In this document: positions 1 to 64,000 of the stretch, in pieces
How positions within the stretch are numbered: position 1 is the first letter of the stretch
How the letters are laid out: each line of letters opens with the position of its first letter
Source: Cavenderia fasciculata
Lineage: Eukaryota > Evosea > Eumycetozoa > Acytosteliales > Cavenderiaceae
Reading direction: 5' to 3'
Length of the DNA: 64,000 nt
Assembly: GCF_000203815.1 (NCBI RefSeq)
Contig: NW_004457624.1
Location: forward strand, 1,488,001 to 1,552,000
Position numbers and translations under genes: made by a program
Notes under the pieces: generated by a model
Told to the model about the DNA's origin: nothing
What the model saw: the letters and a program-made list of their open reading frames with translations, nothing else
Database searches by the model: none

Positions 1-1284
1 ACACCCGAGTTTTCTTCGAATTTTGGTTCATATTCTGAGTGGACAGATACTCTGGACCTCTATCCTGTGCCAATTGACTATCAACTTGGTGCCATCCGAG
101 ATTTAATACCAAAGGAATGGGCAATTCAGCTAGAAGATGGAGTAAATACGACAATTCTCGACGCTTGGGTTGAAATGGAAAACCTTTATTACAATTTAAA
201 TAATGTTGACATTGGTATGTGTTATTGCCCACCAATCATTTTTTTTGTATACACAACTAATTAATTGCTTACTTTACTTTTAGATTTTGATGATGGATCT
301 ACAGATTATAAATTGGTTTTGTATTTTTCTGACCCTCATCCTTTTACTCCAAATCAAACTCTTATTGTTGAATGGATGAATGAAAAAAATCAGCAACAAA
401 GATTTGAAGTCCCTGTTCTATTCACCAGAACCGACCCGGCAGGAAATCAAATAATATGCGAATTCCCAAACAGTGATGGAGGATACTCTACAATAGCAAC
501 AATGGAGCCAGCGTACCAGAATATAGGTACTGCTTATGGCCGAGTGATCATACCCAGTTTCACAATTAAATATCCGATATCCTTTGACTTCAAAGGTCCC
601 AATTTCATGACGAATAGCTCTGTACCCCCCAATATTACATTGATGGGAATCGGAATAGATCATTCAAGAAAATCACACATTATCAACTGGAATACCGGTG
701 AGGCTATTCTGTTTGATAACCAAGGAGTATTCACACTCAATAACCAATTGGCAACATTTGTCGAATTCGAAAGATCGCTGGCCGTTTCGAAATCACCCAC
801 CACTGACTATTTTTCAGAAATCAATGTGGGCCTCTCTGGCCAAGCATTGTTCTCAAGAAATCACGACTGCCGAGAAAATTTTGAATGGTATATTTTCGAT
901 CAAGAAATCTCTCCCTACCAGGGGACTCTTAATCTCACGCATATGATCATGACTATGACATCGAGTACGGCTGTAACCACCCAATACAGACTCGACTGGG
1001 GGATGGTTATGACAAACTCGGAGATGACATCGAAATGGAAGGCAAAAGTCTATGTTTATAATGTTGGAAACTCAAAAACCAACTTTACTTCTATGCAACC
1101 ACCAAGTCCTTGGACTTTTTTATACTACGATCTAATTCCACTTTCATCGCCATATGCCCCTCCTAAACATACATTCCAATACTATAACTACCGTTATCCT
1201 CTGACGGGAGGGAGAAATTTTATAGGCGAATATTTCAACTATAATGCCCCAAATGACCCTGTTCCTTTCCGTGGTGAAAACTAA
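1..1284 (+). CDS. Unidentified protein, 3' part (gene starts before the window)
   Basis: The reading frame is open from base 1, so the 5' end lies outside the window. An intron at 215-283 (GTATGT...TTTAG, 69 nt) joins two exons in frame, reading ...VDI-DFDDGSTDY. The visible part is about 405 residues and ends at the stop before 1285. It has many aromatic and Asn/Thr residues, several N-x-S/T sequons, few cysteines and no transmembrane stretch in the visible part. This composition would fit a secreted or cell-surface protein, but that is inference. I do not recognise the family. The codon pattern and clean splice make a real gene likely. Confidence 0.7.
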
Positions 1285-2005
1285 AGAAACCTTAATATAT
1301 TAAATACAAAAAAAAAAAAAATAGATCATGACCAATTCAATATTTTTTATACTTTATTTTGGGAAAGTTAAACCGAATACTTATAATATTCTGTTCAACT
1401 TAGTGGTCGATACCTATACTCTACATAAATCATAGTGAGTATAATGATTTCTCTTGTTAATTTTAAAACATTATCATAGCTTTATAAATACCTGGTGGAA
1501 TAAATGGCAAACATCGGATCTGATCGTTGTTCATTGTGGGGTCATTTTTTTTGATGTGAACAACTTTATTTGTCTATTATAATCTTTATTGCAAAAATAC
1601 TGAAGTACTTACAGATAAAACAACAACAAAAACAACTCCAACATGACGATTAATAGTTTAAATAAAGTTGATCGAAGCAGAGAATGATGATAATGCAATG
1701 GGCGAATCAACCCAGTTGAAGATTGTTAACTCTATTTCCTGTCCCTTTCTTGTGCATTTAGCACCAACGAGTTTGTTTCAAAATTAAAAAGCATATATTT
1801 ATATATAACTATACTATCTTTCTTTCTATCTCTTCATTATCCTCTACTTTATCTCTTCTGATGCCTCATAATAAATGTAAAAAGAAATTTAATCGTCTCT
1901 TTTTTTTTTCAAATTACTGATCTCATAAAAAAAAAACTCAACCTCGGGGTCAGCACATACGGTTAAAAAAAAAAATTCTTTCTTTGTATCTCTCTACAAT
2001 CCACA
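1285..2005. other. Intergenic, AT-rich
   Basis: This holds the 3' flank of the first gene, with an A-tract just after the stop, and the leader of the F-box/LRR-like gene. I see no RNA gene or repeat beyond T/A homopolymers. Confidence 0.6.
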
Positions 2006-3523
2006 ATGCATTTATATATCTTATCATCAATTATCAAAGAGTACTATAAACTAGAAGAGAATGATTTAAAGAATGAAAGAATATTCATCAGGAATGGAAA
2101 GTTAATTGACGAAGCAAGAGAACAATACCAACTAACAAAACAGATATTAAATGTTGCAATGGTGTGCAAACAATGGTTTAAACTAGTACAATCACATATC
2201 ACAACATATTCAACTTACTTTGGTGATTTGACTGTTCGTCTGACTAAAGACAAAGCATCAAGAGAAAAATGTTACCAAGGAGTAAAGAATCAATGGGCAA
2301 AAGAATACTCGTTATTTAGTCGTGACAATATTACAACTTTGATTTGTAAACACACCGAGGAATATAATACAGAAGAACATTTATTGGATTTAATCCGACA
2401 TACAACCAACTTGGAATCAATGATACTCTACACAACGAACAATCAATTGGTTCACAAGATCATTCAACAATTCCCACACATCAAAGATATCGAAATTAGA
2501 ATGGGTGTTGTCGAGTTGGATAGAAATGGTTTGGATGGTCTCGTACAACTATCATCACCAAATATCAAGAGTGTCAGTGTGTCTATTCATCGCAGTGATG
2601 AGAGAGAGAATTCAGATTTGGAAACATACCAAGGAATACTTGAAAAGTATGCAAGGTATTGGTGTATATCATCAATCAGTCATTGTCTCAACACCAATTG
2701 TAGAATTGGAAAATTGTACTTGAAACAATTACCCAAACCAACAATCGAACGATTCTTTGGAATGTTTCAACACATTGTATTGCCAGAGGAAACAGAATTA
2801 AATGAAATTACTACCATCATCAATTCCAACGCACAGCTCCAAACTATATACATTAAAATCAAGTTTGGTCGATTATTCGATTACAAATCCATTGGAAATA
2901 AATCAGAGGTGTGCAAAGTGACCGAACTCGCCAAACAATATTGGCCCGACCTTTGTAACTCGATTGCTGTTCATCAGTGCATAAAAATGTTAATATTGGC
3001 TTGTGACTATATTGCAGACGAGCAATCTGAAGAAATTGCATTACCATTTTCAAAGATGATGGTTGAAAACAAAAGTATTCAAAGCCTTTCAATGAAAACA
3101 TCATTCCTAAACACACCAACGCTATTCAATGCATTATCAACCAACCAAAACATCAAACAACTGGAGATTTGTTTGAGAGTGCCTTTCCTTTGTTATCCCC
3201 AAAGTCACAAATTGGTATCTGAAATGCTTGCAAGAAACACATCGATCGCTCATCTCAGGTTAACCCATGGAGTGACCATTTCTTACAACTTGTTTCATGT
3301 GGGAGTGCTTGCATCAAAGTCCCTTTTAATACTTGACACTCCCATGAAATTGGAGATGGCCAATGAAATATTGAGAAACAATGCAACCATAAAGTTGGGA
3401 CTTTCCCCGAGAGACGATAGTAGCACTCTGTATGATGCCTCAAGAGTTTTCGAGCACTCTGAACAATCTAAAATAAGTTATTACAGCTACAACAAACCCG
3501 TAACTTCCTATTCAAATGAATAG
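2006..3523 (+). CDS. F-box/LRR-like protein
   Basis: This is a single-exon gene of 505 residues. The N-terminus has a degenerate F-box-like helix pair around residues 44-65, including VAMVCKQWFKLV. Weak leucine-rich-type repeats follow over the rest (segments with the pattern LxxLxIxxN, such as NQNIKQLEICLRV). In family terms these are substrate-recognition subunits of SCF ubiquitin ligases, and dictyostelids carry expanded, fast-evolving families of them. No FNIP repeats are obvious. A degenerate copy of its 3' end lies at about 6785-6950 and a second family member is broken at 7235, which points to local gene turnover. The F-box assignment rests on pattern, not on a search. Confidence 0.6.
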   Translation: MHLYILSSIIKEYYKLEENDLKNERIFIRNGKLIDEAREQYQLTKQILNVAMVCKQWFKLVQSHITTYSTYFGDLTVRLTKDKASREKCYQGVKNQWAKEYSLFSRDNITTLICKHTEEYNTEEHLLDLIRHTTNLESMILYTTNNQLVHKIIQQFPHIKDIEIRMGVVELDRNGLDGLVQLSSPNIKSVSVSIHRSDERENSDLETYQGILEKYARYWCISSISHCLNTNCRIGKLYLKQLPKPTIERFFGMFQHIVLPEETELNEITTIINSNAQLQTIYIKIKFGRLFDYKSIGNKSEVCKVTELAKQYWPDLCNSIAVHQCIKMLILACDYIADEQSEEIALPFSKMMVENKSIQSLSMKTSFLNTPTLFNALSTNQNIKQLEICLRVPFLCYPQSHKLVSEMLARNTSIAHLRLTHGVTISYNLFHVGVLASKSLLILDTPMKLEMANEILRNNATIKLGLSPRDDSSTLYDASRVFEHSEQSKISYYSYNKPVTSYSNE

Positions 3524-4497
3524 TAATCCAATAACACTAAAAAAATAAATAAGATAACAATTTTTTCATCCAAAAGGATTGTATTTAATAATAATTTTCT
3601 CCAGAAGTGATCACCACTTTTTCGGTCCTGCCGTACCCAGTCTATCTAGGAACTACTTGAAATATATTTTTATTAAAGGAAGGAAGTTCGATAATAGATT
3701 TTTATTAATAGACTAGAAAGGAAATGACAAATATGCAATAGATGACAAGGGAAGCTGTATTGCCATATTTGGAAAGTAAAATAAATAATTATTGATTCCT
3801 ATCATCTAAACGCAAACAATCAACACCCCACAATTTTCAAAATCTAAATTACTTTTATAAATCAAAATAAAATAACAATTTTATTTAATATTTGCATTTG
3901 ATTATATGTCATTATCGTTGATGCATCCACGATTTGCGGACAATATCATGGTGTTGGGTTAGGGGTTGCCTAATCGCGATTCCAATAATGTGTCCACCAC
4001 ATATCGACTGTGAGGCTCACAAACCCCTTTACTCTACATTCCAAGAGCACCGTGAGTTGATCTACAAAACACTTCGAGCTCTCTAACCTGATTTATATAT
4101 TATATAATAACCAACAAAGTATAACAACAACAACAACTAACAACAATAACCAACACAACTTTGTGAAAAAAAAAAAAAAACCGATGCACTTTAGGACAAG
4201 CAATATAAATTTAATATTATATTAAATAATATCAGTCCACCTTAAAAAACATGACATATGCAAATCACCCAGTAGCATCTGTCAGAGACATGGGTAACAT
4301 AGATGTTTCTCGAGTTATCCTTAACTCTTGAAGCATTTAAAGATTTAATTACTAATCATCACCTCTGGTCGTGATATACGTAAAAAAGCCACAATTTTTT
4401 ATCGTTTTTTTTTTTTTTACAATGTTCATAAAAAAAGAACCCTCGAGTGAAGAAAAAAAAACAAAATTCTTATCTTCTCTTTAATTATTTCCTAACA
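3524..4497. other. Intergenic, AT-rich with a less AT-rich patch
   Basis: No gene is visible. Positions about 3940-4090 are clearly less AT-rich than their surroundings, contain several GC-rich 6-10-mers and lack a convincing ORF. The patch could be a decayed coding fragment or a non-coding RNA, and nothing decides between them. Confidence 0.5.
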
Positions 4498-6564
4498 ATG
4501 AATCATATTATTTTCTTTATCCTTTTCTTTTGTAGTTTGTATGACGCGCAGAGTCTGCCTGACAACAAATGCCTTGGATCTAACGGCACACATTTTTATG
4601 AGGTCGAGTGGTGGTTTCTCTATACCAAGCAAGGAATGAGAGGATTTTACTACACTGACTCAAGTTTAGCACCCACACAAACCATTCGAGTATGTATAAG
4701 TCAGGGACAAGAGATAAAACCTATTGACTGCTTCTGCCCATCGAATATGAGTCATATTAAGACTAACCAGTTTTTTTTTTAAAATAAATTCAAGGACGAA
4801 TCGATAGATCCGGATTCGGATGATGTCAACAATATATTTCCAGTACGACTCATCCAAAAACACTTTGATATCAATTACAGTAGTCTTAAAAACATATTAC
4901 CTTCACAATGTGGAAATGACAAGAGGGAAAAACATGGGTGCATGAAGAAAATCCCCAAAAATATGGGAATACCTCTTTTGGCCATCTATCACGACGTACT
5001 GAAAGCAGAACTCAAAGAAAATAAATATGAGACCTCCCGAAGATCACACGCAAAAGTATGTAACTTTAGTTTAAAATTAGAGCATAATTAACAAATTACT
5101 CCAAGTATATCATTTCAGCAAATTCAAAAACAGGACATGGTTACATAATTGATCATTCATTCCGAAACGAATTTGGTATTAACCCGACTACATGTTTATT
5201 GAAAAAGTTTTCACCGAGGGCGCTTTTACAAACTCTCACCATGCTTTATGTATTAGTTTTACAAGTAGGTTGCTACAAATACAAATAATTAACTCTATTC
5301 TAATTAATCGATTATAATCAAGCTGAATTTAGAACTCTTGCGATGGCTTTGCAAAAAAGTACACCTCCCTTTCAATGGGCCAACTATTTTGTTAACAAGG
5401 GAGGGGTAAACTATTCGATACTTCAGACCAAATCCGCTTTCGACATCTACACACTCTTGAAAAACGCTCCTGCATCTCCAAACAAAAAACCCTTCGATTC
5501 ACCCTCAGCGCCAAAATACGATATTGATGAAAATATTGAAAAAATTCTCATGACAACAAGCCAACTCGAAAAATATACTATGGACTTTGTGACCAAGGTA
5601 GAAGTACCAAACTGTGGCATTTATTCTTTTCGTAAGTAACTTATCTCTGAATTGGATGCTATGGAAATATTTACTTTTTTTATATTTAAACAGACAGCAA
5701 ACCGAGTCTTAGGTATCTTGATGAAGACAGAAAGAAACATCTGACCGAGTTCCGTCCCTGCGACCAAAGTTTCTTTTCAATAGGACTAGACCCCTACACA
5801 TATGTGGCAATGGAAAAAAGATCAATGTTTTACCATGTTGGATATGTAGGTAGATATAATTTGTTGCTAACCAAGCTCTAGTTTTTATTAACTCAAAATC
5901 ATTCACAAGGCACAAGGCCCTCCATACATTCCGTCATTTTATATAAATGATGAATATGGGGTTTTGAATGTTGACTCTTTAATTTATGATGGAGAACAGA
6001 GGAAAAATTTCCACGAAAAACTTTTGTTTTCTGTGAAATCCAACGTTTTTTGTGTTGGTGACGGAAATAGAGTTTGGAAACAGATACCATATGCTGGGAT
6101 TGTAGTAACTATTTCTATTTTAATAATTTGAATACCTTGCCTCTAACTAATTTCAAATACAGATATGCTTGGAAAATGATTATCTCCCAGCCTTTTTTCA
6201 CAAAAAGATAGTTGAAATAAACATCAGTCAAATGTCCCTGAGAGGTACTTGGAAACAAGAATCAGAGAAAAAGTATATCGATAATGGTGGAGATGAATAT
6301 AAGTGGTTTTGGCCTGTAAAACATCCAGAAGGACAAGATGTCGACATAGAAGGATCAGAAGAAGAACGATATCAAGATAGTGAAGATGAAGATGTGGATG
6401 TTGGTGGTGATTTCCATTATCCGATACCTGGGCAAGTCAAAGATGGATTAAAAAGAAAAATCAACGAATCCCCTCCCAGCCAACATCAGTTGAAAGGGAT
6501 GAAACAAATCTCACAAGATCCCCCAGGAAGGAAAAAACAAAGTAGAACTTGTAATATAAAATGA
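4498..6564 (+). CDS. DNase II-like protein, divergent, with charged C-terminal tail
   Basis: I infer seven exons: 4498-4689, 4795-5055, 5106-5268, 5323-5631, 5694-5845, 5910-6101 and 6163-6564. They total 1671 nt, or 556 residues. The first and third splice sites are the least certain. The N-terminus is a signal peptide (MNHIIFFILFFCSLYDAQS). DNase II landmarks are EWWFLYTKQ near the N-terminus, TGHGYIIDHSF where the family has GHTKG, the block LAMALQKSTPPFQWANYF, then FHEKLLFS followed by CVGDGNR (family: HSKW...CVGDMNR) and a final LENDYLPAFF helix. The family cuts DNA in acidic compartments with two H-x-K motifs. Here the second motif is HEK, but the first reads HGY, so activity is doubtful. 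An acidic then basic tail of about 100 residues is extra. Confidence 0.7.
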
Positions 6565-7234
6565 GTTATAAATAAACCAAGAAATACAATTACCCCAACT
6601 ATCTTTCTTTTCCCTCTCTATTTTTTTTCTTTATTTCGATTTATTTAATCTTTATTAACCCCAAAATCATAATACTGCAGAATAATCAATCTTTTACTAA
6701 TAATAATGGTACTAGTAGTAATAGTTTTAAATCGATCATTTCCAATTCCAAAAAACACCGATAAAAAAAAAAAAAACAAAAGAGATTTGAATATCATAAA
6801 TGGGTAGCTGACATGCTTTCAAGAAACACATCGATCACTCATCTTAGATTAACCCATGGAGTAGGAAATCAATACGAATTATTCTATGAGGGCGTACTTG
6901 CAAGCAAGTCCCTTTAAATACTTGACGATCCCATGAAATTAAAATAATACCATAGCTATTCTAAAACAAAGGTTATTATAGACACAACCAGCCAACATCT
7001 TATTCCTATTCACTATTGCTATAACAACATCACTAAAATAAATGAATGACTTGTTGATTATGTTATTATTATTATGATTCATTCTTAAACTTATCCAAGA
7101 TTTCCTCTTTGCAATTTCCCAAAATTCAAAAAACTAATTATTTTCAAATAGTTTTCTTTTCTCTTGAACCACAAACAAGCAAAGTGAAAACGAGTCTGTA
7201 GATCTGATCAGTTTGGTTGGTGTTCTTTCGAAAC
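6565..7234. other. Intergenic with a partial gene-copy remnant
   Basis: AT-rich spacer. Its only recognisable content is the fragment of the F-box/LRR-like gene listed separately at about 6785-6950. Confidence 0.6.
6785..6950 (+). pseudogene. Truncated copy of the F-box/LRR-like gene 3' end
   Basis: This stretch aligns by eye with 3215-3352 of the upstream F-box/LRR-like gene. Shared blocks include CAAGAAACACATCGATC, TTAACCCATGGAGT, GTCCCTTT and CCCATGAAATT. The copy has substitutions, a stop after the GTCCCTTT block and no upstream coding sequence. It is a dead, 3'-only duplicate, now separated from its source by the DNase II-like gene. I cannot tell whether it arose by tandem duplication and deletion or by ectopic copying. 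Confidence 0.75.
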
Positions 7235-7558
7235 ATGCAAGACATTAATGATAACTTAACGAAATGTTATTTAACCAACCATCTACCAAATAGAAATATT
7301 TTAAAGATTATTGGATATATTGGAGACAATGTAGATTTGGTGTGTCTATTCTTTACTTGCAAACGATTCTTTATTGATATTAGAGGACAGTACTCGGGTA
7401 GTCTTGCATTCGACTTATCAGACTATATCGAAGAATAGGCACATGCAAGAACAACCGTAAACAAGATTATTGAACAAGTAATCAATACATCTATAAACCT
7501 TCAATCATTTCAACAATGGTTCAACAATTCAACGTCAACTCAACTGAACATTACGGTG
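7235..7558 (+). pseudogene. Broken F-box-family gene, N-terminal fragment
   Basis: An ATG at 7235 opens a 67-codon frame with an F-box-like core (LPNRNILKIIGYIGDN then VDLVCLFFTCKRFFIDI). It meets a TAG at 7436-7438. The frame stays open for a further 39 or so codons beyond that stop, to a TGA near 7556, and the extra residues look protein-like (INLQSFQQWFNN). No remainder of a typical 500-residue family member follows. I read it as a truncated gene with a premature stop. A genuine short 67-residue F-box protein is possible but less likely. Confidence 0.6.
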
Positions 7559-8181
7559 TGAACTTGATTTGGTTATTGCTATTAGTTGTTCCCTCACTGA
7601 GGGACCCTCGCTATTGGTCATTTCGACCATATCAAAGCCTAATCAATCGACGGCACAAATAGCAGCAGCAAACTTTGGTGATCGCCAATCCCATTCGATT
7701 CCATACCAGTTCACACATCGCTAGTCTACCACTCGAGTGATTAATACTGATAATCTCTCTAATCGTCCCTTGATCATTCACAACATTGCGAGTCTCAATC
7801 TCTCTCGCGAACGTTGATCATTCTTCTCGTTCTGCTGAGTCGATCCTCTCAAACGAATCACAGAAACCAACTAAAAAGAAATCAACAACTCCAATAAGAG
7901 AAAAGTAGAGATCTCTTAAGAGTTGTTTCATCGTTGCGTAATCAGAGTCGTTGGATTCCTCTTCCTCATCATCAAAGTAAAACAAAAATAAAAAATAAAA
8001 ATAAATTAAAATGTTTTTTTGGCTATATACAAAAACTATATACTATTTTATTAAAAGAATGAAATCTATTTTTTAAACATGCTGATTGATATTTTAAGAA
8101 TTATTACTTGTGTTTTTTTGATAAAAAAATATATAATGGAAAAACAATTGTTGTTCATTGGACTTATCTTTTGAACTTTTT
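7559..8181. other. Convergent spacer with a mixed-composition island
   Basis: This lies between the broken F-box gene and the 3' end of Hsp70. About 7560-7950 is noticeably less AT-rich than ordinary intergenic DNA here and has many CGA and TCG words, yet no long ORF. It could be decayed coding sequence or an unrecognised RNA. Confidence 0.5.
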
Positions 8182-10236
8182 TTAATCAAGTTCATCAACA
8201 GATCCAGATTTCTTTGGTGAGCCACCTGTTGGCATACCGCCTGGCATACCACCTGGCATACCTTCACCACCTTCTGGCATACCACCTTGTTGATAGAGCT
8301 TGGTCATGATTGGGTTGACAATATCCTCGAGGGTCTTCATCTTGTGATCGAATTCCTCCTTGGTAGCAGTTTGGTTATTGTCCATCCACTTGATAGTTTC
8401 ATCGACAATTTCTTCAATCTTCTTTTTGTCGTCGGCTGCGATCTTGCCAGCAAGCTTTTCGTCGTTGACAGATTGACGGACAGAGTAGGTGTACTGCTCG
8501 AGCTTGTTCTTGGCTTCGACACGGTTCTTGGCCTCCTCATCTTCAGCTTTGTACTTTTCAGCGTCGGCAACCATCTTTTCGATTTGTTCCTTGGAGAGAC
8601 GGCCCTTGTCGTTGGTGATGGTGATCTTTTGGATCTTTCCGGTGGTCTTGTCCTCGGCCGACACGTTCAAGATGCCGTTGGCGTCGATATCAAAGGTGAC
8701 TTCGATTTGTGGGACACCACGTGGAGCTGGGGGGATGCCAGACAACTCAAACTTGCCGAGTAGGTTGTTGTCCTTGGTCATGGGACGCTCACCTTCGTAC
8801 ACTTGGATGAGTACACCTGGTTGGTTGTCCGAGTAGGTGGAAAAGGTTTGCGACTTTTTGCATGGGATGGTGGTGTTTCTTGGGATGAGGTTGGTCATGA
8901 CACCGCCGGCTGTCTCGAGACCGAGCGATAATGGAGCGACATCGAGCAAGAGCAAATCGGCGACCTTGGAACCACCCTCATTGGAGAGAATAGCGGCTTG
9001 GACAGCTGCGCCGTAGGCTACTGCTTCGTCAGGATTGATTGACTTGTTGAGCTCCTTGCCATTGAAAAAGTCTTGGAGAAGTTGTTGTACCTTGGGGATA
9101 CGGGTGGAACCACCGACGAGGACGACTTCATTGACGGCACGCTTGTCGAGCTTGGCATCACGAATAACCTTTTCGACAGGCTCGATACAGCCACGGAACA
9201 AGTCAGAGTTGAGCTCTTCGAAACGAGCACGAGTGATCGAGGTGTAAAAGTCGATACCCTCCATGAGCGAGTCGATTTCGACTGAAGCGTTGGCAGATGA
9301 GGAGAGGGTACGCTTGGCACGCTCGCAGGCGGTACGGAGACGACGGAGAGCACGTTGGTTGGTCATGAGATCCTTCTTGTGCTTGCGCTTAAACTCTTCG
9401 ACGAAATGGGTGACCATACGATTATCAAAATCTTCACCACCCAAATGAGTGTCTCCAGCGGTGGCCTTTACCTCAAAGACACCGTCTTCGATGGTGAGGA
9501 GAGAAACATCAAAAGTACCTCCTCCAAGATCGAAAATGAGGATGTTCTTTTCACCAGCTCCCTTCTTTTCCAAACCATAGGCAATGGCGGCGGCAGTTGG
9601 CTCGTTGATGATACGTTGTACGTTCAACTTGGCAATGACACCGGCATCCTTGGTAGCCTGACGTTGAGAGTCGTTGAAATAGGCTGGCACGGTGATAACG
9701 GCGTTGTTGATGGTCTTTCCGAGGAACGACTCGGCAGTCTCTTTCATCTTGAGCAACACCATGGACGAGATCTCTTCTGGTGTAAACGTCTTTTTCTCGC
9801 CCTTGTATTCAACTTCAATGACTGGCTTGTCACCTTCCTTTTGAACAATCTTGAATGGCCAATGCTTCATATCGGCCTGGACAACCGGGTCACTAAACTT
9901 TCTACCGATGAGACGCTTGGCATCAAACACTGTGTTTTGTGGGTTCATAGCCACTTGATTCTTGGCGGCATCTCCAATCAAACGTTCTGTATCAGTGAAT
10001 GCTACATATGATGGTGTAGTTCTATTACCTTGATCATTGGCAATGATTTCAACTCTATCATTTTGCCAAACTCCTAAAAAATTATTAAATATATAGAAAA
10101 TAGAAAGAGAGCAAGTTAGATTAATCTTTTTTCTTTTTTTCTGTTTTTTTTTTTCTTTTTTAATAAATAGTTCTTTTTTAGTTAACTTACCAACACAAGA
10201 GTATGTTGTACCAAGATCTATTCCAACTGATGACAT
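8182..10236 (-). CDS. Heat shock 70 kDa protein (cytosolic type)
   Basis: Exons on the minus strand are 10236-10191 and 10073-8182, giving 645 residues. The 117-nt intron interrupts SCVG-VWQ just after the first Hsp70 signature. All three signatures are present: [22 protein letters not shown] and [17 protein letters not shown]. There is no signal or transit peptide, so a cytosolic/nuclear chaperone is expected: ATP-driven binding and release of unfolded clients, working with J-proteins and nucleotide exchange factors. The GGMP-rich tail is typical, but the last residues are SVDELD rather than the usual cytosolic EEVD. The intron is a multiple of three and has no in-frame stop, so the gene reads as one uninterrupted frame in genomic DNA. 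Codon use is GC-rich and strongly biased, as in highly expressed genes. Confidence 0.95.
10074..10190 (-). other. Stop-free 3n intron in Hsp70
   Basis: A 117-nt intron with donor GTAAGT and acceptor TTTTTAG. Retention would insert 39 Lys-rich and hydrophobic residues after SCVG in the nucleotide-binding domain without shifting the frame. Splicing is inferred because removal restores the invariant family sequence YSCVGVWQ. Confidence 0.9.
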
Positions 10237-10812
10237 TTTCTATATATTAATTAATTATCTAGATTTATATAGGTTTATATATAAATTAACTCGTTTATGA
10301 TTTTGATATTGTATATGAATATGTTTGTACTTGTTATTATTCTTTGTTTGTTTGTTTGTGAGAGCTAATACAAATAATAATAATGGTTGTTGCTGTGGCT
10401 GCTTGTTAGTATTTATGTGTGAGTGGTATTTACCACACTTTGCGTAGATTCCGCCCAAAACTCGATGAATTTGAACTTCAAATTAATTGAAAATTCGTTT
10501 TATTTTAATTACTACTTTTTTGGTAGTAAACAAAAGATTCTCATAGAACTTTAGTTTTTAATTGTTATTGGATTTTTATTATTTATTATTTTATTTTATT
10601 TTTATTCTTAGACTAATACTAGTAGATCCTCCTCTCTCGTAGCCTTTTTTAATTAATTTTTTTTGTGAACAAACAACCGAGTGTTGTCTCTTCAAAAAAA
10701 GTTGTTTGGGGGGTATCTCCTCCCCAACAACCATCTACATCTTTTGTTTTCACACACAAAGAGGGTAAATCTGCTATGAGAGAGTGTAATATTTTTGTTA
10801 TTTATTATATTA
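10237..10812 (-). promoter_or_regulatory. Hsp70 upstream region with heat-shock-element-like core
   Basis: This 576-bp spacer lies between Hsp70 and the 3' end of the upstream kinase gene. At 10489-10496 it has GAAAATTC, a perfect GAAnnTTC pair, with GAA and TTC half sites also at 10473-10479. The spacing of the second pair is imperfect, so heat-shock-factor binding is a candidate only. The rest is AT-rich with T-tracts. Confidence 0.35.
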
Positions 10813-11592
10813 TTATTCTTGTCTGTCATCATCAAGAAGGATAGACTTTGGAAATTCTAAATTAAAATGATTAAAGATGGATTGAACACGATCGACATCT
10901 GGAATATTGTCGTTGTTGCTGACTGTTAGATCCCACTTTTGACTGTCGTAAAAGTCTACACTATCTTCCATCCACTTGTATTCATGTTCACCGTAGAGAC
11001 GACGAGACGGTTCACGTGCCAATCTCTTTTCGATACGATCCCACAACATGTTCTTTGATACCTTGAGATAGACTGTTCTAATATCAATGTCTGCATACTT
11101 TCGAAGTTCCTCGATTTGAATACGAATCACTGGATCCAATAATCTTCCATGGTCACGAGCATATAATACTGCCGAGTATGGTGATCTATCTGCTATATAA
11201 ACTGTTGAAAGTGGTTGTTTACTATTACTATTACTGGTACTATTATTATTATTTACATTATTTGTTGTGTTATTGTTATTGGTTGTGTTATTATGTGATT
11301 CAAAGGTATGTTTATTTTTAATATGCATAACTCTTTGCATCCAATTACTGATCCAAACGGTTTCCATCGTCAAACTTTGTGGTGGTATGCCACTAAACGA
11401 TGGCATATCGAGGAATGCTTCGTCTAGAATCTTTACTCCATGTTTTGATAGATATTTACATAGTTCTGTCTTACCTGACCCTATTTATAGTAGTAGTAGT
11501 AATAATTAATGAGTGTCAGTATCAATATATGATGTTAATGTTATATTATGAAACATACCATGACAACCCTCTAAACAAATAACAGTAATCAT
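10813..11592 (-). CDS. Small P-loop kinase-like NTPase
   Basis: Two exons (11592-11559 and 11480-10813) give 233 residues. The intron splits the Walker A motif: exon 1 ends in LEGCHG and exon 2 continues SGKTELCKYL, so GCHGSGKT appears only after splicing. DEAFLDMP follows, then an Asn-rich insert (about residues 60-85), then a kinase-like core with IADRSPYSAVLYA and a basic lid stretch (RIEKRLAREPSRRLYGE). The layout resembles deoxynucleoside, thymidylate and AAA_28-type kinases, where DRS near a hydrophobic strand and an Arg-rich lid contact substrate and phosphate. The substrate is not known. The poly-Asn insert is typical of dictyostelid proteins and probably loops out. Confidence 0.65.
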
Positions 11593-13006
11593 TCTTTTTA
11601 ATTGATTCATGTAATAATGATGATAATAATTGAATGAATCGATTCGTTTGTCTCTCTGTGTTATCTAGTAATTAATTCGTCGTATTGATTAAATTAAGTT
11701 TGCGCGCTTTATTTCCCTCATAATTCAAAAAACTAAAGAATTGTCGTTTGGCACTCGTTCTTATCATTCATGCACACCGTACTGATCGATGTCATGATAC
11801 AATCATTGATGATCTCCCAGCGAGATGGTGGTCAACACATCCAGCAGAGAACGCTAATAAAAAAAAAAACAAGTAGATCAGCTTTGTGTTACTCGAATAG
11901 TAGGTACTTGTTTGTTCATCACTGATTACTAAAGTTAAGTTTAGTTTAGAGGTTCCCTATTTATCAATGTTCAATAAAGAGTGAGTAGTAGTATTTCGAA
12001 TCATATTCTATATATCGATTCTATTTATAAATTCGTTAATATTATGTGTTGGTATTTATAAATATACCAATATCATCATTATAAACAACCAGCAAAGATC
12101 TTGCAATAGTTGCAACTATAATTGTTGGATGCCATCAATCCATGCATGCTTGCATTGGCAGTGGGAAAACACGATTGCGCATTGTCGGGAAAAACGAATG
12201 ATCGATCAATGGTTGGTGCATTTTTGGGAAAGCTTCTTATAGCTTCTTATTCCTTCTTTTGCTCGCGCACCTGCAGTGTGACTGTTGTTATTGCACAAGA
12301 ACACTGTGATCATATGGATCAAGGTTCATAGATATTCTTTTATTCTTTTCTATCTTGTGTGTAGCTATTCTTGTTCTTATTCATTCTTATTATTCAATTA
12401 ATAGGGAAAGTAAAGATCAAGTCAACAGCAATCACCACCACCAACAACAATCAGATACTACCTACTACACCCAGTACGACCTAACAGATAGACCACCAAC
12501 AACAAACAGACAAATCTCCATCTCCCATTCTTTAGAATTCTTTTGATATCTTACACAACACCTCCTTCCCATTCACACCCACAACAACAAACAACAAACA
12601 ACAATAGATCATTGTCATAATTATTCTTAATTGGATGATATTATTACAACAACAACATACAATATAGTTAGTCAATCACCCATTCATCTTCTTTCATCTT
12701 CACACTCTCTCATTGTTATAGATAGATAGATATAATATTATAATAATACATTGCGCAATTATAATTACACACAACACAACACATTAAATTATTATAATAA
12801 CCAGTCAGTCAAACAAATATATAATCAAAAAGTAAGTAAAGAGCAGCTACGAGATGTGTGAGGAGGGGAAAGGGGGAAAACGAAACACTCGCAAATCCAT
12901 ATCAATTTTGTCCAAAGAAGGGAATATCAGTGGATCAAAACACAGACGGAAATCAAACTACACACACATATCTATATCTCACTCACCACATTAAGAATGA
13001 CAATAA

Positions 13007-13040
<34 letters not shown>

Positions 13041-13759
13041 TGATAACGCCAATGTCGAATGGCGTACACACTTACACACACATATACATCTCATCGTTTT
13101 CCACATCTTTCATTAATAAACATTGTAGATTGACATAATACAGTCAGCCAGTCGTCCGTCCATCATGATGTTTTATAAATATGGACGACGATGATGATGG
13201 ATTAGATAATATAATCCAAGTTGAGTTGGCTCCAACTCTTTTTACAATCAATTATTTCAAAGTTTTTAAAAAACAATATTATTATTATTATTATTGTTTG
13301 TTGAGAGGTATATAAACCAAAAACACTCCTTTATTTTAATATCTTCTTATATAACACACCTGATCCATCTATCCATCATCACTATTACTATCAATACCCC
13401 AATCCATCTCTTCCCTTTAAACCCAACACCTCTATATTATTTGATTTGCATTGCCATTCAATTAATTGTAGTTTTAGTCATTTAAATCTCAACATCAATC
13501 AACGATAACGATAACCACTGCTATAAAACATTTAAATGCTTGCTATTGCTATTGTCAAAACTACAACCAATTGCTATAAATCATTAATCGATTAAATAAT
13601 AATAATAATAATAATAATAGTAGACATTTACTATTATTAATTATTTATTTATTTATTTATTTATTTCCATAAATATTTATATATAATTAACAAATTAATT
13701 AATTTAAATATTTAATTTTAGTGGTAGCAGTTACTGAATCTTCAACTTCAACAACAACG
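11593..13759. other. Long leader/intergenic region before the MFS gene
   Basis: No credible ORF is present. The region includes a less AT-rich patch at about 12060-12320, CA-rich and CAACAA-rich stretches, an (ATT)n tract at about 13009-13038, and a donor-like GTAAGTAAAG near 12831. A clean polypyrimidine-TTTTAG acceptor sits at 13715-13721, immediately before the MFS start region. Together these suggest a 5'-UTR intron of about 0.9 kb, but transcript data would be needed. Confidence 0.45.
13009..13038. repeat. (ATT)n microsatellite
   Basis: About ten ATT units in non-coding DNA upstream of the MFS gene. Confidence 0.8.
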
Positions 13760-15644
13760 ATGGGAGTCAAATCAGATTTGGCAACCTTTTTTACTTCATA
13801 TGTATCATGTAAAGTGATATACTTTTTGGAATTTGCATTCCTTTCATGTTTTCTACCATATATAACTATATACCTAAAGGTTGGCGCAATGATGGAGCCA
13901 TGGTATATCGGCATCTTGACGAGTTTAATTCCATTCATGTCTTTTATATTCACACCCCTATGGACACTGGTCACCGACAAGTACAACAATCATCGAGTCG
14001 TATTGATTGTATCGTGTCTCATGACTGGTCTATTCCTTGGTCTACTCTTACTCGTTGGTTCCAACGTCATAGGAGTATTTTTCGCAACTCTGTGCTATGC
14101 AATTGCAGCTTCCCCCATTAGCGCATTAATCGATTTCCTTGTCATCCAAAAATTAGATACCGATCGTCAAATGTAAGAAAATACAAACAAACAAACAAAC
14201 AAACAAAATATTCATTAATAATTATATATTCTAATTATAATTATATGTTTATTCTCTCTGTTTCTATTTTAGGTATGGACAACAAAGATTATGGGGAGCT
14301 ATAAGTTGGGGTATTATATCATTTACAACTGGATATTTAATTGATATATTTGAAAATATACATCTTATCATTTATTGTTATATATTGTGGATGTTGGTAT
14401 TTGTGACGGTGGTATTTTTCCTAAACTTCAAGTCAACCACTGCCAAACTATTCCAACAAATTAAAAACCTCGAAGTCATTGACTCGTCCAAGAATCTTCT
14501 CAACCTTTTATCGACCAACATCCATTCGTCGATCAGTAATAACAATAGTGCCAATAGTAGTAATAGTGACCTCTCAACGATTGGATCGGGAGTGTCAACA
14601 CCAAACATGAACCAAGAGGAGGAATATGGACATCATCGTCTATCTCCAACTTCATCATCTTCTTCAACTTCTTCATTATCGAGTGCATTTGAAGAAGGAG
14701 GAGGAGAAGACAGACGTCCACAAATGGTTGTTGAAATTACAACAGCCACAATGATGGAAGATAGCGATATGACAAAGAAACAACAAAAGAGATCATTATT
14801 GGAAGAGAGTGAGAAGATGGATATGGAAGATATAGATATACTTGATGGTGCTGATGAAAGTGGACTGACTGGCGAGTCAGATAATAACAAAGTATCAATG
14901 AGAGTAGTATTGAAAGGTGTCATTCACAACACACCATTTATGCTATTTCTATTTGCCATTATGATATCTGGTATGGCACAAACTATTATATCCAACTTTT
15001 TATTTCTCTTTCTCAAAGATCATCTTCAAGCAAGTACTATTTTGCTCGGTGCCACCCTACCATTCACAGTCATCATGGAATTACCCTTTTTCTTTTTCGG
15101 AAAGGTATTGCTCGAACGAATTGGTGTCAAGTGGATGATTGCAATTGGTCATATTGCCTTTATCGTCCGTCTCGTCGCCTATAATATATTTACTATCCCA
15201 GGTATCTCCCCGTGGTGGGTTATGCCTATCGAGACACTCCACGGTGTCGCCTTTGCTGCCATCTGGACTGCAGGTATTGAATACTCGTCACTCATGGCCG
15301 AGAAGGGATACCAAGCCACCTACCAAGGTATTTTTGCGTCGATCAATGGTGGTTTGGGGTCTGGTCTCGGATCGATCATAGGAGGATTCATCTATCAACA
15401 TATTGGTCCATTTGCACTGTGGCGATTTGCAGCATGTGCCACAACAATGAGTCTAGTCATATTCCTCATTACAAGCATCTATTTTAATCCCGACAAGATT
15501 AGCAAGAAATTCCAACACGTTGAAGGGTCTTCAACCTTTGACCAAGAAGCAGAAGAAGATAACATACAATTAGAACCATACCAAACAAGAGGAGAAGGAG
15601 GAGTACACGACAACCAACACGATGACGAAGAGCTCAAAGTTTAA
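13760..15644 (+). CDS. Major facilitator superfamily transporter (MFSD6/MFS_1-like)
   Basis: Exons 13760-14172 and 14273-15644 give 594 residues. The intron splits the ATG codon of QMYGQQRLWG, the family motif of MFS_1-like and MFSD6-type carriers, after TM4. About six transmembrane helices precede a long polar loop (roughly residues 180-330) rich in Asn, Ser and Glu; about six helices follow, then an acidic tail. It should sit in the plasma or an internal membrane and move a small solute by symport or facilitated diffusion. The substrate cannot be read from sequence. I take the ATG at 13760 as the start. The frame is open a little further up, to a splice-acceptor-like AG at 13720-13721, so an upstream exon is possible. 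Confidence 0.85.
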
Positions 15645-15898
15645 ACAAGAATGAATAAATAACCCCCCTTTTTTCAGAGGCATTACTAATAATAATAGTA
15701 TATAATATTATAATATATAATATAATATATAATATAGTATAGTATATAATATAATATAATAACATACAGTAATTAAGTTTGATTTGATTTAAATCGATGC
15801 TCTAAATGTTTTCAAATTTCAATCAGTCCTTGAAAAGGTTTAATACCTGAATCTGACTGATTCTTTTATTATTATTTATTTATTTATGATACAATACA

Positions 15899-18800
15899 AT
15901 GAAGAAGAAGAAAATAAAGAACCAACTACAATCTACTACTTCTACTTCTACTACTAGTAGTACTTCTACTACTCCTGTAGTATCACAGACAACAACAACA
16001 ACAACAACAACAACAGCTACTGCTCAACAACAACAACAACATGAAGAGGAAGAAGAAAATGAAGAAGGTTCAGTGTTGTTTCAAATCATTAGACCAGATT
16101 TTACATATGATGATTATCATCAAATGGTTGGTTCGATAGACACATCAAAGCATATGGGATCAATGGAAATGCTCGTCGAAGGAGAGGCATTACATCTATG
16201 TAATGTGTTTGAGGTATTGGTGGAAGAGGGATTTTGTCAACCTGACCCTGCCCCGCTTAGTTCATTGTTCCTCATGTGCTCAAGTCTTAATCTTTCAGAT
16301 ACACTCGATGAAAATGAGTTTAGACAAACTTACAAGTTGTAAGTAACTTTTATAATATAGAATGAAGATAAACTAACCTTTTCTCTCTCTCTCTCTCTCT
16401 ATCTCTAGAGAAGATTCACATTTTTATGATAACATTCAAATACTTCAAGAGATGGACAAGAAAGCATTATTCAAAATCATTCTGATGCATGCTTGTTTAA
16501 TGAGTGACACGTTGTTGAAATTCATAGCAGTGTTTTTACCCTACATTGCTCCAAAACTGATTTATGAGGTGGTATTTGGTTTATATTATCTACCTACCAT
16601 TGTAACGGTTATCCGTTTTGAAGAGGTCACCAGAGAATACCGTCAAGAATTGATTCAAGTCTTGGTTAATGCAAATCATCGTAATTTGTGGAGTTGTATT
16701 GTAAGAAGAAAGACAACACTATGATGATAATGATGATGATGGTACTGATTTGTTAATTTAATTTTTTTTTTGAACTTAGGGTCAAGTAAAAGTAGAAAGC
16801 TTATTAGATCATAGGAAACACAAGTGCCCGTATTATATAGCAACTACAGGTGTATTGTACAATAGACAGACGAAATTGGAGATGAGATTGACAGCAAGAG
16901 AGTTTGAACTTTGTCTCAAGTTATTGCCACCTTCCGACACCAAGTTTAAAAAGGGAGAGAAATCAACCAATCTCTTCCTAGGAGTTGACCTTCAACCAAT
17001 CGATCATGCCATCAGACTGGGCGATATCCAATTGATTAAGGACATTATCGACTATAATCCAGAACTCCTCAAGACTGGTTGTGTCATTTTTTCGTGCGTC
17101 GTCTTTGCCAAACCAGATATACTGGCACTCATTATCCGCTCTGCTCCAGAGCTGGCCAAAAACCCACCAACCGGGTCGTCCAATTACACAATCGAAGAGT
17201 TGTGTGTCCATTTTTGTTGCGGAGAAATGCTGCGGATGCTCTACCACGCAGGACTCGAGGTTGAAAAGATTCGACGTCATCGAGTAACAGAAAAAAGACA
17301 TCTTTTGACATCGACTACGATTAACAACCGTGACATTTTGACGATGGAGGTGCTCTTTCAGCGTCCTACCCCTATCCTCTTTAAAATATCGGCCACTGAC
17401 TTTTGCCAGCTCATTACAGATACCGAGGTACTGGCCTATCAAGTCTTACTACATTTGCACACGGTACGAAGAATGCGCATACCTCCCTTTCTATCCGAAA
17501 TACACACAGAACCAGGATCCAAACTGCCAACTCTTGCTTTTGCAACTTCTCCTCTTATAGCCGGCTTTTTAATCAGTCTTTATCCAGAAGCCGCCACTGT
17601 CACGTTTACACCAAAAGATTTTATCGAATTTGCCCCTCATTTACAGCCGTACTCGGCCCCCCTCAATGTTGTTGGTCTCAATATTACAAATCATAGATTC
17701 GAACTGGCTAAATACATCCTGTTAAAATACCCGGTCAACACATTTTTGGATCCCTTTGTTTGCCAAACCCTGGCGACCGATGCATCTGTCTTTGGCAAAG
17801 ACTCACAAGAATTGGCTCCATGGATTGCATTTGCAAAAAAGAAAAATTTGTCGATTATTGATGATTTGGTCAAAGGTTGGGGTAAGGAATTAAGTGTTGG
17901 AGGCGGAGGAGGAGGAGGAGGACCAAAAAAGAAAAAAAAAGTTACAAACAAACAAAAACAAAAAGAAAATGAAAAAGAAAAAGAAAAAGAAAAAGAAAAT
18001 GTAACAACCAACAACAACAAAAAAGATACGATGGCGAACAATAATGTAAAGAAAAAGGATGATAATCAAATCAGTAAAAGTTTAAATCCAGAATCAACCA
18101 GTACAACTACGACAACTTCAACAACTGCAAAAATTGAAATTGATCAATGTCAAATATGTTTTAAAGAAATACCATTGTCTGAAATGAACTCTCACTATGA
18201 CACTCAACATTTTAAAGATCAAGACAAACAAAAGAAAAAGGAATCAACACCTAAAAATCAACCACCTGTAGTATCTCCTTCTAAACCACTTCTTCAAATT
18301 AAACCAGATCCAATAGTATCACCAACGAATCAAAAAGCCAACCAATCTTCACCCAACTCAAAACAAATCAATGTCAACAAGGTAAAAGTTGATAAGAAAC
18401 AACAACAAGAAGAATTATTAAAGCGATACAATATTGTTGAAAGTGAATTGGATCGTACAGTTGGTAAATTTAAATTTAGTAGAAAGGAAAAATATATTGT
18501 CGGACGTGGTAGCAATGGTACATTGGTATATATGGGAATGTGGAGCGAATTCAAAGTGCCTGTTGCCATTAAACAAATGCACAAGGCATTTAACGAAACT
18601 GGTCGTGTGGCAGAGGAAATCGATCTCATGATCAAACTGTCAAATGAACTGGGATCCTCAAATATGGTTCGATACATTGACAAGGAGGAAGACGACTTGT
18701 TCTTTTATCTTGGTGTCAGTCTCTGCGATTGCTCACTACAAGAAATGTATGAAAACCCAGATGCACCCGCCCACATTCAACAACAAAGAATGCAAATCGA

Positions 18801-19695
18801 TAAAATGGCTGCTATCAAAGATATGATTAGCGGCGTAACATTCCTTCACCAACACAATGTTGTACACAATGATTTAAATCCACGTAATATCTTGCTCAAA
18901 GAAGGTCGGTTGTTAATCTCTGATATGGGTTTGAGCAAGATGCTGTCGGTCGATAGTTCATTCTCTCTTACTCATTCACCCACTGGAACGGGTGGATACC
19001 ACCCCGCTGAGATTATCACCGGACAGCGCAAGACAAAGTCTGTGGATATCTTTTCACTTGGGTGTCTCATTTGCTATGTACTTGGTGATGGCAAGAGCCA
19101 TCCATTTGGCAATGACAAGTGGATGCGTATGAGTCGTATCATGAACGACCAACCAAACGTGTCCGAGGCACTACCCAACGCAAACAAAGAAACAATCGAT
19201 CTAATCTCTCAGATGGTTCTTAAAAACCCTGATAGTCGATCCACTATCGAGGCAGTTGCCAAACATCCATTCTTTTGGACGACACAACAAAAAATGGTAT
19301 TCATCGACACTAGTTGTCAAGCATCGAAATCATCGCTTTGGAATGGTCTTGGTATCACACTCAAGGACACTGTCGACCCTTCACTCAAAACATGGGGCAC
19401 GCAAATCGACAAGAACCTCTTACAATTCCTCGAACAAAATGTAAAAAAACCCTACAACTTTGAGAGTGTCAAGGATCTAATCCGATGCATTAGAAACTGT
19501 CTACAACATTTCCAAGATATTAAACTCGTCAACAATAGACAACAATATTTCGAGAGTTCTGAAACTACATTCCAATATTTCGACTCCCTTTTCCCTCATT
19601 TGGTTATCAATCTCTACATCAAATTTAGATCAAATCCAAATTTTTTAAAATCAAATGTACAAACCAATTTACCTTCATTCTTTGGAAACATATAA
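15899..19695 (+). CDS. IRE1-like (irl-type) soluble kinase with KEN RNase domain
   Basis: Exons 15899-16338, 16409-16700 and 16780-19695 give 1215 residues. A Thr/Gln/Glu low-complexity start is followed by a helical N-terminal region of about 550 residues with faint repeat character, a Gly8 and Lys/Glu linker, and a short Cys2-His2 finger near residue 700 (CQICFKEIP...HYDTQH). The kinase domain begins near 805, with GRGSNGTLVY and VAIKQMHK. A C-terminal KEN domain follows (about 1110-1215). There is no signal peptide, lumenal sensor or TM segment, as in the D. discoideum irlA-F family. The catalytic loop reads VVHNDLNPRN instead of HRDLKPxN, and DFG is DMG. The KEN helix IRNCLQHF keeps Arg, Asn and His at the positions that catalyse RNA cleavage in Ire1. 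A cytosolic RNase regulated by nucleotide binding is plausible. Confidence 0.85.
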
Positions 19696-20090
19696 ATATA
19701 TTGTAATATTTCCCAAAATCAAATAGAATAAATGTATATATTATTTTATTCATTAAAAAAAAGAGAAAAGAGAATTCTAATTCTTTTTAAATATGGAATA
19801 TTCCATATATATTTGTTTAATTTTTATCATTGATATAATGTTAAAAAAAAAAAAAGTAATACATATATCTGATTTAAATATTATATTATATATATTATAT
19901 TATTTGTCAGGTAGAGGTTTACGATAAAAGGTGAAATGTAATAAATGATTATTTATCACATTTTAATCCATTTTCCATTATTCCATTTTTTTGTTAGAAT
20001 TATTATTATTATTATTATTATTACTATTTACTATTCTTTCTCTTTTGTATATATATGTTAATACCGCATAGTGTTGATGATTATTTTTTT
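19696..20090. other. Convergent 3' spacer
   Basis: Very AT-rich spacer between two convergent genes, with A and T homopolymers and an (ATT)n run at about 19998-20022. Nothing else is seen. Confidence 0.6.
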
Positions 20091-21365
20091 CTAGACTTGA
20101 TAAATTTTAACTACTTTTTTAATTGGACCACGACAAATTGGACAACGATCCACCTTTTGGGCACAAATTAAACAATTTGCCATATGTCCACAGTCCAACA
20201 ATACTGTATCAATTTTGTTTTCAAAACATATTTTACAAATATTATTATTATTATTATTGGTTGTACTTGTTGAACTGGTTGTACCATCATTGGTGTTGTT
20301 ATTATCTATTATTTCATGTTTGTAAATAGTTGGAGAACTTGATCCATCACCACTTGAATAATTAATAGATACTCCACCACCAAGTAAAGGTTGGTATGTA
20401 TTGTGAACATTTCGTCTAAGACATCTTCCAAAAAATCGACTGGCACTATAAATACATCCAGCAACACAAATAAACATTAAAATGGTTCCAAATAATGTTG
20501 AAAAGAATATTATTAAATTAACTAAAAGAAAGAAATATTAGAATATTAGAATCTAAATTCAAAATGGTTGATTGTTTTTCTATTTGTTTTTATACATTAC
20601 AAGTTGAATGTGAACCATTATCAGAATAGACACCACAAGCATATTTTGATTTGAGATAGATTGATGTATTACAATCCTCTGATTCGACATTGATTACTTG
20701 ATAATCTGTAGATTCATCGCAAAGTAATACGACGCTTGTGTTGAAATCCTGAGTCTTGACACAAGGTTGTCCAAAGTACCACAATGTGAAGCCTGATAAT
20801 CCATTGTTTGAATAGGTTAGTGTAGAACCATAGGCAAGAGAATAGGTAGAGCCATCTGAATTGACTTGACACACTACATTGTCATTAGGACATGGTGATG
20901 TATAATTTAGACATAAATTGATATAAAAAGTTGAATTGTTATGTTGAAAAGAAAGTAATGAACTAAATGATGAGAGAGAGAGATTTTGTTTGTTCAAAAA
21001 ATTAATAAATATAATTATATTTTCAAAAAAATAAAAGATATCAACTTTACTTACTATCTTAAAGGTGTAAGATCAAAAGTAACATCATCCAATGTCAGAG
21101 CAGTTGAACATATATCTGTATAAATATGATTGTTTCCACTATCGTCATCGTTAAAGGGATTATTACTATTATGTATTGAAATTTCTTTATTGTTGTTGTT
21201 ATGTTGATCCAAGTCTCTATACACTTGCTTTTCATATTCTTTGGATGGTCCCAATTCTCTTGCTTCTCCTAAACCCACCAACCATAAACAATTTATAATC
21301 GATAACAACAAAAGTAAAAGTAATAATCTAGTTGGCAGAATTATATTATTCATTTTCCTATCCAT
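20091..21365 (-). CDS. Signal peptide-MRH domain-TM-RING finger protein
   Basis: Minus-strand exons 21365-21055, 20962-20601 and 20521-20091 give 367 residues. Residues 1-35 are a signal peptide with an eight-leucine core. Residues of about 80-220 match a mannose-6-phosphate-receptor-homology fold: a DVTFDLTPL strand, FYINLCLNY, regularly spaced cysteines, GLSGFTLWYFGQPC, TSVVLLCDES, and a final EDCNTSIYLKSKYAC. One TM helix follows (about 225-250). After a basic stop-transfer and an Asn/Thr linker comes a C-terminal C3HC4 RING (about 320-358: CKICFENK...DCGHMANC...CPICRG). The lumenal half would bind glycan or a partner, and the cytosolic RING would recruit an E2. The MRH sugar-contact Arg and Glu are not evident. 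The splice phases restore the frame across the TM. Confidence 0.8.
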
Positions 21366-23723
21366 TATTTAATTTAATTTTTAAATCCAATCTTTTGACT
21401 ATCTCCTCCTTTATTTCTTATTATTCTTCTTCTTCTTCTTATTTCTTTGTTATCTGTGTGTATAAGAGTTTGAATGAAAGAAAGAATGAATGAATAAAAT
21501 ATTATGTATGTTTAATGGTTTGAACAACCCCTCCCTTCCCAACCTGTTCTAATTTTTTTTATTAAACCCTCCCACTACATATTAATAAAAAATTTGGAAA
21601 ACAACAACTTCGATAGATCATTCATTCATTCATCCATTCATCTTGTCTTATTCATTACTATATTTTTAATCTCTATACATTTAAAGGGAAGATGAAAGAA
21701 ATATTTGGTTAATAAAATAATTCTAATTTAAATTAACTTTAGTTTAGGGAAATGATTCCAAAAAACCAAAACAAGGATACAAAAAATCGCTTGGAATTGG
21801 ACTCACTGAAAAATCATTTTTTGACTAATCGGGAACGAGCAGCTTGACGATCAATCAATCAAAATCTATATGAGCTCTCACCTTTAGCTGCAAAGAGACT
21901 CTCTTTATCAACCGAATCAACCAAGCGAGATACGATTTGACCGAAGTTCTTAACTCTATGTCTCCAGAGGTGAGAGATAGACAGAGAGCGATAAAATTAG
22001 CCGTTTTAATTAGGAAAGAGAGGGGGGTGGTGTGGATTATTCAAAAAAATTATGTCGTGTTGGTGTTAAATCTCATGTTTTTTTTCTTGCGGAGAGATGA
22101 AACTGTCGACTCTTGCAAAGAATGTCGACTAGTCGATTGTTTGTTGTTAATATATATTCTTTAATTTTTAAATCTTATCTCTCCCTTTCTCTTTCTTTCT
22201 TCTCTTCCTGTATATTATATTTATATTTATATCTTATCTTCACTTCACTCTTCACACCAGTACTCTAGAGTATCAAAATTTATTGTAGGTAGAATAAGTG
22301 ATCAGTAGTATCACTCACTCACTTACTCACAAATAGCAGCATATACGACGGGACAGGGGTATTGATATGACACCACCCTACCCTCTTTACCCAAGAAACC
22401 ATCCTCAGTGAAAAGAAAGACAGAACAAATAATAATAATAACATACTGTGCAAAAGACACCACACCCCTACATCATCCAATTTTACACTCTCACTAGAAT
22501 GTGTGATGCAAATGCGTGATAAAACAGATAGATGGTTTCATCAATCCTCCCTTCATCGACCATCTCTGATAGAAAGATAATAATAATATACTACCATCTA
22601 TCTGTTAATATCACACACATACATAATGGATAATGAATGGAAACCAAGCAAACAAAACAAAAGTGGTAGATGTATGAATGGATGGATGAGATGGTTGATG
22701 AGGATCGAAATCATATGATTTAGAGGATAGAGATAGACAGACAGAGATAGATAGAGGAGAGAGAGAGAATCCTTGTTATTATTATTCTTACCAACACGTT
22801 ACTATAAAAAGAGAAACGTGGAATGGAAGACAAACCGCAAATGCATTTAGGGAACACAGTTGTGTGTGAATGTGTTTGGGGGGTGGTAAATTGGATGGGT
22901 GTGATTGATTGATTGATTGATTGGCAAGTCAGCTGATTGGATAGTTTGATATTTAGTGATTATATATTATAGAAGGAGAGCGAAAAACAATCATAATCAA
23001 TTAATTCTTCAAAAAGGGGATTGTGAGAACACATGTTCCCCATGCCAATATCAACAACAACCAAATAATTAGTTTAAATTTAGGACAATACTAAAATTTA
23101 AAACTAGAGAGAGAGAGAGAGAACAAATAGTACTCTAGATAGTGTTGGGATAATAATTTATTATTATTTGTTTAATCGTAGAATATAGTTGTTGTAACAA
23201 ATAATATATTATATTTATTTATATTTATTTATTTATAAACCATTGCCATCATCATTTACAATTTCCACACACACTCACTCACACACGCACTCAACACTCA
23301 CTACCTATCACCACTGCCTGCCTGGCTGCCAATTTATGATTTAATATCGCCACTCATTCCACAATACATATATATATATATATTATATATATACATAGAT
23401 ACACGCATACTTGCAATCAAACATAAACACAAACACACTCACACACACAATCGATCAAATAAAACAATTATAATAATAAGCAGCATCAAACAAATAATTA
23501 TTTATTGATACCAACACAAAGAAAGAAGAAATAATTATCGACGTCGACATACTACCCCATATATATAAATTCATTCTTTTATTTATCATCATTCAATTAA
23601 TTAATTAATTAATTAATTAACCTTCTGTCCTGTTTCCTAGGAAAACAAGTTGTATTATTTATTATTGTAACAGTAATCAAACCAAACCAAGTACCACTAC
23701 TACTACATAGCTCATAGAAAAAA
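21366..23723. other. Long divergent intergenic region
   Basis: This 2.36-kb stretch separates the MRH-RING gene (minus) from the CaMK-like gene (plus). It has GA-, GATA- and TGAT-type short repeats at 22600-22990, TA-rich and (AATT)n tracts near 23370 and 23600, and acceptor-like TTTCCTAG at 23634-23641 before the kinase start. No coding region of note is seen. Candidate 5'-UTR introns are possible. Confidence 0.5.
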
Positions 23724-25790
23724 ATGAAAACATTATTCAAAGAAAGTATAACAACACCAATAACCAAATCATATGATGTTGGATCACAACTTGGAACGTA
23801 TGTAAAAAAAAAACTTTCAAAAAAAAGATAAGAGAATCTTATATCTTATTAATCAATTCTAAAGTGGAAAATTTTCAGTAGTTAAATCAGCTATTGAAAA
23901 GAGTACTGGAAAATCATGGGCATTGAAAATGATGAAAAAGAGTGTTGTACATGAACAAAATATAGTCAAAGAGGTGGAAATCATGATGGAAGTCAAAAAT
24001 CCAAATATTATTGCATTACATGAAATTTATGAAAGTGATAGTGAAATTATATTGGTTTTGGAATTGTAAGATGAAGTTGATGATATCAAAAGATTGACTG
24101 TATACTTATTAAATCTACCCTATTGTTTAGAGTAACTGGTGGAGAGTTATTTGATAAAATTGTTGAAAAGGAATCATATACAGAAGAAGATGCATCGAAA
24201 CTAATTAATACCTTGACAAAGGTTATATACTATCTTCACAACAAGGATATTGTACATTGCGATTTAAAACCAGAGAATCTTTTATATTCAGACAATAGCA
24301 CCAATGCCGTTATTAAACTATGCGACTTTGGTCTTAGCCAACGTTGTCCCTCTGGTACAACACTTCAATCGATGGTTGGTACATTTACATACATGTCTCC
24401 TGAAATCAACAATGGCTATGGTTATGGTAAACCTGCTGATATGTGGGCATTGGGTGTCATTATTTATATTTTGTATGATCAAAGATTGACGAATATAATA
24501 ATAATTATGTATTGTATTCTTATACCATTATCTTTTTCTATTTCTTTTAGATTATGTGGATACCCACCATTTGATGAGACAACAGGATATAATTTAGAGT
24601 TTCCATCACCAGATTGGGATCATATATCAGATACTGCCAAGGGATTGATAAAGGCATTATTAAATGTGGATGCCGTCAAGAGATTGACTGCAGCACAGAC
24701 ACTAAAGAATGTGTGGGTGTCGGGTGTATCGACTGGCAAGGAATCGATTATAGGTACACTCAAGACGTTGCGTGAATTTAATACAATGAGACGGTCGGGT
24801 ACTACAATGGGACACAAGGGCACTACGAGAAGCTCTGTGTTTGAGTTGTTCCCTTCACTCACACCTACCAAAGAGGTTGTTGGCCCGTTGGCACACACTG
24901 TCGCCACTTCCAACCCACACGAATCACCTCTTCAAGTCACCCCTCAATCATCATCTACGCCACTCACTCCAACTTCACCTCTACTCAACAACACCAATGA
25001 ATCATCTTCCAATGGCAGCGGTGCCAATGGAAATCATGGAACTACTATTACTGTCATCCCACCTGCCTCTTCCTCCTCTTCCTCTTCATCCTCATCATCA
25101 TCTGGAAAAGAGTCCCCAGAATTGGAAAATACACCAAACAAGGGATCGAGCTCATCACTTCAAGATATACTCAAAAAGCAGTTGATGACCTCTCTCGAAG
25201 TTGCATCTGATTCAGAGTTTGATTCAGAGTCTGAAACATCGTCCAACTACTTGGCTGAATCGTGCGATCGATTCTCACCCGAATTATTAGCATCATCGTT
25301 GAATGGAGCTTCAGACCTAATGCTAGATATTGACCGACAAAAACTAGTCGATCAACTCCAATCAGAGCGCGAAAAGAACGCCAAGCTCATCAAGGAACTT
25401 GAAGACATGAAAAAGCAACGCAACATGAATGGCCACGGCAGTCTCAGCTACACCACATCGTCTAGTTCTTTGTCGGCCGGCTTCTCCCTTCTCAGCAGCT
25501 CACCACGTAGTTCTCCTCTTTCTCACAGCCGCAACAATAGTGTTGGCGGCGGTAGTGGTAGTGACACTGAGAAAAAGGATAAATCCAAACATGGAGTTGA
25601 CCGAATCGTCACTGATCTCCAATCCGAATTTGATAAACTCTTCCTAAGCAAAGAGACCATGGTTAAATTAAACAGTGTAATGTCACAGTATCAACAAAAG
25701 AATCAAGAAAAATCACTAAAGGTTGAATTGGAAAGACAAAAAGAGAAATATAAAAAGTTAAAGGTTCAATTAAAGAATAACAAAAAGTAA
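23724..25790 (+). CDS. CaMK-type protein kinase with Ser-rich coiled-coil tail
   Basis: Exons 23724-23797, 23865-24065, 24131-24472 and 24551-25790 give 618 residues. The kinase domain (about 19-285) has GTGKFSVVKSA, WALKMMKK, IVHCDLKPENLL, LCDFGLS and GTFTYMSPEI. It ends in a typical CaMK C-lobe with LLNVDAVKRLTAAQTLKNVWV. HRD reads HCD, so the Arg that bridges to a phosphorylated activation loop is missing, suggesting activation without loop phosphorylation. The remaining 330 residues are Ser/Pro/Thr-rich, with a Ser12 run and two short coiled coils (SEREKNAKLIKELEDMKKQ and the Lys-rich C-terminus). A calmodulin-binding site is not obvious. Intron 3 (78 nt) is a multiple of three and stop-free. 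Confidence 0.85.
24473..24550 (+). other. Stop-free 3n intron in the kinase
   Basis: Donor GTATGA and acceptor TTTTAG, 78 nt. Removal restores the kinase motif VIIYILLCGYPPFDE. Retention would insert 26 hydrophobic residues in the C-lobe without a frameshift. Confidence 0.85.
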
Positions 25791-26259
25791 TAATTGAAAC
25801 CAAACCAAAATACATATAAATAACTACTATCATCAACCAAACTCAACCCAACCAAATCACAAAACCAAATCACAAAACCAACCAGAATGTTTTCTCGCTA
25901 GAAACCCAAACTTTACAATTAATCCTCAACCTAACAACAAAATTGGATTAATCACCAATACCTGTCACAAAAAAGAAAGAAGAAAAGAAGAAAGAAACCA
26001 TCATTATTTTATTTAAAAAAAAACAAATAAAATAATTGTATTATTGTTTAATAGGCTAATTTATAAATCAATCAAATAGATACCAACCATAATTTTCTAT
26101 TCCAAATTCCCCGGAATTGGGTTTTCTTTATCCATCCATTTTTTGCCCATTTTTCAAAAATATTCATGAAAAAAAAACCCAACAAACACATTCTTAAGAA
26201 AAATCTAAAAGCACTGAATACTCATATTTATATACTAAAATATACTTGTTTAGAGAGAA
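25791..26259. other. Intergenic
   Basis: A- and C-rich (CCAAAC words) 3' flank of the kinase gene, then an AT-rich leader of the GMF gene. I see no other feature. Confidence 0.6.
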
Positions 26260-26995
26260 ATGGTTGGTATCATATAAACGAAAGAAACAACAATATATCT
26301 GAAAATGCATCACCCATACTCATTCATACCACCATTGATTCATTCATTTATTATAATCAATCTAGGCCACCTGTACACTCGATGATGAAGACTTTGAAAT
26401 CTTCAAGAAGTTCAAGATGCAAAAGAACCCAACCAACAGTGCTATGATTTGTATGATATCTTATTAGTAGATAGCAGTTGTTAGTAGTTGTTAGTAGTTA
26501 TGCGACAATGTGGATAGTTAGTTTAAAGGGAATATGGTTGTTTAGACTATAAGAGAGGGGACTTGTCACACGCACACACAACTATAATGAAGATACAATC
26601 AATACATAATGTATATGTTATTAACACACAGTTATTATTATTATTATTACTATTTATATATTTCAGTCCGTTGTGACACCAAGGAACACAAGTTTAAGAT
26701 TGAAGAAACCATTGAAGACATTTCATTGGAAAAGTTGACCGAGGAAATGTCATCTTCATCGCCAAGATACATTGCCTACGTCTACAGATACACTCACAAG
26801 GATGGTAGAATTTCATTCCCAATCGTATTCATCTACTTTATGCCAAAGGGTATCTCACCAACCATTGCCATGACCTACTCTGCCAACAAGCAAAACCTCG
26901 TCAATCGTTTGGATATCGCCAAGTCTTTTGATGCCAACACTCTCTCAACTTTGACTGAGGATTGGTTAAAGGAGAAGCTTGCCTTTTTCAAATAA
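26260..26995 (+). CDS. gmf: Glia maturation factor (ADF-H domain)
   Basis: I infer three exons: 26260-26262 (just the ATG), 26366-26450 and 26667-26995, giving 138 residues. Exon 2 encodes ATCTLDDEDFEIFKKFKMQK. Exon 3 begins at FRCDTKEHKFKIEE and ends with LTEDWLKEKLAFFK, both close to GMF proteins of about 140 residues. GMF binds the Arp2/3 complex, removes branches from actin networks and limits new branching, at lamellipodia and endocytic sites. Exon 2 lacks an in-frame ATG before its conserved start. The nearest upstream ATG followed by GT is the one at 26260 (ATG|GTTGGT), with acceptor AATCTAG at 26359-26365. This exact first exon is inferred; exons 2 and 3 are secure. Confidence 0.85.
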
Positions 26996-27364
26996 GCAAC
27001 AAACAACCCCCTCTGTCTACACAATGAATTGATTGATCGATTTCGATTTCGAATCCTCTTCCCTTCCTTTTCATTATCCCTTTATTGAATCGACATACAC
27101 ATTTAAAGGGTCCAAAATAACCAATCCAATATAATCAACAATCGATCATCGGTCAATGCTTCAATAATAAAAAAAAAGAAAACAAGATATATGTATTATT
27201 ATTTATTTATATATTCACACCCAAAGTAGTCATTCATATTATAATGGTCATCGTTTCATTCTTTTTTTACTTTAATATTATTGCCGACGGCAAATTTGAT
27301 CAAAAAAGCATGTAGCTTGGTCAATCGTTCGTTTAATATATAAAGTAAAAGAGACACACACACC
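26996..27364. other. Intergenic
   Basis: 3' flank of GMF with an AATAAT and A-tract polyadenylation-like region, then a short leader of the methyltransferase gene. Nothing else is seen. Confidence 0.6.
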
Positions 27365-28207
27365 ATGTCTGATAGTAGTGACGATGAAGTATCATTGAGA
27401 GCAGACTCTCTTGCAGCTCTTCAAGAGTTTTTAAAAGAACAAAAGCAACAAGAACAACAAACCGAAGAAATAGGTGAGGACTGGCAATTATCCCAATTCT
27501 GGGTAGGTCAAATAGAAATACATAATGATGAGACACAGAGAGAGAAGAATAGTATTACTTACTCAACTGCTGTTATATTGTTACTCTATTATAATAGTAT
27601 TCACAATCAACATCTGATCATGTAGCTAAAACCATTGCAGAGGAGACTATACCAAGAGATGGTAAAAAGAGAATACTTTGTTTATCAACACCTTCTATAT
27701 TTAAAACAATTCATGCAAATGAAGAGGTATGATTGATTAAAGAAAGAAAGAATAGAAAGAGTACAAGATTGATAGGATAGATTGTAACAACCGATGACTA
27801 ACCAACAGAGTAATTACTTTGAAACAATCTACTAGATTGCATCACAATTAGAGTATCATTTATTTGAATATGATCGTAGATTTGGAGTATATGGAGATAG
27901 ATTCAGTTATTATGATTACAATGAGCCATTAGAGTTTGGCATGGAACATTTACAACAATACGATTTGATTTGTTTTGATCCACCCTTTTTGTCTGAAGAA
28001 TGCATTGAAAAGGTTCAAAAGACCATAGAGGCATTGTCGCACAGCCACACCAGACTCATTCTTTTGACTGGTCGTATTCAATGGCCACACATTCAACGTC
28101 TATTCAAAAACATGCACATTTGTAAATTCCATCCAGAACATCCACGTCTTAGCAACGATTTCTTTTGTTGTAGTAATTATGATTCAAATCTATTGGGAAA
28201 AGAATAG
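27365..28207 (+). CDS. eef1akmt1: eEF1A lysine methyltransferase 1 (N6AMT2/Efm5 family)
   Basis: Exons 27365-27502, 27598-27726 and 27836-28207 give 212 residues, the usual family length. The N-terminus SLAALQEFLKEQKQQ and the DWQLSQFWYS block are hallmark sequences. The catalytic motif is DPPF in LICFDPPFLSEECIEK, the Asp/Asn-Pro-Pro-Phe/Tyr signature of amine methyltransferases. YEYDRRFGVYG-like strands precede it. The enzyme trimethylates a lysine of translation elongation factor 1A using S-adenosylmethionine in the cytosol. FFCCSNY near the C-terminus is also typical. The start is the first ATG, in a good A-rich context. Confidence 0.9.
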
Positions 28208-28744
28208 AAATAGAATAAAAGATATAACAAAAAACCAACTAAATTTCTATAACATCAATCGGTCAATCAATCAATGATCGATCGATTGCGTCATTGATTA
28301 AAATAGGAAAACAAAAGAGATGGATTCAATTTTAACACTTTATATAACTTTGCACAATATTGTTGTTTAAAGGTGTCAGTGTTGTTTGTTGTTGGATCGA
28401 TCGTAGTAGGGAAGTAGAGAGTAGAGTAGACAAAAGACCGACTCACTTTTAAATTACATCGAGACAATGGGGAATGGGTTGGATTGACATGACTTTTTTT
28501 GTGTTCCAACCAATCCCAACCACACATTTGTTCTTTTTGGGTTGTGAAAAAAAACAACTTGTTTGATGATGTTGTGGCTTTCTTTTTTTATTTATATTTA
28601 ATTTACCAACCAACAAACCAACCAACCCCCACTACTGTTCAATATATATATACATACATCAATCAAATTTATTTATTTATTTAATCACCCAGAACGAGCA
28701 ATATTGTAGAACTATCATAAATCATCATCATCATCACAAATACC

Positions 28745-28786
<42 letters not shown>

Positions 28787-28993
28787 CATAAACCAATAAC
28801 TATAGTCAAAGCAAACACATTATAATAATACAACTCTAAGAGTATACTTATAGAATACAAGAAGAAAGAAGAAGAAGAAGAAGATTGAAGAAAAGTGAAG
28901 AGTACCTTTTGTAAATTCAAAAAGGGTGTAGAGTAGTTTAGTAAAAAGAAAGAAGCAAGAGAAAGATAGAAGAAGAAGAAGAAGAATTTCATC
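28208..28993. other. Intergenic with (CAAT)n
   Basis: AT-rich spacer containing a (CAAT)n array at 28747-28783 and a GAA-rich leader just before the RasGEF gene. No gene is supported. Confidence 0.6.
28747..28783. repeat. (CAAT)n microsatellite
   Basis: Nine or so tandem CAAT units upstream of the RasGEF gene. Confidence 0.85.
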
Positions 28994-31900
28994 ATGTCAA
29001 TATACTCATTTGGATTGGGTATTAATGGTGAATTGGGACAAGGAGATACATGTGAGAGTTTAGATCTTCCAAAGAAAATACAATTCTTTTCAGATATTAA
29101 CAAAAAGGTTAAAAAGATATCATGCGGATCATATCATACTGTTTTTATTACTGGTAAGATCAGATGACATAATACATAATACATAAAACATATGGAATTA
29201 TAATAATAACCAACCAATATTGATTGAATCATTTGATTAGATGATGAAGAATTATATCTTACAGGTATTGGACAAGATCCAAAGACAGGAAGTACATTAT
29301 TTGCATTGGATTCAACTCTTTCAAAATCGACATCATCACCACTTTCATTGTCAAAGAATGGAGCATCAAGTGGTGTTGTTGACAACAAGGGTGCACGTAT
29401 TCCACACAGTTTATCGACGCGATCTCTATTGAAACCATCCAACAGTCAAGAAGAGAGACAGTTACAAGGAGCATTGGATGAATTCCACGAGGTTGTCAAA
29501 ACAAATGGTCCACCATCGGGTGGATCGACACCTCCATTGTCATCGGGCGGCGGATCGGGATCTGGAACACCCACAACACCGCCACCACTCACAGTGTCAA
29601 TGACTCAACAAAACATAGAATACGTTAAACCACGGACCATCCCAACTCACATTCCACTCTCATTTATCGATAGAAATCATCCAGCCAACAAAATCAAACA
29701 AGTGTCACTTGGCAACTATCACATTGTCATTCTAACTGAAGGTGGAAACGTTTGGTCATGGGGTACAAACACCTATGGTCAATTGGGTATTGGTTCAACT
29801 ACTCATTCCAATCATCCTAAAATGGTTGAATTAAAATGTGTAAAGAGTATTGCTACTGGTGTAAAACATACAGGTAAAATTGAAAAAGAAAAAGAGAGAA
29901 TTAGAGAGAGAAAGATATTAATATTAATATTTTAATTGTTTATTTATTATTTTGGTTTTTAGCTGCAATCAATGAATGGGGAGAACTTTATATGTGGGGA
30001 ATTAACGAACAAGGTGAATTGGGGTTAGGAGATACGAATAATAGATTGTCTCCAACCAGAGTATCAAGATTAAAATCGGAATTTGTAAATATGGTAGCGT
30101 GTTCGAGCACGCATTCAATGTGCAGCACCGATGCTGGAAGATTGTATACGTGGGGACAGTCGGATAAATTGGGCAAGGTGCAAAGTGTGCCGTCACTCTT
30201 GATGATGACTGGCGACGGGTCACTCGAGCGAGACGCCGATGGAGGGGGCTGTGGAGGTGGCGGCGAGATTAGACAGATCGCATGTGGTGAGTGGATGATT
30301 GGTGTGCTCACCCAGATGGGTGAAGTATTCATGTGGGAGCTGGGCGCCAAGCCTACACCCATCCATCACACGCTGGCCAGCCACAGTGTGCGTGCCATTG
30401 CAATGGGCAACTTTCACATGTTGTGTCTGACCGACAGCGGGGAGCTGTTGACCGTCGGACGAAACAAGTCTGGTCAACTGGGCAGAATCGTCCAACAAGG
30501 CAGCGCAACAAATATCCCAGGCATTGTAAAGGAGTTGTCTCATCACCACCCACCAACAGCTGGCGGACCACCTCCCACAGCCGAAGACAAGGGACCTTGG
30601 GGAGGATTACAGGACAATGAATATGTGGTACAAATACACGCAGGCGAGTACCACAGCGTTGCATTGGTCGAGAACACACCCAAGACCAAAGTGGCATTAA
30701 GGTTCCTAAAGATGCAGAGAAATTTCCTCAGACAACTAAATGTCCTCAACAACGTGTACTACAAATCATTCATGTCAATCGCTACGCCAAGCGATCCTGC
30801 CATAACCCAACAATTGTTATTCCTCTCGAACCAAGGCAGCGGCAGTGGGTCGGACAAGAGTGGATCAGCAGACAAGGGGGCAGGTACGCTGTCGGCCTCT
30901 GGAGGTGGTGGTGGTGGTTTGTCATCGTCAAGAGACCTAAACTCGACTGCGAGCAGCGGCAATTTGTCTCCAGTTGTAGGTCCCACGCCTATTACAACGG
31001 GCGGCAGTTCGCACTCGACACCCAATCTCATGAGTGGATCGGGCACGATTCGGTCGCGATCAACTAGCATGGCCACAATCAGAGGGTTCCTCGGCCTAAA
31101 CGCCATGGCCAACACGTCCATCGAAGACAATGTATCGGTGACCGAGGAAGAGGTCATTGGCATATTTAGTGATATTCGGTCGCTCATCAAATCAACGCAA
31201 ATCCTGTTGAGCAAGCTGGATCAAAGAATCGATACCTATGATCCCGAGATTCAAATACTTGGAGACATCTTTCTCGAAGAGTCAGTCCTCAGTAGCTACC
31301 GTTGTTACATTCCATTCAGTGACAATTACAACTCTGCATGTATGACACTCTTTAATGTCAAACGTCGTAGTGAAAAGGTTGCAACTCTACTCAAAGAATG
31401 TGAAAAACGATCACAAACCTATGGTGTAAAATTAGATAGCGATATTGTACATTCAATCGATCTTAAATCTCTTCTCTTATCGCCATTACAAAATATCCCA
31501 AGAATATTTATGATGTTAGGTGTAAGTAAAGGAAATTAAAAAAAAAGAAAAAAAGAAAAGTAAAAAGTAAATCAAACATATTTATTATTTATTATTTATT
31601 TATTTATTAGGAATTGAGTATGTCAACCTCACCAAAACATAAAGATATAGAATTATTGAATCAATCTGCAGGAAAATTTCAAGTTTTATTTGAGCGTATC
31701 AATCAAAATTTCCAATTTGTAGAGGCAATTGAAATTTTGAATTGTTCATCAAATGAATATGGTAATCCACAGGTTATGGGTGGTTCATTAAAACAACTTG
31801 TTGAGAAATTAACTCATCATAATATTTCAGGTAAACAAAAAAGAAAAAAGAAAAAAAGAAAAAAAAGAAACCAAAATATTTAATTATTTATTTTTCCATT

Positions 31901-33049
31901 TAGATCCATATTTTGTAAATGTATTTTTACTTACATTTAGGAATTTTTCAAAACCATTGGAATTATTGGATTTATTAATTGAGAAATATGAAAAGTATCC
32001 AGTTGCTCGTGGAAGAGTGGTCAATGTACTAAGTAATTGGATTATAAATTATTTCTATGATTTTGAAAACGATCCCATTCAAACTATTATCGACCCACCC
32101 GATCATCATCCAGAACAACTCTCTCAAAAACTAGAGAAATTCCTTCAAAATTCAATCACCGACAAGTTGTTGAATAGCGCCAAGGCACCATACGAAGCCC
32201 AAAGAAAGAAGGATTTCTCGACGAGATACAACGCCATCTCGGTCATTATTCCAACAGTTGTAACACCACCAACCATCTCACTGCTCGATTTTAGTCCCAT
32301 CGACATCTGTCAAACCCTCACCATCTTGAATCATCTCTACTATGCCAAGATTGATCGAAGAGAGTTGCTCAACCAACGATGGACCAAAAAGAAGGCACCC
32401 AACATCCAAGCATCGACCGATCACTTTAATCGTGTCAGTCAACTCGTAGTCACTGAAATTGTTCAATGTAAAAACTCTAAATCCAGAGCAACCGTCATTG
32501 CTCACTTTCTCGCCATTGCTCAAGGTTGTTTTGAATTGAATAATTTTACTGGTGTTGCTGCTATCATCTACGGTCTCAATAATGCAACTGTTAGTAAACT
32601 TAAAAAGACTTGGAGTGTATGTATAAATACAGATATAATAATAATATTAATAACAATAGACAATATACTAATTCTTTAAAAATATGATTTAGAAATTGTC
32701 AAAGGATTCATTCAATACATATGAATATTTGGAAAAGATTGTTACACCAATGAAAAATTATATATCACTTCGTCATATCATGGCAACGGTTCAACCTCCA
32801 TGTACACCATTTATTGGTACCTATCTCAAAGATTTGACGTTTATCGAGGATGGTAATCCCCCTCAAATTGGTGGATTGATCAATTTCTACAAACAAAGAA
32901 AGATATCCGAAGTCATCTTCCAAATACAACAATTCCAACAAGTACTGTACACAAACATCACTCCAAACATCACCATTAGAGATTATTTGTTGGCTGCTCC
33001 ACTACTAGAGGAAAAGAAAGCACAATCAATGGCTTCTGGTTACGAATAA
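28994..33049 (+). CDS. RCC1-repeat, DH and RasGEF multidomain protein
   Basis: Exons 28994-29153, 29241-29873, 29963-31521, 31611-31830, 31904-32616 and 32693-33049 give 1213 residues, with phases agreeing at all five introns. RCC1-type repeats fill about 1-560 (FGLGINGELGQGD, WGTNTYGQLGIGS, WGINEQGELGLGD, TVGRNKSGQLG), with a Ser/Gly/Pro insert. A DH (RhoGEF-like) domain spans about 655-855 (VIGIFSDIRSLI ... LKSLLLSPLQNIPRIFMML). A RasGEF N-terminal motif begins near 858 (VNVFLLTFRNFSKPLELL), and the catalytic domain ends the protein (AHFLAIAQGCFELNNFTG, TVQPPCTPFIGTYLKDL). The protein should exchange nucleotide on Ras and possibly Rho-family GTPases, linking two switches. The combination is known among Dictyostelium Gef proteins; I do not assign a specific orthologue. 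Confidence 0.92.
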
Positions 33050-33843
33050 AAGTAAATAATAATTAATAATAAATAATAATAATAAATAATAATAATGACC
33101 ATCCCAACACAAAACAACTCCCAACAATAAATAAAAAAAAAACTAATTATAATTATGTTGGAAAGACAAGACACGGATCACTCCAACAACAACAACAACA
33201 ACAACAAACAGGATCTTTTTGTATTAACGTTGACTGTTGAACTACTCTAAATAGTTCTGTTCTTTTAATTATATTTTCTACTGTTCAATGAGAGAAAGTG
33301 ATTATCATAATATTCAGCACACCAGATACACCAAGCAGCACTATTTAGTTATTTTATTTTATTAGTTAATTATTGGTATGCGGTATTGTCCTATTTTTAT
33401 CAGTGTCGATAGGTACTAAGAACTGGTTATAAAAAGGATAAATAATAAAAAATAAAACAAAGAAACAAACCTCAGCGAACATCAGACGAAAGAAAAAAAA
33501 GTAGACAGGAGGAAGAGCAAGAGGAAATGGAGGAAAGTAGAGTGGAAGAGCTTCTCATAAGTCATCCAATAACACTTATAGACGCGCTAACTACCGCTGG
33601 TTCTCCATCAACAATACTGTTAGGGAGTTTCCCTAAAAGGAAAATTATTAAATTAATATTTATTTATTTTTCAAAACTCAAAGATACCATTTGAGGATAT
33701 TTAGTTTTAGTTTACTATATTAGAGGCAAGAACGTCATGAGAACGTAAGACTGAATAGAGAATAGAGATAGAAAAGCACTATTACATATATAAATTATAA
33801 TTAATAGTAATAATAGTAATTAATAACTACAGCTAGTAAAATC
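33050..33843. other. Intergenic, possible short upstream exon
   Basis: AT-rich, with an (AAC)n run near 33190. At 33527 an ATG opens about 50 codons (MEESRVEELLISHPITLIDA) before a stop near 33708. It could be an unlinked first exon of the uncertain gene that follows, or chance. Confidence 0.4.
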
Positions 33844-34315
33844 ATGTTGTCTAAAGTTCTGAATACACCAATACACTCGATGGCTAAGCGTTCGGAGTAT
33901 GCCGACTCAGATGATTCTATTTCAAATCTGTTGGAGATGTTTGAAAGCCTAATTGGAACGTGCACCAAAGGATGTACTTACATTCTCCAAGCGACGAGTC
34001 ATGCACGACCCAGCTTACCGTACAAGATTAAAAGAGGTCAGCCGCTTCAAAATCGACCATTCCGACATGGAGGGTGGAGAGAGTACTGCCACGCCACGGA
34101 AGAAGGTCATCGCTCTATTCTTCCAACCATTTTTGGTAAGTAACCAATCTTTAGCTTCAATGTCTAACAAAACCAAAACCAAACACAAATTAGATAATTT
34201 CATTGCATTTGATCGATTATCAAAAAGTATGTCGTTTTCTTTCAATCTAATCTAAAGGTATCTTTGAAAGGAAAAGGCATACTTTTTGATATCGGGAAGG
34301 CAGCTCAACTTTAGA
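33844..34315 (+). CDS. Uncertain small gene, unidentified product
   Basis: Frame 1 runs from ATG 33844 (MLSKVLNTPIHSMAKRSEYA) to about residue 39. A different frame carries protein-like sequence from about 33960 (PKDVLTFSKRRVMHDPAYRT, then KIDHSDMEGGESTATPRKKV) up to a good donor at 34137 (TTTTTG|GTAAGT). After acceptor CTAAAG at 34250-34255 a last exon (VSLKGKGILFDIGKAAQL) reaches a stop at about 34310-34315. Joining the first two frames needs a short intron that I cannot place with confidence, or the locus has a frameshift. Composition is less AT-rich than the flanks, which favours coding. No family is recognised. Confidence 0.35.
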
Positions 34316-34861
34316 TGTATTTCTTCTCTTTAACATGGAACCTCGGGCATTTCAATATATGGATATTCAAGGAATCTCAAACAACACTTTCAACTCTACC
34401 CTTACCTCCTCCTACTACTACCACTTGACCAAATATAAAATGTATGTGTAATTATATTATTATTATTTATTTATATTTATTTTTATTACCTTACATTCCA
34501 AATCAGAACGCATAGTGCTAAAGTTGATAAACAAACACACACACACACAATGAAAAATTAAATAAACATTTCATTGTTGGTGTTGTGTGGTTGGATATTA
34601 GACTTCGATGCAATGAACCCCACCCAACAAAGCATAGACCTTTATTTTCTGACTATCAATTTTTATTTTCTTTTTTTTCTTAAAGATAACATCTATTACC
34701 AACTTGTAAATAATTATAACGACTCTTTGTAGATAGATAGATAGAAAGATAGATTGACAGATAGATAGAATAGACCATCTATTTCAAATTTATAGTTTTT
34801 TAGTATTAGGCATTAATATCAATATTATATTTCCAATATAGATATCTATAAAACCTCATCA
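34316..34861. other. Intergenic with GATA repeats
   Basis: AT-rich. A degenerate (GATA)n tract lies at about 34730-34772. No gene is seen. Confidence 0.6.
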
Positions 34862-36715
34862 ATGATGAATAGATTACCTATTCTCACATTTGTCATTTTT
34901 TTGACATTATTTATATCAACAACATGGAGTGTAGAATATAATTTTTCTGACCCACCAACTGCTACCATCGCGGTCACTTGGATCAACATGGCTTTGAAGT
35001 GCGTCCACAATTCAAAACCAACTCCTGCACCAACCATCGTCTCCAGATCATTAGCAATGGTATCAACTGTAATGTATGATACATGGGCTTATTACGATGA
35101 TGTATGTACATCAAAAAAATTAAATGAATTAAATGGTTTGTAGTTAATTAATTAATTGGATTGTTTTTTTTTTTTTAGGTTTGCAAGAGGTGAATATTTT
35201 ATTAGATCAAAGAATCATACATTGGACAAGGTAGGATTAAAAGAGTCTATTTCATTTGCCGCCTATAGAGTATTGGCTGATTTATGGCCAGGTCAAGTAG
35301 AAGAAGTATTAGATGTTAGAATGAAACAATTGGGATATAACCCAAAATACATTGATACTACAAAAAGTGTACATGCAGGTATTGGTAATTTAGGTATGAA
35401 ATGATTAAATTAATTAAATAGATAATATATAATATATAATATATGTATGTAAATAATAATACTAATTATTTTATTTATTTATTAATTTTTTAGCCGCAAC
35501 AAAAATATTACAATCAAGATGGAGAGATGGATCAAATCAAAAAGGGGATCATCCAGGAGCACCAAATAATTACACCGATTATACAAATTATGCACCAAGA
35601 AATGATCCACAACCAGCCACTATGAGATGTCCAGATAATTGGCAACCACTTCTCATTCCAAATGTAAATGCAACTATTGAACCTGCACCACAAAAGTTTA
35701 CAACTCCTCAATGGCCAACTGTCAAAGCATTTTCGTTTACTAGTCCATCTGAGATTAGATCATCCACGCCACCACCACTTGCCAAAGACGAAACGACAAG
35801 AGAACAATTATTGGAAGAGGCCAAAGAGTTGGTTGGGTACACGATGGACATGACAGATGAAATCAAGATGATTGCAGAGTATTGGGCAGACGGACCATCA
35901 AGTGTCACTCCACCAGGACATTGGCACTTTTTTGCAATGGATATTTCCGATAGAGATCATCATACCCTCGAACAAGATGTTAAAATGTATTTTATGTTGG
36001 GTAATGCTGTAATGGATGCTGGTATTGTATGTTGGGATTCCAAGAGATTCTATGATAATGCTAGACCTGCCACAATGATTCCTTATCTCCTCGGTAATGA
36101 TACAGTCACTGGATGGAATGGTGCATGTCTCGAAAAGGTATCATTTAGTCTTGCCAACTGGATTCCCTATCAAGATCCCTATTTTGTAACTCCACCATTC
36201 CCAGATTTTACAAGTGGTCATTCAACATTCTCTGCTGCATCGGCTGAAATTTTAAAAAGATTTACTGGTTCTGATGATTATATAAATGGTTTTAATGCTG
36301 CTAAAGGTAAATATAGAAACAATCAAACTAATATTTTTATTATTATTAACGAATATTATTTTATTTAATCTTTTTAGGATCATCTGCATTTGAAAAAGAT
36401 TGTCCATATGATGTTCCATCTCGTGATATTACAGTACAATGGAAAACATTTTCAGAAGCAGCAGATCAAGCTGGTTTATCTAGAAGATATGGTGGTATCC
36501 ATTACAAGACAGCTGATTTGGCAGGACGAAAGAATGGTAGAGATATTGGTGGATTAGTCTATGACAAGGCACAATTATTATTCCAAGGTTTAGATCCAGA
36601 CATCAGTAGAATGATAACTTCACAAAACTCTGCACCATCTATTGGTAACATCATTCCATTCAAACTTATTGTTATTTTATTATTGTTCATTATCACTACT
36701 ACTATGATCATTTAG
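34862..36715 (+). CDS. Vanadium-dependent haloperoxidase-like (PAP2 superfamily) secreted protein
   Basis: Exons 34862-35139, 35179-35393, 35494-36306 and 36378-36715 give 547 residues. A signal peptide covers residues 1-24 (ILTFVIFLTLFISTTWS). The N-terminal helices resemble vanadium haloperoxidases (VMYDTWAYYDDV, ISFAAYRVLADLWP). All three vanadate/phosphate-binding signatures are present: KRFYDNARP (K-x6-RP), FTSGHSTFS (SGH core) and SRRYGGIHY (SR-x5-H). The protein ends in a hydrophobic stretch (about 525-547) that could be a TM anchor or a GPI-addition signal. Family enzymes oxidise halides with hydrogen peroxide or, as PAP2 phosphatases, hydrolyse phosphoesters; sequence alone does not decide which. 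It sits directly upstream of two peroxidase genes on the same strand. Confidence 0.85.
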
Positions 36716-37383
36716 AGAGTGAAGAATAGCACACAATATTGATACCACCAATAAAATAGATAGTATTATTTAGGACACACCCCAACCAACCCAACCAAAA
36801 TAGATGTATTCTTCTCTTATTTATAATTATTATTAAATTCACTGATTCCTCTATTTACTATTTTAATTATTTGATTCAAAGAGAGTTTGTTGAGTTACAC
36901 TATATTTAGAATTGTATATCTCGTTTTAGTTTATTATTACTTTAGTAGTGGTAGAAATTTAATTGGATTGAATTGGATTGGATTGGATACTAAATAAAGA
37001 TAGTTGGTTGGTTGATTTGATTGATTTTTTTACAATAGTGGAATTGACTGATGATGATGAAAGTGTGGTGTGAAAGATTAAAAAGGTAAAAATCTTGGGA
37101 ACACCTATAATCTGTCATCATGTTGAACCATTAAAAATATCATCATCAGTATTGTTGTATTTATATACGATAAGTGTTGATTGGATAGAGTGTTATATAT
37201 GTAAAGGGGGTAATTAATGTATAGATTTATTATTTTGAAATCCTTTTTTTTCTTATTTTGTATAAAAATTTAAACTCTCAATAGGCAGCGATTTTAATAG
37301 GACATCTCTAATACCCCCAAATAATAGTGTCAACCCCAAGAGTATATATCGTATTCAATTGGTGTCCGTGCGTAGTAAATATA

Positions 37384-37417
37384 CAAACAAACAAACAAAC
37401 AAACAAACAAACAAACT
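37384..37417. repeat. (CAAA)n microsatellite
   Basis: Eight tandem AAAC/CAAA units in intergenic DNA. Confidence 0.85.
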
Positions 37418-37627
37418 AGAAAAGTTTGAGGATAAGTTGACAACGTATATCTAGTGATGATGTCGATGGACAGATATGGGTTAGCATCATTCTCCAACAA
37501 CCAACAACCAACAACAATAACTCTATTCTTTATAACCCAATCGATCATGGACATTCTCCTCCTTCTCTCCTTTTACTCCCCATACTCGTCGTCAATACCA
37601 ACAAGTAAGTGTCTTTGGTTGGACAGA

Positions 37628-37666
37628 GGTTAGGTTAGGTTAGGTTAGGTTATGTTAGGGTTTGGG
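37628..37666. repeat. GGTTA pentamer array, then degenerate TTAGGG-like words
   Basis: Five perfect GGTTA units (37628-37652) are followed by TGTTAGGGTTTGGG. The pattern is telomere-like, but it is short and internal. Confidence 0.8.
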
Positions 37667-37876
37667 TTTAACAATAAATATAATTATATATGGTTACAAG
37701 ATCATAAAGTTCATCTATTTGAAACCAAAGGAAATTCGTTATTTTTTAACACTCTTGTATAAATAGTTCTATTTCCTTGTTTGTTTTCAACTTTCAAAAT
37801 TCAAATCAAATTCACAAATAACAACAACAACAACAATAGATATTATTAATATTAATAATATTATATTATACATAAT

Positions 37877-39052
37877 ATGTTAATTAAAAATATTTGGTTA
37901 AAACAAAATTTAAGTGTTTTCCTAATACTGGTAACACTACTTATATTTAATGGATTGGTAATGGGTGATCATGGAGGCGATCATGGAGGTGATGATCTCG
38001 AAAAAATATTCACAGATAGTTATCGAAAGGGTGCAGGGTGTAATGATAAGAACTGTCCACCATTTGGATCGACAAACTCTGTTGCTGCCATTGCACAAGA
38101 TGGCATTATATCGGAAAATAGCAAGTTTTCCATCATACTAGAGGCCAGCATTACAAACTACCAAAATTTTGGCAAAAAGATTAAAGAGTTTCAAGATATC
38201 TTGAGATCACTTCAAAGGAGATATCCACAAGCTGGACTCTGTTCAGTGGTTGCCTTTGGTAATAATGCATGGAAAGTATTGACCAATAATGATCAAAGTG
38301 CAAATCAATTGAAAAACTTTGTTCAAAGAGGTAAAGGTGAATTCATTGCTCCAAGTATGTATAAACTATCAAACTATAAATTAAATTAAATTGGTTTGAA
38401 TGAATATTAATTAATATTTTTTTTAGGTACTCAAAGAGATATATTATTTCATTTACAATGCATACAAATGGATGTATTATTTAGTTTGGCATTATATACT
38501 AATAGAACATTTACTGGTAGTATAAAGATTGAAGAAGAGGTACATTGCTTTAAATGGGAGGAAAGTAGAGACTTTATCGGATTCATTGATGGTACTGTCA
38601 ATCCTGTTGGTGCAGCCAATCGAACCAATGCCAGTCTTGTTAGCGATGGACAAGATGTTGGTGGATCGTATATCATGTCACAAAGGTTCAGACACGAACT
38701 AGATCGATGGTCAAAGGTACCAGTAATGATCCAAGAACAAATAGTCGGTAGAACCAAGGACAACAGCACCATTCTTCCTCGTGACCAAAGAGATCCCAAT
38801 GCACATGTAGCCAAGACATTTCTTGGTAATAGAGTACTAAGAAAGTCAATGCCCTATGGTGTTGTCAATGGTGGTGATATAGGTCTCTACTTTATCAGCT
38901 ATTCCCATCATCTCTCGTTTATGGAAGACCAATTAAAGAGTATGTTTGGTGAACTTAATGGTCAATTTGATAGACTTTTAAATTACACTAAACCTGTCAC
39001 TGGTAGTTATTGGTATGCTCCATCTCTAGTTCAATTAAATAGATTAAATTAA
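37877..39052 (+). CDS. DyP-type haem peroxidase, secreted (copy 1)
   Basis: Exons 37877-38354 and 38427-39052 give 367 residues. A hydrophobic signal or anchor segment (about 13-30) precedes a short linker with DHGGDHGGDD, possibly metal-binding. The DyP core follows: FSIILEASI, VVAFGNNAWK, and the signature GFIDGT with the catalytic Asp. DPNAHVAKT carries the likely proximal haem His, and VLRKSMPYG the distal Arg. DyP peroxidases reduce hydrogen peroxide while oxidising dyes, phenolics or other donors; D. discoideum has DypA. The next gene is a tandem paralogue with its intron at the same place and phase (after AP, before STQRD). The signal peptide suggests an extracellular, lysosomal or phagosomal role. 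Confidence 0.9.
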
Positions 39053-39328
39053 TCAAATTTGTACAAATTTATAATACAAACTAAACTCTTATCCTTACAA
39101 TTAAATTAAATTAATAATAAACCTTAAGTCATAAAATATATTTATATTTTTTTTAAAAACATAGTAGTCGTGTGTTAAACAACATGCTGTTGTGATTGCA
39201 ACATGTGGTGTGAGTGCAATTGAAGCGATACTTACTTTGTGAAGATGGAATGGGTGGTGAAAAAAAACAATAATAATATTAAAAATAGTCACTTAGTACT
39301 AAGTTGTTATTGTTTGAAATTTGTGAAG

Positions 39329-40416
39329 ATGATTTATAATATTATATATATTACGACTATATTGTTATTATTATTAACATACCCAGAGTTTATCATTGTT
39401 GAGAAAATGTCGGCAGCATCACTTGCGCAGAGTGGAATACTGTTGGAAGGAATGAAATTTGCTATTTTCATTGAAGCTCGTATCTTGGATTACAGTGGAC
39501 TAGGTTCCAAATGCCAACAATTCCTCTCCAATCTAAAGACACTTCAAACAAAAAATGAAAAGGCTAGTCTTGGTGCTGTCGTAGCTTTCGGACATGACTC
39601 TTGGAAATCAATCAATAAAGGTCAAGGTGGTAGTGAACTAATCAACTTTGTACCATTAGGAAATGATCATATCTCTGCTCCAAGTAAGTAGTAGTAGTAT
39701 AGTATCTAACTACCAGAGTCTAGTTGTTTGTACCAACACCACCAATCAATTATTCTTTTCTATTCTATTCAATTTTAGGTACCCAAAGAGATATGTTTAT
39801 ACATATTCAAAGTTTACATTTTGATATTGTATTTACATTGGCCATGCAAGCAAGTAGAATATTTGGACCTAGTATAAAGGTGGAAGAAGAGGTACATGGA
39901 TTTAGATGGGAACAAGAAAGAGATACGACTGGGTTTATCGATGGCACCGAGAATCCAAAGGGAGAAAAGGATCGTGCAGACGCTGCCATCGTACCAGACG
40001 GTCCTGACAAGGGAGGATCGTATATCCTGAGTCAACGATTCGTACACGATCTAAAGAGTTGGGAAAAGTTGGCAGTTCATACACAAGAAAAGGATTTTGG
40101 TCGTACCAAAGAAAAGAGTGTCGAGTTGCCACTGGACAAGAGAAACCCAGGTGCACATGTCACCAAAACCGATCTAGGTGACAAGGTTGTCCGTCAAAGT
40201 CTTCCCTATGGCAAGGCTACTACCGGTGAAGTCGGTCTCTACTTTCTCTCGTATGCCAAACATCTCTCTTTTCATGCTGATCAACTAAAGAGTATGTTTG
40301 GTGGCGTCGACGGTACATTTGACCAGATACTAAACTTTACCAAACCTGTCACTGGTAGTTATTGGTTTGCTCCATCTTTAAATCAATTAAATCAATTAGC
40401 TAAAACAAATCTATAG
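39329..40416 (+). CDS. DyP-type haem peroxidase (copy 2, tandem paralogue)
   Basis: Exons 39329-39683 and 39779-40416 give 330 residues. It is homologous throughout to the gene just upstream and shares the intron position (AP|STQRDM). The core has VVAFGHDSWK, GFIDGTENPKG with the catalytic Asp, NPGAHVTKT with the likely haem-ligand His, VVRQSLPYG with the distal Arg, and KPVTGSYWFAPS. The start is ambiguous. The ATG at 39329 gives a hydrophobic signal-like leader (IYITTILLLLLTYPE). An in-frame ATG at 39407 (MSAASLAQSG) would give a cytosolic protein like D. discoideum DypA. The frame is open up to 39239. I favour the leader form because the neighbour is secreted, but alternative starts could supply both compartments. 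Confidence 0.88.
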
Positions 40417-40645
40417 AAAGAGAGAAAGAGAGAAAGAGAGAGAGGTAGACCTCGGTCTCACTTTTACCTTCCCTCGCATACAAAAATAAATTTTTGGATT
40501 ATAAAAAAAAAAAGAAACGAACGAAAGTTTGGTTGGAGTGAGAAAATAAAGAGAGTAAAACACAAAAAGTACTCTTTATTTATTCATTTACATTTAGAGA
40601 TAATTATATAATATATATATATATATATATAAACTATAAAGAGAT

Positions 40646-41485
40646 ATGTCTGATAGAAAAGTTATTCATCCATTGTCTAGAAAGGCAAAGTATTTAGCTA
40701 AAGAGGGTTTTAGAGAGATGCATAAAAAGAATCAAAAGGAAGATAGAAATAAGAAAAATCATATAATGTGTATGTTATATATATTTATATGTTTAAACAA
40801 CAATAGATAGATAGATAGATAGATGATATTAATACTTCTTGTCGTCTCTTTGCTCGTTGTTGATACTACAGACCACAAAGTCAATTGGTTTAAAGAACAT
40901 ATGATCGCCGACAAGAAGCAATATACAGAGAGAGACATGTCACGTTTGATAGAACAATTCATCAAGAGAAACGATGCAGAGTTGGGTGATATCGATAGAG
41001 AACATAAAAACGTTAATAGATCAAACAAATTGGATATTTTGATTTCATTGCGTGATAGTGAGTTGAAACAATTCCATGGTGAAGGTGTTACTGCTCCCGA
41101 TTTGACAAAGATTAAAAATGTTCAATGGTTAAAGTATGTTTAAATGTCATTTTAAAATATTATTATTATTATTATTCATCTTGGAGAGAGAGAGGAAATG
41201 AATTATTAAAATATTAATTAATTTCGATTAATTATTTATAGACAATGGGATGGAAATGTAGCAGTTATTTCACAACAAGTTACCTTTAAGAAATTCAAAT
41301 CAGTAGAAGAAAAAGATGATGAAATCGTTCCAAAACCAGAAACAGAAACAACAACAACAACAACAACCACCAATGATCAAGATAAAATCCAAGTTGAAAG
41401 AAACCAAACCACAATCTATAAGAACTCAATTGGCTGCACCAGTCACTTTTAATCCATTTGGAAACAAGACTCTTTTAGATAAATA
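40646..41485 (+). CDS. tma16: TMA16-like ribosome-biogenesis protein
   Basis: Exons 40646-40769, 40872-41133 and 41242-41485 give 209 residues, close to the 180-205 of the family. KVIHPLSRKAKYLAKE at the start is the hallmark (family: KVIHPxSRKA). HKVNWFKEHM, a helical core (MSRLIEQFIKR, RDSELKQFHGEG) and the closing QWDGN agree. TMA16 associates with pre-60S ribosomal particles in the nucleus. A Glu/Thr-rich stretch with eight Thr codons precedes the C-terminal TFNPFGNKTLLDK. Splice phases are consistent throughout. Confidence 0.88.
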
Positions 41486-42428
41486 AACGCATCATACCAA
41501 CATATATGTAAATAACCAATGATCACTCATCGATTAAATAGTCTGTCATATTAATCCATACTTGGTTTCCATCAATTTTGTGAGGCCGACATCGAAATAG
41601 GCTGAGGCTTTTTTTTTTCGTTACAAACATTTGTAAAAAAAATCACAATTTTTTTAATTTTTTTTTCTATTTTTCACGAAGGCTGTCAGAAAAAAAAAAG
41701 GTGCGCGTATTATTTTTTTTTTAAGGAACACTACAATAAATTGGTTTTTGTATGTCACATTAGAGATTATTATTATAGAGTTAGTCAGAGATCATCTACA
41801 AAAGAGAGAAGCATCAATTTATAGAGTTTTAGTAATAGAGTCTACACACAGCATTCAATCATCTCGTTTCACATTTTTGTTACAGTAGAGATATAAAAAA
41901 TCGATTATAATAGTTGTTCGATAGACATGACACACAGACATTTATTATGACATATGACCTATGCCACATAGATTATTCATTAAATGATCTTTATTATCAA
42001 TATAATTATTTATCACTGTCACATTGGAACGAACATTCTTTTGAACAAACCTTTGAACATGTGATAATCAAAGAACAAAAATCAATACTTTTTCTATTTA
42101 CTGTTTATCATCAACAACAACATATAACACATACCACATACAGACACAGATGATACATAGATAGGAGAGACATCATATATTTTCCCATCGTTTGTTTTGT
42201 CGTTTTTTTTTTGTTATTTTTTTTTTTCATTCTCACCATCAGTTGTGTTCACTTCAAAACAAAAGACATGATTACAATTGTATCACTATCACAATCAATT
42301 CAATTCAATTCAGTACCTATTACTAAAACTCTATAAGAAATAAGATGGATGATGACTCTATATATAAACAAAGAAAGGAACCAAAGTTATACTTACTCTT
42401 TTTTTCATCATCATTGTAGATAGGTGAA
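41486..42428. other. Intergenic/leader of the eL28 gene
   Basis: AT-rich with long T and A tracts. A short island near 41570-41610 has GAGGCC and CGACATCG words. A TTGTAG acceptor-like site at about 42413-42419 lies just before the eL28 start, so a 5'-UTR intron is possible. There is no ORF of interest. Confidence 0.5.
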
Positions 42429-42836
42429 ATGTCAGATCTCATTTTCCAAATCGTCAAGCACAACCACGCCTTCAGAAAGGTTTCCAACGGTAAGGTTTTA
42501 TCCGCCGAACCAGGTAACTTGAGAAACGTTAACTCTGTCAAGCACTCTGCTTTCGCCCGTTCAAAGAACATCGATATCACCACCGACAAGAACGGTAAGG
42601 TCGTCGTTGCCATCAAGAGCAAGGCTTCAAAGGTTTCACCAGCCAAGGCCTTCACCAAGATCCCAACCAACACCTCCAGCTACAGAGCCACCGCCAAGAC
42701 CATCAAGAACCTCGTCCGTGAATACAAGACCCCAGAACTCCGTTTCTCTGCCCTCGGTCGTTTCCACCGTTTGTTCAAGGCCTCCCGTAATGCTGCTGCC
42801 AACAAGAAGGCTGCCACCATCGCTGCCAAGAACTAA
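42429..42836 (+). CDS. rpl28: Ribosomal protein eL28 (60S)
   Basis: This single coding exon encodes 135 residues, the normal length for the family. Hallmarks are LIFQIVKHNHAFRKV at the N-terminus, FSAEPGNLRN-like KVLSAEPGNLRNVNS, and the Lys/Ala-rich C-terminus ending in IAAKN. The protein is part of the large cytosolic ribosomal subunit. Codon use is strongly GC-ending (AAG, ACC, GCC, CGT), matching Hsp70 and unlike most neighbours, as expected for very high expression. The start ATG is preceded by GATAGGTGAA. Confidence 0.95.
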   Translation: MSDLIFQIVKHNHAFRKVSNGKVLSAEPGNLRNVNSVKHSAFARSKNIDITTDKNGKVVVAIKSKASKVSPAKAFTKIPTNTSSYRATAKTIKNLVREYKTPELRFSALGRFHRLFKASRNAAANKKAATIAAKN

Positions 42837-43618
42837 ATAAATAAAACCTTGTTCATCCATTATAATTAATTAATTAATTGTATAAATGTCTTTACCAAAG
42901 AGAGAGAGACTCTTTTTCTTTTTAAATGATCAATAAATGATTGGCTATAATATTATTATAATCATTTTGATTTAAAGATCTTGGTGGTTGTTGTTCTAAC
43001 CTCAAAGTCTTGTCGTGGGCCACGACAGGATGTGACCTATATTCGGTTTATATTGGGTCAATATCACACAAAGGTTTCAAAATACACAACATGAGATATC
43101 TCGCTAGAATTCGAAACACTCTTGTTGTTTAATAACAAATATTTGCAAGAAGCAAGCAATCAAACCATTCTATTAAGAGAGAGAGAGGGAGTAGATAGAA
43201 CTACTGATCACTCTGATCTCGCCATCCATCATCATCCGTCGCAGCGCAGCTACAAAGTTGTACAACAAACAAACAAACAAACAAACCACCCCTCCTCGAT
43301 AACAAACTAAACCAAACACGACGCATACCCACATCATCATCATCACCCACCAAAGTCACATTCGATTGTTTGTTATTTGGGTGTCGATGTTGGGAGTGGT
43401 ATAAATAATATTATTTAATCTAACAAAGGGAAGGAAGCGTACACTACTTAACCTCATCCTCCTCACACTTTTTTAAATTAGATGACCTACCTAATCAGTT
43501 GAATAATAATAATAATAACATCATCATCATCGTTACAGATACAAGGTAGTAATAATCTTTAAACTATCAATATAGTATAGTATAAACAACAACAACAACA
43601 ACAACAAACAACCAAACA
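42837..43618. other. Intergenic with a perfect inverted repeat
   Basis: This holds a palindrome-like TGTCGTGG-G-CCACGACA at 43011-43027 (8-bp arms), a (CAAA)n run near 43265 and an (AAC)n run near 43590. No coding region is supported. Confidence 0.6.
43011..43027. repeat. Perfect 8-bp inverted repeat
   Basis: Arms TGTCGTGG and CCACGACA are separated by one G. This is GC-rich DNA inside an AT-rich spacer: either a dyad protein-binding site or a short hairpin. Confidence 0.7.
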
Positions 43619-45776
43619 ATGTCATTACTTGTCAATTTTGCTAATCATCAATTGGGATGTACTATCTATTGTGATCATCCATCATTTTCCGATGATTATG
43701 CATTGACCAATATCATATCAGATAATCCAATACTCAAATCAAGAGGTTTCCTTGCTACTCAATTCACCAAACCACCTTTGGATATTTTAATATCCTTACC
43801 GTAGGTAGTCAGTCCGTCACCACATATGTGTTTGATAGATATATATATATTAATCTATTTGTCTATTCTATCTAGGTATGCAATAGAGGTAGAGAGAATC
43901 GGTATTCTTGCAAAGACAGGAACATGTATATCACAATCCATATCAATCTATGTATCGGATCAATCGATGGAGGATTTGGTAAAAAATACCAATCAGTTGA
44001 TGACTGCACAATCCAGATCTAGAACCGTTGCAATGTTGGATGTGGCAACACCCCATAATTTAATGGCTCCTCGTGGCAAGAATAATGATCTCTCCAAAGA
44101 ACGGTATCCAGGTGATCTAATGATGAGTGGTGGAACACTTTATAATACAAATAGTAATACAAATCAATCATCAAATACCAATGCACTATATTCTCAATTG
44201 TTATATAGAAATTTTACTTTAATGTCAACTATGGAGAATTTACATCAATTGGTAAAAGAAGAAATATAAAAAAGAAGAAAGAAGAAGAGGAAACTAACTA
44301 ATATTATATAATATTTATATTTCTTTTTTTTTTATATAGGATCATTTATATTCATATAAATGTAATACACATTTTGATTATAGACAACAAATTGAAAACA
44401 CTAGTTTCTATCCACTACCACCACAACTCAATGAACAGATCAAACAAATCAATCAACTTCAAAGTTTTCATTCAAATATCAATCTATTGAAAAATGTTAA
44501 GACCATTAGAATCAGAATTCTCAATGTATTCCAATCGAGTTGCCCTGCATTGGGAGGTGTCGAGATTTGGGGACTACCATCGAGACATTTAACACCCGAC
44601 ATTGTAAATCAAATCTATCACAAAAACACAATCACTGTACAACAACAAATGCAGATACGACAACAACAACAACAACAACCTCAACAATTTTCTTTTAACA
44701 ACCTACTCAATAGTAGTATATGTATATCATCACCATTACCAAATCATTTTTCTTCAGATCAACAACAACAATATCAACAACAACAACAACAACAACAACA
44801 ACAAGTTCAACAACAATCATTATCATCAACAACTTTTTCAATTCCTATTCCTACTAATAATAATAATAATAATCATGTAAATCCACAACCACAACAACCA
44901 GGCAACACATTTTCAATAGGCACTAACCATTCAAATTCTCATTCTCATTCTCATCATCACCATCACCATCATCATCACCATAATAATCATAATAATCATA
45001 ATGGTCATAATAATCATAATAATCATAATAATGGTCATAATGGACATACAACACCAAATAATACACCAAGACGTACGATTTCATCGAGCATGGAGATGGA
45101 AAGCGACAATGGATCAAGTAATGGAGATTTTGAACAATTTTTAGCTTCACATCCAGAGATTATACTGGATGAGGCAGGAGTTCCAACCATATTTATCGAC
45201 CCAATCACAACAAAGATGATGGAAGATCCTGTCGTTCTCCCATCGGGCAAAATTGTTGACCGAACAACAATGGAGAAACTATTCCAAAACCAGTATCATA
45301 CCGATCCATTTTCAGGCGTACGAATCACTACAGCCGATATCAAACCAGACAATGTTTTGAAACTTCAAATCCAATCATTTATCAACGAAAAGAAGAAACG
45401 AAAGAGAATTCTCAAGAATGCATTGCCAACACTAGTCGCTTCATCTTCATCGATCGATCCCTTTACCACTACCGCCTCTTCAGTTGCATCTTCAACCTGT
45501 TCATCTCTCAACTCTAGTCTTAGTGGTACCAATGGATTTTTAGTCAATAGTAGTGGTGGATTCCAACTACAACAAGGTGGAACAAGTGGCTTTGAAATGA
45601 GTATGAATGATAACTTTTTAACCGATCATCACCACCAATCTAATGAATCGAATAATGGTGGTTTGATCATCAATGGAGAAGGTCATCGTAAAAACAGTAA
45701 TTGTATCTATCCACTTAGTAGATTACTTTCTCAAACAAGTTTAAGCGAACTTCCAGTAAAGAAAATAAAAAAGTAA
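43619..45776 (+). CDS. ubox5: U-box E3 ubiquitin ligase, RNF37/UBOX5-like
   Basis: Exons 43619-43800, 43876-44251 and 44340-45776 give 664 residues. The N-terminal half matches RNF37: NHQLGCTIYCDHPSFSDDYA, NPILKSRGFLATQFTKPPLD, a galactose-binding-like strand region, and CPALGGVEIWGLPS. Low-complexity Gln, Asn and His runs follow (about 395-480), including a ten-His stretch and HN repeats. The U-box (about 520-590) reads DPITTKMMEDPVVLPSGKI, then DRTTMEKLFQ and DPFSGV. The U-box binds E2 enzymes such as Ubc4/5 types, and animal RNF37 is nuclear. The His-rich insert is unusual and could bind metal or simply reflect repeat drift. Confidence 0.88.
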
Positions 45777-45920
45777 TCTAATCTAGTTTAGATTATAAGG
45801 ATAATATTACTTTGGAGTATATATATATATATTTATAAAAAAAAAAGAAAGTAGTAATAGATTATTTATTGGCCCAAATAAATGTGTCTTTGGGATTGAT
45901 TGATTGATATGATGATGATT

Positions 45921-46720
45921 TTAATAACGATGAATAATGGTTGATGGTTCAACGAGTGGATCCAAGTTTTCCAAGTTATCCCACCACTTGTCCAAATGAT
46001 TCAAAGCAATTAATTTAAACCATGGAGTCAATTTGATTTGATTCTCGTCACTTTGTTTGATCATTTCCTTTAATTCCTCTTTTGATACATATTTATGATC
46101 CATAACTTCATTTGGTACTGCATGTACATTTACATTGGTTTTAATGATTAAAATATGATCAACTAGTTGATAGAAATAATAAATAAATAGATTAGAATAC
46201 ATTGTATAATACATATGAGTATAGGTTGGTTTATATATATATTATTATATTCTTTCTTACTTTCATGTTCACCCCATTGTGGATCTTCAACAGATGGAGA
46301 AAGGTAATGAATCTTTGTCATGAATTTGAATTGATCGACCTTGGCCTCTTCAAAGGCAACACCCAATTCGTGATTTAATTTTCTTTGTGCAGCTACACGA
46401 ACACCAAGAGCATTCTCTTCGATAAGTTCGTTTGGCAACCATAATGGATGTGAGCATACAGTGTTGGTCCAGTAGCCTGGGAAGGTGATCTTCTCCATGG
46501 CACGTTGTTGAAGAAGTAGTTTGTTTTCGCTATTGAATAAAAAGATTGAAAAGGCACGATGCAAGAGACCCTTGCTAATGTTCTCCATCAAATGACATTC
46601 CTTCTTGCTACCAGGTCTCAATGGTTTATCGTCATTATCAACAACGATGCATTCCTCTTGCATCAATTGAATTTGGACTTCATCGTGTCCTTTAAATGCT
46701 GTACATTCTTGTTCTGACAT
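45921..46720 (-). CDS. idi: Isopentenyl-diphosphate delta-isomerase (type I)
   Basis: Exons 46720-46261 and 46162-45921 give 233 residues. The Nudix-fold signature residues are present: [11 protein letters not shown] with the active-site Cys, and WGEHEIDHIL with the catalytic Glu, read across the splice. [10 protein letters not shown] and [15 protein letters not shown] also match. The enzyme interconverts isopentenyl and dimethylallyl diphosphate with Mg2+ or Mn2+, feeding sterol, dolichol, prenylation and dictyostelid isoprenoid pathways. There is no C-terminal SKL-type peroxisomal signal (the end is STIIHRY). The 98-nt intron interrupts the active-site region. Confidence 0.93.
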
Positions 46721-47317
46721 TATTAATAAGTAGTTATTCTTATTATATAAGTAATATATAAATATATATTATGTTGTTGAGGAAGAAGAAGAAGAAGAAG
46801 AATTAAACTATAAAGTAAAACAATAAAGTATAATGATCAACAAAGCAACACCAACAACTTAAAAAAAAAAAATTAAAAAAAAAATATTCTCTCTTTCTCG
46901 TACAAAGTAAACATTTGTACTCTAATTTATATGAACATATTATTATTATTATTATTTATATTAACATATATCTTCAACTCATTAGGTTAATTTGAACAAT
47001 TGTCCAATTAAAATGTGTCTCCGATCTATCACCATTCAGGGTGGTGAATGTAATTCGTCCCCCTTAAAATTGTACCAAAAAAAATCTTATTTTGGTTTCC
47101 CAAACCAAAAATTCTTCTTTTTTGCCTTCTTCTCCACTTAAGTTTATAAATCGGTGGTCGATTATTATTATCTATCAAACACCAATCGCACAGCACAGTT
47201 ACACCCTCTCTTTATTTATTTAATCTATATAGATTTTTGTATTATATTAGTATATATTTATATTTAGACTCAATCAAGTAACAAAAGAGAATAATAAGAG
47301 TTGTTGTTGATTGAACC
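46721..47317. other. Divergent promoter region
   Basis: 597 bp between the isomerase (minus) and the RhoGAP gene (plus). It is AT-rich with GAA-repeat and poly(A) tracts. A patch at 46985-47110 is less AT-rich. Nothing else is seen. Confidence 0.55.
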
Positions 47318-48388
47318 ATGACAGAAGTTAAAGAAGACAAGTCAATGTTACCATTTGACGTCCTTCAAAACAAGATTAGAGCTCTCATGGAAAAGGAGAA
47401 ACAAATCAAAGAAGGTGATCAAGAAGAGGAAGAGGAAGATGGTGAAAAGGAAGAAGATAAAGTAGAACAATCCGATGATGATGATGAAGCTAGATCAGGT
47501 GAAGCATCAGATGAAATAGAAGATGAAGATGAAGATAATCAAGAAAGTGGTCAAGATGATGATGATGATGATGAGAATAGTGCAGCTGAAGAAGAAGAAC
47601 AAGAAGGAGGAGAAGAAAATCAAGATGGAGAAGATGGAGAGGAAGAAGAAGATATTGGAATGTTTGGAGTTGAATTGACAAAGTTGATGGAATTACAAGG
47701 TGATGACAATGGAGATGTACCATTAATCCTCATTGTATTGATAGAAAAGGTCATTGCTTTGAGAGGACTAAAGACTGAAGGCATCTTTAGAGTCAATGGT
47801 AATTTGGCCGATGTTGAGAAACTTGCTACCGAGGGATTTGACCCAGAGGATGAGCAATGTAAAATATATAGCGTGTTTACTTGGGCATCGTTGCTCAAAA
47901 AGTGGATCAGAGAGTTACCCAATCGTCTCGTGCCAGAGTCACTCTACGAACCATTCATTCAGGCCAAATCACCTGAAGACATCAACGACAATGTCCTACG
48001 GGCAATCGAACGGGATGCAGACTCGAGTTTGGAAAACAAGCTCCAAAAAGACGTATTGAATACGGTTGGATTGTTCTTTGGACAACTTTTAAGCGACAGA
48101 AATATAGTGCACACCAAAATGACGTTGGAAAGCGTCTCGATAATCCTCACACCAACCCTCTTCAAACCTCGAGTACAAGTGTCTCTTGAAAATATCACCG
48201 CCGTCATGGACCAACAGAAACGCGAACTCGAATCGGTCAAACACCTTCTCATGTACTATAAACAATTATACTCTCAACAACAACGCCAAATTCAATTCGA
48301 TATCCTTCAACAAAAGCAACTTCAACTTCAACAATCACCAAAACCAAAACATAAAAACAAACGTAATAGATATAACAGGAAGAGATAG
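47318..48388 (+). CDS. RhoGAP domain protein with acidic N-terminus
   Basis: Single exon, 356 residues. Residues of about 25-110 are an extremely acidic Glu/Asp/Gln tract. The RhoGAP domain (about 112-300) has GVELTKLM, VPLILIVLIEKVIALRGLKTEGIFRVNGN with the Arg finger near 156, LLKKWIRELPNRLVPESLY, and the closing NIVHTKMTLESVSIILTPTLF. It would stimulate GTP hydrolysis on Rac/Rho-family GTPases that steer actin. The C-terminus is Gln-rich, then basic (KPKHKNKRNRYNRKR). The opposite-charge ends could fold back or target membranes or the nucleus, but this is inference. Confidence 0.88.
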   Translation: MTEVKEDKSMLPFDVLQNKIRALMEKEKQIKEGDQEEEEEDGEKEEDKVEQSDDDDEARSGEASDEIEDEDEDNQESGQDDDDDDENSAAEEEEQEGGEENQDGEDGEEEEDIGMFGVELTKLMELQGDDNGDVPLILIVLIEKVIALRGLKTEGIFRVNGNLADVEKLATEGFDPEDEQCKIYSVFTWASLLKKWIRELPNRLVPESLYEPFIQAKSPEDINDNVLRAIERDADSSLENKLQKDVLNTVGLFFGQLLSDRNIVHTKMTLESVSIILTPTLFKPRVQVSLENITAVMDQQKRELESVKHLLMYYKQLYSQQQRQIQFDILQQKQLQLQQSPKPKHKNKRNRYNRKR

Positions 48389-48649
48389 AAAAAGAAAACC
48401 AAGGTAAATAATAATAATAATTAGTAATATATGATTCATAAAAAAAAATAATCTATAATAGTAATAATAATAACAACGTAATATATCAAATTTGTAATAG
48501 TATAATAAATAAATCACACATTAAATTTATTCAATGTGCCTCCAACAACAACAACAATACACTCCTTTTTTTTTTTAGTTATATGTACAATATGTGTTTT
48601 GTTGTTGATTAGGCTTAAATTGATTGCCATTTGAAATGATTGTGATTAA

Positions 48650-48806
48650 TTAATCATACCTTGATTCAGCACTTGTAGTAGTATTTATAGTTGGAATTGA
48701 TTTTCTTTTTGGTGTTCTTTTCTCTGCCAATGTTGGTAATGTCGATGATGTTGATGATGCCAATGATGGTGTGGTTGTACCACTGGCCATGTTTGGTGTT
48801 TGAATC

Positions 48807-48865
<59 letters not shown>

Positions 48866-50054
48866 TGCAATATTTGATAGTTGTGATTTAGAAGATATAG
48901 TTGAAAATGGTAATTTAGTAGTTGGATCTATATATTTTGCAGGTTCACCAGTGACTGCACATATCTTTGTACTCTTTACCAATCCAACCAATTCTTTTAA
49001 CGCTTCTTTATCCTTTTTTTGTTTATTTTCATCTAAACAATCTGGTATAAAATCATCAGAGAATGAAATGGTAGTTCCAGTTTTAATATTTGATGAATAT
49101 AATATTCTTGGTCCAGTAATCCTAAAAAATAAATAAATAAAAAACAAATTAATTATGTATCTTTGATATTTTGTTATTTAACTTACACTTGTTTTTTAGA
49201 AGTATGTAATGATTTTCTTCTTTCTTCTTCTTTTAACAATAGATTATTTAAAGAGTTTTGATTGATGACTTCTGTTTTTCTGGCCTCCTCCAATAGTTGT
49301 GCCTGTGTTAATTGTTTTTCTTTGGCAGCTCTCTTTTTAATTACTTTTTTTGGTTGTTCTCTCATTGCTTTTTGAGCAGCTTCACTTCTTTCAATCGATG
49401 CTTGTACAGCTGGTCTAAGTGATTTTCTTGTGATGGTTGGTGATTGTGGAGTTGGAGGTGTTCTTTTGGCCTTTTTGACCACCTTTTCAACTGGTTCATC
49501 GTCATCCCCTTCCTCTTCTTCTTCTCCACCATCTTCTTGATCTTCTATCGCCTTTATAAAACTTGGTTTACTTGATTTATCAATTGCAGCACTTTTTCTC
49601 TTTGATTTTGAATCTTTATATATTTGTTTCTACAACAAATCAAAAATATATTAGATACCATCAACCATAGAAATGATAATAAGAGGTGTATTATAATAAA
49701 TAAATAAATAAATAAATACCTTTGTTTGTTTCTTTTCCTTTGCTTTATCAATCTTGACATCTGCTTCATTCTCACTTTCCACTTCATCTTCAGTGTCATC
49801 TGAAATGTCTTCATCATCATCACTTGCAGCTACATCTTCAAAATCTAATAGACTAATATATTAGTAATCGAATCAACACAAAAGTATATGTAACCGATAT
49901 ATCTATCTATCTGATCAATCAACTTTTACTTACCTGGATCAACTTCTTTATCATCTTTTAACAGTTCACCCCAAAACTCTTCGTTTGCAGCAATCTCTTC
50001 TGCTGTCAATGGGATTGTTCTCTTTCCTCTAGTTGCTCTTGTAGGTCTTTCCAT
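48650..50054 (-). CDS. vps72: VPS72/YL1, SWR1-complex subunit
   Basis: Exons 50054-49934, 49844-49720, 49629-49187 and 49121-48650 give 386 residues. The N-terminus ERPTRATRGKRTIPL and EFWGELLKDD match YL1. An acidic Asp/Glu region and a basic/helical region follow; in the family this part holds the H2A.Z-H2B chaperone site. Near the C-terminus, KICAVTGEPAKYIDPTTKLPF is the YL1_C domain. The SWR1 complex exchanges H2A for H2A.Z in nucleosomes. A run of about 19 Asn codons, encoded by (AAT)n at 48809-48865, lies beyond YL1_C, followed by a Ser/Thr-rich tail absent from the core family. Confidence 0.9.
48809..48865. repeat. (ATT)n/(AAT)n coding microsatellite
   Basis: About 19 tandem units encode poly-Asn on the minus strand in the VPS72 C-terminal tail. 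It is probably length-polymorphic. Confidence 0.9.
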
Positions 50055-50320
50055 GATAATATGATCTTATCCTATTGATAGTTTATTAAAAAGTCAAAGT
50101 CAGAGAGGACACTTCAAAATATGCTAACTTCAGCAAAAGAAATTAATTAAAAATAAATTTGGATGATTGTGGGGGTGTAGGTCGACCAATCATTTCAGGT
50201 TAGGGTGATGATTCATTCTTCATAATACTCGATATCGTTAATATCTTGACAAAAGAGTATAACATAGCAAAGACAGTATAGTTAGTGTGTATCAAAAAAA
50301 GAGAGAGAGAGAGAGAGAAC

Positions 50321-51996
50321 ATGTCAACAGCAAGTCAAGATCAAGTTCAACACCCAAAATATCAACAATGGGAGGAAGAAGGCCAATCACAAGTATTCAG
50401 ATGGTATAACCAACTCAGTCAAGATGAAAAGGCTTCATTTGATAATGATATCGATCAAATAGATGTAAAAGAAATATCAACAGTTTATAGCAAAATACTT
50501 GATGAAAGAGGTACCTATATATATATATACATCATTCAAAATAACAAGACTGTCTATATCTCTTTTACTAAATATATTTATTTATGTTTTGTTTAGTTAC
50601 ACAAAAAGTAAATCTTACATATAAAGGATTCAAGAATGTACAAACATTGGATTCTATTACACCAGCAATGAGAGATGAATGGGAAAATATTGGATATAAA
50701 ATGATTGCTGAAGGTAAAGTTGGTGTTTTACTATTGGCTGGTGGACAAGCAACTAGATTGGGTACAACTTTTCCAAAAGGAATGTATGGTATGTAGTAAT
50801 CATGAACCTTATTTAATTAATTATTTCTCATGGTATTAATATTTAATTTATTTAAAGAGATTGGATTACCATCTGGTAAATCATTGTATCAAATTCAAGT
50901 AGAGAGAGTCTTGAGATTACAAGAATTGACAATGGCCAAATTTAATATTAAAACTATTCCACCCATTAGATGGTATATTATGACAAGTAAAGCTACTCAT
51001 AATGAAACTATCTCATTTTTTGAAAAGAACAAGTATTTTGGTCTATTAAAGGAAAGCTTTTTCTTTTTCTCTCAAAAAATGATTCCTTGTCTTACTCCAC
51101 AAGGAAAAATTATCAATGAATCATCATCAAAGGTAAATATATATATATATATAAATTAATCAATTAATATTGAAAAGTTTACTAAATTATATTTATTTTT
51201 TTAGATATCATTAGCACCAAATGGAAATGGAGGATTATTTAAATCATTGGAAATATCAGGAGCATTAAAGGATATGAAGACAAACGGTATAGAATATGTA
51301 TCACAATATTGTGTAGACAATGTATTGATAAAGATGGTTGATCCATTGTTTGTTGGATACATGAAAAAGGAAAATGCCGATTGCGCAGCCAAGGTGGTTG
51401 CAAAGATCGACCCCGAGGAGCCAGTTGGTGTCATGGCACTCGAGAATGGAAAACCACGTGTATTAGAGTATAGCGAGATTGATACAGAATCGAAATTATT
51501 GCGTGACGAGAATAACAAACTCGTTTTCAACTATGCTCACATTTGTATCAATGGTTTCTCGAGAGAGTTTTTAGAACGTATCGCCATCGAGCACTTGGAT
51601 TCACTGCCATACCACATTGCAGTCAAAAAGATCCCAGAGGCCGATGAAAATGGAGTGCGTCAGACACCATCACAAACCAATGGTTGGAAGCTTGAACTTT
51701 TCATCTTTGACGTGTTCCCCTATGCAAAGCATATGGTGTGTCTAGAGATTGATAGAACTGACGAGTTCTCTCCACTTAAAAACAATGCTGGTATGCCAAT
51801 CCCAAAAGATTCACCAGAGACTTGTCTTCGTGACATTTGTGCCCTCTATCGTCGTTTTATTGAACGTTCAAATGGACGTGTTGATAATGGAAAATCAGAT
51901 CTATGTGAAGTATCTCCTCTTGTCTCTTATCATGGTGAAGGTTTAAAGGAAAGAGTAAATGGTAAAACTTTTACATTACCATTTGAATTAAATTAA
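50321..51996 (+). CDS. uap1: UDP-N-acetylglucosamine pyrophosphorylase
   Basis: Exons 50321-50510, 50597-50788, 50858-51132 and 51205-51996 give 482 residues, the usual UAP1 size. The nucleotide-binding loop reads [20 protein letters not shown], then [36 protein letters not shown] and [15 protein letters not shown] also match. The enzyme makes UDP-GlcNAc from UTP and GlcNAc-1-phosphate in the cytosol for N-glycans, GPI anchors, and dictyostelid wall and spore-coat sugars. The nearly invariant Gly of GGxGTRL is Ala here. The gene is divergent from vps72 across 266 bp. Confidence 0.94.
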
Positions 51997-52378
51997 AATT
52001 ATCCGTAAACAAACATACAAACAAACAAACCATGAATGACTAACCAAATTAAATAAACCTTTATTAAAAAATCTATTTGTAATTGTAAGAGTATTTTTTT
52101 TAAATATAGTTTTTTTTTTATTGTAATTATCTATAAATAATTAAATAAATAAATAGATATATAGATAGATAGAAAAAAAAAAACACAACAACAATAATAA
52201 TAATTTTAATTTGTTGGTTGTTGCAAGTTTAAAATAGGTAATTTGAGTTGGTTGGTAGGTAGGTTGGTTGGGTTGTGTTAATGTATCATGGTTTATAGTT
52301 AAACAATTTTTAAGAGGTTTTTTGCTTTCTTTTTTTTTTGATGTTGTTTGTTCCTGAACAGGTAAGGGTTGGAATTGT
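51997..52378. other. Convergent 3' spacer
   Basis: Between UAP1 and capping protein alpha 3' ends. AT-rich with GGTTGGTA-type words near 52250 and poly-T tracts. No gene is seen. Confidence 0.6.
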
Positions 52379-53679
52379 TTACTTGTTGGATAATTCGGCA
52401 CCAACTCTGTGACCCTTGATCTTGGTCCAGTTGATCTTCATCTTGGTGATTGGAAGAGCACGACGAAGAGCCTTGAAAGTGGTATCACCCATGGTTGAAT
52501 AACTGGTATCCAAAGCAGCATGAACATTTAATTCAGCCTTTCCAATAGCCTTGAAAACGTTTGAAGCAGTAGTGTTGGCATCCTATAAAATATATAAATA
52601 ATATAAATATGGTTAGATTAATCTCACCTATAATATATATTATATAGATCGTCTATGTTTGTTTGTATACTTACAGCAGAAGCAGCAGTGGTTGATTTAG
52701 TGGTGGTAGTGTTGAGTTGAACGTTACCATCTTCATAGTAGTGAACGTTGATTTGCATCTTTCCGTTGATTGTGACGTTTCCACTACCTGGCTTAAAGGT
52801 AGAGGTCCAGGTAGATCTCCAACGACCGTTCCAGTAGTTGTTTGGATTGAATTTAGATGAACTGACGCAAACGGTGATTTGGTAACCTTCAGAAACCTTT
52901 TGTCCATAGACAGTAGCAACACCAGATGGGTAAAACTCATTGGTATATTTGACGGCTTCTTCTTCAAAAGCAGCTCTAGATTATGATGATGATGATAGAG
53001 GTGATATATATAATAATAATTAGAATCTATTATAATAGTGATGTCGGATATTTGTGTATATATATATATATATTCCAATTCCAAGGATCGTCATTATTGT
53101 TTCTTACCTGTATGATTCAACTTCAGAATCGAGTTCACTACCAGCAGCACGTGAACCAGTGACAGTTTGCTTGATGTGATCAAAAGTCAATACAAGCTTG
53201 GCCTTTGGATCTAAATATTCGTTGTGGCTGACTTCACCCTTCTTGGTGATCAATACCTTGTGTCCCTTTGGTGAGTTTGCAATCACCATTTGTTCAGTGT
53301 TGTATTCTCTGAAGGTTTCGGCAGCAGATGCATTCAACATTGATTCATTTGGTAATAAAGCACGAACATCTAAACAATTGTGATAAATATAATAAGTACT
53401 TTAAACTATAATATTATTATCTAGTAGCAACAGTCATAGTTGTACAACATCGCTTGTTATTTTGCTAAAACTGATCTGTTCATCAAAAATCAGATCTTCC
53501 TAACCATCTAAAGATCTTCAATCCTAATACTACTACTATATGACTATTACTACTACTACTATATTGACTGCTGATTGTTGTTTTAATGATTTACCTGAAA
53601 CAACTTCGTTGAGTTCACCAGCTGGTGCACTCAAGATAAAGTTGGTTGCAATCTTGACAATCTCTTCGTTGGTGGCCAT
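52379..53679 (-). CDS. acpA: F-actin-capping protein subunit alpha
   Basis: Exons 53679-53595, 53369-53108, 52975-52675 and 52582-52379 give 283 residues, matching the family. MATNEEIVKIATNFILSAP at the N-terminus, VSEGYQITVCVSSSKFNPNN, NYWNGRWRSTW, and the C-terminal RRALPITKMKINW are hallmarks. The alpha/beta heterodimer caps actin filament barbed ends; in Dictyostelium it is cap34/cap32 and controls filopodia and motility. The C-terminal tentacle region is basic, as expected. All four exon joints are phase-consistent. Confidence 0.95.
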
Positions 53680-54267
53680 TATTATTATTATCTATTATAT
53701 ATATACAAGTTATTGATGGTGGAGAGGAAGTGATATGAGATTGTAGTTTAAACAATGAACAAAAAAGAAGAGGTGAATAGTAATATACAACAAAGTAAAG
53801 AGAGATTAATGTTGAGGGATAAGAGATTATTTCAAGCAAAGTGAGGGGTGAGAAGCTCTCAGTCTGAACAAGATTTTTCACTCAAAAAAAAATAAAAAAA
53901 AATGGCTTGGAAGTGACCCTTATGCGAATTTTGTGGTGAAGTCGCCCCAAAGTCAATTTCTGATGAGGCCGCGATAGACAATAAGTACGTACCTACTTTT
54001 GTAGCGATCTTTAGACAAATATAACAAACATTGCGAGTATAACACTATCTATTCGGTTATGGAGATCTCCATTATCATATCTCTATCTCGAGGATGAAAT
54101 AATAGTGTCGATTAAATTTGGACAATCGCGATTCAGCTCGGTGCTATAGTTTTTTTGAAAACTAATATCCTCCATATCCAGACAGAAATATTAATATTAA
54201 ATCAAATATTATTCTAACATTATATTCAAACAATTTTATACAAGTTTTTTATTTTCTTTCAATTGGT
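53680..54267. other. Intergenic, less AT-rich island
   Basis: Upstream of capping protein alpha and downstream of TRAPPC5. The stretch 53905-54155 is unusually mixed in composition (GATGAGGCCGCGATAG, CTCGAGGATG, GCTCGGTGC) with no ORF and ends in a T-tract. A small structured RNA is one candidate explanation. Confidence 0.5.
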
Positions 54268-55076
54268 TTATCGACCAACCAAAGCTTCGGCATTAAATTT
54301 GATCAAGATGACAGTCTTTGTGAATCTTTTACCTTCTACTGCTACATTGTGAGCTGTCACTCTTGCCGGCTAAAATATAATATAATATAATATTGATTAA
54401 TAATTAAACCAATATTTATGGAAATAGCTATTTTTGATACATACAAATTCGGCACTACTTAATATACCTTCAACAATACCAGCAACAAAAGATGCACAAT
54501 TCAAACTACTTAGTGATTTGGGAAGTGAAATATACTTATTTACAATCATATTGGCATCTGAAATCATATCTATACAAAAACAATCAAATAAATAATATTA
54601 ATATTAATATTCCATACATGTTGAATTCGTCGTTGTCGTCTTCTTACATTCATCATCAGCCTCTGTACTTTTTTCCAAAGAATCTGCTTGTTTTCCAAAC
54701 AAAGCTTTCCAAACATTGGAATGAATAAATGAAAGGATACCCAACAACTTTGTTTCTCTCTTTGGATTTTTCTCTCTGAATACCAATAGTTCCAATACAC
54801 GTGTACCAACTAAAAACCCTATATCTGATAATCTAATCATTGATCGATCAATTGTACAATTAATATCAGTTAGAGCAATGATTATATTGATTGTTGTTGT
54901 TGTTGATGATGACAATACTTTTTCTCCAATTCATGACCAGCTTTGATTCTATCTTGACTGTATTGTATAATCTCTGAAAACAAGAAAGCAAATGAGCTAA
55001 GATTGATCTCAGTCTTTCCTTTTGGTAGTGGTCTATCGACTATATTGACTGCATTCTTGTTGATATTTGATGCCAT
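54268..55076 (-). CDS. trappc5: TRAPP complex subunit 5 (Trs31/Bet3 family)
   Basis: Exons 55076-54919, 54832-54648, 54569-54445 and 54369-54268 give 189 residues, as in animals. [21 protein letters not shown], a conserved [19 protein letters not shown] block, [41 protein letters not shown] and FPARVTAH all match TRAPPC5. TRAPP tethers vesicles and activates Rab1/Ypt1 at the ER-Golgi step and in autophagy. All introns are short (68-86 nt), and phases match at every joint. Confidence 0.95.
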
Positions 55077-56323
55077 TATATGTTTGTATGTATGTATGGA
55101 TTGAAAGAGAGTGGATAGATCTATCTATGAACAAGGTATGGTATATCCTCTTCTTCTTCTTCTTCTTTACTATTGAAGCAAGATTTGGATGATCAGTATT
55201 AAATTAAAAAGTTTCAAAAAAAATTAAAAAAAACCTCCTTCACTTCACACCAACTACAATTTATTTAGGTGAGTTTCTCTCTCACACAACCATTCACTCA
55301 TCTTTTTATTTATATATAAATATTTATTTATTTATTTATTAAACTTGTTTATATTTTTTTAGAATAACTAATAATAACGAAAAAAGAAGAAAAAGTAAGA
55401 ATGACCGAATCAACAATCTCGTCGTGATGATCATCAATCACATGCATGTTCATCATCATCACAAACTACTATCACCATCGGCTGTGTTTCTCTCTTTGCA
55501 AACACATCATCATCATCCGTTCAAGACTCAACCATCACGACAATTCGAATTGGTGTGCAAGCCCAACGAACGTTACGTTATTATGTTACCGTCTTTATCA
55601 GGCTCCTCTCCAAATGATGTTGGAATAACATGATGTGGATACCTACCTACCTACCTACCTACCCTTCTTTCTTTGCTACTATATATACCGCTTTTTTTTT
55701 ATTTTCTCTTTCCTTTCTTTATCCTACATATCTCTCTTTTCTCTTTTCTCTATTTCTGGTTTTTATATATATATAAATAGATAGGATGTTAATACTTGCT
55801 CATATTCAACGTGCCAAATTGAATGCAACGTGATTTGGTAAATTGAGATTGATAGATTCTGTGATCGCAGAAGAGGATTCATTCAACTGCACATGACGAT
55901 CAAGACTACTATTAGTACCACCATTATCAAACACAAAGCTTGTAGTCGATTTTAAAAAACATCATGGGATGAATATATATACACACATACAGTACTGGAC
56001 TACCTACTATACTACTTCTGGATTGTTATCTCTTATCTCTTATTAAATAGTAGATAACTATATCATCATCAACAACAAATGTCAAACAACCTACTTCTTC
56101 TTCTTTACCTACAACACTACACTACCCACTCAACTATAGAATAATATATCAACTCTTTTGAAACTTACACAATTATAATCAATCAAAACTTGGTTCTCTC
56201 TCTCTTTCTTTATATTATTAATAATAATAGGTTTATAAATCACTTTCCTTCTTCTCCTTCCAAACAACACAAATCTCAACTTTTTTTTTGTACAATAACC
56301 CAAACAAATAATATAAAATAATA
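55077..56323. other. Divergent intergenic region/long leader
   Basis: No convincing gene. A donor-like GTAAGA near 55396 and an acceptor-like AATAATAATAG at about 56221-56231 would allow a 5'-UTR intron for the RGG gene. The short ORFs near 55424 are His-rich and unconvincing. A CTAC-repeat tract lies at 55640-55662. Confidence 0.5.
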
Positions 56324-56764
56324 ATGTCATTCAGAGGCGGTCGTAAGATTATGGTTTCAGGTGGTGGTAGCGGTGGTGGTGGTAACACCTTGGACTCTCG
56401 TTTCACCAAGATCAAGGAAACTGGCCGTGTAGCAGTCACCTCTCCAGGATTCAAGAAGAGACTCAGTACTGGAAGCAGTGGAAACATCGTCATCTCCAAG
56501 GATGCCTCACCAATGAAGCGTCGTGGTGGAGGCAGTGGAGCCGTCGTTAGTCGTGGTGGAGGCCGTGGTGGTGCCCGTGGAGGCAGCGTTGGTCGTGGTG
56601 GAGGCCGTGGTGGTTTCGGTGCTGGTGGCCGTGGACGTGGTGGCAGAGGAGGTCGTGGTGGTAGAGGTGGTCGTGGTGGTAGAAGAGAAAAGACCCCATC
56701 AAAGGAAGACTTGGATGCTGAATTGGATGAAATTGCCAAGGATAACCAAATGAAGGACGATTAA
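56324..56764 (+). CDS. RGG-rich RNA-binding protein with FoP-type C-terminus (CHTOP/ALYREF-like)
   Basis: Single exon, 146 residues. The start MSFRGGRK and a Gly/Ser linker precede a segment with SRFTKI. Residues of about 65-120 are a dense Arg-Gly domain (repeated GGRGG and GRGGRGG), the usual target of arginine methyltransferase PRMT1. The C-terminus KTPSKEDLDAELDEIAKD is the FoP_duplication/ALYREF-type helix that binds the RNA helicase UAP56/Sub2. mRNA export or chromatin association is therefore likely. There is no RRM, so it is closer to CHTOP than to ALYREF. Codons favour GGT and CGT, consistent with high expression. Confidence 0.8.
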   Translation: MSFRGGRKIMVSGGGSGGGGNTLDSRFTKIKETGRVAVTSPGFKKRLSTGSSGNIVISKDASPMKRRGGGSGAVVSRGGGRGGARGGSVGRGGGRGGFGAGGRGRGGRGGRGGRGGRGGRREKTPSKEDLDAELDEIAKDNQMKDD

Positions 56765-57588
56765 ATCATCGACCAAATCAAAATTAAACTAAAATAACAA
56801 AATTATATTTCTACTTCTTTTTTTAAAAAACAAAAATACTATAATAACCAAAAAAAATAATAATCTATCTATATTTGTTATATCAACCATATATATATAA
56901 ATTTAATCGAATCATCCAACATCCCATCGTGAACCCTATTATAATCCCCAGCTGGTTCGCCATGAATCAAATACATACACACTGTCCCTTAACAACAACA
57001 TCAAAACAACAAATAAAATTGCAATCAATGCTCTATTCTATCCAATCATTATGATTGGAAGAGTAGTGCAATATATCCAAACAACGCACAACAACATACA
57101 ATCGTTTTACGTTAACACCGTTCTTCCCTCCAACAAAAAAATTTGAACAATGCGATGATAGAGCCATCACCCAATTCCAGTAATTTCATTCATGTTATTA
57201 TCATATCTTTTATTTTGTTGTATAGATAGATAGATCGATAGATTGATTAGATTATAACCAATAGATAGAGATTTATAACTTATTTGTCAAGTAGTTGGAT
57301 AACAAGAACTAGAACTTCACATTAAAAAAAATTATAGGGTGAGTGAAGAGAGCAATGCTCGAAAGGTGACAGCGTCGTCTTCTTTTGTGTCGCACAACCA
57401 TACTCATTATTATTTTTATTTTCTCTTTCTTCTTTATCCTTTTATTTGTTCATCTGTATCTACATATATATATATAGTCCACTCTATCTATAGTTATTTA
57501 TATATAATCACAGATATTATAGGAAAGAAGAAGATATTATTGTTGGTGTCAGCAGAACAACAACAAAACAAGAGATTTTATATACATA
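56765..57588. other. Intergenic/leader of the ISWI gene
   Basis: AT-rich, with a donor-like GGTGAGTGAAG at about 57338 and acceptor-like TTATAG (57515-57520) and GTGTCAG (about 57545-57551) before the ISWI start. These suggest a 5'-UTR intron. No further gene is seen. Confidence 0.5.
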
Positions 57589-60500
57589 ATGTTGGAGATG
57601 AATAGTTCATTAACCAATTCACCTCGAAAGGATGACGAGGATATGAAAGAGGAAGAGGAAGAGGACGAGGTCATGAACGACGAGGATGGCGATTCTGACG
57701 AACCATTGCCATTCAACGACGACGATGAAGAGGACTCTGTCAGTAACACCATCTCGATTGCCAATACAGCCGATGGAACATCTACTACCTCTACGACATC
57801 GACTACTTCTACTACAGCCCTCACTACAAGAGAAGGCGAGACTGAAGAACAAAAGCAACAACGTATCGAAGCCATCCGTTTGGAAAAGGAACGTTTAAAG
57901 CAATTAAAGGACGAACAAAAGAAGCAACTACAAGAGTTGGAGAAACGTCAACGTGAGCAATTGCAAGAAGACAAGGACAAGTCTGCCAAAGACCGTCTCA
58001 AGTTCTTGTTGGAACGTACCGAGATTTACTCTCATTTCGTGTCCAACTCTGCCTCTACACAATCCAAAAAGAAAACCAAGGATACTGCCATCCCTAGCAC
58101 TCCCACCAAACGTGGAGGTGGCTCCAAACTAACAGAAAAAGAAGAAGATGAAGAAATCATGAAAGAAACCATCGATGAAGAAGCTCCTCATTCTTTTAAC
58201 TTTTTTACTTCAAATCCTCCTTGTAAGAAATTAAAATATAACATATATATAACATTACATTTATTTTTTACTAACATATATTAAATTGTTTATTATTATT
58301 GCTTATTAATTAGATATTAAACATGGAGTAATGAGAGATTACCAAATCTATGGTCTAAATTGGTTAATTCAATTATATGAAAGAGGTATCAATGGTATTT
58401 TGGCAGATGAAATGGGTCTCGGAAAGACACTACAAACCATTTCTCTTCTTGGTTATTTGTCAGAATACAAGGGAATTAGAGGTCCTCATCTTATTATTGC
58501 TCCAAAATCAACCCTCTCTGGTTGGTGCAAAGAATTTAGAAATTGGTGTCCCTTTTTACGTGTTGTTAAATTCCATGGTAACAAGGATGAAAGAGTAAGT
58601 TTGAAACAAAAAATATATATAAATAAATATAAATCAATCACTAACATATTTATTTATTTATTTAATTATTTTGTAGGCAGAAATCAAAGAAAATCAATTA
58701 GTTTATAAGAAATTTGATGTTTGTATCACTACTTATGAAATGGTTATCAAGGAAAAGGCTGTTTTCAAGAAATTCAGTTGGAGATATATTATTATAGATG
58801 AAGCTCATCGTATTAAAAATGAAAACTCTGTACTCTCCAAAGGTGTAAGATTATTCAACAGTCAATTTAGACTTTTAATTACTGGTACTCCACTTCAAGT
58901 ATGTATAAAACAATCAAACAAACAAACAAATAATAAGACTGTTATATATATATATTAACACTTTTTTTTCTATTTGTTTTTCTACTTTTTAAGAATAATC
59001 TTCATGAATTATGGGCATTATTAAACTTTTTATTACCAGATGTATTTACAAGTAGTGAAGATTTTGATAAATGGTTTAATCTTGATCAAGTTGATAACCA
59101 ACAAGAGGTCATTGATAAATTGCACAAGGTATTACGTCCATTCCTTTTGAGAAGAATCAAATCAGAAGTGGAAAAATCTTTACCACCAAAAAAGGAAATC
59201 AAACTTTTTGTTGGCATGTCTACAATGCAAAGAGAATGGTATAAAAGTTTATTAACAAAAGATTTTGAAGCTTTACATGGTATTGGTAAGTAAAACAACA
59301 AAAAACAAAACTATAACAAAAATATATCTGGGATTTATTAATCTTTTTATTTTCTATTTTTTTTTTAGGAGTAAAAGGAGGATCAGGAAAAGTTAAATTA
59401 TTAAATATTTGTATGCAATTGAGAAAAGCATGTAATCATCCATATTTATTTGATGGAGCCGAGGAACAACCATATACGACCGGTGAACATATCATTGATA
59501 ATAGTGGAAAGATGGTCATGTTGGATAGATTGCTTGCACGTCTCAAGCAAAGAGGATCTCGTGTGTTGATCTTTTCTCAGATGGCACGTATGCTCGATAT
59601 CTTGGAGGACTATATGATGTATCGTGACTACAAGTACTGCCGTATCGATGGTGGTACCGACAGCGAGTCGAGAGAAAACAACATTGAAACATTCAATGCA
59701 CCGGGCAGCGAGTTGTTTGCCTTTTTGTTAACAACCCGTGCCGGTGGTCTCGGTATCACTTTGAACACTGCCGACATTGTCGTCTTGTTTGACAGTGATT
59801 GGAACCCCCAGGTCGATCTCCAAGCCCAAGACAGAGCACATCGTATCGGTCAGACCAAGCCCGTCACAGTCTACCGTTTCGTCACTGAATCGTCAATGGA
59901 AGAAAAGATGGTTGAAAAGGCCGAGATGAAGTTGCACCTCGATGCTGCTGTCATCCAACAAGGTCGGTTGGTCGAAGCCAACAAGGCAGCCAACCCCGAC
60001 GAGCTGCTGTCGATGATCCGGTTCGGAGCCGACGACATCTTTAAGAGCAAAGAGGCCACTATTACCGACGAGGACATTGACGCTATCCTCAAAAAGAGTG
60101 AGGACAAGACCAACGCCATGCAGGAACGTCTCACCGATCTCGTCAAGAATCCAATCAAACTGACGTTGGACGGCAACCTCTACGAGTTTGACGGAGTCAA
60201 CTATAAGAATCAGCAGACTGCCACCACCTTTTGGACCGAGCCGCTCAAGCGTGAGAGAAAGACGATTGGCGACAATGAAGAGTACATGAAGCAAGTTGGT
60301 ATCATCCCCAAAAAGGCACCCGCTCAAAAGAGACCACCTCCCCCCAAGATCAAGCCACCCAAACAACCGACCACACACGATCACCACTTTTTCCCACCCC
60401 GTCTCATCGATCTTCTCGGCAAGGAAACTATAGCCTATCAAAAGAAATTAGAATGGTACGAGAAAAAGGAGGCCGAAGAAAAGGAAGCTGAAGAGAAGCG

Positions 60501-61319
60501 TGAAAAGGAAGGAAAGCTCGAGGATGACACCTCTGCTGAAAAGAAAGAAGAAAAGGAGGAACCAAACTTTGGCGAACTGACCGAAGACGAGCAAGCACTC
60601 AAGGAGCGTTTGATCAAGGCTGGATACGGCGACTGGAACAAGGTCGACTTTAGACAGTTTATAAAGGGTTGCGAAACCTTTGGTCGTGGCGCATACCGCA
60701 AGATTGCAGAGATTGTGCAGACCAAGTCGGAAAAGGAGGTGCAAGAGTACTCACAAGTATTCTGGAAGCGTTACAAAGAGGTTGCCGACTATGACAAGAT
60801 CATTGCCCGTATCGAAAAGGGTGAGAGCAAGATTGTAGAGTACAAGGAAACCATCGAATCGTTGGACCGCAAGGTATCCCAGTACAAGAACCCATGGCAA
60901 CAACTCAAGATCCAGTACGGCATCAAAAAGAACAAGACCTACAATGACGAAGAAGATATCTTTTTGGTGTGCATGATGCACAAGCTCGGTTATGGTGCAT
61001 GGGATGAATTGAAAGAAGAGATTAGAAAGGCTCCACAATTCAGATTCGATTGGCTCATTCAAACTAGAACACCACAAGAATTAAAGGCTCGTTGTGATAT
61101 CCTCCTTAGATATATCAAGAATGAACAAGATGAGGAAAAGAATTCTAAAAAGGGTGCAACCGTAACTTCTGCAAAGGCAAAGCCTGCTCCTGCCTCTAGC
61201 AAGAAAAAGGCTGCTGCCAAACCAAAACCTGCTGCCACCTCCAAGAATGCTGCTACCACTGGAAAGAGAAAGAAACCAGAAGAAAATGGTCATAACAAAA
61301 ATCAAGAAACAGAGGAAGA

Positions 61320-61351
<32 letters not shown>

Positions 61352-61413
61352 TAGAGGAAGAACCAAAAGGAAAGACTGCAAGACAAAGAGCTGCTGCTGC
61401 AAACAAAAAATAA
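57589..61413 (+). CDS. isw: ISWI-type chromatin-remodelling ATPase
   Basis: Exons 57589-58222, 58314-58594, 58677-58898, 58994-59285 and 59369-61413 give 1157 residues to the first stop. An acidic, Lys/Glu-rich N-terminus (AutoN-like region) leads to a Snf2 ATPase: [14 protein letters not shown] (Walker A), [12 protein letters not shown] (DEAH box), [29 protein letters not shown], and [26 protein letters not shown] module follows ([31 protein letters not shown]). ISWI slides nucleosomes to space them, sensing linker DNA through HAND-SANT-SLIDE. Just past the annotated stop another frame carries an acidic/Lys-rich extension, so a one-base difference in an A-run may truncate this model. A nearby in-frame ATG (57598) could also be the start. 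Confidence 0.95.
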
Positions 61414-61721
61414 TGGAAAGAAATCACCCTCCACTACTAAATATTCCGATGATGAAGATGCATCCGATGATGACGACCAAGATAATCATTCAAAATCAAA
61501 ACAACCTGCCAAAAAAAAGACAAAAGATACAACTAGTACTACTAGTACTTCAACCTCTAATAATGGTAGAAGAAAATAATCAAAATAAAAAGTAAAAAAA
61601 AAAAACTAATTATATAAATTATATAAAATGATTGATCAATCCTTTTTTTTATTAAAGAATGATAATATTATTTAATAATACAACAGGGATAGAGAATGAG
61701 AATTCATAAATGAGAGAGAGT
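61414..61721. other. Downstream of ISWI; possible lost C-terminal extension
   Basis: From 61411 to about 61580 a frame different from the ISWI model encodes low-complexity but protein-like sequence (SDDEDASDDDDQDN, KQPAKKKTKDT) ending at TAA near 61580. The rest is an AT-rich spacer. Confidence 0.6.
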
Positions 61722-61987
61722 TTAAAGTACTCTAGCACCAATCTTGATACCAATTAATCCAAGAATATCAGCTAGGATGTTCAAGTTGATTAAACTGGCA
61801 GATTGGCTGGGTGATTGTCCAATTGATGAGGAATTAACTTGGGCAAAGGTAGTGTTTGACTTTGAGAGTGACTTGGTTGAAGCACCACCAATGTTTGAAA
61901 TTGCAGCTAAAAAAGGTAAATATATTAATATTAATATTTGGATAGGATTAGAAAAATCCAATTCTGATATTTACAAATTAAAGACAT
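61722..61987 (-). CDS. 65-residue hydrophobic protein, HssA/B-like gene architecture
   Basis: Exons 61987-61975 (13 nt) and 61906-61722 give 65 residues starting MSLISAISNIGGASTKSLSK and ending in a hydrophobic helix (LINLNILADILGLIGIKIGA). The tiny first exon and MSLIS-ISN start recall the abundant dictyostelid HssA/2C/7E small-protein family, which has a comparable split start, but the Gly-rich tail typical of that family is missing. Function unknown. The intron (68 nt, GTAAAT...TTTTTAG) is convincing, and splicing turns an odd longer frame into a compact protein. I am moderately sure it is a gene and unsure of the family. Confidence 0.65.
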
Positions 61988-62687
61988 TTTAGAATTGATT
62001 GATTAAAATTTAGAGAATTAAGAAATAAGATTGTTAATTGTTTGATTGTTTGAATGTTGATTTGATGAATAAATTAAACTCAATTGAATCATATTTATAG
62101 TTTAGTTTTTTGATGTTTGATGTTCACTCTTTGGTATTTCGGTTGGGGAAATCAATATTCAATATGAGGAGGGTTTCTATATCGAATTTTGGAGATTAAG
62201 ATTCAATAAATGCCACCATCTTTTGACACAATTGTTATTACCTTGTATCGGATATATCAGTATTTAAAATTTTAAAAAGAGTGATGAAATCTAGATTTAA
62301 ACATCATATGGATCGATTGAATGGATCTATGGACTGTTTTTATCAATTGTAGACGTCGTTGATGGTGTCATTGTGATTAAATTGTATAAAACCGTGTATA
62401 CTTTTTGGTTTAGGGGTTAGATTCATATTGTTTTGTTTTTAAAAACAATTGCCTGCTTTAGATTGTGTTTGTTGTGAATTAATATATTGATTTTTAAAAC
62501 CAACTAATATGATGATGATGGTATCCATTCTTCCAAATAAAGATAAATGAATGAATGATTCAATCCATCGACCGACTGATAATATCGGTCGTTGATCAAT
62601 ATCTTGTTCTTCTCCTTCCTACATCGTTCTATTCTATTTGATTTTAGTACTTGTTGTTATTTATTTTTTGGATAGAGTTTCCTATTA
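61988..62687. other. Intergenic
   Basis: Upstream of the 65-residue gene and downstream of bL34m. AT-rich with no repeat or ORF of note. Confidence 0.6.
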
Positions 62688-63360
62688 TTAAGCAGCCAAT
62701 CTCTTTCTACCCTTGTCAAGTCTACTCTGTAATACTCTACGTCCATTCTTGGTTGCCAATCTAGCACGGAAACCATGTCTTCTCTTTCTAATCAAACCTG
62801 ATGGTTGATAAGTTCTCTTTAAACATTCAATACCATTTTCTTCTTGATTGTCTAAAACATTGAATTAACCAATAATTAATATTCATTTCAAAGGTGATAG
62901 CAGGATATAGTATACTATTACCACTACTACTACTATTCGGTTCTGTTTACATACTAATATCGTTAATAATAATTGATGGTTGGTCTATATCTAAAATATG
63001 TTGATCTTCTTGATTGAATAAAAGTCTATTGTTGGTGGTATTATATAATGGGGATGATGGTGACAAGATTGATTGAAACAATGGATCGATTTCTAATGGT
63101 GATGGTCCATGTGTAATATCATCATAGAGGTCATCATACATGTCTTCTTCGACAATGACATCTTCTTCAAGGTGGTTCTTGATATTATATAAGGTGTTGA
63201 TGTTGTTGAAACGATGATTGTTCAATCCCAATGCTACCGATGAATTGAAATAGAATGGTGTAATATTTGATGTAGACACTGTACTAGTCGATGATGAAGA
63301 GACTGAAGAGTAATATCTATATGAGCGTTGAGCAAATCTAGTGCAAAGTTGGTTGAACAT
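62688..63360 (-). CDS. mrpl34: Mitochondrial ribosomal protein bL34 with long N-terminal extension
   Basis: Exons 63360-62955 and 62851-62688 give 189 residues. The last 45 residues are classic L34: [20 protein letters not shown], then [19 protein letters not shown]. The N-terminus ([19 protein letters not shown]) is Arg/Ser/aromatic and acid-free, as in a mitochondrial targeting peptide. About 115 residues lie between presequence and core. Part of this linker is acidic ([18 protein letters not shown]), much longer than in bacterial L34 (46 aa) or human MRPL34 (92 aa). The second exon is too short for an ORF scan and was found by reading through the intron (62852-62954). Confidence 0.88.
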
Positions 63361-63804
63361 GTTTGTTGCTTCTTTTGATTATAATGATATATATTATATT
63401 ATATGTATATGATACTTTTTGTTTAATGATACTAATTAGACAACAAACAAACTACCTGCACTCTACTATATAGGTCGACCAATAATGAACTATAACAAAG
63501 CAAGGTAGGGGAAGTTGCAGCTCAACTTTACAGCTGCAACTAACCTCATTGGTTTCATTCGACAAAAAAAAAAAAAAAATTAAAAAAAACGACACTTTGC
63601 CTTGGAAAAACGATGTCATTCCTTTCAACTTCATCAAACAAATAATTAAATGATAACAATATTTACAATATTAATTTATTTGTTCATCAACATCGCATAA
63701 GTGTGTTATAATAGTCTCACAATGAAAGAGTAATGTTGATTATTCAACTTTTATTAGTATTCCTTTTGAAGAAGTAAAGATAGTTTAAGAAAACGGATAA
63801 AAAT
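63361..63804. other. Intergenic or intronic
   Basis: AT-rich. A short antisense-like ORF (63452-63637) is low-complexity and unconvincing. Part could be intron of the edge gene. Confidence 0.5.
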
Positions 63805-64000
63805 TTACTTACTTATTTTTGGTATCATTCCCTTTTCTTCTTCTTGCTCCCCACAATTCACAGTAAAGGGAATGGGATTGATATCGTGAAAATTTGGTAT
63901 AACAAAAGAAAAACCTTTTCCCTTTTTTTCTTGAATTATATCTCCCTGTTTTAAGATGTCCACTATTCTAAATAGGATAACAACTGCAATGGTGGACATT
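63805..64000 (-). CDS. Partial gene at window edge, unidentified
   Basis: A minus-strand frame from ATG 63999 encodes about 63 residues (MSTIAVVILFRIVDILKQGD, ending EEKGMIPKIS) and then a splice-donor-like GTAAGT at about 63803-63808. The gene therefore probably continues in further exons that I cannot place, and it may also extend upstream beyond the window. There is a short hydrophobic start and no recognised family. It could be spurious. Confidence 0.4.
   Translation of the reverse strand, partial: MSTIAVVILFRIVDILKQGDIIQEKKGKGFSFVIPNFHDINPIPFTVNCGEQEEEKGMIPKISK

What the first reader, a model, noticed from the sequence alone, without database searches (positions are those of the whole stretch)
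20091..21365. Lumenal MRH lectin-like domain joined to a cytosolic RING finger through one TM
The spliced 367-residue protein has a signal peptide, an MRH/Atg27-like domain, one TM helix and a C3HC4 RING at the very C-terminus. Known families: MRH proteins sort glycoproteins (M6P receptors, OS-9, GlcII-beta, Atg27); TM-RING ligases such as PA-TM-RING act on membranes. One polypeptide with both could couple lumenal cargo recognition to ubiquitination on the cytosolic face. The usual MRH Arg and Glu sugar contacts are not evident, so the ligand may not be mannose-6-phosphate. I do not know of a described example, but cannot search.
Basis: partly seen in the sequence, partly recalled or inferred. 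Interest (0 to 1): 0.75.

Follow-up and report, generated by a model that had tools for sequence, protein, structure and literature searches.

The report
Membrane ubiquitin ligase with MRH lectin-like domain
A predicted gene encodes a single-pass membrane protein with a mannose-6-phosphate-receptor-like domain on the lumenal side and a ubiquitin-ligase-type RING finger on the cytosolic side, which could let a cell tag membrane cargo according to what is bound inside a compartment.

Summary
Two AT-rich GT-AG introns join three minus-strand exons into one 367-residue protein: N-terminal hydrophobic segment, eight-cysteine MRH domain, one TM helix (about 225-247), YQPL at 267, C-terminal C3HC4 RING (PF13920, 7.7e-14). 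The lumenal piece passes Pfam's CIMR cut-off (28.4 versus 22.5 bits), though full-length and genome-wide scans missed it. A CI-MPR-only profile gives 47.8 bits versus 12.8 for the best of 2000 shuffles. Of four sugar-contact columns, Gln136 and Glu197 are kept; Arg and Tyr are replaced by Phe177 and Thr203. The RING is IAP-like, not RING-H2. AlphaFold on exon 2 alone failed (pLDDT 35). Transcripts and orthologues could not be examined. Precedent: Tul1/Dsc1, a seven-TM RING-H2 ligase whose lumenal part is modelled as distantly MRH-like (PMC11555709, passages). I call this a new variant of a known kind. The mechanism, a type I endolysosomal E3 whose MRH domain selects ligands, is inferred.

The parts
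21055..21365 (-). Exon 1: N-terminal hydrophobic segment (signal peptide candidate, within residues 4-36), Asn-rich linker, first Cys (C86) and start of the MRH domain
20963..21054 (-). Intron 1, GTAAGT...TTTAG, 92 nt, 18.5% GC
20601..20962 (-). Exon 2: main part of the MRH (CIMR-type) domain with seven of its eight cysteines, Q136 and E197
20522..20600 (-). Intron 2, GTAATG...TTTTAG, 79 nt, 19.0% GC, just before the TM helix; if retained, the frame ends in CNV and a stop and would give a soluble MRH protein
20091..20521 (-). Exon 3: TM helix (about residues 225-247), basic flank 253-262 (RFFGRCLRRN), YQPL motif (267-270), low-complexity linker, C3HC4 RING (zinc ligands C320 to C354), C-terminal tail to V367

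Best explanation
The gene encodes a type I, single-pass membrane RING E3 ubiquitin ligase of the endomembrane system. Its lumenal CIMR-type MRH domain binds a ligand, probably a protein or a non-canonical glycan rather than mannose-6-phosphate. Its cytosolic IAP-type RING, at the very C-terminus, works as a dimer with an E2 to ubiquitinate associated membrane proteins or the receptor itself, sending them to the ESCRT/lysosome route. The YQPL motif, 20 residues after the TM helix, would bring it into AP-dependent endolysosomal traffic. Shown: one open spliced frame, MRH sequence homology, one internal hydrophobic segment, RING zinc ligands. Inferred: signal peptide cleavage, topology, dimer, compartment, ligand, substrates and activity.
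For: Spliced frame with canonical AT-rich introns. RING PF13920 7.7e-14 with seven Cys and one His as zinc ligands. Of 19 PDB sequences matched by the RING at E up to 0.001, the first ten are cIAP1, cIAP2, XIAP and BIRC7 chains, followed by MEX3C, MYLIP, MUL1, CBL and MIB1. R355, right after the last zinc Cys, aligns to Arg in the cIAP1 and cIAP2 alignments shown. Y365, third residue from the end, sits where IAP RINGs carry the tail aromatic that contacts donor ubiquitin (recalled, not tested). MRH: CIMR over cut-off, 47.8 bits versus a shuffle maximum of 12.8 in 2000, eight cysteines in register. Two hydrophobic peaks, within residues 4-36 and 222-256, the second followed by a basic stretch; K/R make up 13 of 121 residues after position 246 and 9 of 193 residues at 31-223; six of the eight N-glycosylation sequons lie before the TM helix. 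YQPL at 267.
Against: No transcript, expression, localisation or activity data. The structure model of exon 2 alone has mean pLDDT 35, so the fold rests on sequence homology. CIMR was not reported for the full-length protein nor at this gene in the genome-wide search. The four CI-MPR rows of the profile were chosen because they matched the query and were aligned together with it, and two of them look like the same repeat in two chains, so the score is favoured. YXX-hydrophobic motifs are common: six occur in the protein, five of them on the lumenal side. No [DE]xxxL[LI] motif was found. Conservation in related species could not be tested, so nothing here shows that the architecture is under selection.
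Confidence: 0.6

Rival explanations
1. The MRH part is not a ligand receptor but a dimerisation or partner-docking module of a quality-control E3, working like the lumenal domain of Tul1/Dsc1 or like OS-9/Yos9 docked on Hrd1. Substrates would be chosen through the membrane or by partners, not through a lumenal pocket.
For: Arg and Tyr sugar contacts are lost, with sequons beginning at N178 and N202 next to both lost positions. Phe also stands in the Arg column of the one CI-MPR segment used here that lacks Gln, Arg and Glu. [quoted passage not shown]
Against: Gln136 and Glu197 are retained in the contact columns. Single TM and IAP-type RING, unlike Tul1. No test of partners was possible.
Confidence: 0.25
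2. Two products: intron 2 retention makes a secreted MRH protein, and the membrane-RING form is minor or a gene-model artefact.
For: Reading from exon 2 into intron 2 stops at once (the frame ending at 20590 closes with CNV and a stop). Intron 2 lies at the border between the lumenal domain and the TM helix.
Against: Canonical, AT-rich intron whose removal keeps the frame. The exon 3 frame has no Met before M240, in the middle of its TM helix, so it does not look like a separate gene.
Confidence: 0.1
3. The lumenal domain still is a phosphomannosyl or mannose lectin with altered contacts, and the protein sorts lysosomal enzymes as an MPR substitute, with ubiquitination controlling receptor turnover.
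For: CIMR homology; Gln and Glu contacts kept. A cited title says that CI-MPR recognises Dictyostelium lysosomal enzymes through its amino-terminal carbohydrate binding site (reference list of PMC7481795).
Against: Arg and Tyr, two of the four contact residues, are replaced by Phe and Thr.
Confidence: 0.1

Closest known systems
Tul1/Dsc1 (Golgi/endosomal Dsc complex E3; Fly1 and Fly2 in Arabidopsis)
   Same: Signal peptide, glycosylated lumenal N-terminus modelled by AlphaFold2 as distantly MRH-like, C-terminal cytosolic RING in one polypeptide (PMC11555709, passages)
   Different: Seven TM helices and RING-H2, MRH similarity described as distant; here one TM helix, a C3HC4 IAP-type RING and an MRH domain detectable by sequence
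PA-TM-RING family (RNF13, GRAIL, Goliath)
   Same: Usually a signal peptide, one lumenal domain, one TM, C-terminal RING; RNF13 binds AP-3 and reaches lysosomes (PMC4021871 and PMC8620429, passages)
   Different: PA domain and RING-H2; here MRH and C3HC4. RNF13 uses a dileucine motif, which is not found here
Plant RMR vacuolar sorting receptors
   Same: Named receptor homology-transmembrane-RING-H2 and listed as vacuolar sorting receptors (PMC10616157, passage)
   Different: RING-H2, and a PA-type lumenal domain (recalled); here C3HC4 and MRH
CI-MPR / CIMR repeat proteins
   Same: MRH domain with the same cysteine columns and two of four contact residues
   Different: One domain instead of 15 (number from PMC7481795, passage), Arg and Tyr lost, RING tail
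OS-9/XTP3-B or Yos9 with HRD1
   Same: MRH domain on the lumenal side working with a membrane RING ligase (PMC4021871, passages)
   Different: There MRH and RING are on separate proteins; here on one
IAP-type C-terminal RINGs (cIAP1/2, XIAP, MUL1, MYLIP)
   Same: RING sequence, Arg after the last Cys in cIAP1/2, position at the C-terminus (recalled for the IAPs)
   Different: No BIR match in the Pfam scan; attached to a TM helix and a lumenal MRH domain

Membership tests
MRH/CIMR domain (PF00878) | Profile score over curated cut-off | tested here: met
   28.4 bits versus 22.5 for the lumenal piece, 27.8 for exon 2; not reported for the full-length protein nor at this gene in the genome-wide search
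MRH/CIMR domain (PF00878) | Cysteine pattern of the domain | tested here: met
   Eight lumenal cysteines each in a column where at least one of four CI-MPR segments has Cys; disulfide pairing not tested
Mannose/M6P-binding MRH lectin | Gln, Arg, Glu, Tyr contact residues | tested here: not met
   Q136 and E197 kept; Arg column holds F177, Tyr column T203. The set Q-R-E-Y is recalled; it stands in 3 of the 4 CI-MPR segments aligned. The figure legend seen in PMC7481795 prints Gln, Arg, Glu, and Arg
MRH fold | Beta-barrel in a predicted structure | tested here: inconclusive
   AlphaFold2 on exon 2 alone, one sequence, mean pLDDT 35; no fold search was run on it
Atg27 (PF09451) / Man-6-P_recep (PF02157) | Profile match | tested here: not met
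   Not listed at E up to 10 for the whole protein or exon 2 (HMMER's filters drop most matches above about 0.1), while an Atg27-like frame of the same genome matches at 1.2e-27
RING finger (PF13920) | C3HC4 zinc ligands and profile score | tested here: met
   51.7 bits versus 27; ligands C320, C323, C335, H337, C341, C344, C351, C354
RING E3 ligase | Ubiquitin ligase activity | not testable with these tools
   needs purified protein
PA-TM-RING | PA domain and RING-H2 | tested here: not met
   No PA family listed; zf-RING_2 is below its cut-off (15.9 versus 27.3 bits) and the ligands are C3HC4
Tul1/Dsc1 | Seven TM helices and RING-H2 | tested here: not met
   One internal hydrophobic segment, C3HC4 RING
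IAP family | BIR domains | tested here: not met
   No BIR family listed in the Pfam scan

The most novel reading that the evidence does not exclude
A one-piece transmembrane receptor-ligase: an MRH domain that has swapped its mannose-phosphate pocket for another lumenal ligand, wired through a single TM helix to an IAP-type dimeric RING, so that ligand-driven clustering in the lumen switches on ubiquitination and ESCRT sorting on the cytosolic face.
Probability: 0.3. Interest if true: 0.75.

Novelty: new variant of a known kind. Interest (0 to 1): 0.5.

Why it matters
MRH lectins and membrane E3 ligases are described as separate subunits in ERAD (OS-9/XTP3-B or Yos9 with Hrd1; passages), and in Tul1 the MRH likeness is distant. 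A compact one-TM protein with both would be a simple system for asking whether lumenal recognition directly drives cytosolic ubiquitination, and how lysosomal sorting works in amoebae.

Tried and rejected
PA-TM-RING membership: rejected, no PA domain listed and not RING-H2. Atg27 and Man-6-P_recep membership: rejected.

Paralogues: the protein search of the own genome gave 17 matches, 3 being this gene's own exons and 14 lying within query residues 235-367, the TM end and RING part. The closest RING relative (L006, 48% over residues 298-366) lies in a 302-aa frame without an MRH match. An MRH profile run over 1714 six-frame ORFs of 40 aa or more from the 54 fetched loci found MRH at this gene (L003, L004, L005, L028), L020, L001/L021 and L024. 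The loci cover 30 of the 39 RING matches, one of the 30 being this gene, with about 1.5 kb on each side. The same profile missed two loci that the Atg27 family finds (L002/L022 and L023), so it can miss divergent MRH domains; the nine RING matches without loci and exons beyond the flanks were not examined. The genome tool also states that its counts are lower bounds.

Relatives elsewhere: viral contigs with the full protein (26 stretches matched a pattern, none confirmed) and genome contigs with exon 2 (24 stretches, none confirmed). These are viral and bacterial/archaeal collections, so this says nothing about conservation in amoebae. Rfam: 0 matches in the window.

Literature: ten searches showed no described single-TM MRH-RING protein in the listings I saw. 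Searches returned 0 papers; two searches listed 12 of 870 and 12 of 616. Only open-licence PMC papers are covered, and annotated eukaryotic protein databases were not available. Passages only were seen of PMC11555709, PMC4021871, PMC7481795, PMC8620429, PMC10616157, PMC5666861 (Dictyostelium ubiquitin ligases; nothing on an MRH-RING protein in the 12 of 14 passages shown) and PMC8669491 (one reference-list entry, not used).

Full report
Gene model. The minus-strand sequence 21365-20091 contains three exons separated by two short introns. Removing 21054-20963 (GTAAGT...TTTAG) and 20600-20522 (GTAATG...TTTTAG) gives 367 residues ending in KVVKIYQV and a stop. The introns are 18.5% and 19.0% GC, the exons 29.5-33.7%. 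Within the limits of my script, 73 GT-AG combinations would keep a frame to the same end, so the model is the most plausible, not the only possible one. No transcripts were available. The exon 3 frame has no Met upstream of M240, in the middle of its TM helix, so a separate TM-RING gene is unlikely. If intron 2 were retained, the frame would end in CNV and a stop and give a soluble MRH protein.

The lumenal domain. The full-length Pfam scan reported only RING families and weak zinc-finger relatives, and the genome-wide CIMR search did not list this gene. The lumenal piece alone reached PF00878 (CIMR) at 28.4 bits against a cut-off of 22.5, and exon 2 alone 27.8 bits; the best stretch is short, 32 residues. 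phmmer against PDB sequences returned eight sequences at E up to 10, all CI-MPR; the best whole-sequence value of 4.4e-7 sums several repeats and the best single-domain value in the alignments shown is 0.0011. A profile from four CI-MPR segments without the query scored the protein at 47.8 bits, E 1.7e-13, against 12.8 bits for the best of 2000 shuffles of residues 26-224. Those segments were chosen from matches to the query and aligned with it, and two of them look like one repeat in two chains, which favours the result.

Sugar contacts. All eight lumenal cysteines fall in cysteine columns. Gln136 and Glu197 occupy two of the four sugar-contact columns; the Arg column holds Phe177 and the Tyr column Thr203. 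Three of the four CI-MPR segments carry Gln, Arg, Glu and Tyr there; the fourth carries Cys, Phe, Leu and Tyr, so Phe at the Arg position also occurs in a repeat without the set. N-glycosylation sequons begin at N178 and N202, each next to a lost contact. A canonical mannose-6-phosphate site is therefore unlikely. AlphaFold on exon 2 alone gave mean pLDDT 35 and decides nothing.

Membrane and cytosolic parts. There are two hydrophobic peaks, within residues 4-36 and 222-256, with the basic stretch RFFGRCLRRN (253-262) on the C-terminal side. By the positive-inside rule (established knowledge) the RING is cytosolic. A signal-peptide predictor was not available. A YQPL motif lies at 267, 20 residues after the helix as I draw it; it fits the YXX-hydrophobic sorting signal (recalled), though such motifs are frequent and five more occur on the lumenal side. 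The RING matches PF13920 at 51.7 bits; of 19 PDB sequences matched, the first ten are IAP RINGs (cIAP1, cIAP2, XIAP, BIRC7), followed by MEX3C, MYLIP, MUL1, CBL and MIB1. The Arg after the last zinc Cys is shared with cIAP1 and cIAP2, and Y365 is the third residue from the end, where IAP-type RINGs carry a donor-ubiquitin-contacting aromatic (recalled). This predicts a dimeric, active ligase, untested.

Genome context. The genome is held as 21 contigs of 31.0 Mb. It contains four Atg27 matches and one CIMR match, L020, in an 888-aa frame where, as a protein, CIMR scores 22.0 bits (cut-off 22.5) and a ricin-type domain 28.9 bits (cut-off 29). No second MRH-RING gene was found in the 54 loci examined, which cover 30 of 39 RING matches, this gene included. 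The profile used missed two Atg27-like loci, so this absence is weak.

Mechanism. I consider a type I membrane E3 most likely: the MRH domain binds a lumenal ligand, probably not M6P, and the dimeric RING ubiquitinates associated membrane proteins or the receptor itself for ESCRT sorting. The sequence parts are shown; ligand, compartment, partners and activity are inferred.

Comparison. [quoted passage not shown] also PMC8620429, passages), and plant RMR sorting receptors (PMC10616157, passage). OS-9 and XTP3 bring MRH domains to HRD1 as separate proteins (PMC4021871, passages). Tul1/Dsc1, of fungi and plants, carries a lumenal N-terminus modelled with distant similarity to MRH domains, seven predicted TM helices and RING-H2 (PMC11555709, passages). 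The present protein has another TM number, another RING type and a sequence-level CIMR match, so I rate it a new variant of a known kind. Ten full-text searches in open-licence PMC papers did not show a described single-TM example in the listings seen.

Noticed in passing
window 16780-19695 (+): 971-aa stop-to-stop frame with a protein kinase domain and a C-terminal Ribonuc_2-5A domain, like the cytosolic part of IRE1 or RNase L (recalled). Whether exons upstream add a signal or TM segment was not examined.
   Followed up: partly
L020 (G000:C14:365092-365304): 888-aa frame combining a ricin-type lectin stretch (28.9 bits, cut-off 29) with a CIMR stretch (22.0 bits, cut-off 22.5; 27.6 bits in the genome search): a possible two-lectin protein.
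   Followed up: partly
L006 (G000:C1:842498-842725): 302-aa frame whose C-terminal RING is the closest in the genome to the window's RING (48% identity); its N-terminal part resembles an SH2 domain by eye only.
   Followed up: no
G000:C14:485911-491228: Cluster of four C3HC4 RING matches of the same type within about 5.3 kb.
   Followed up: no
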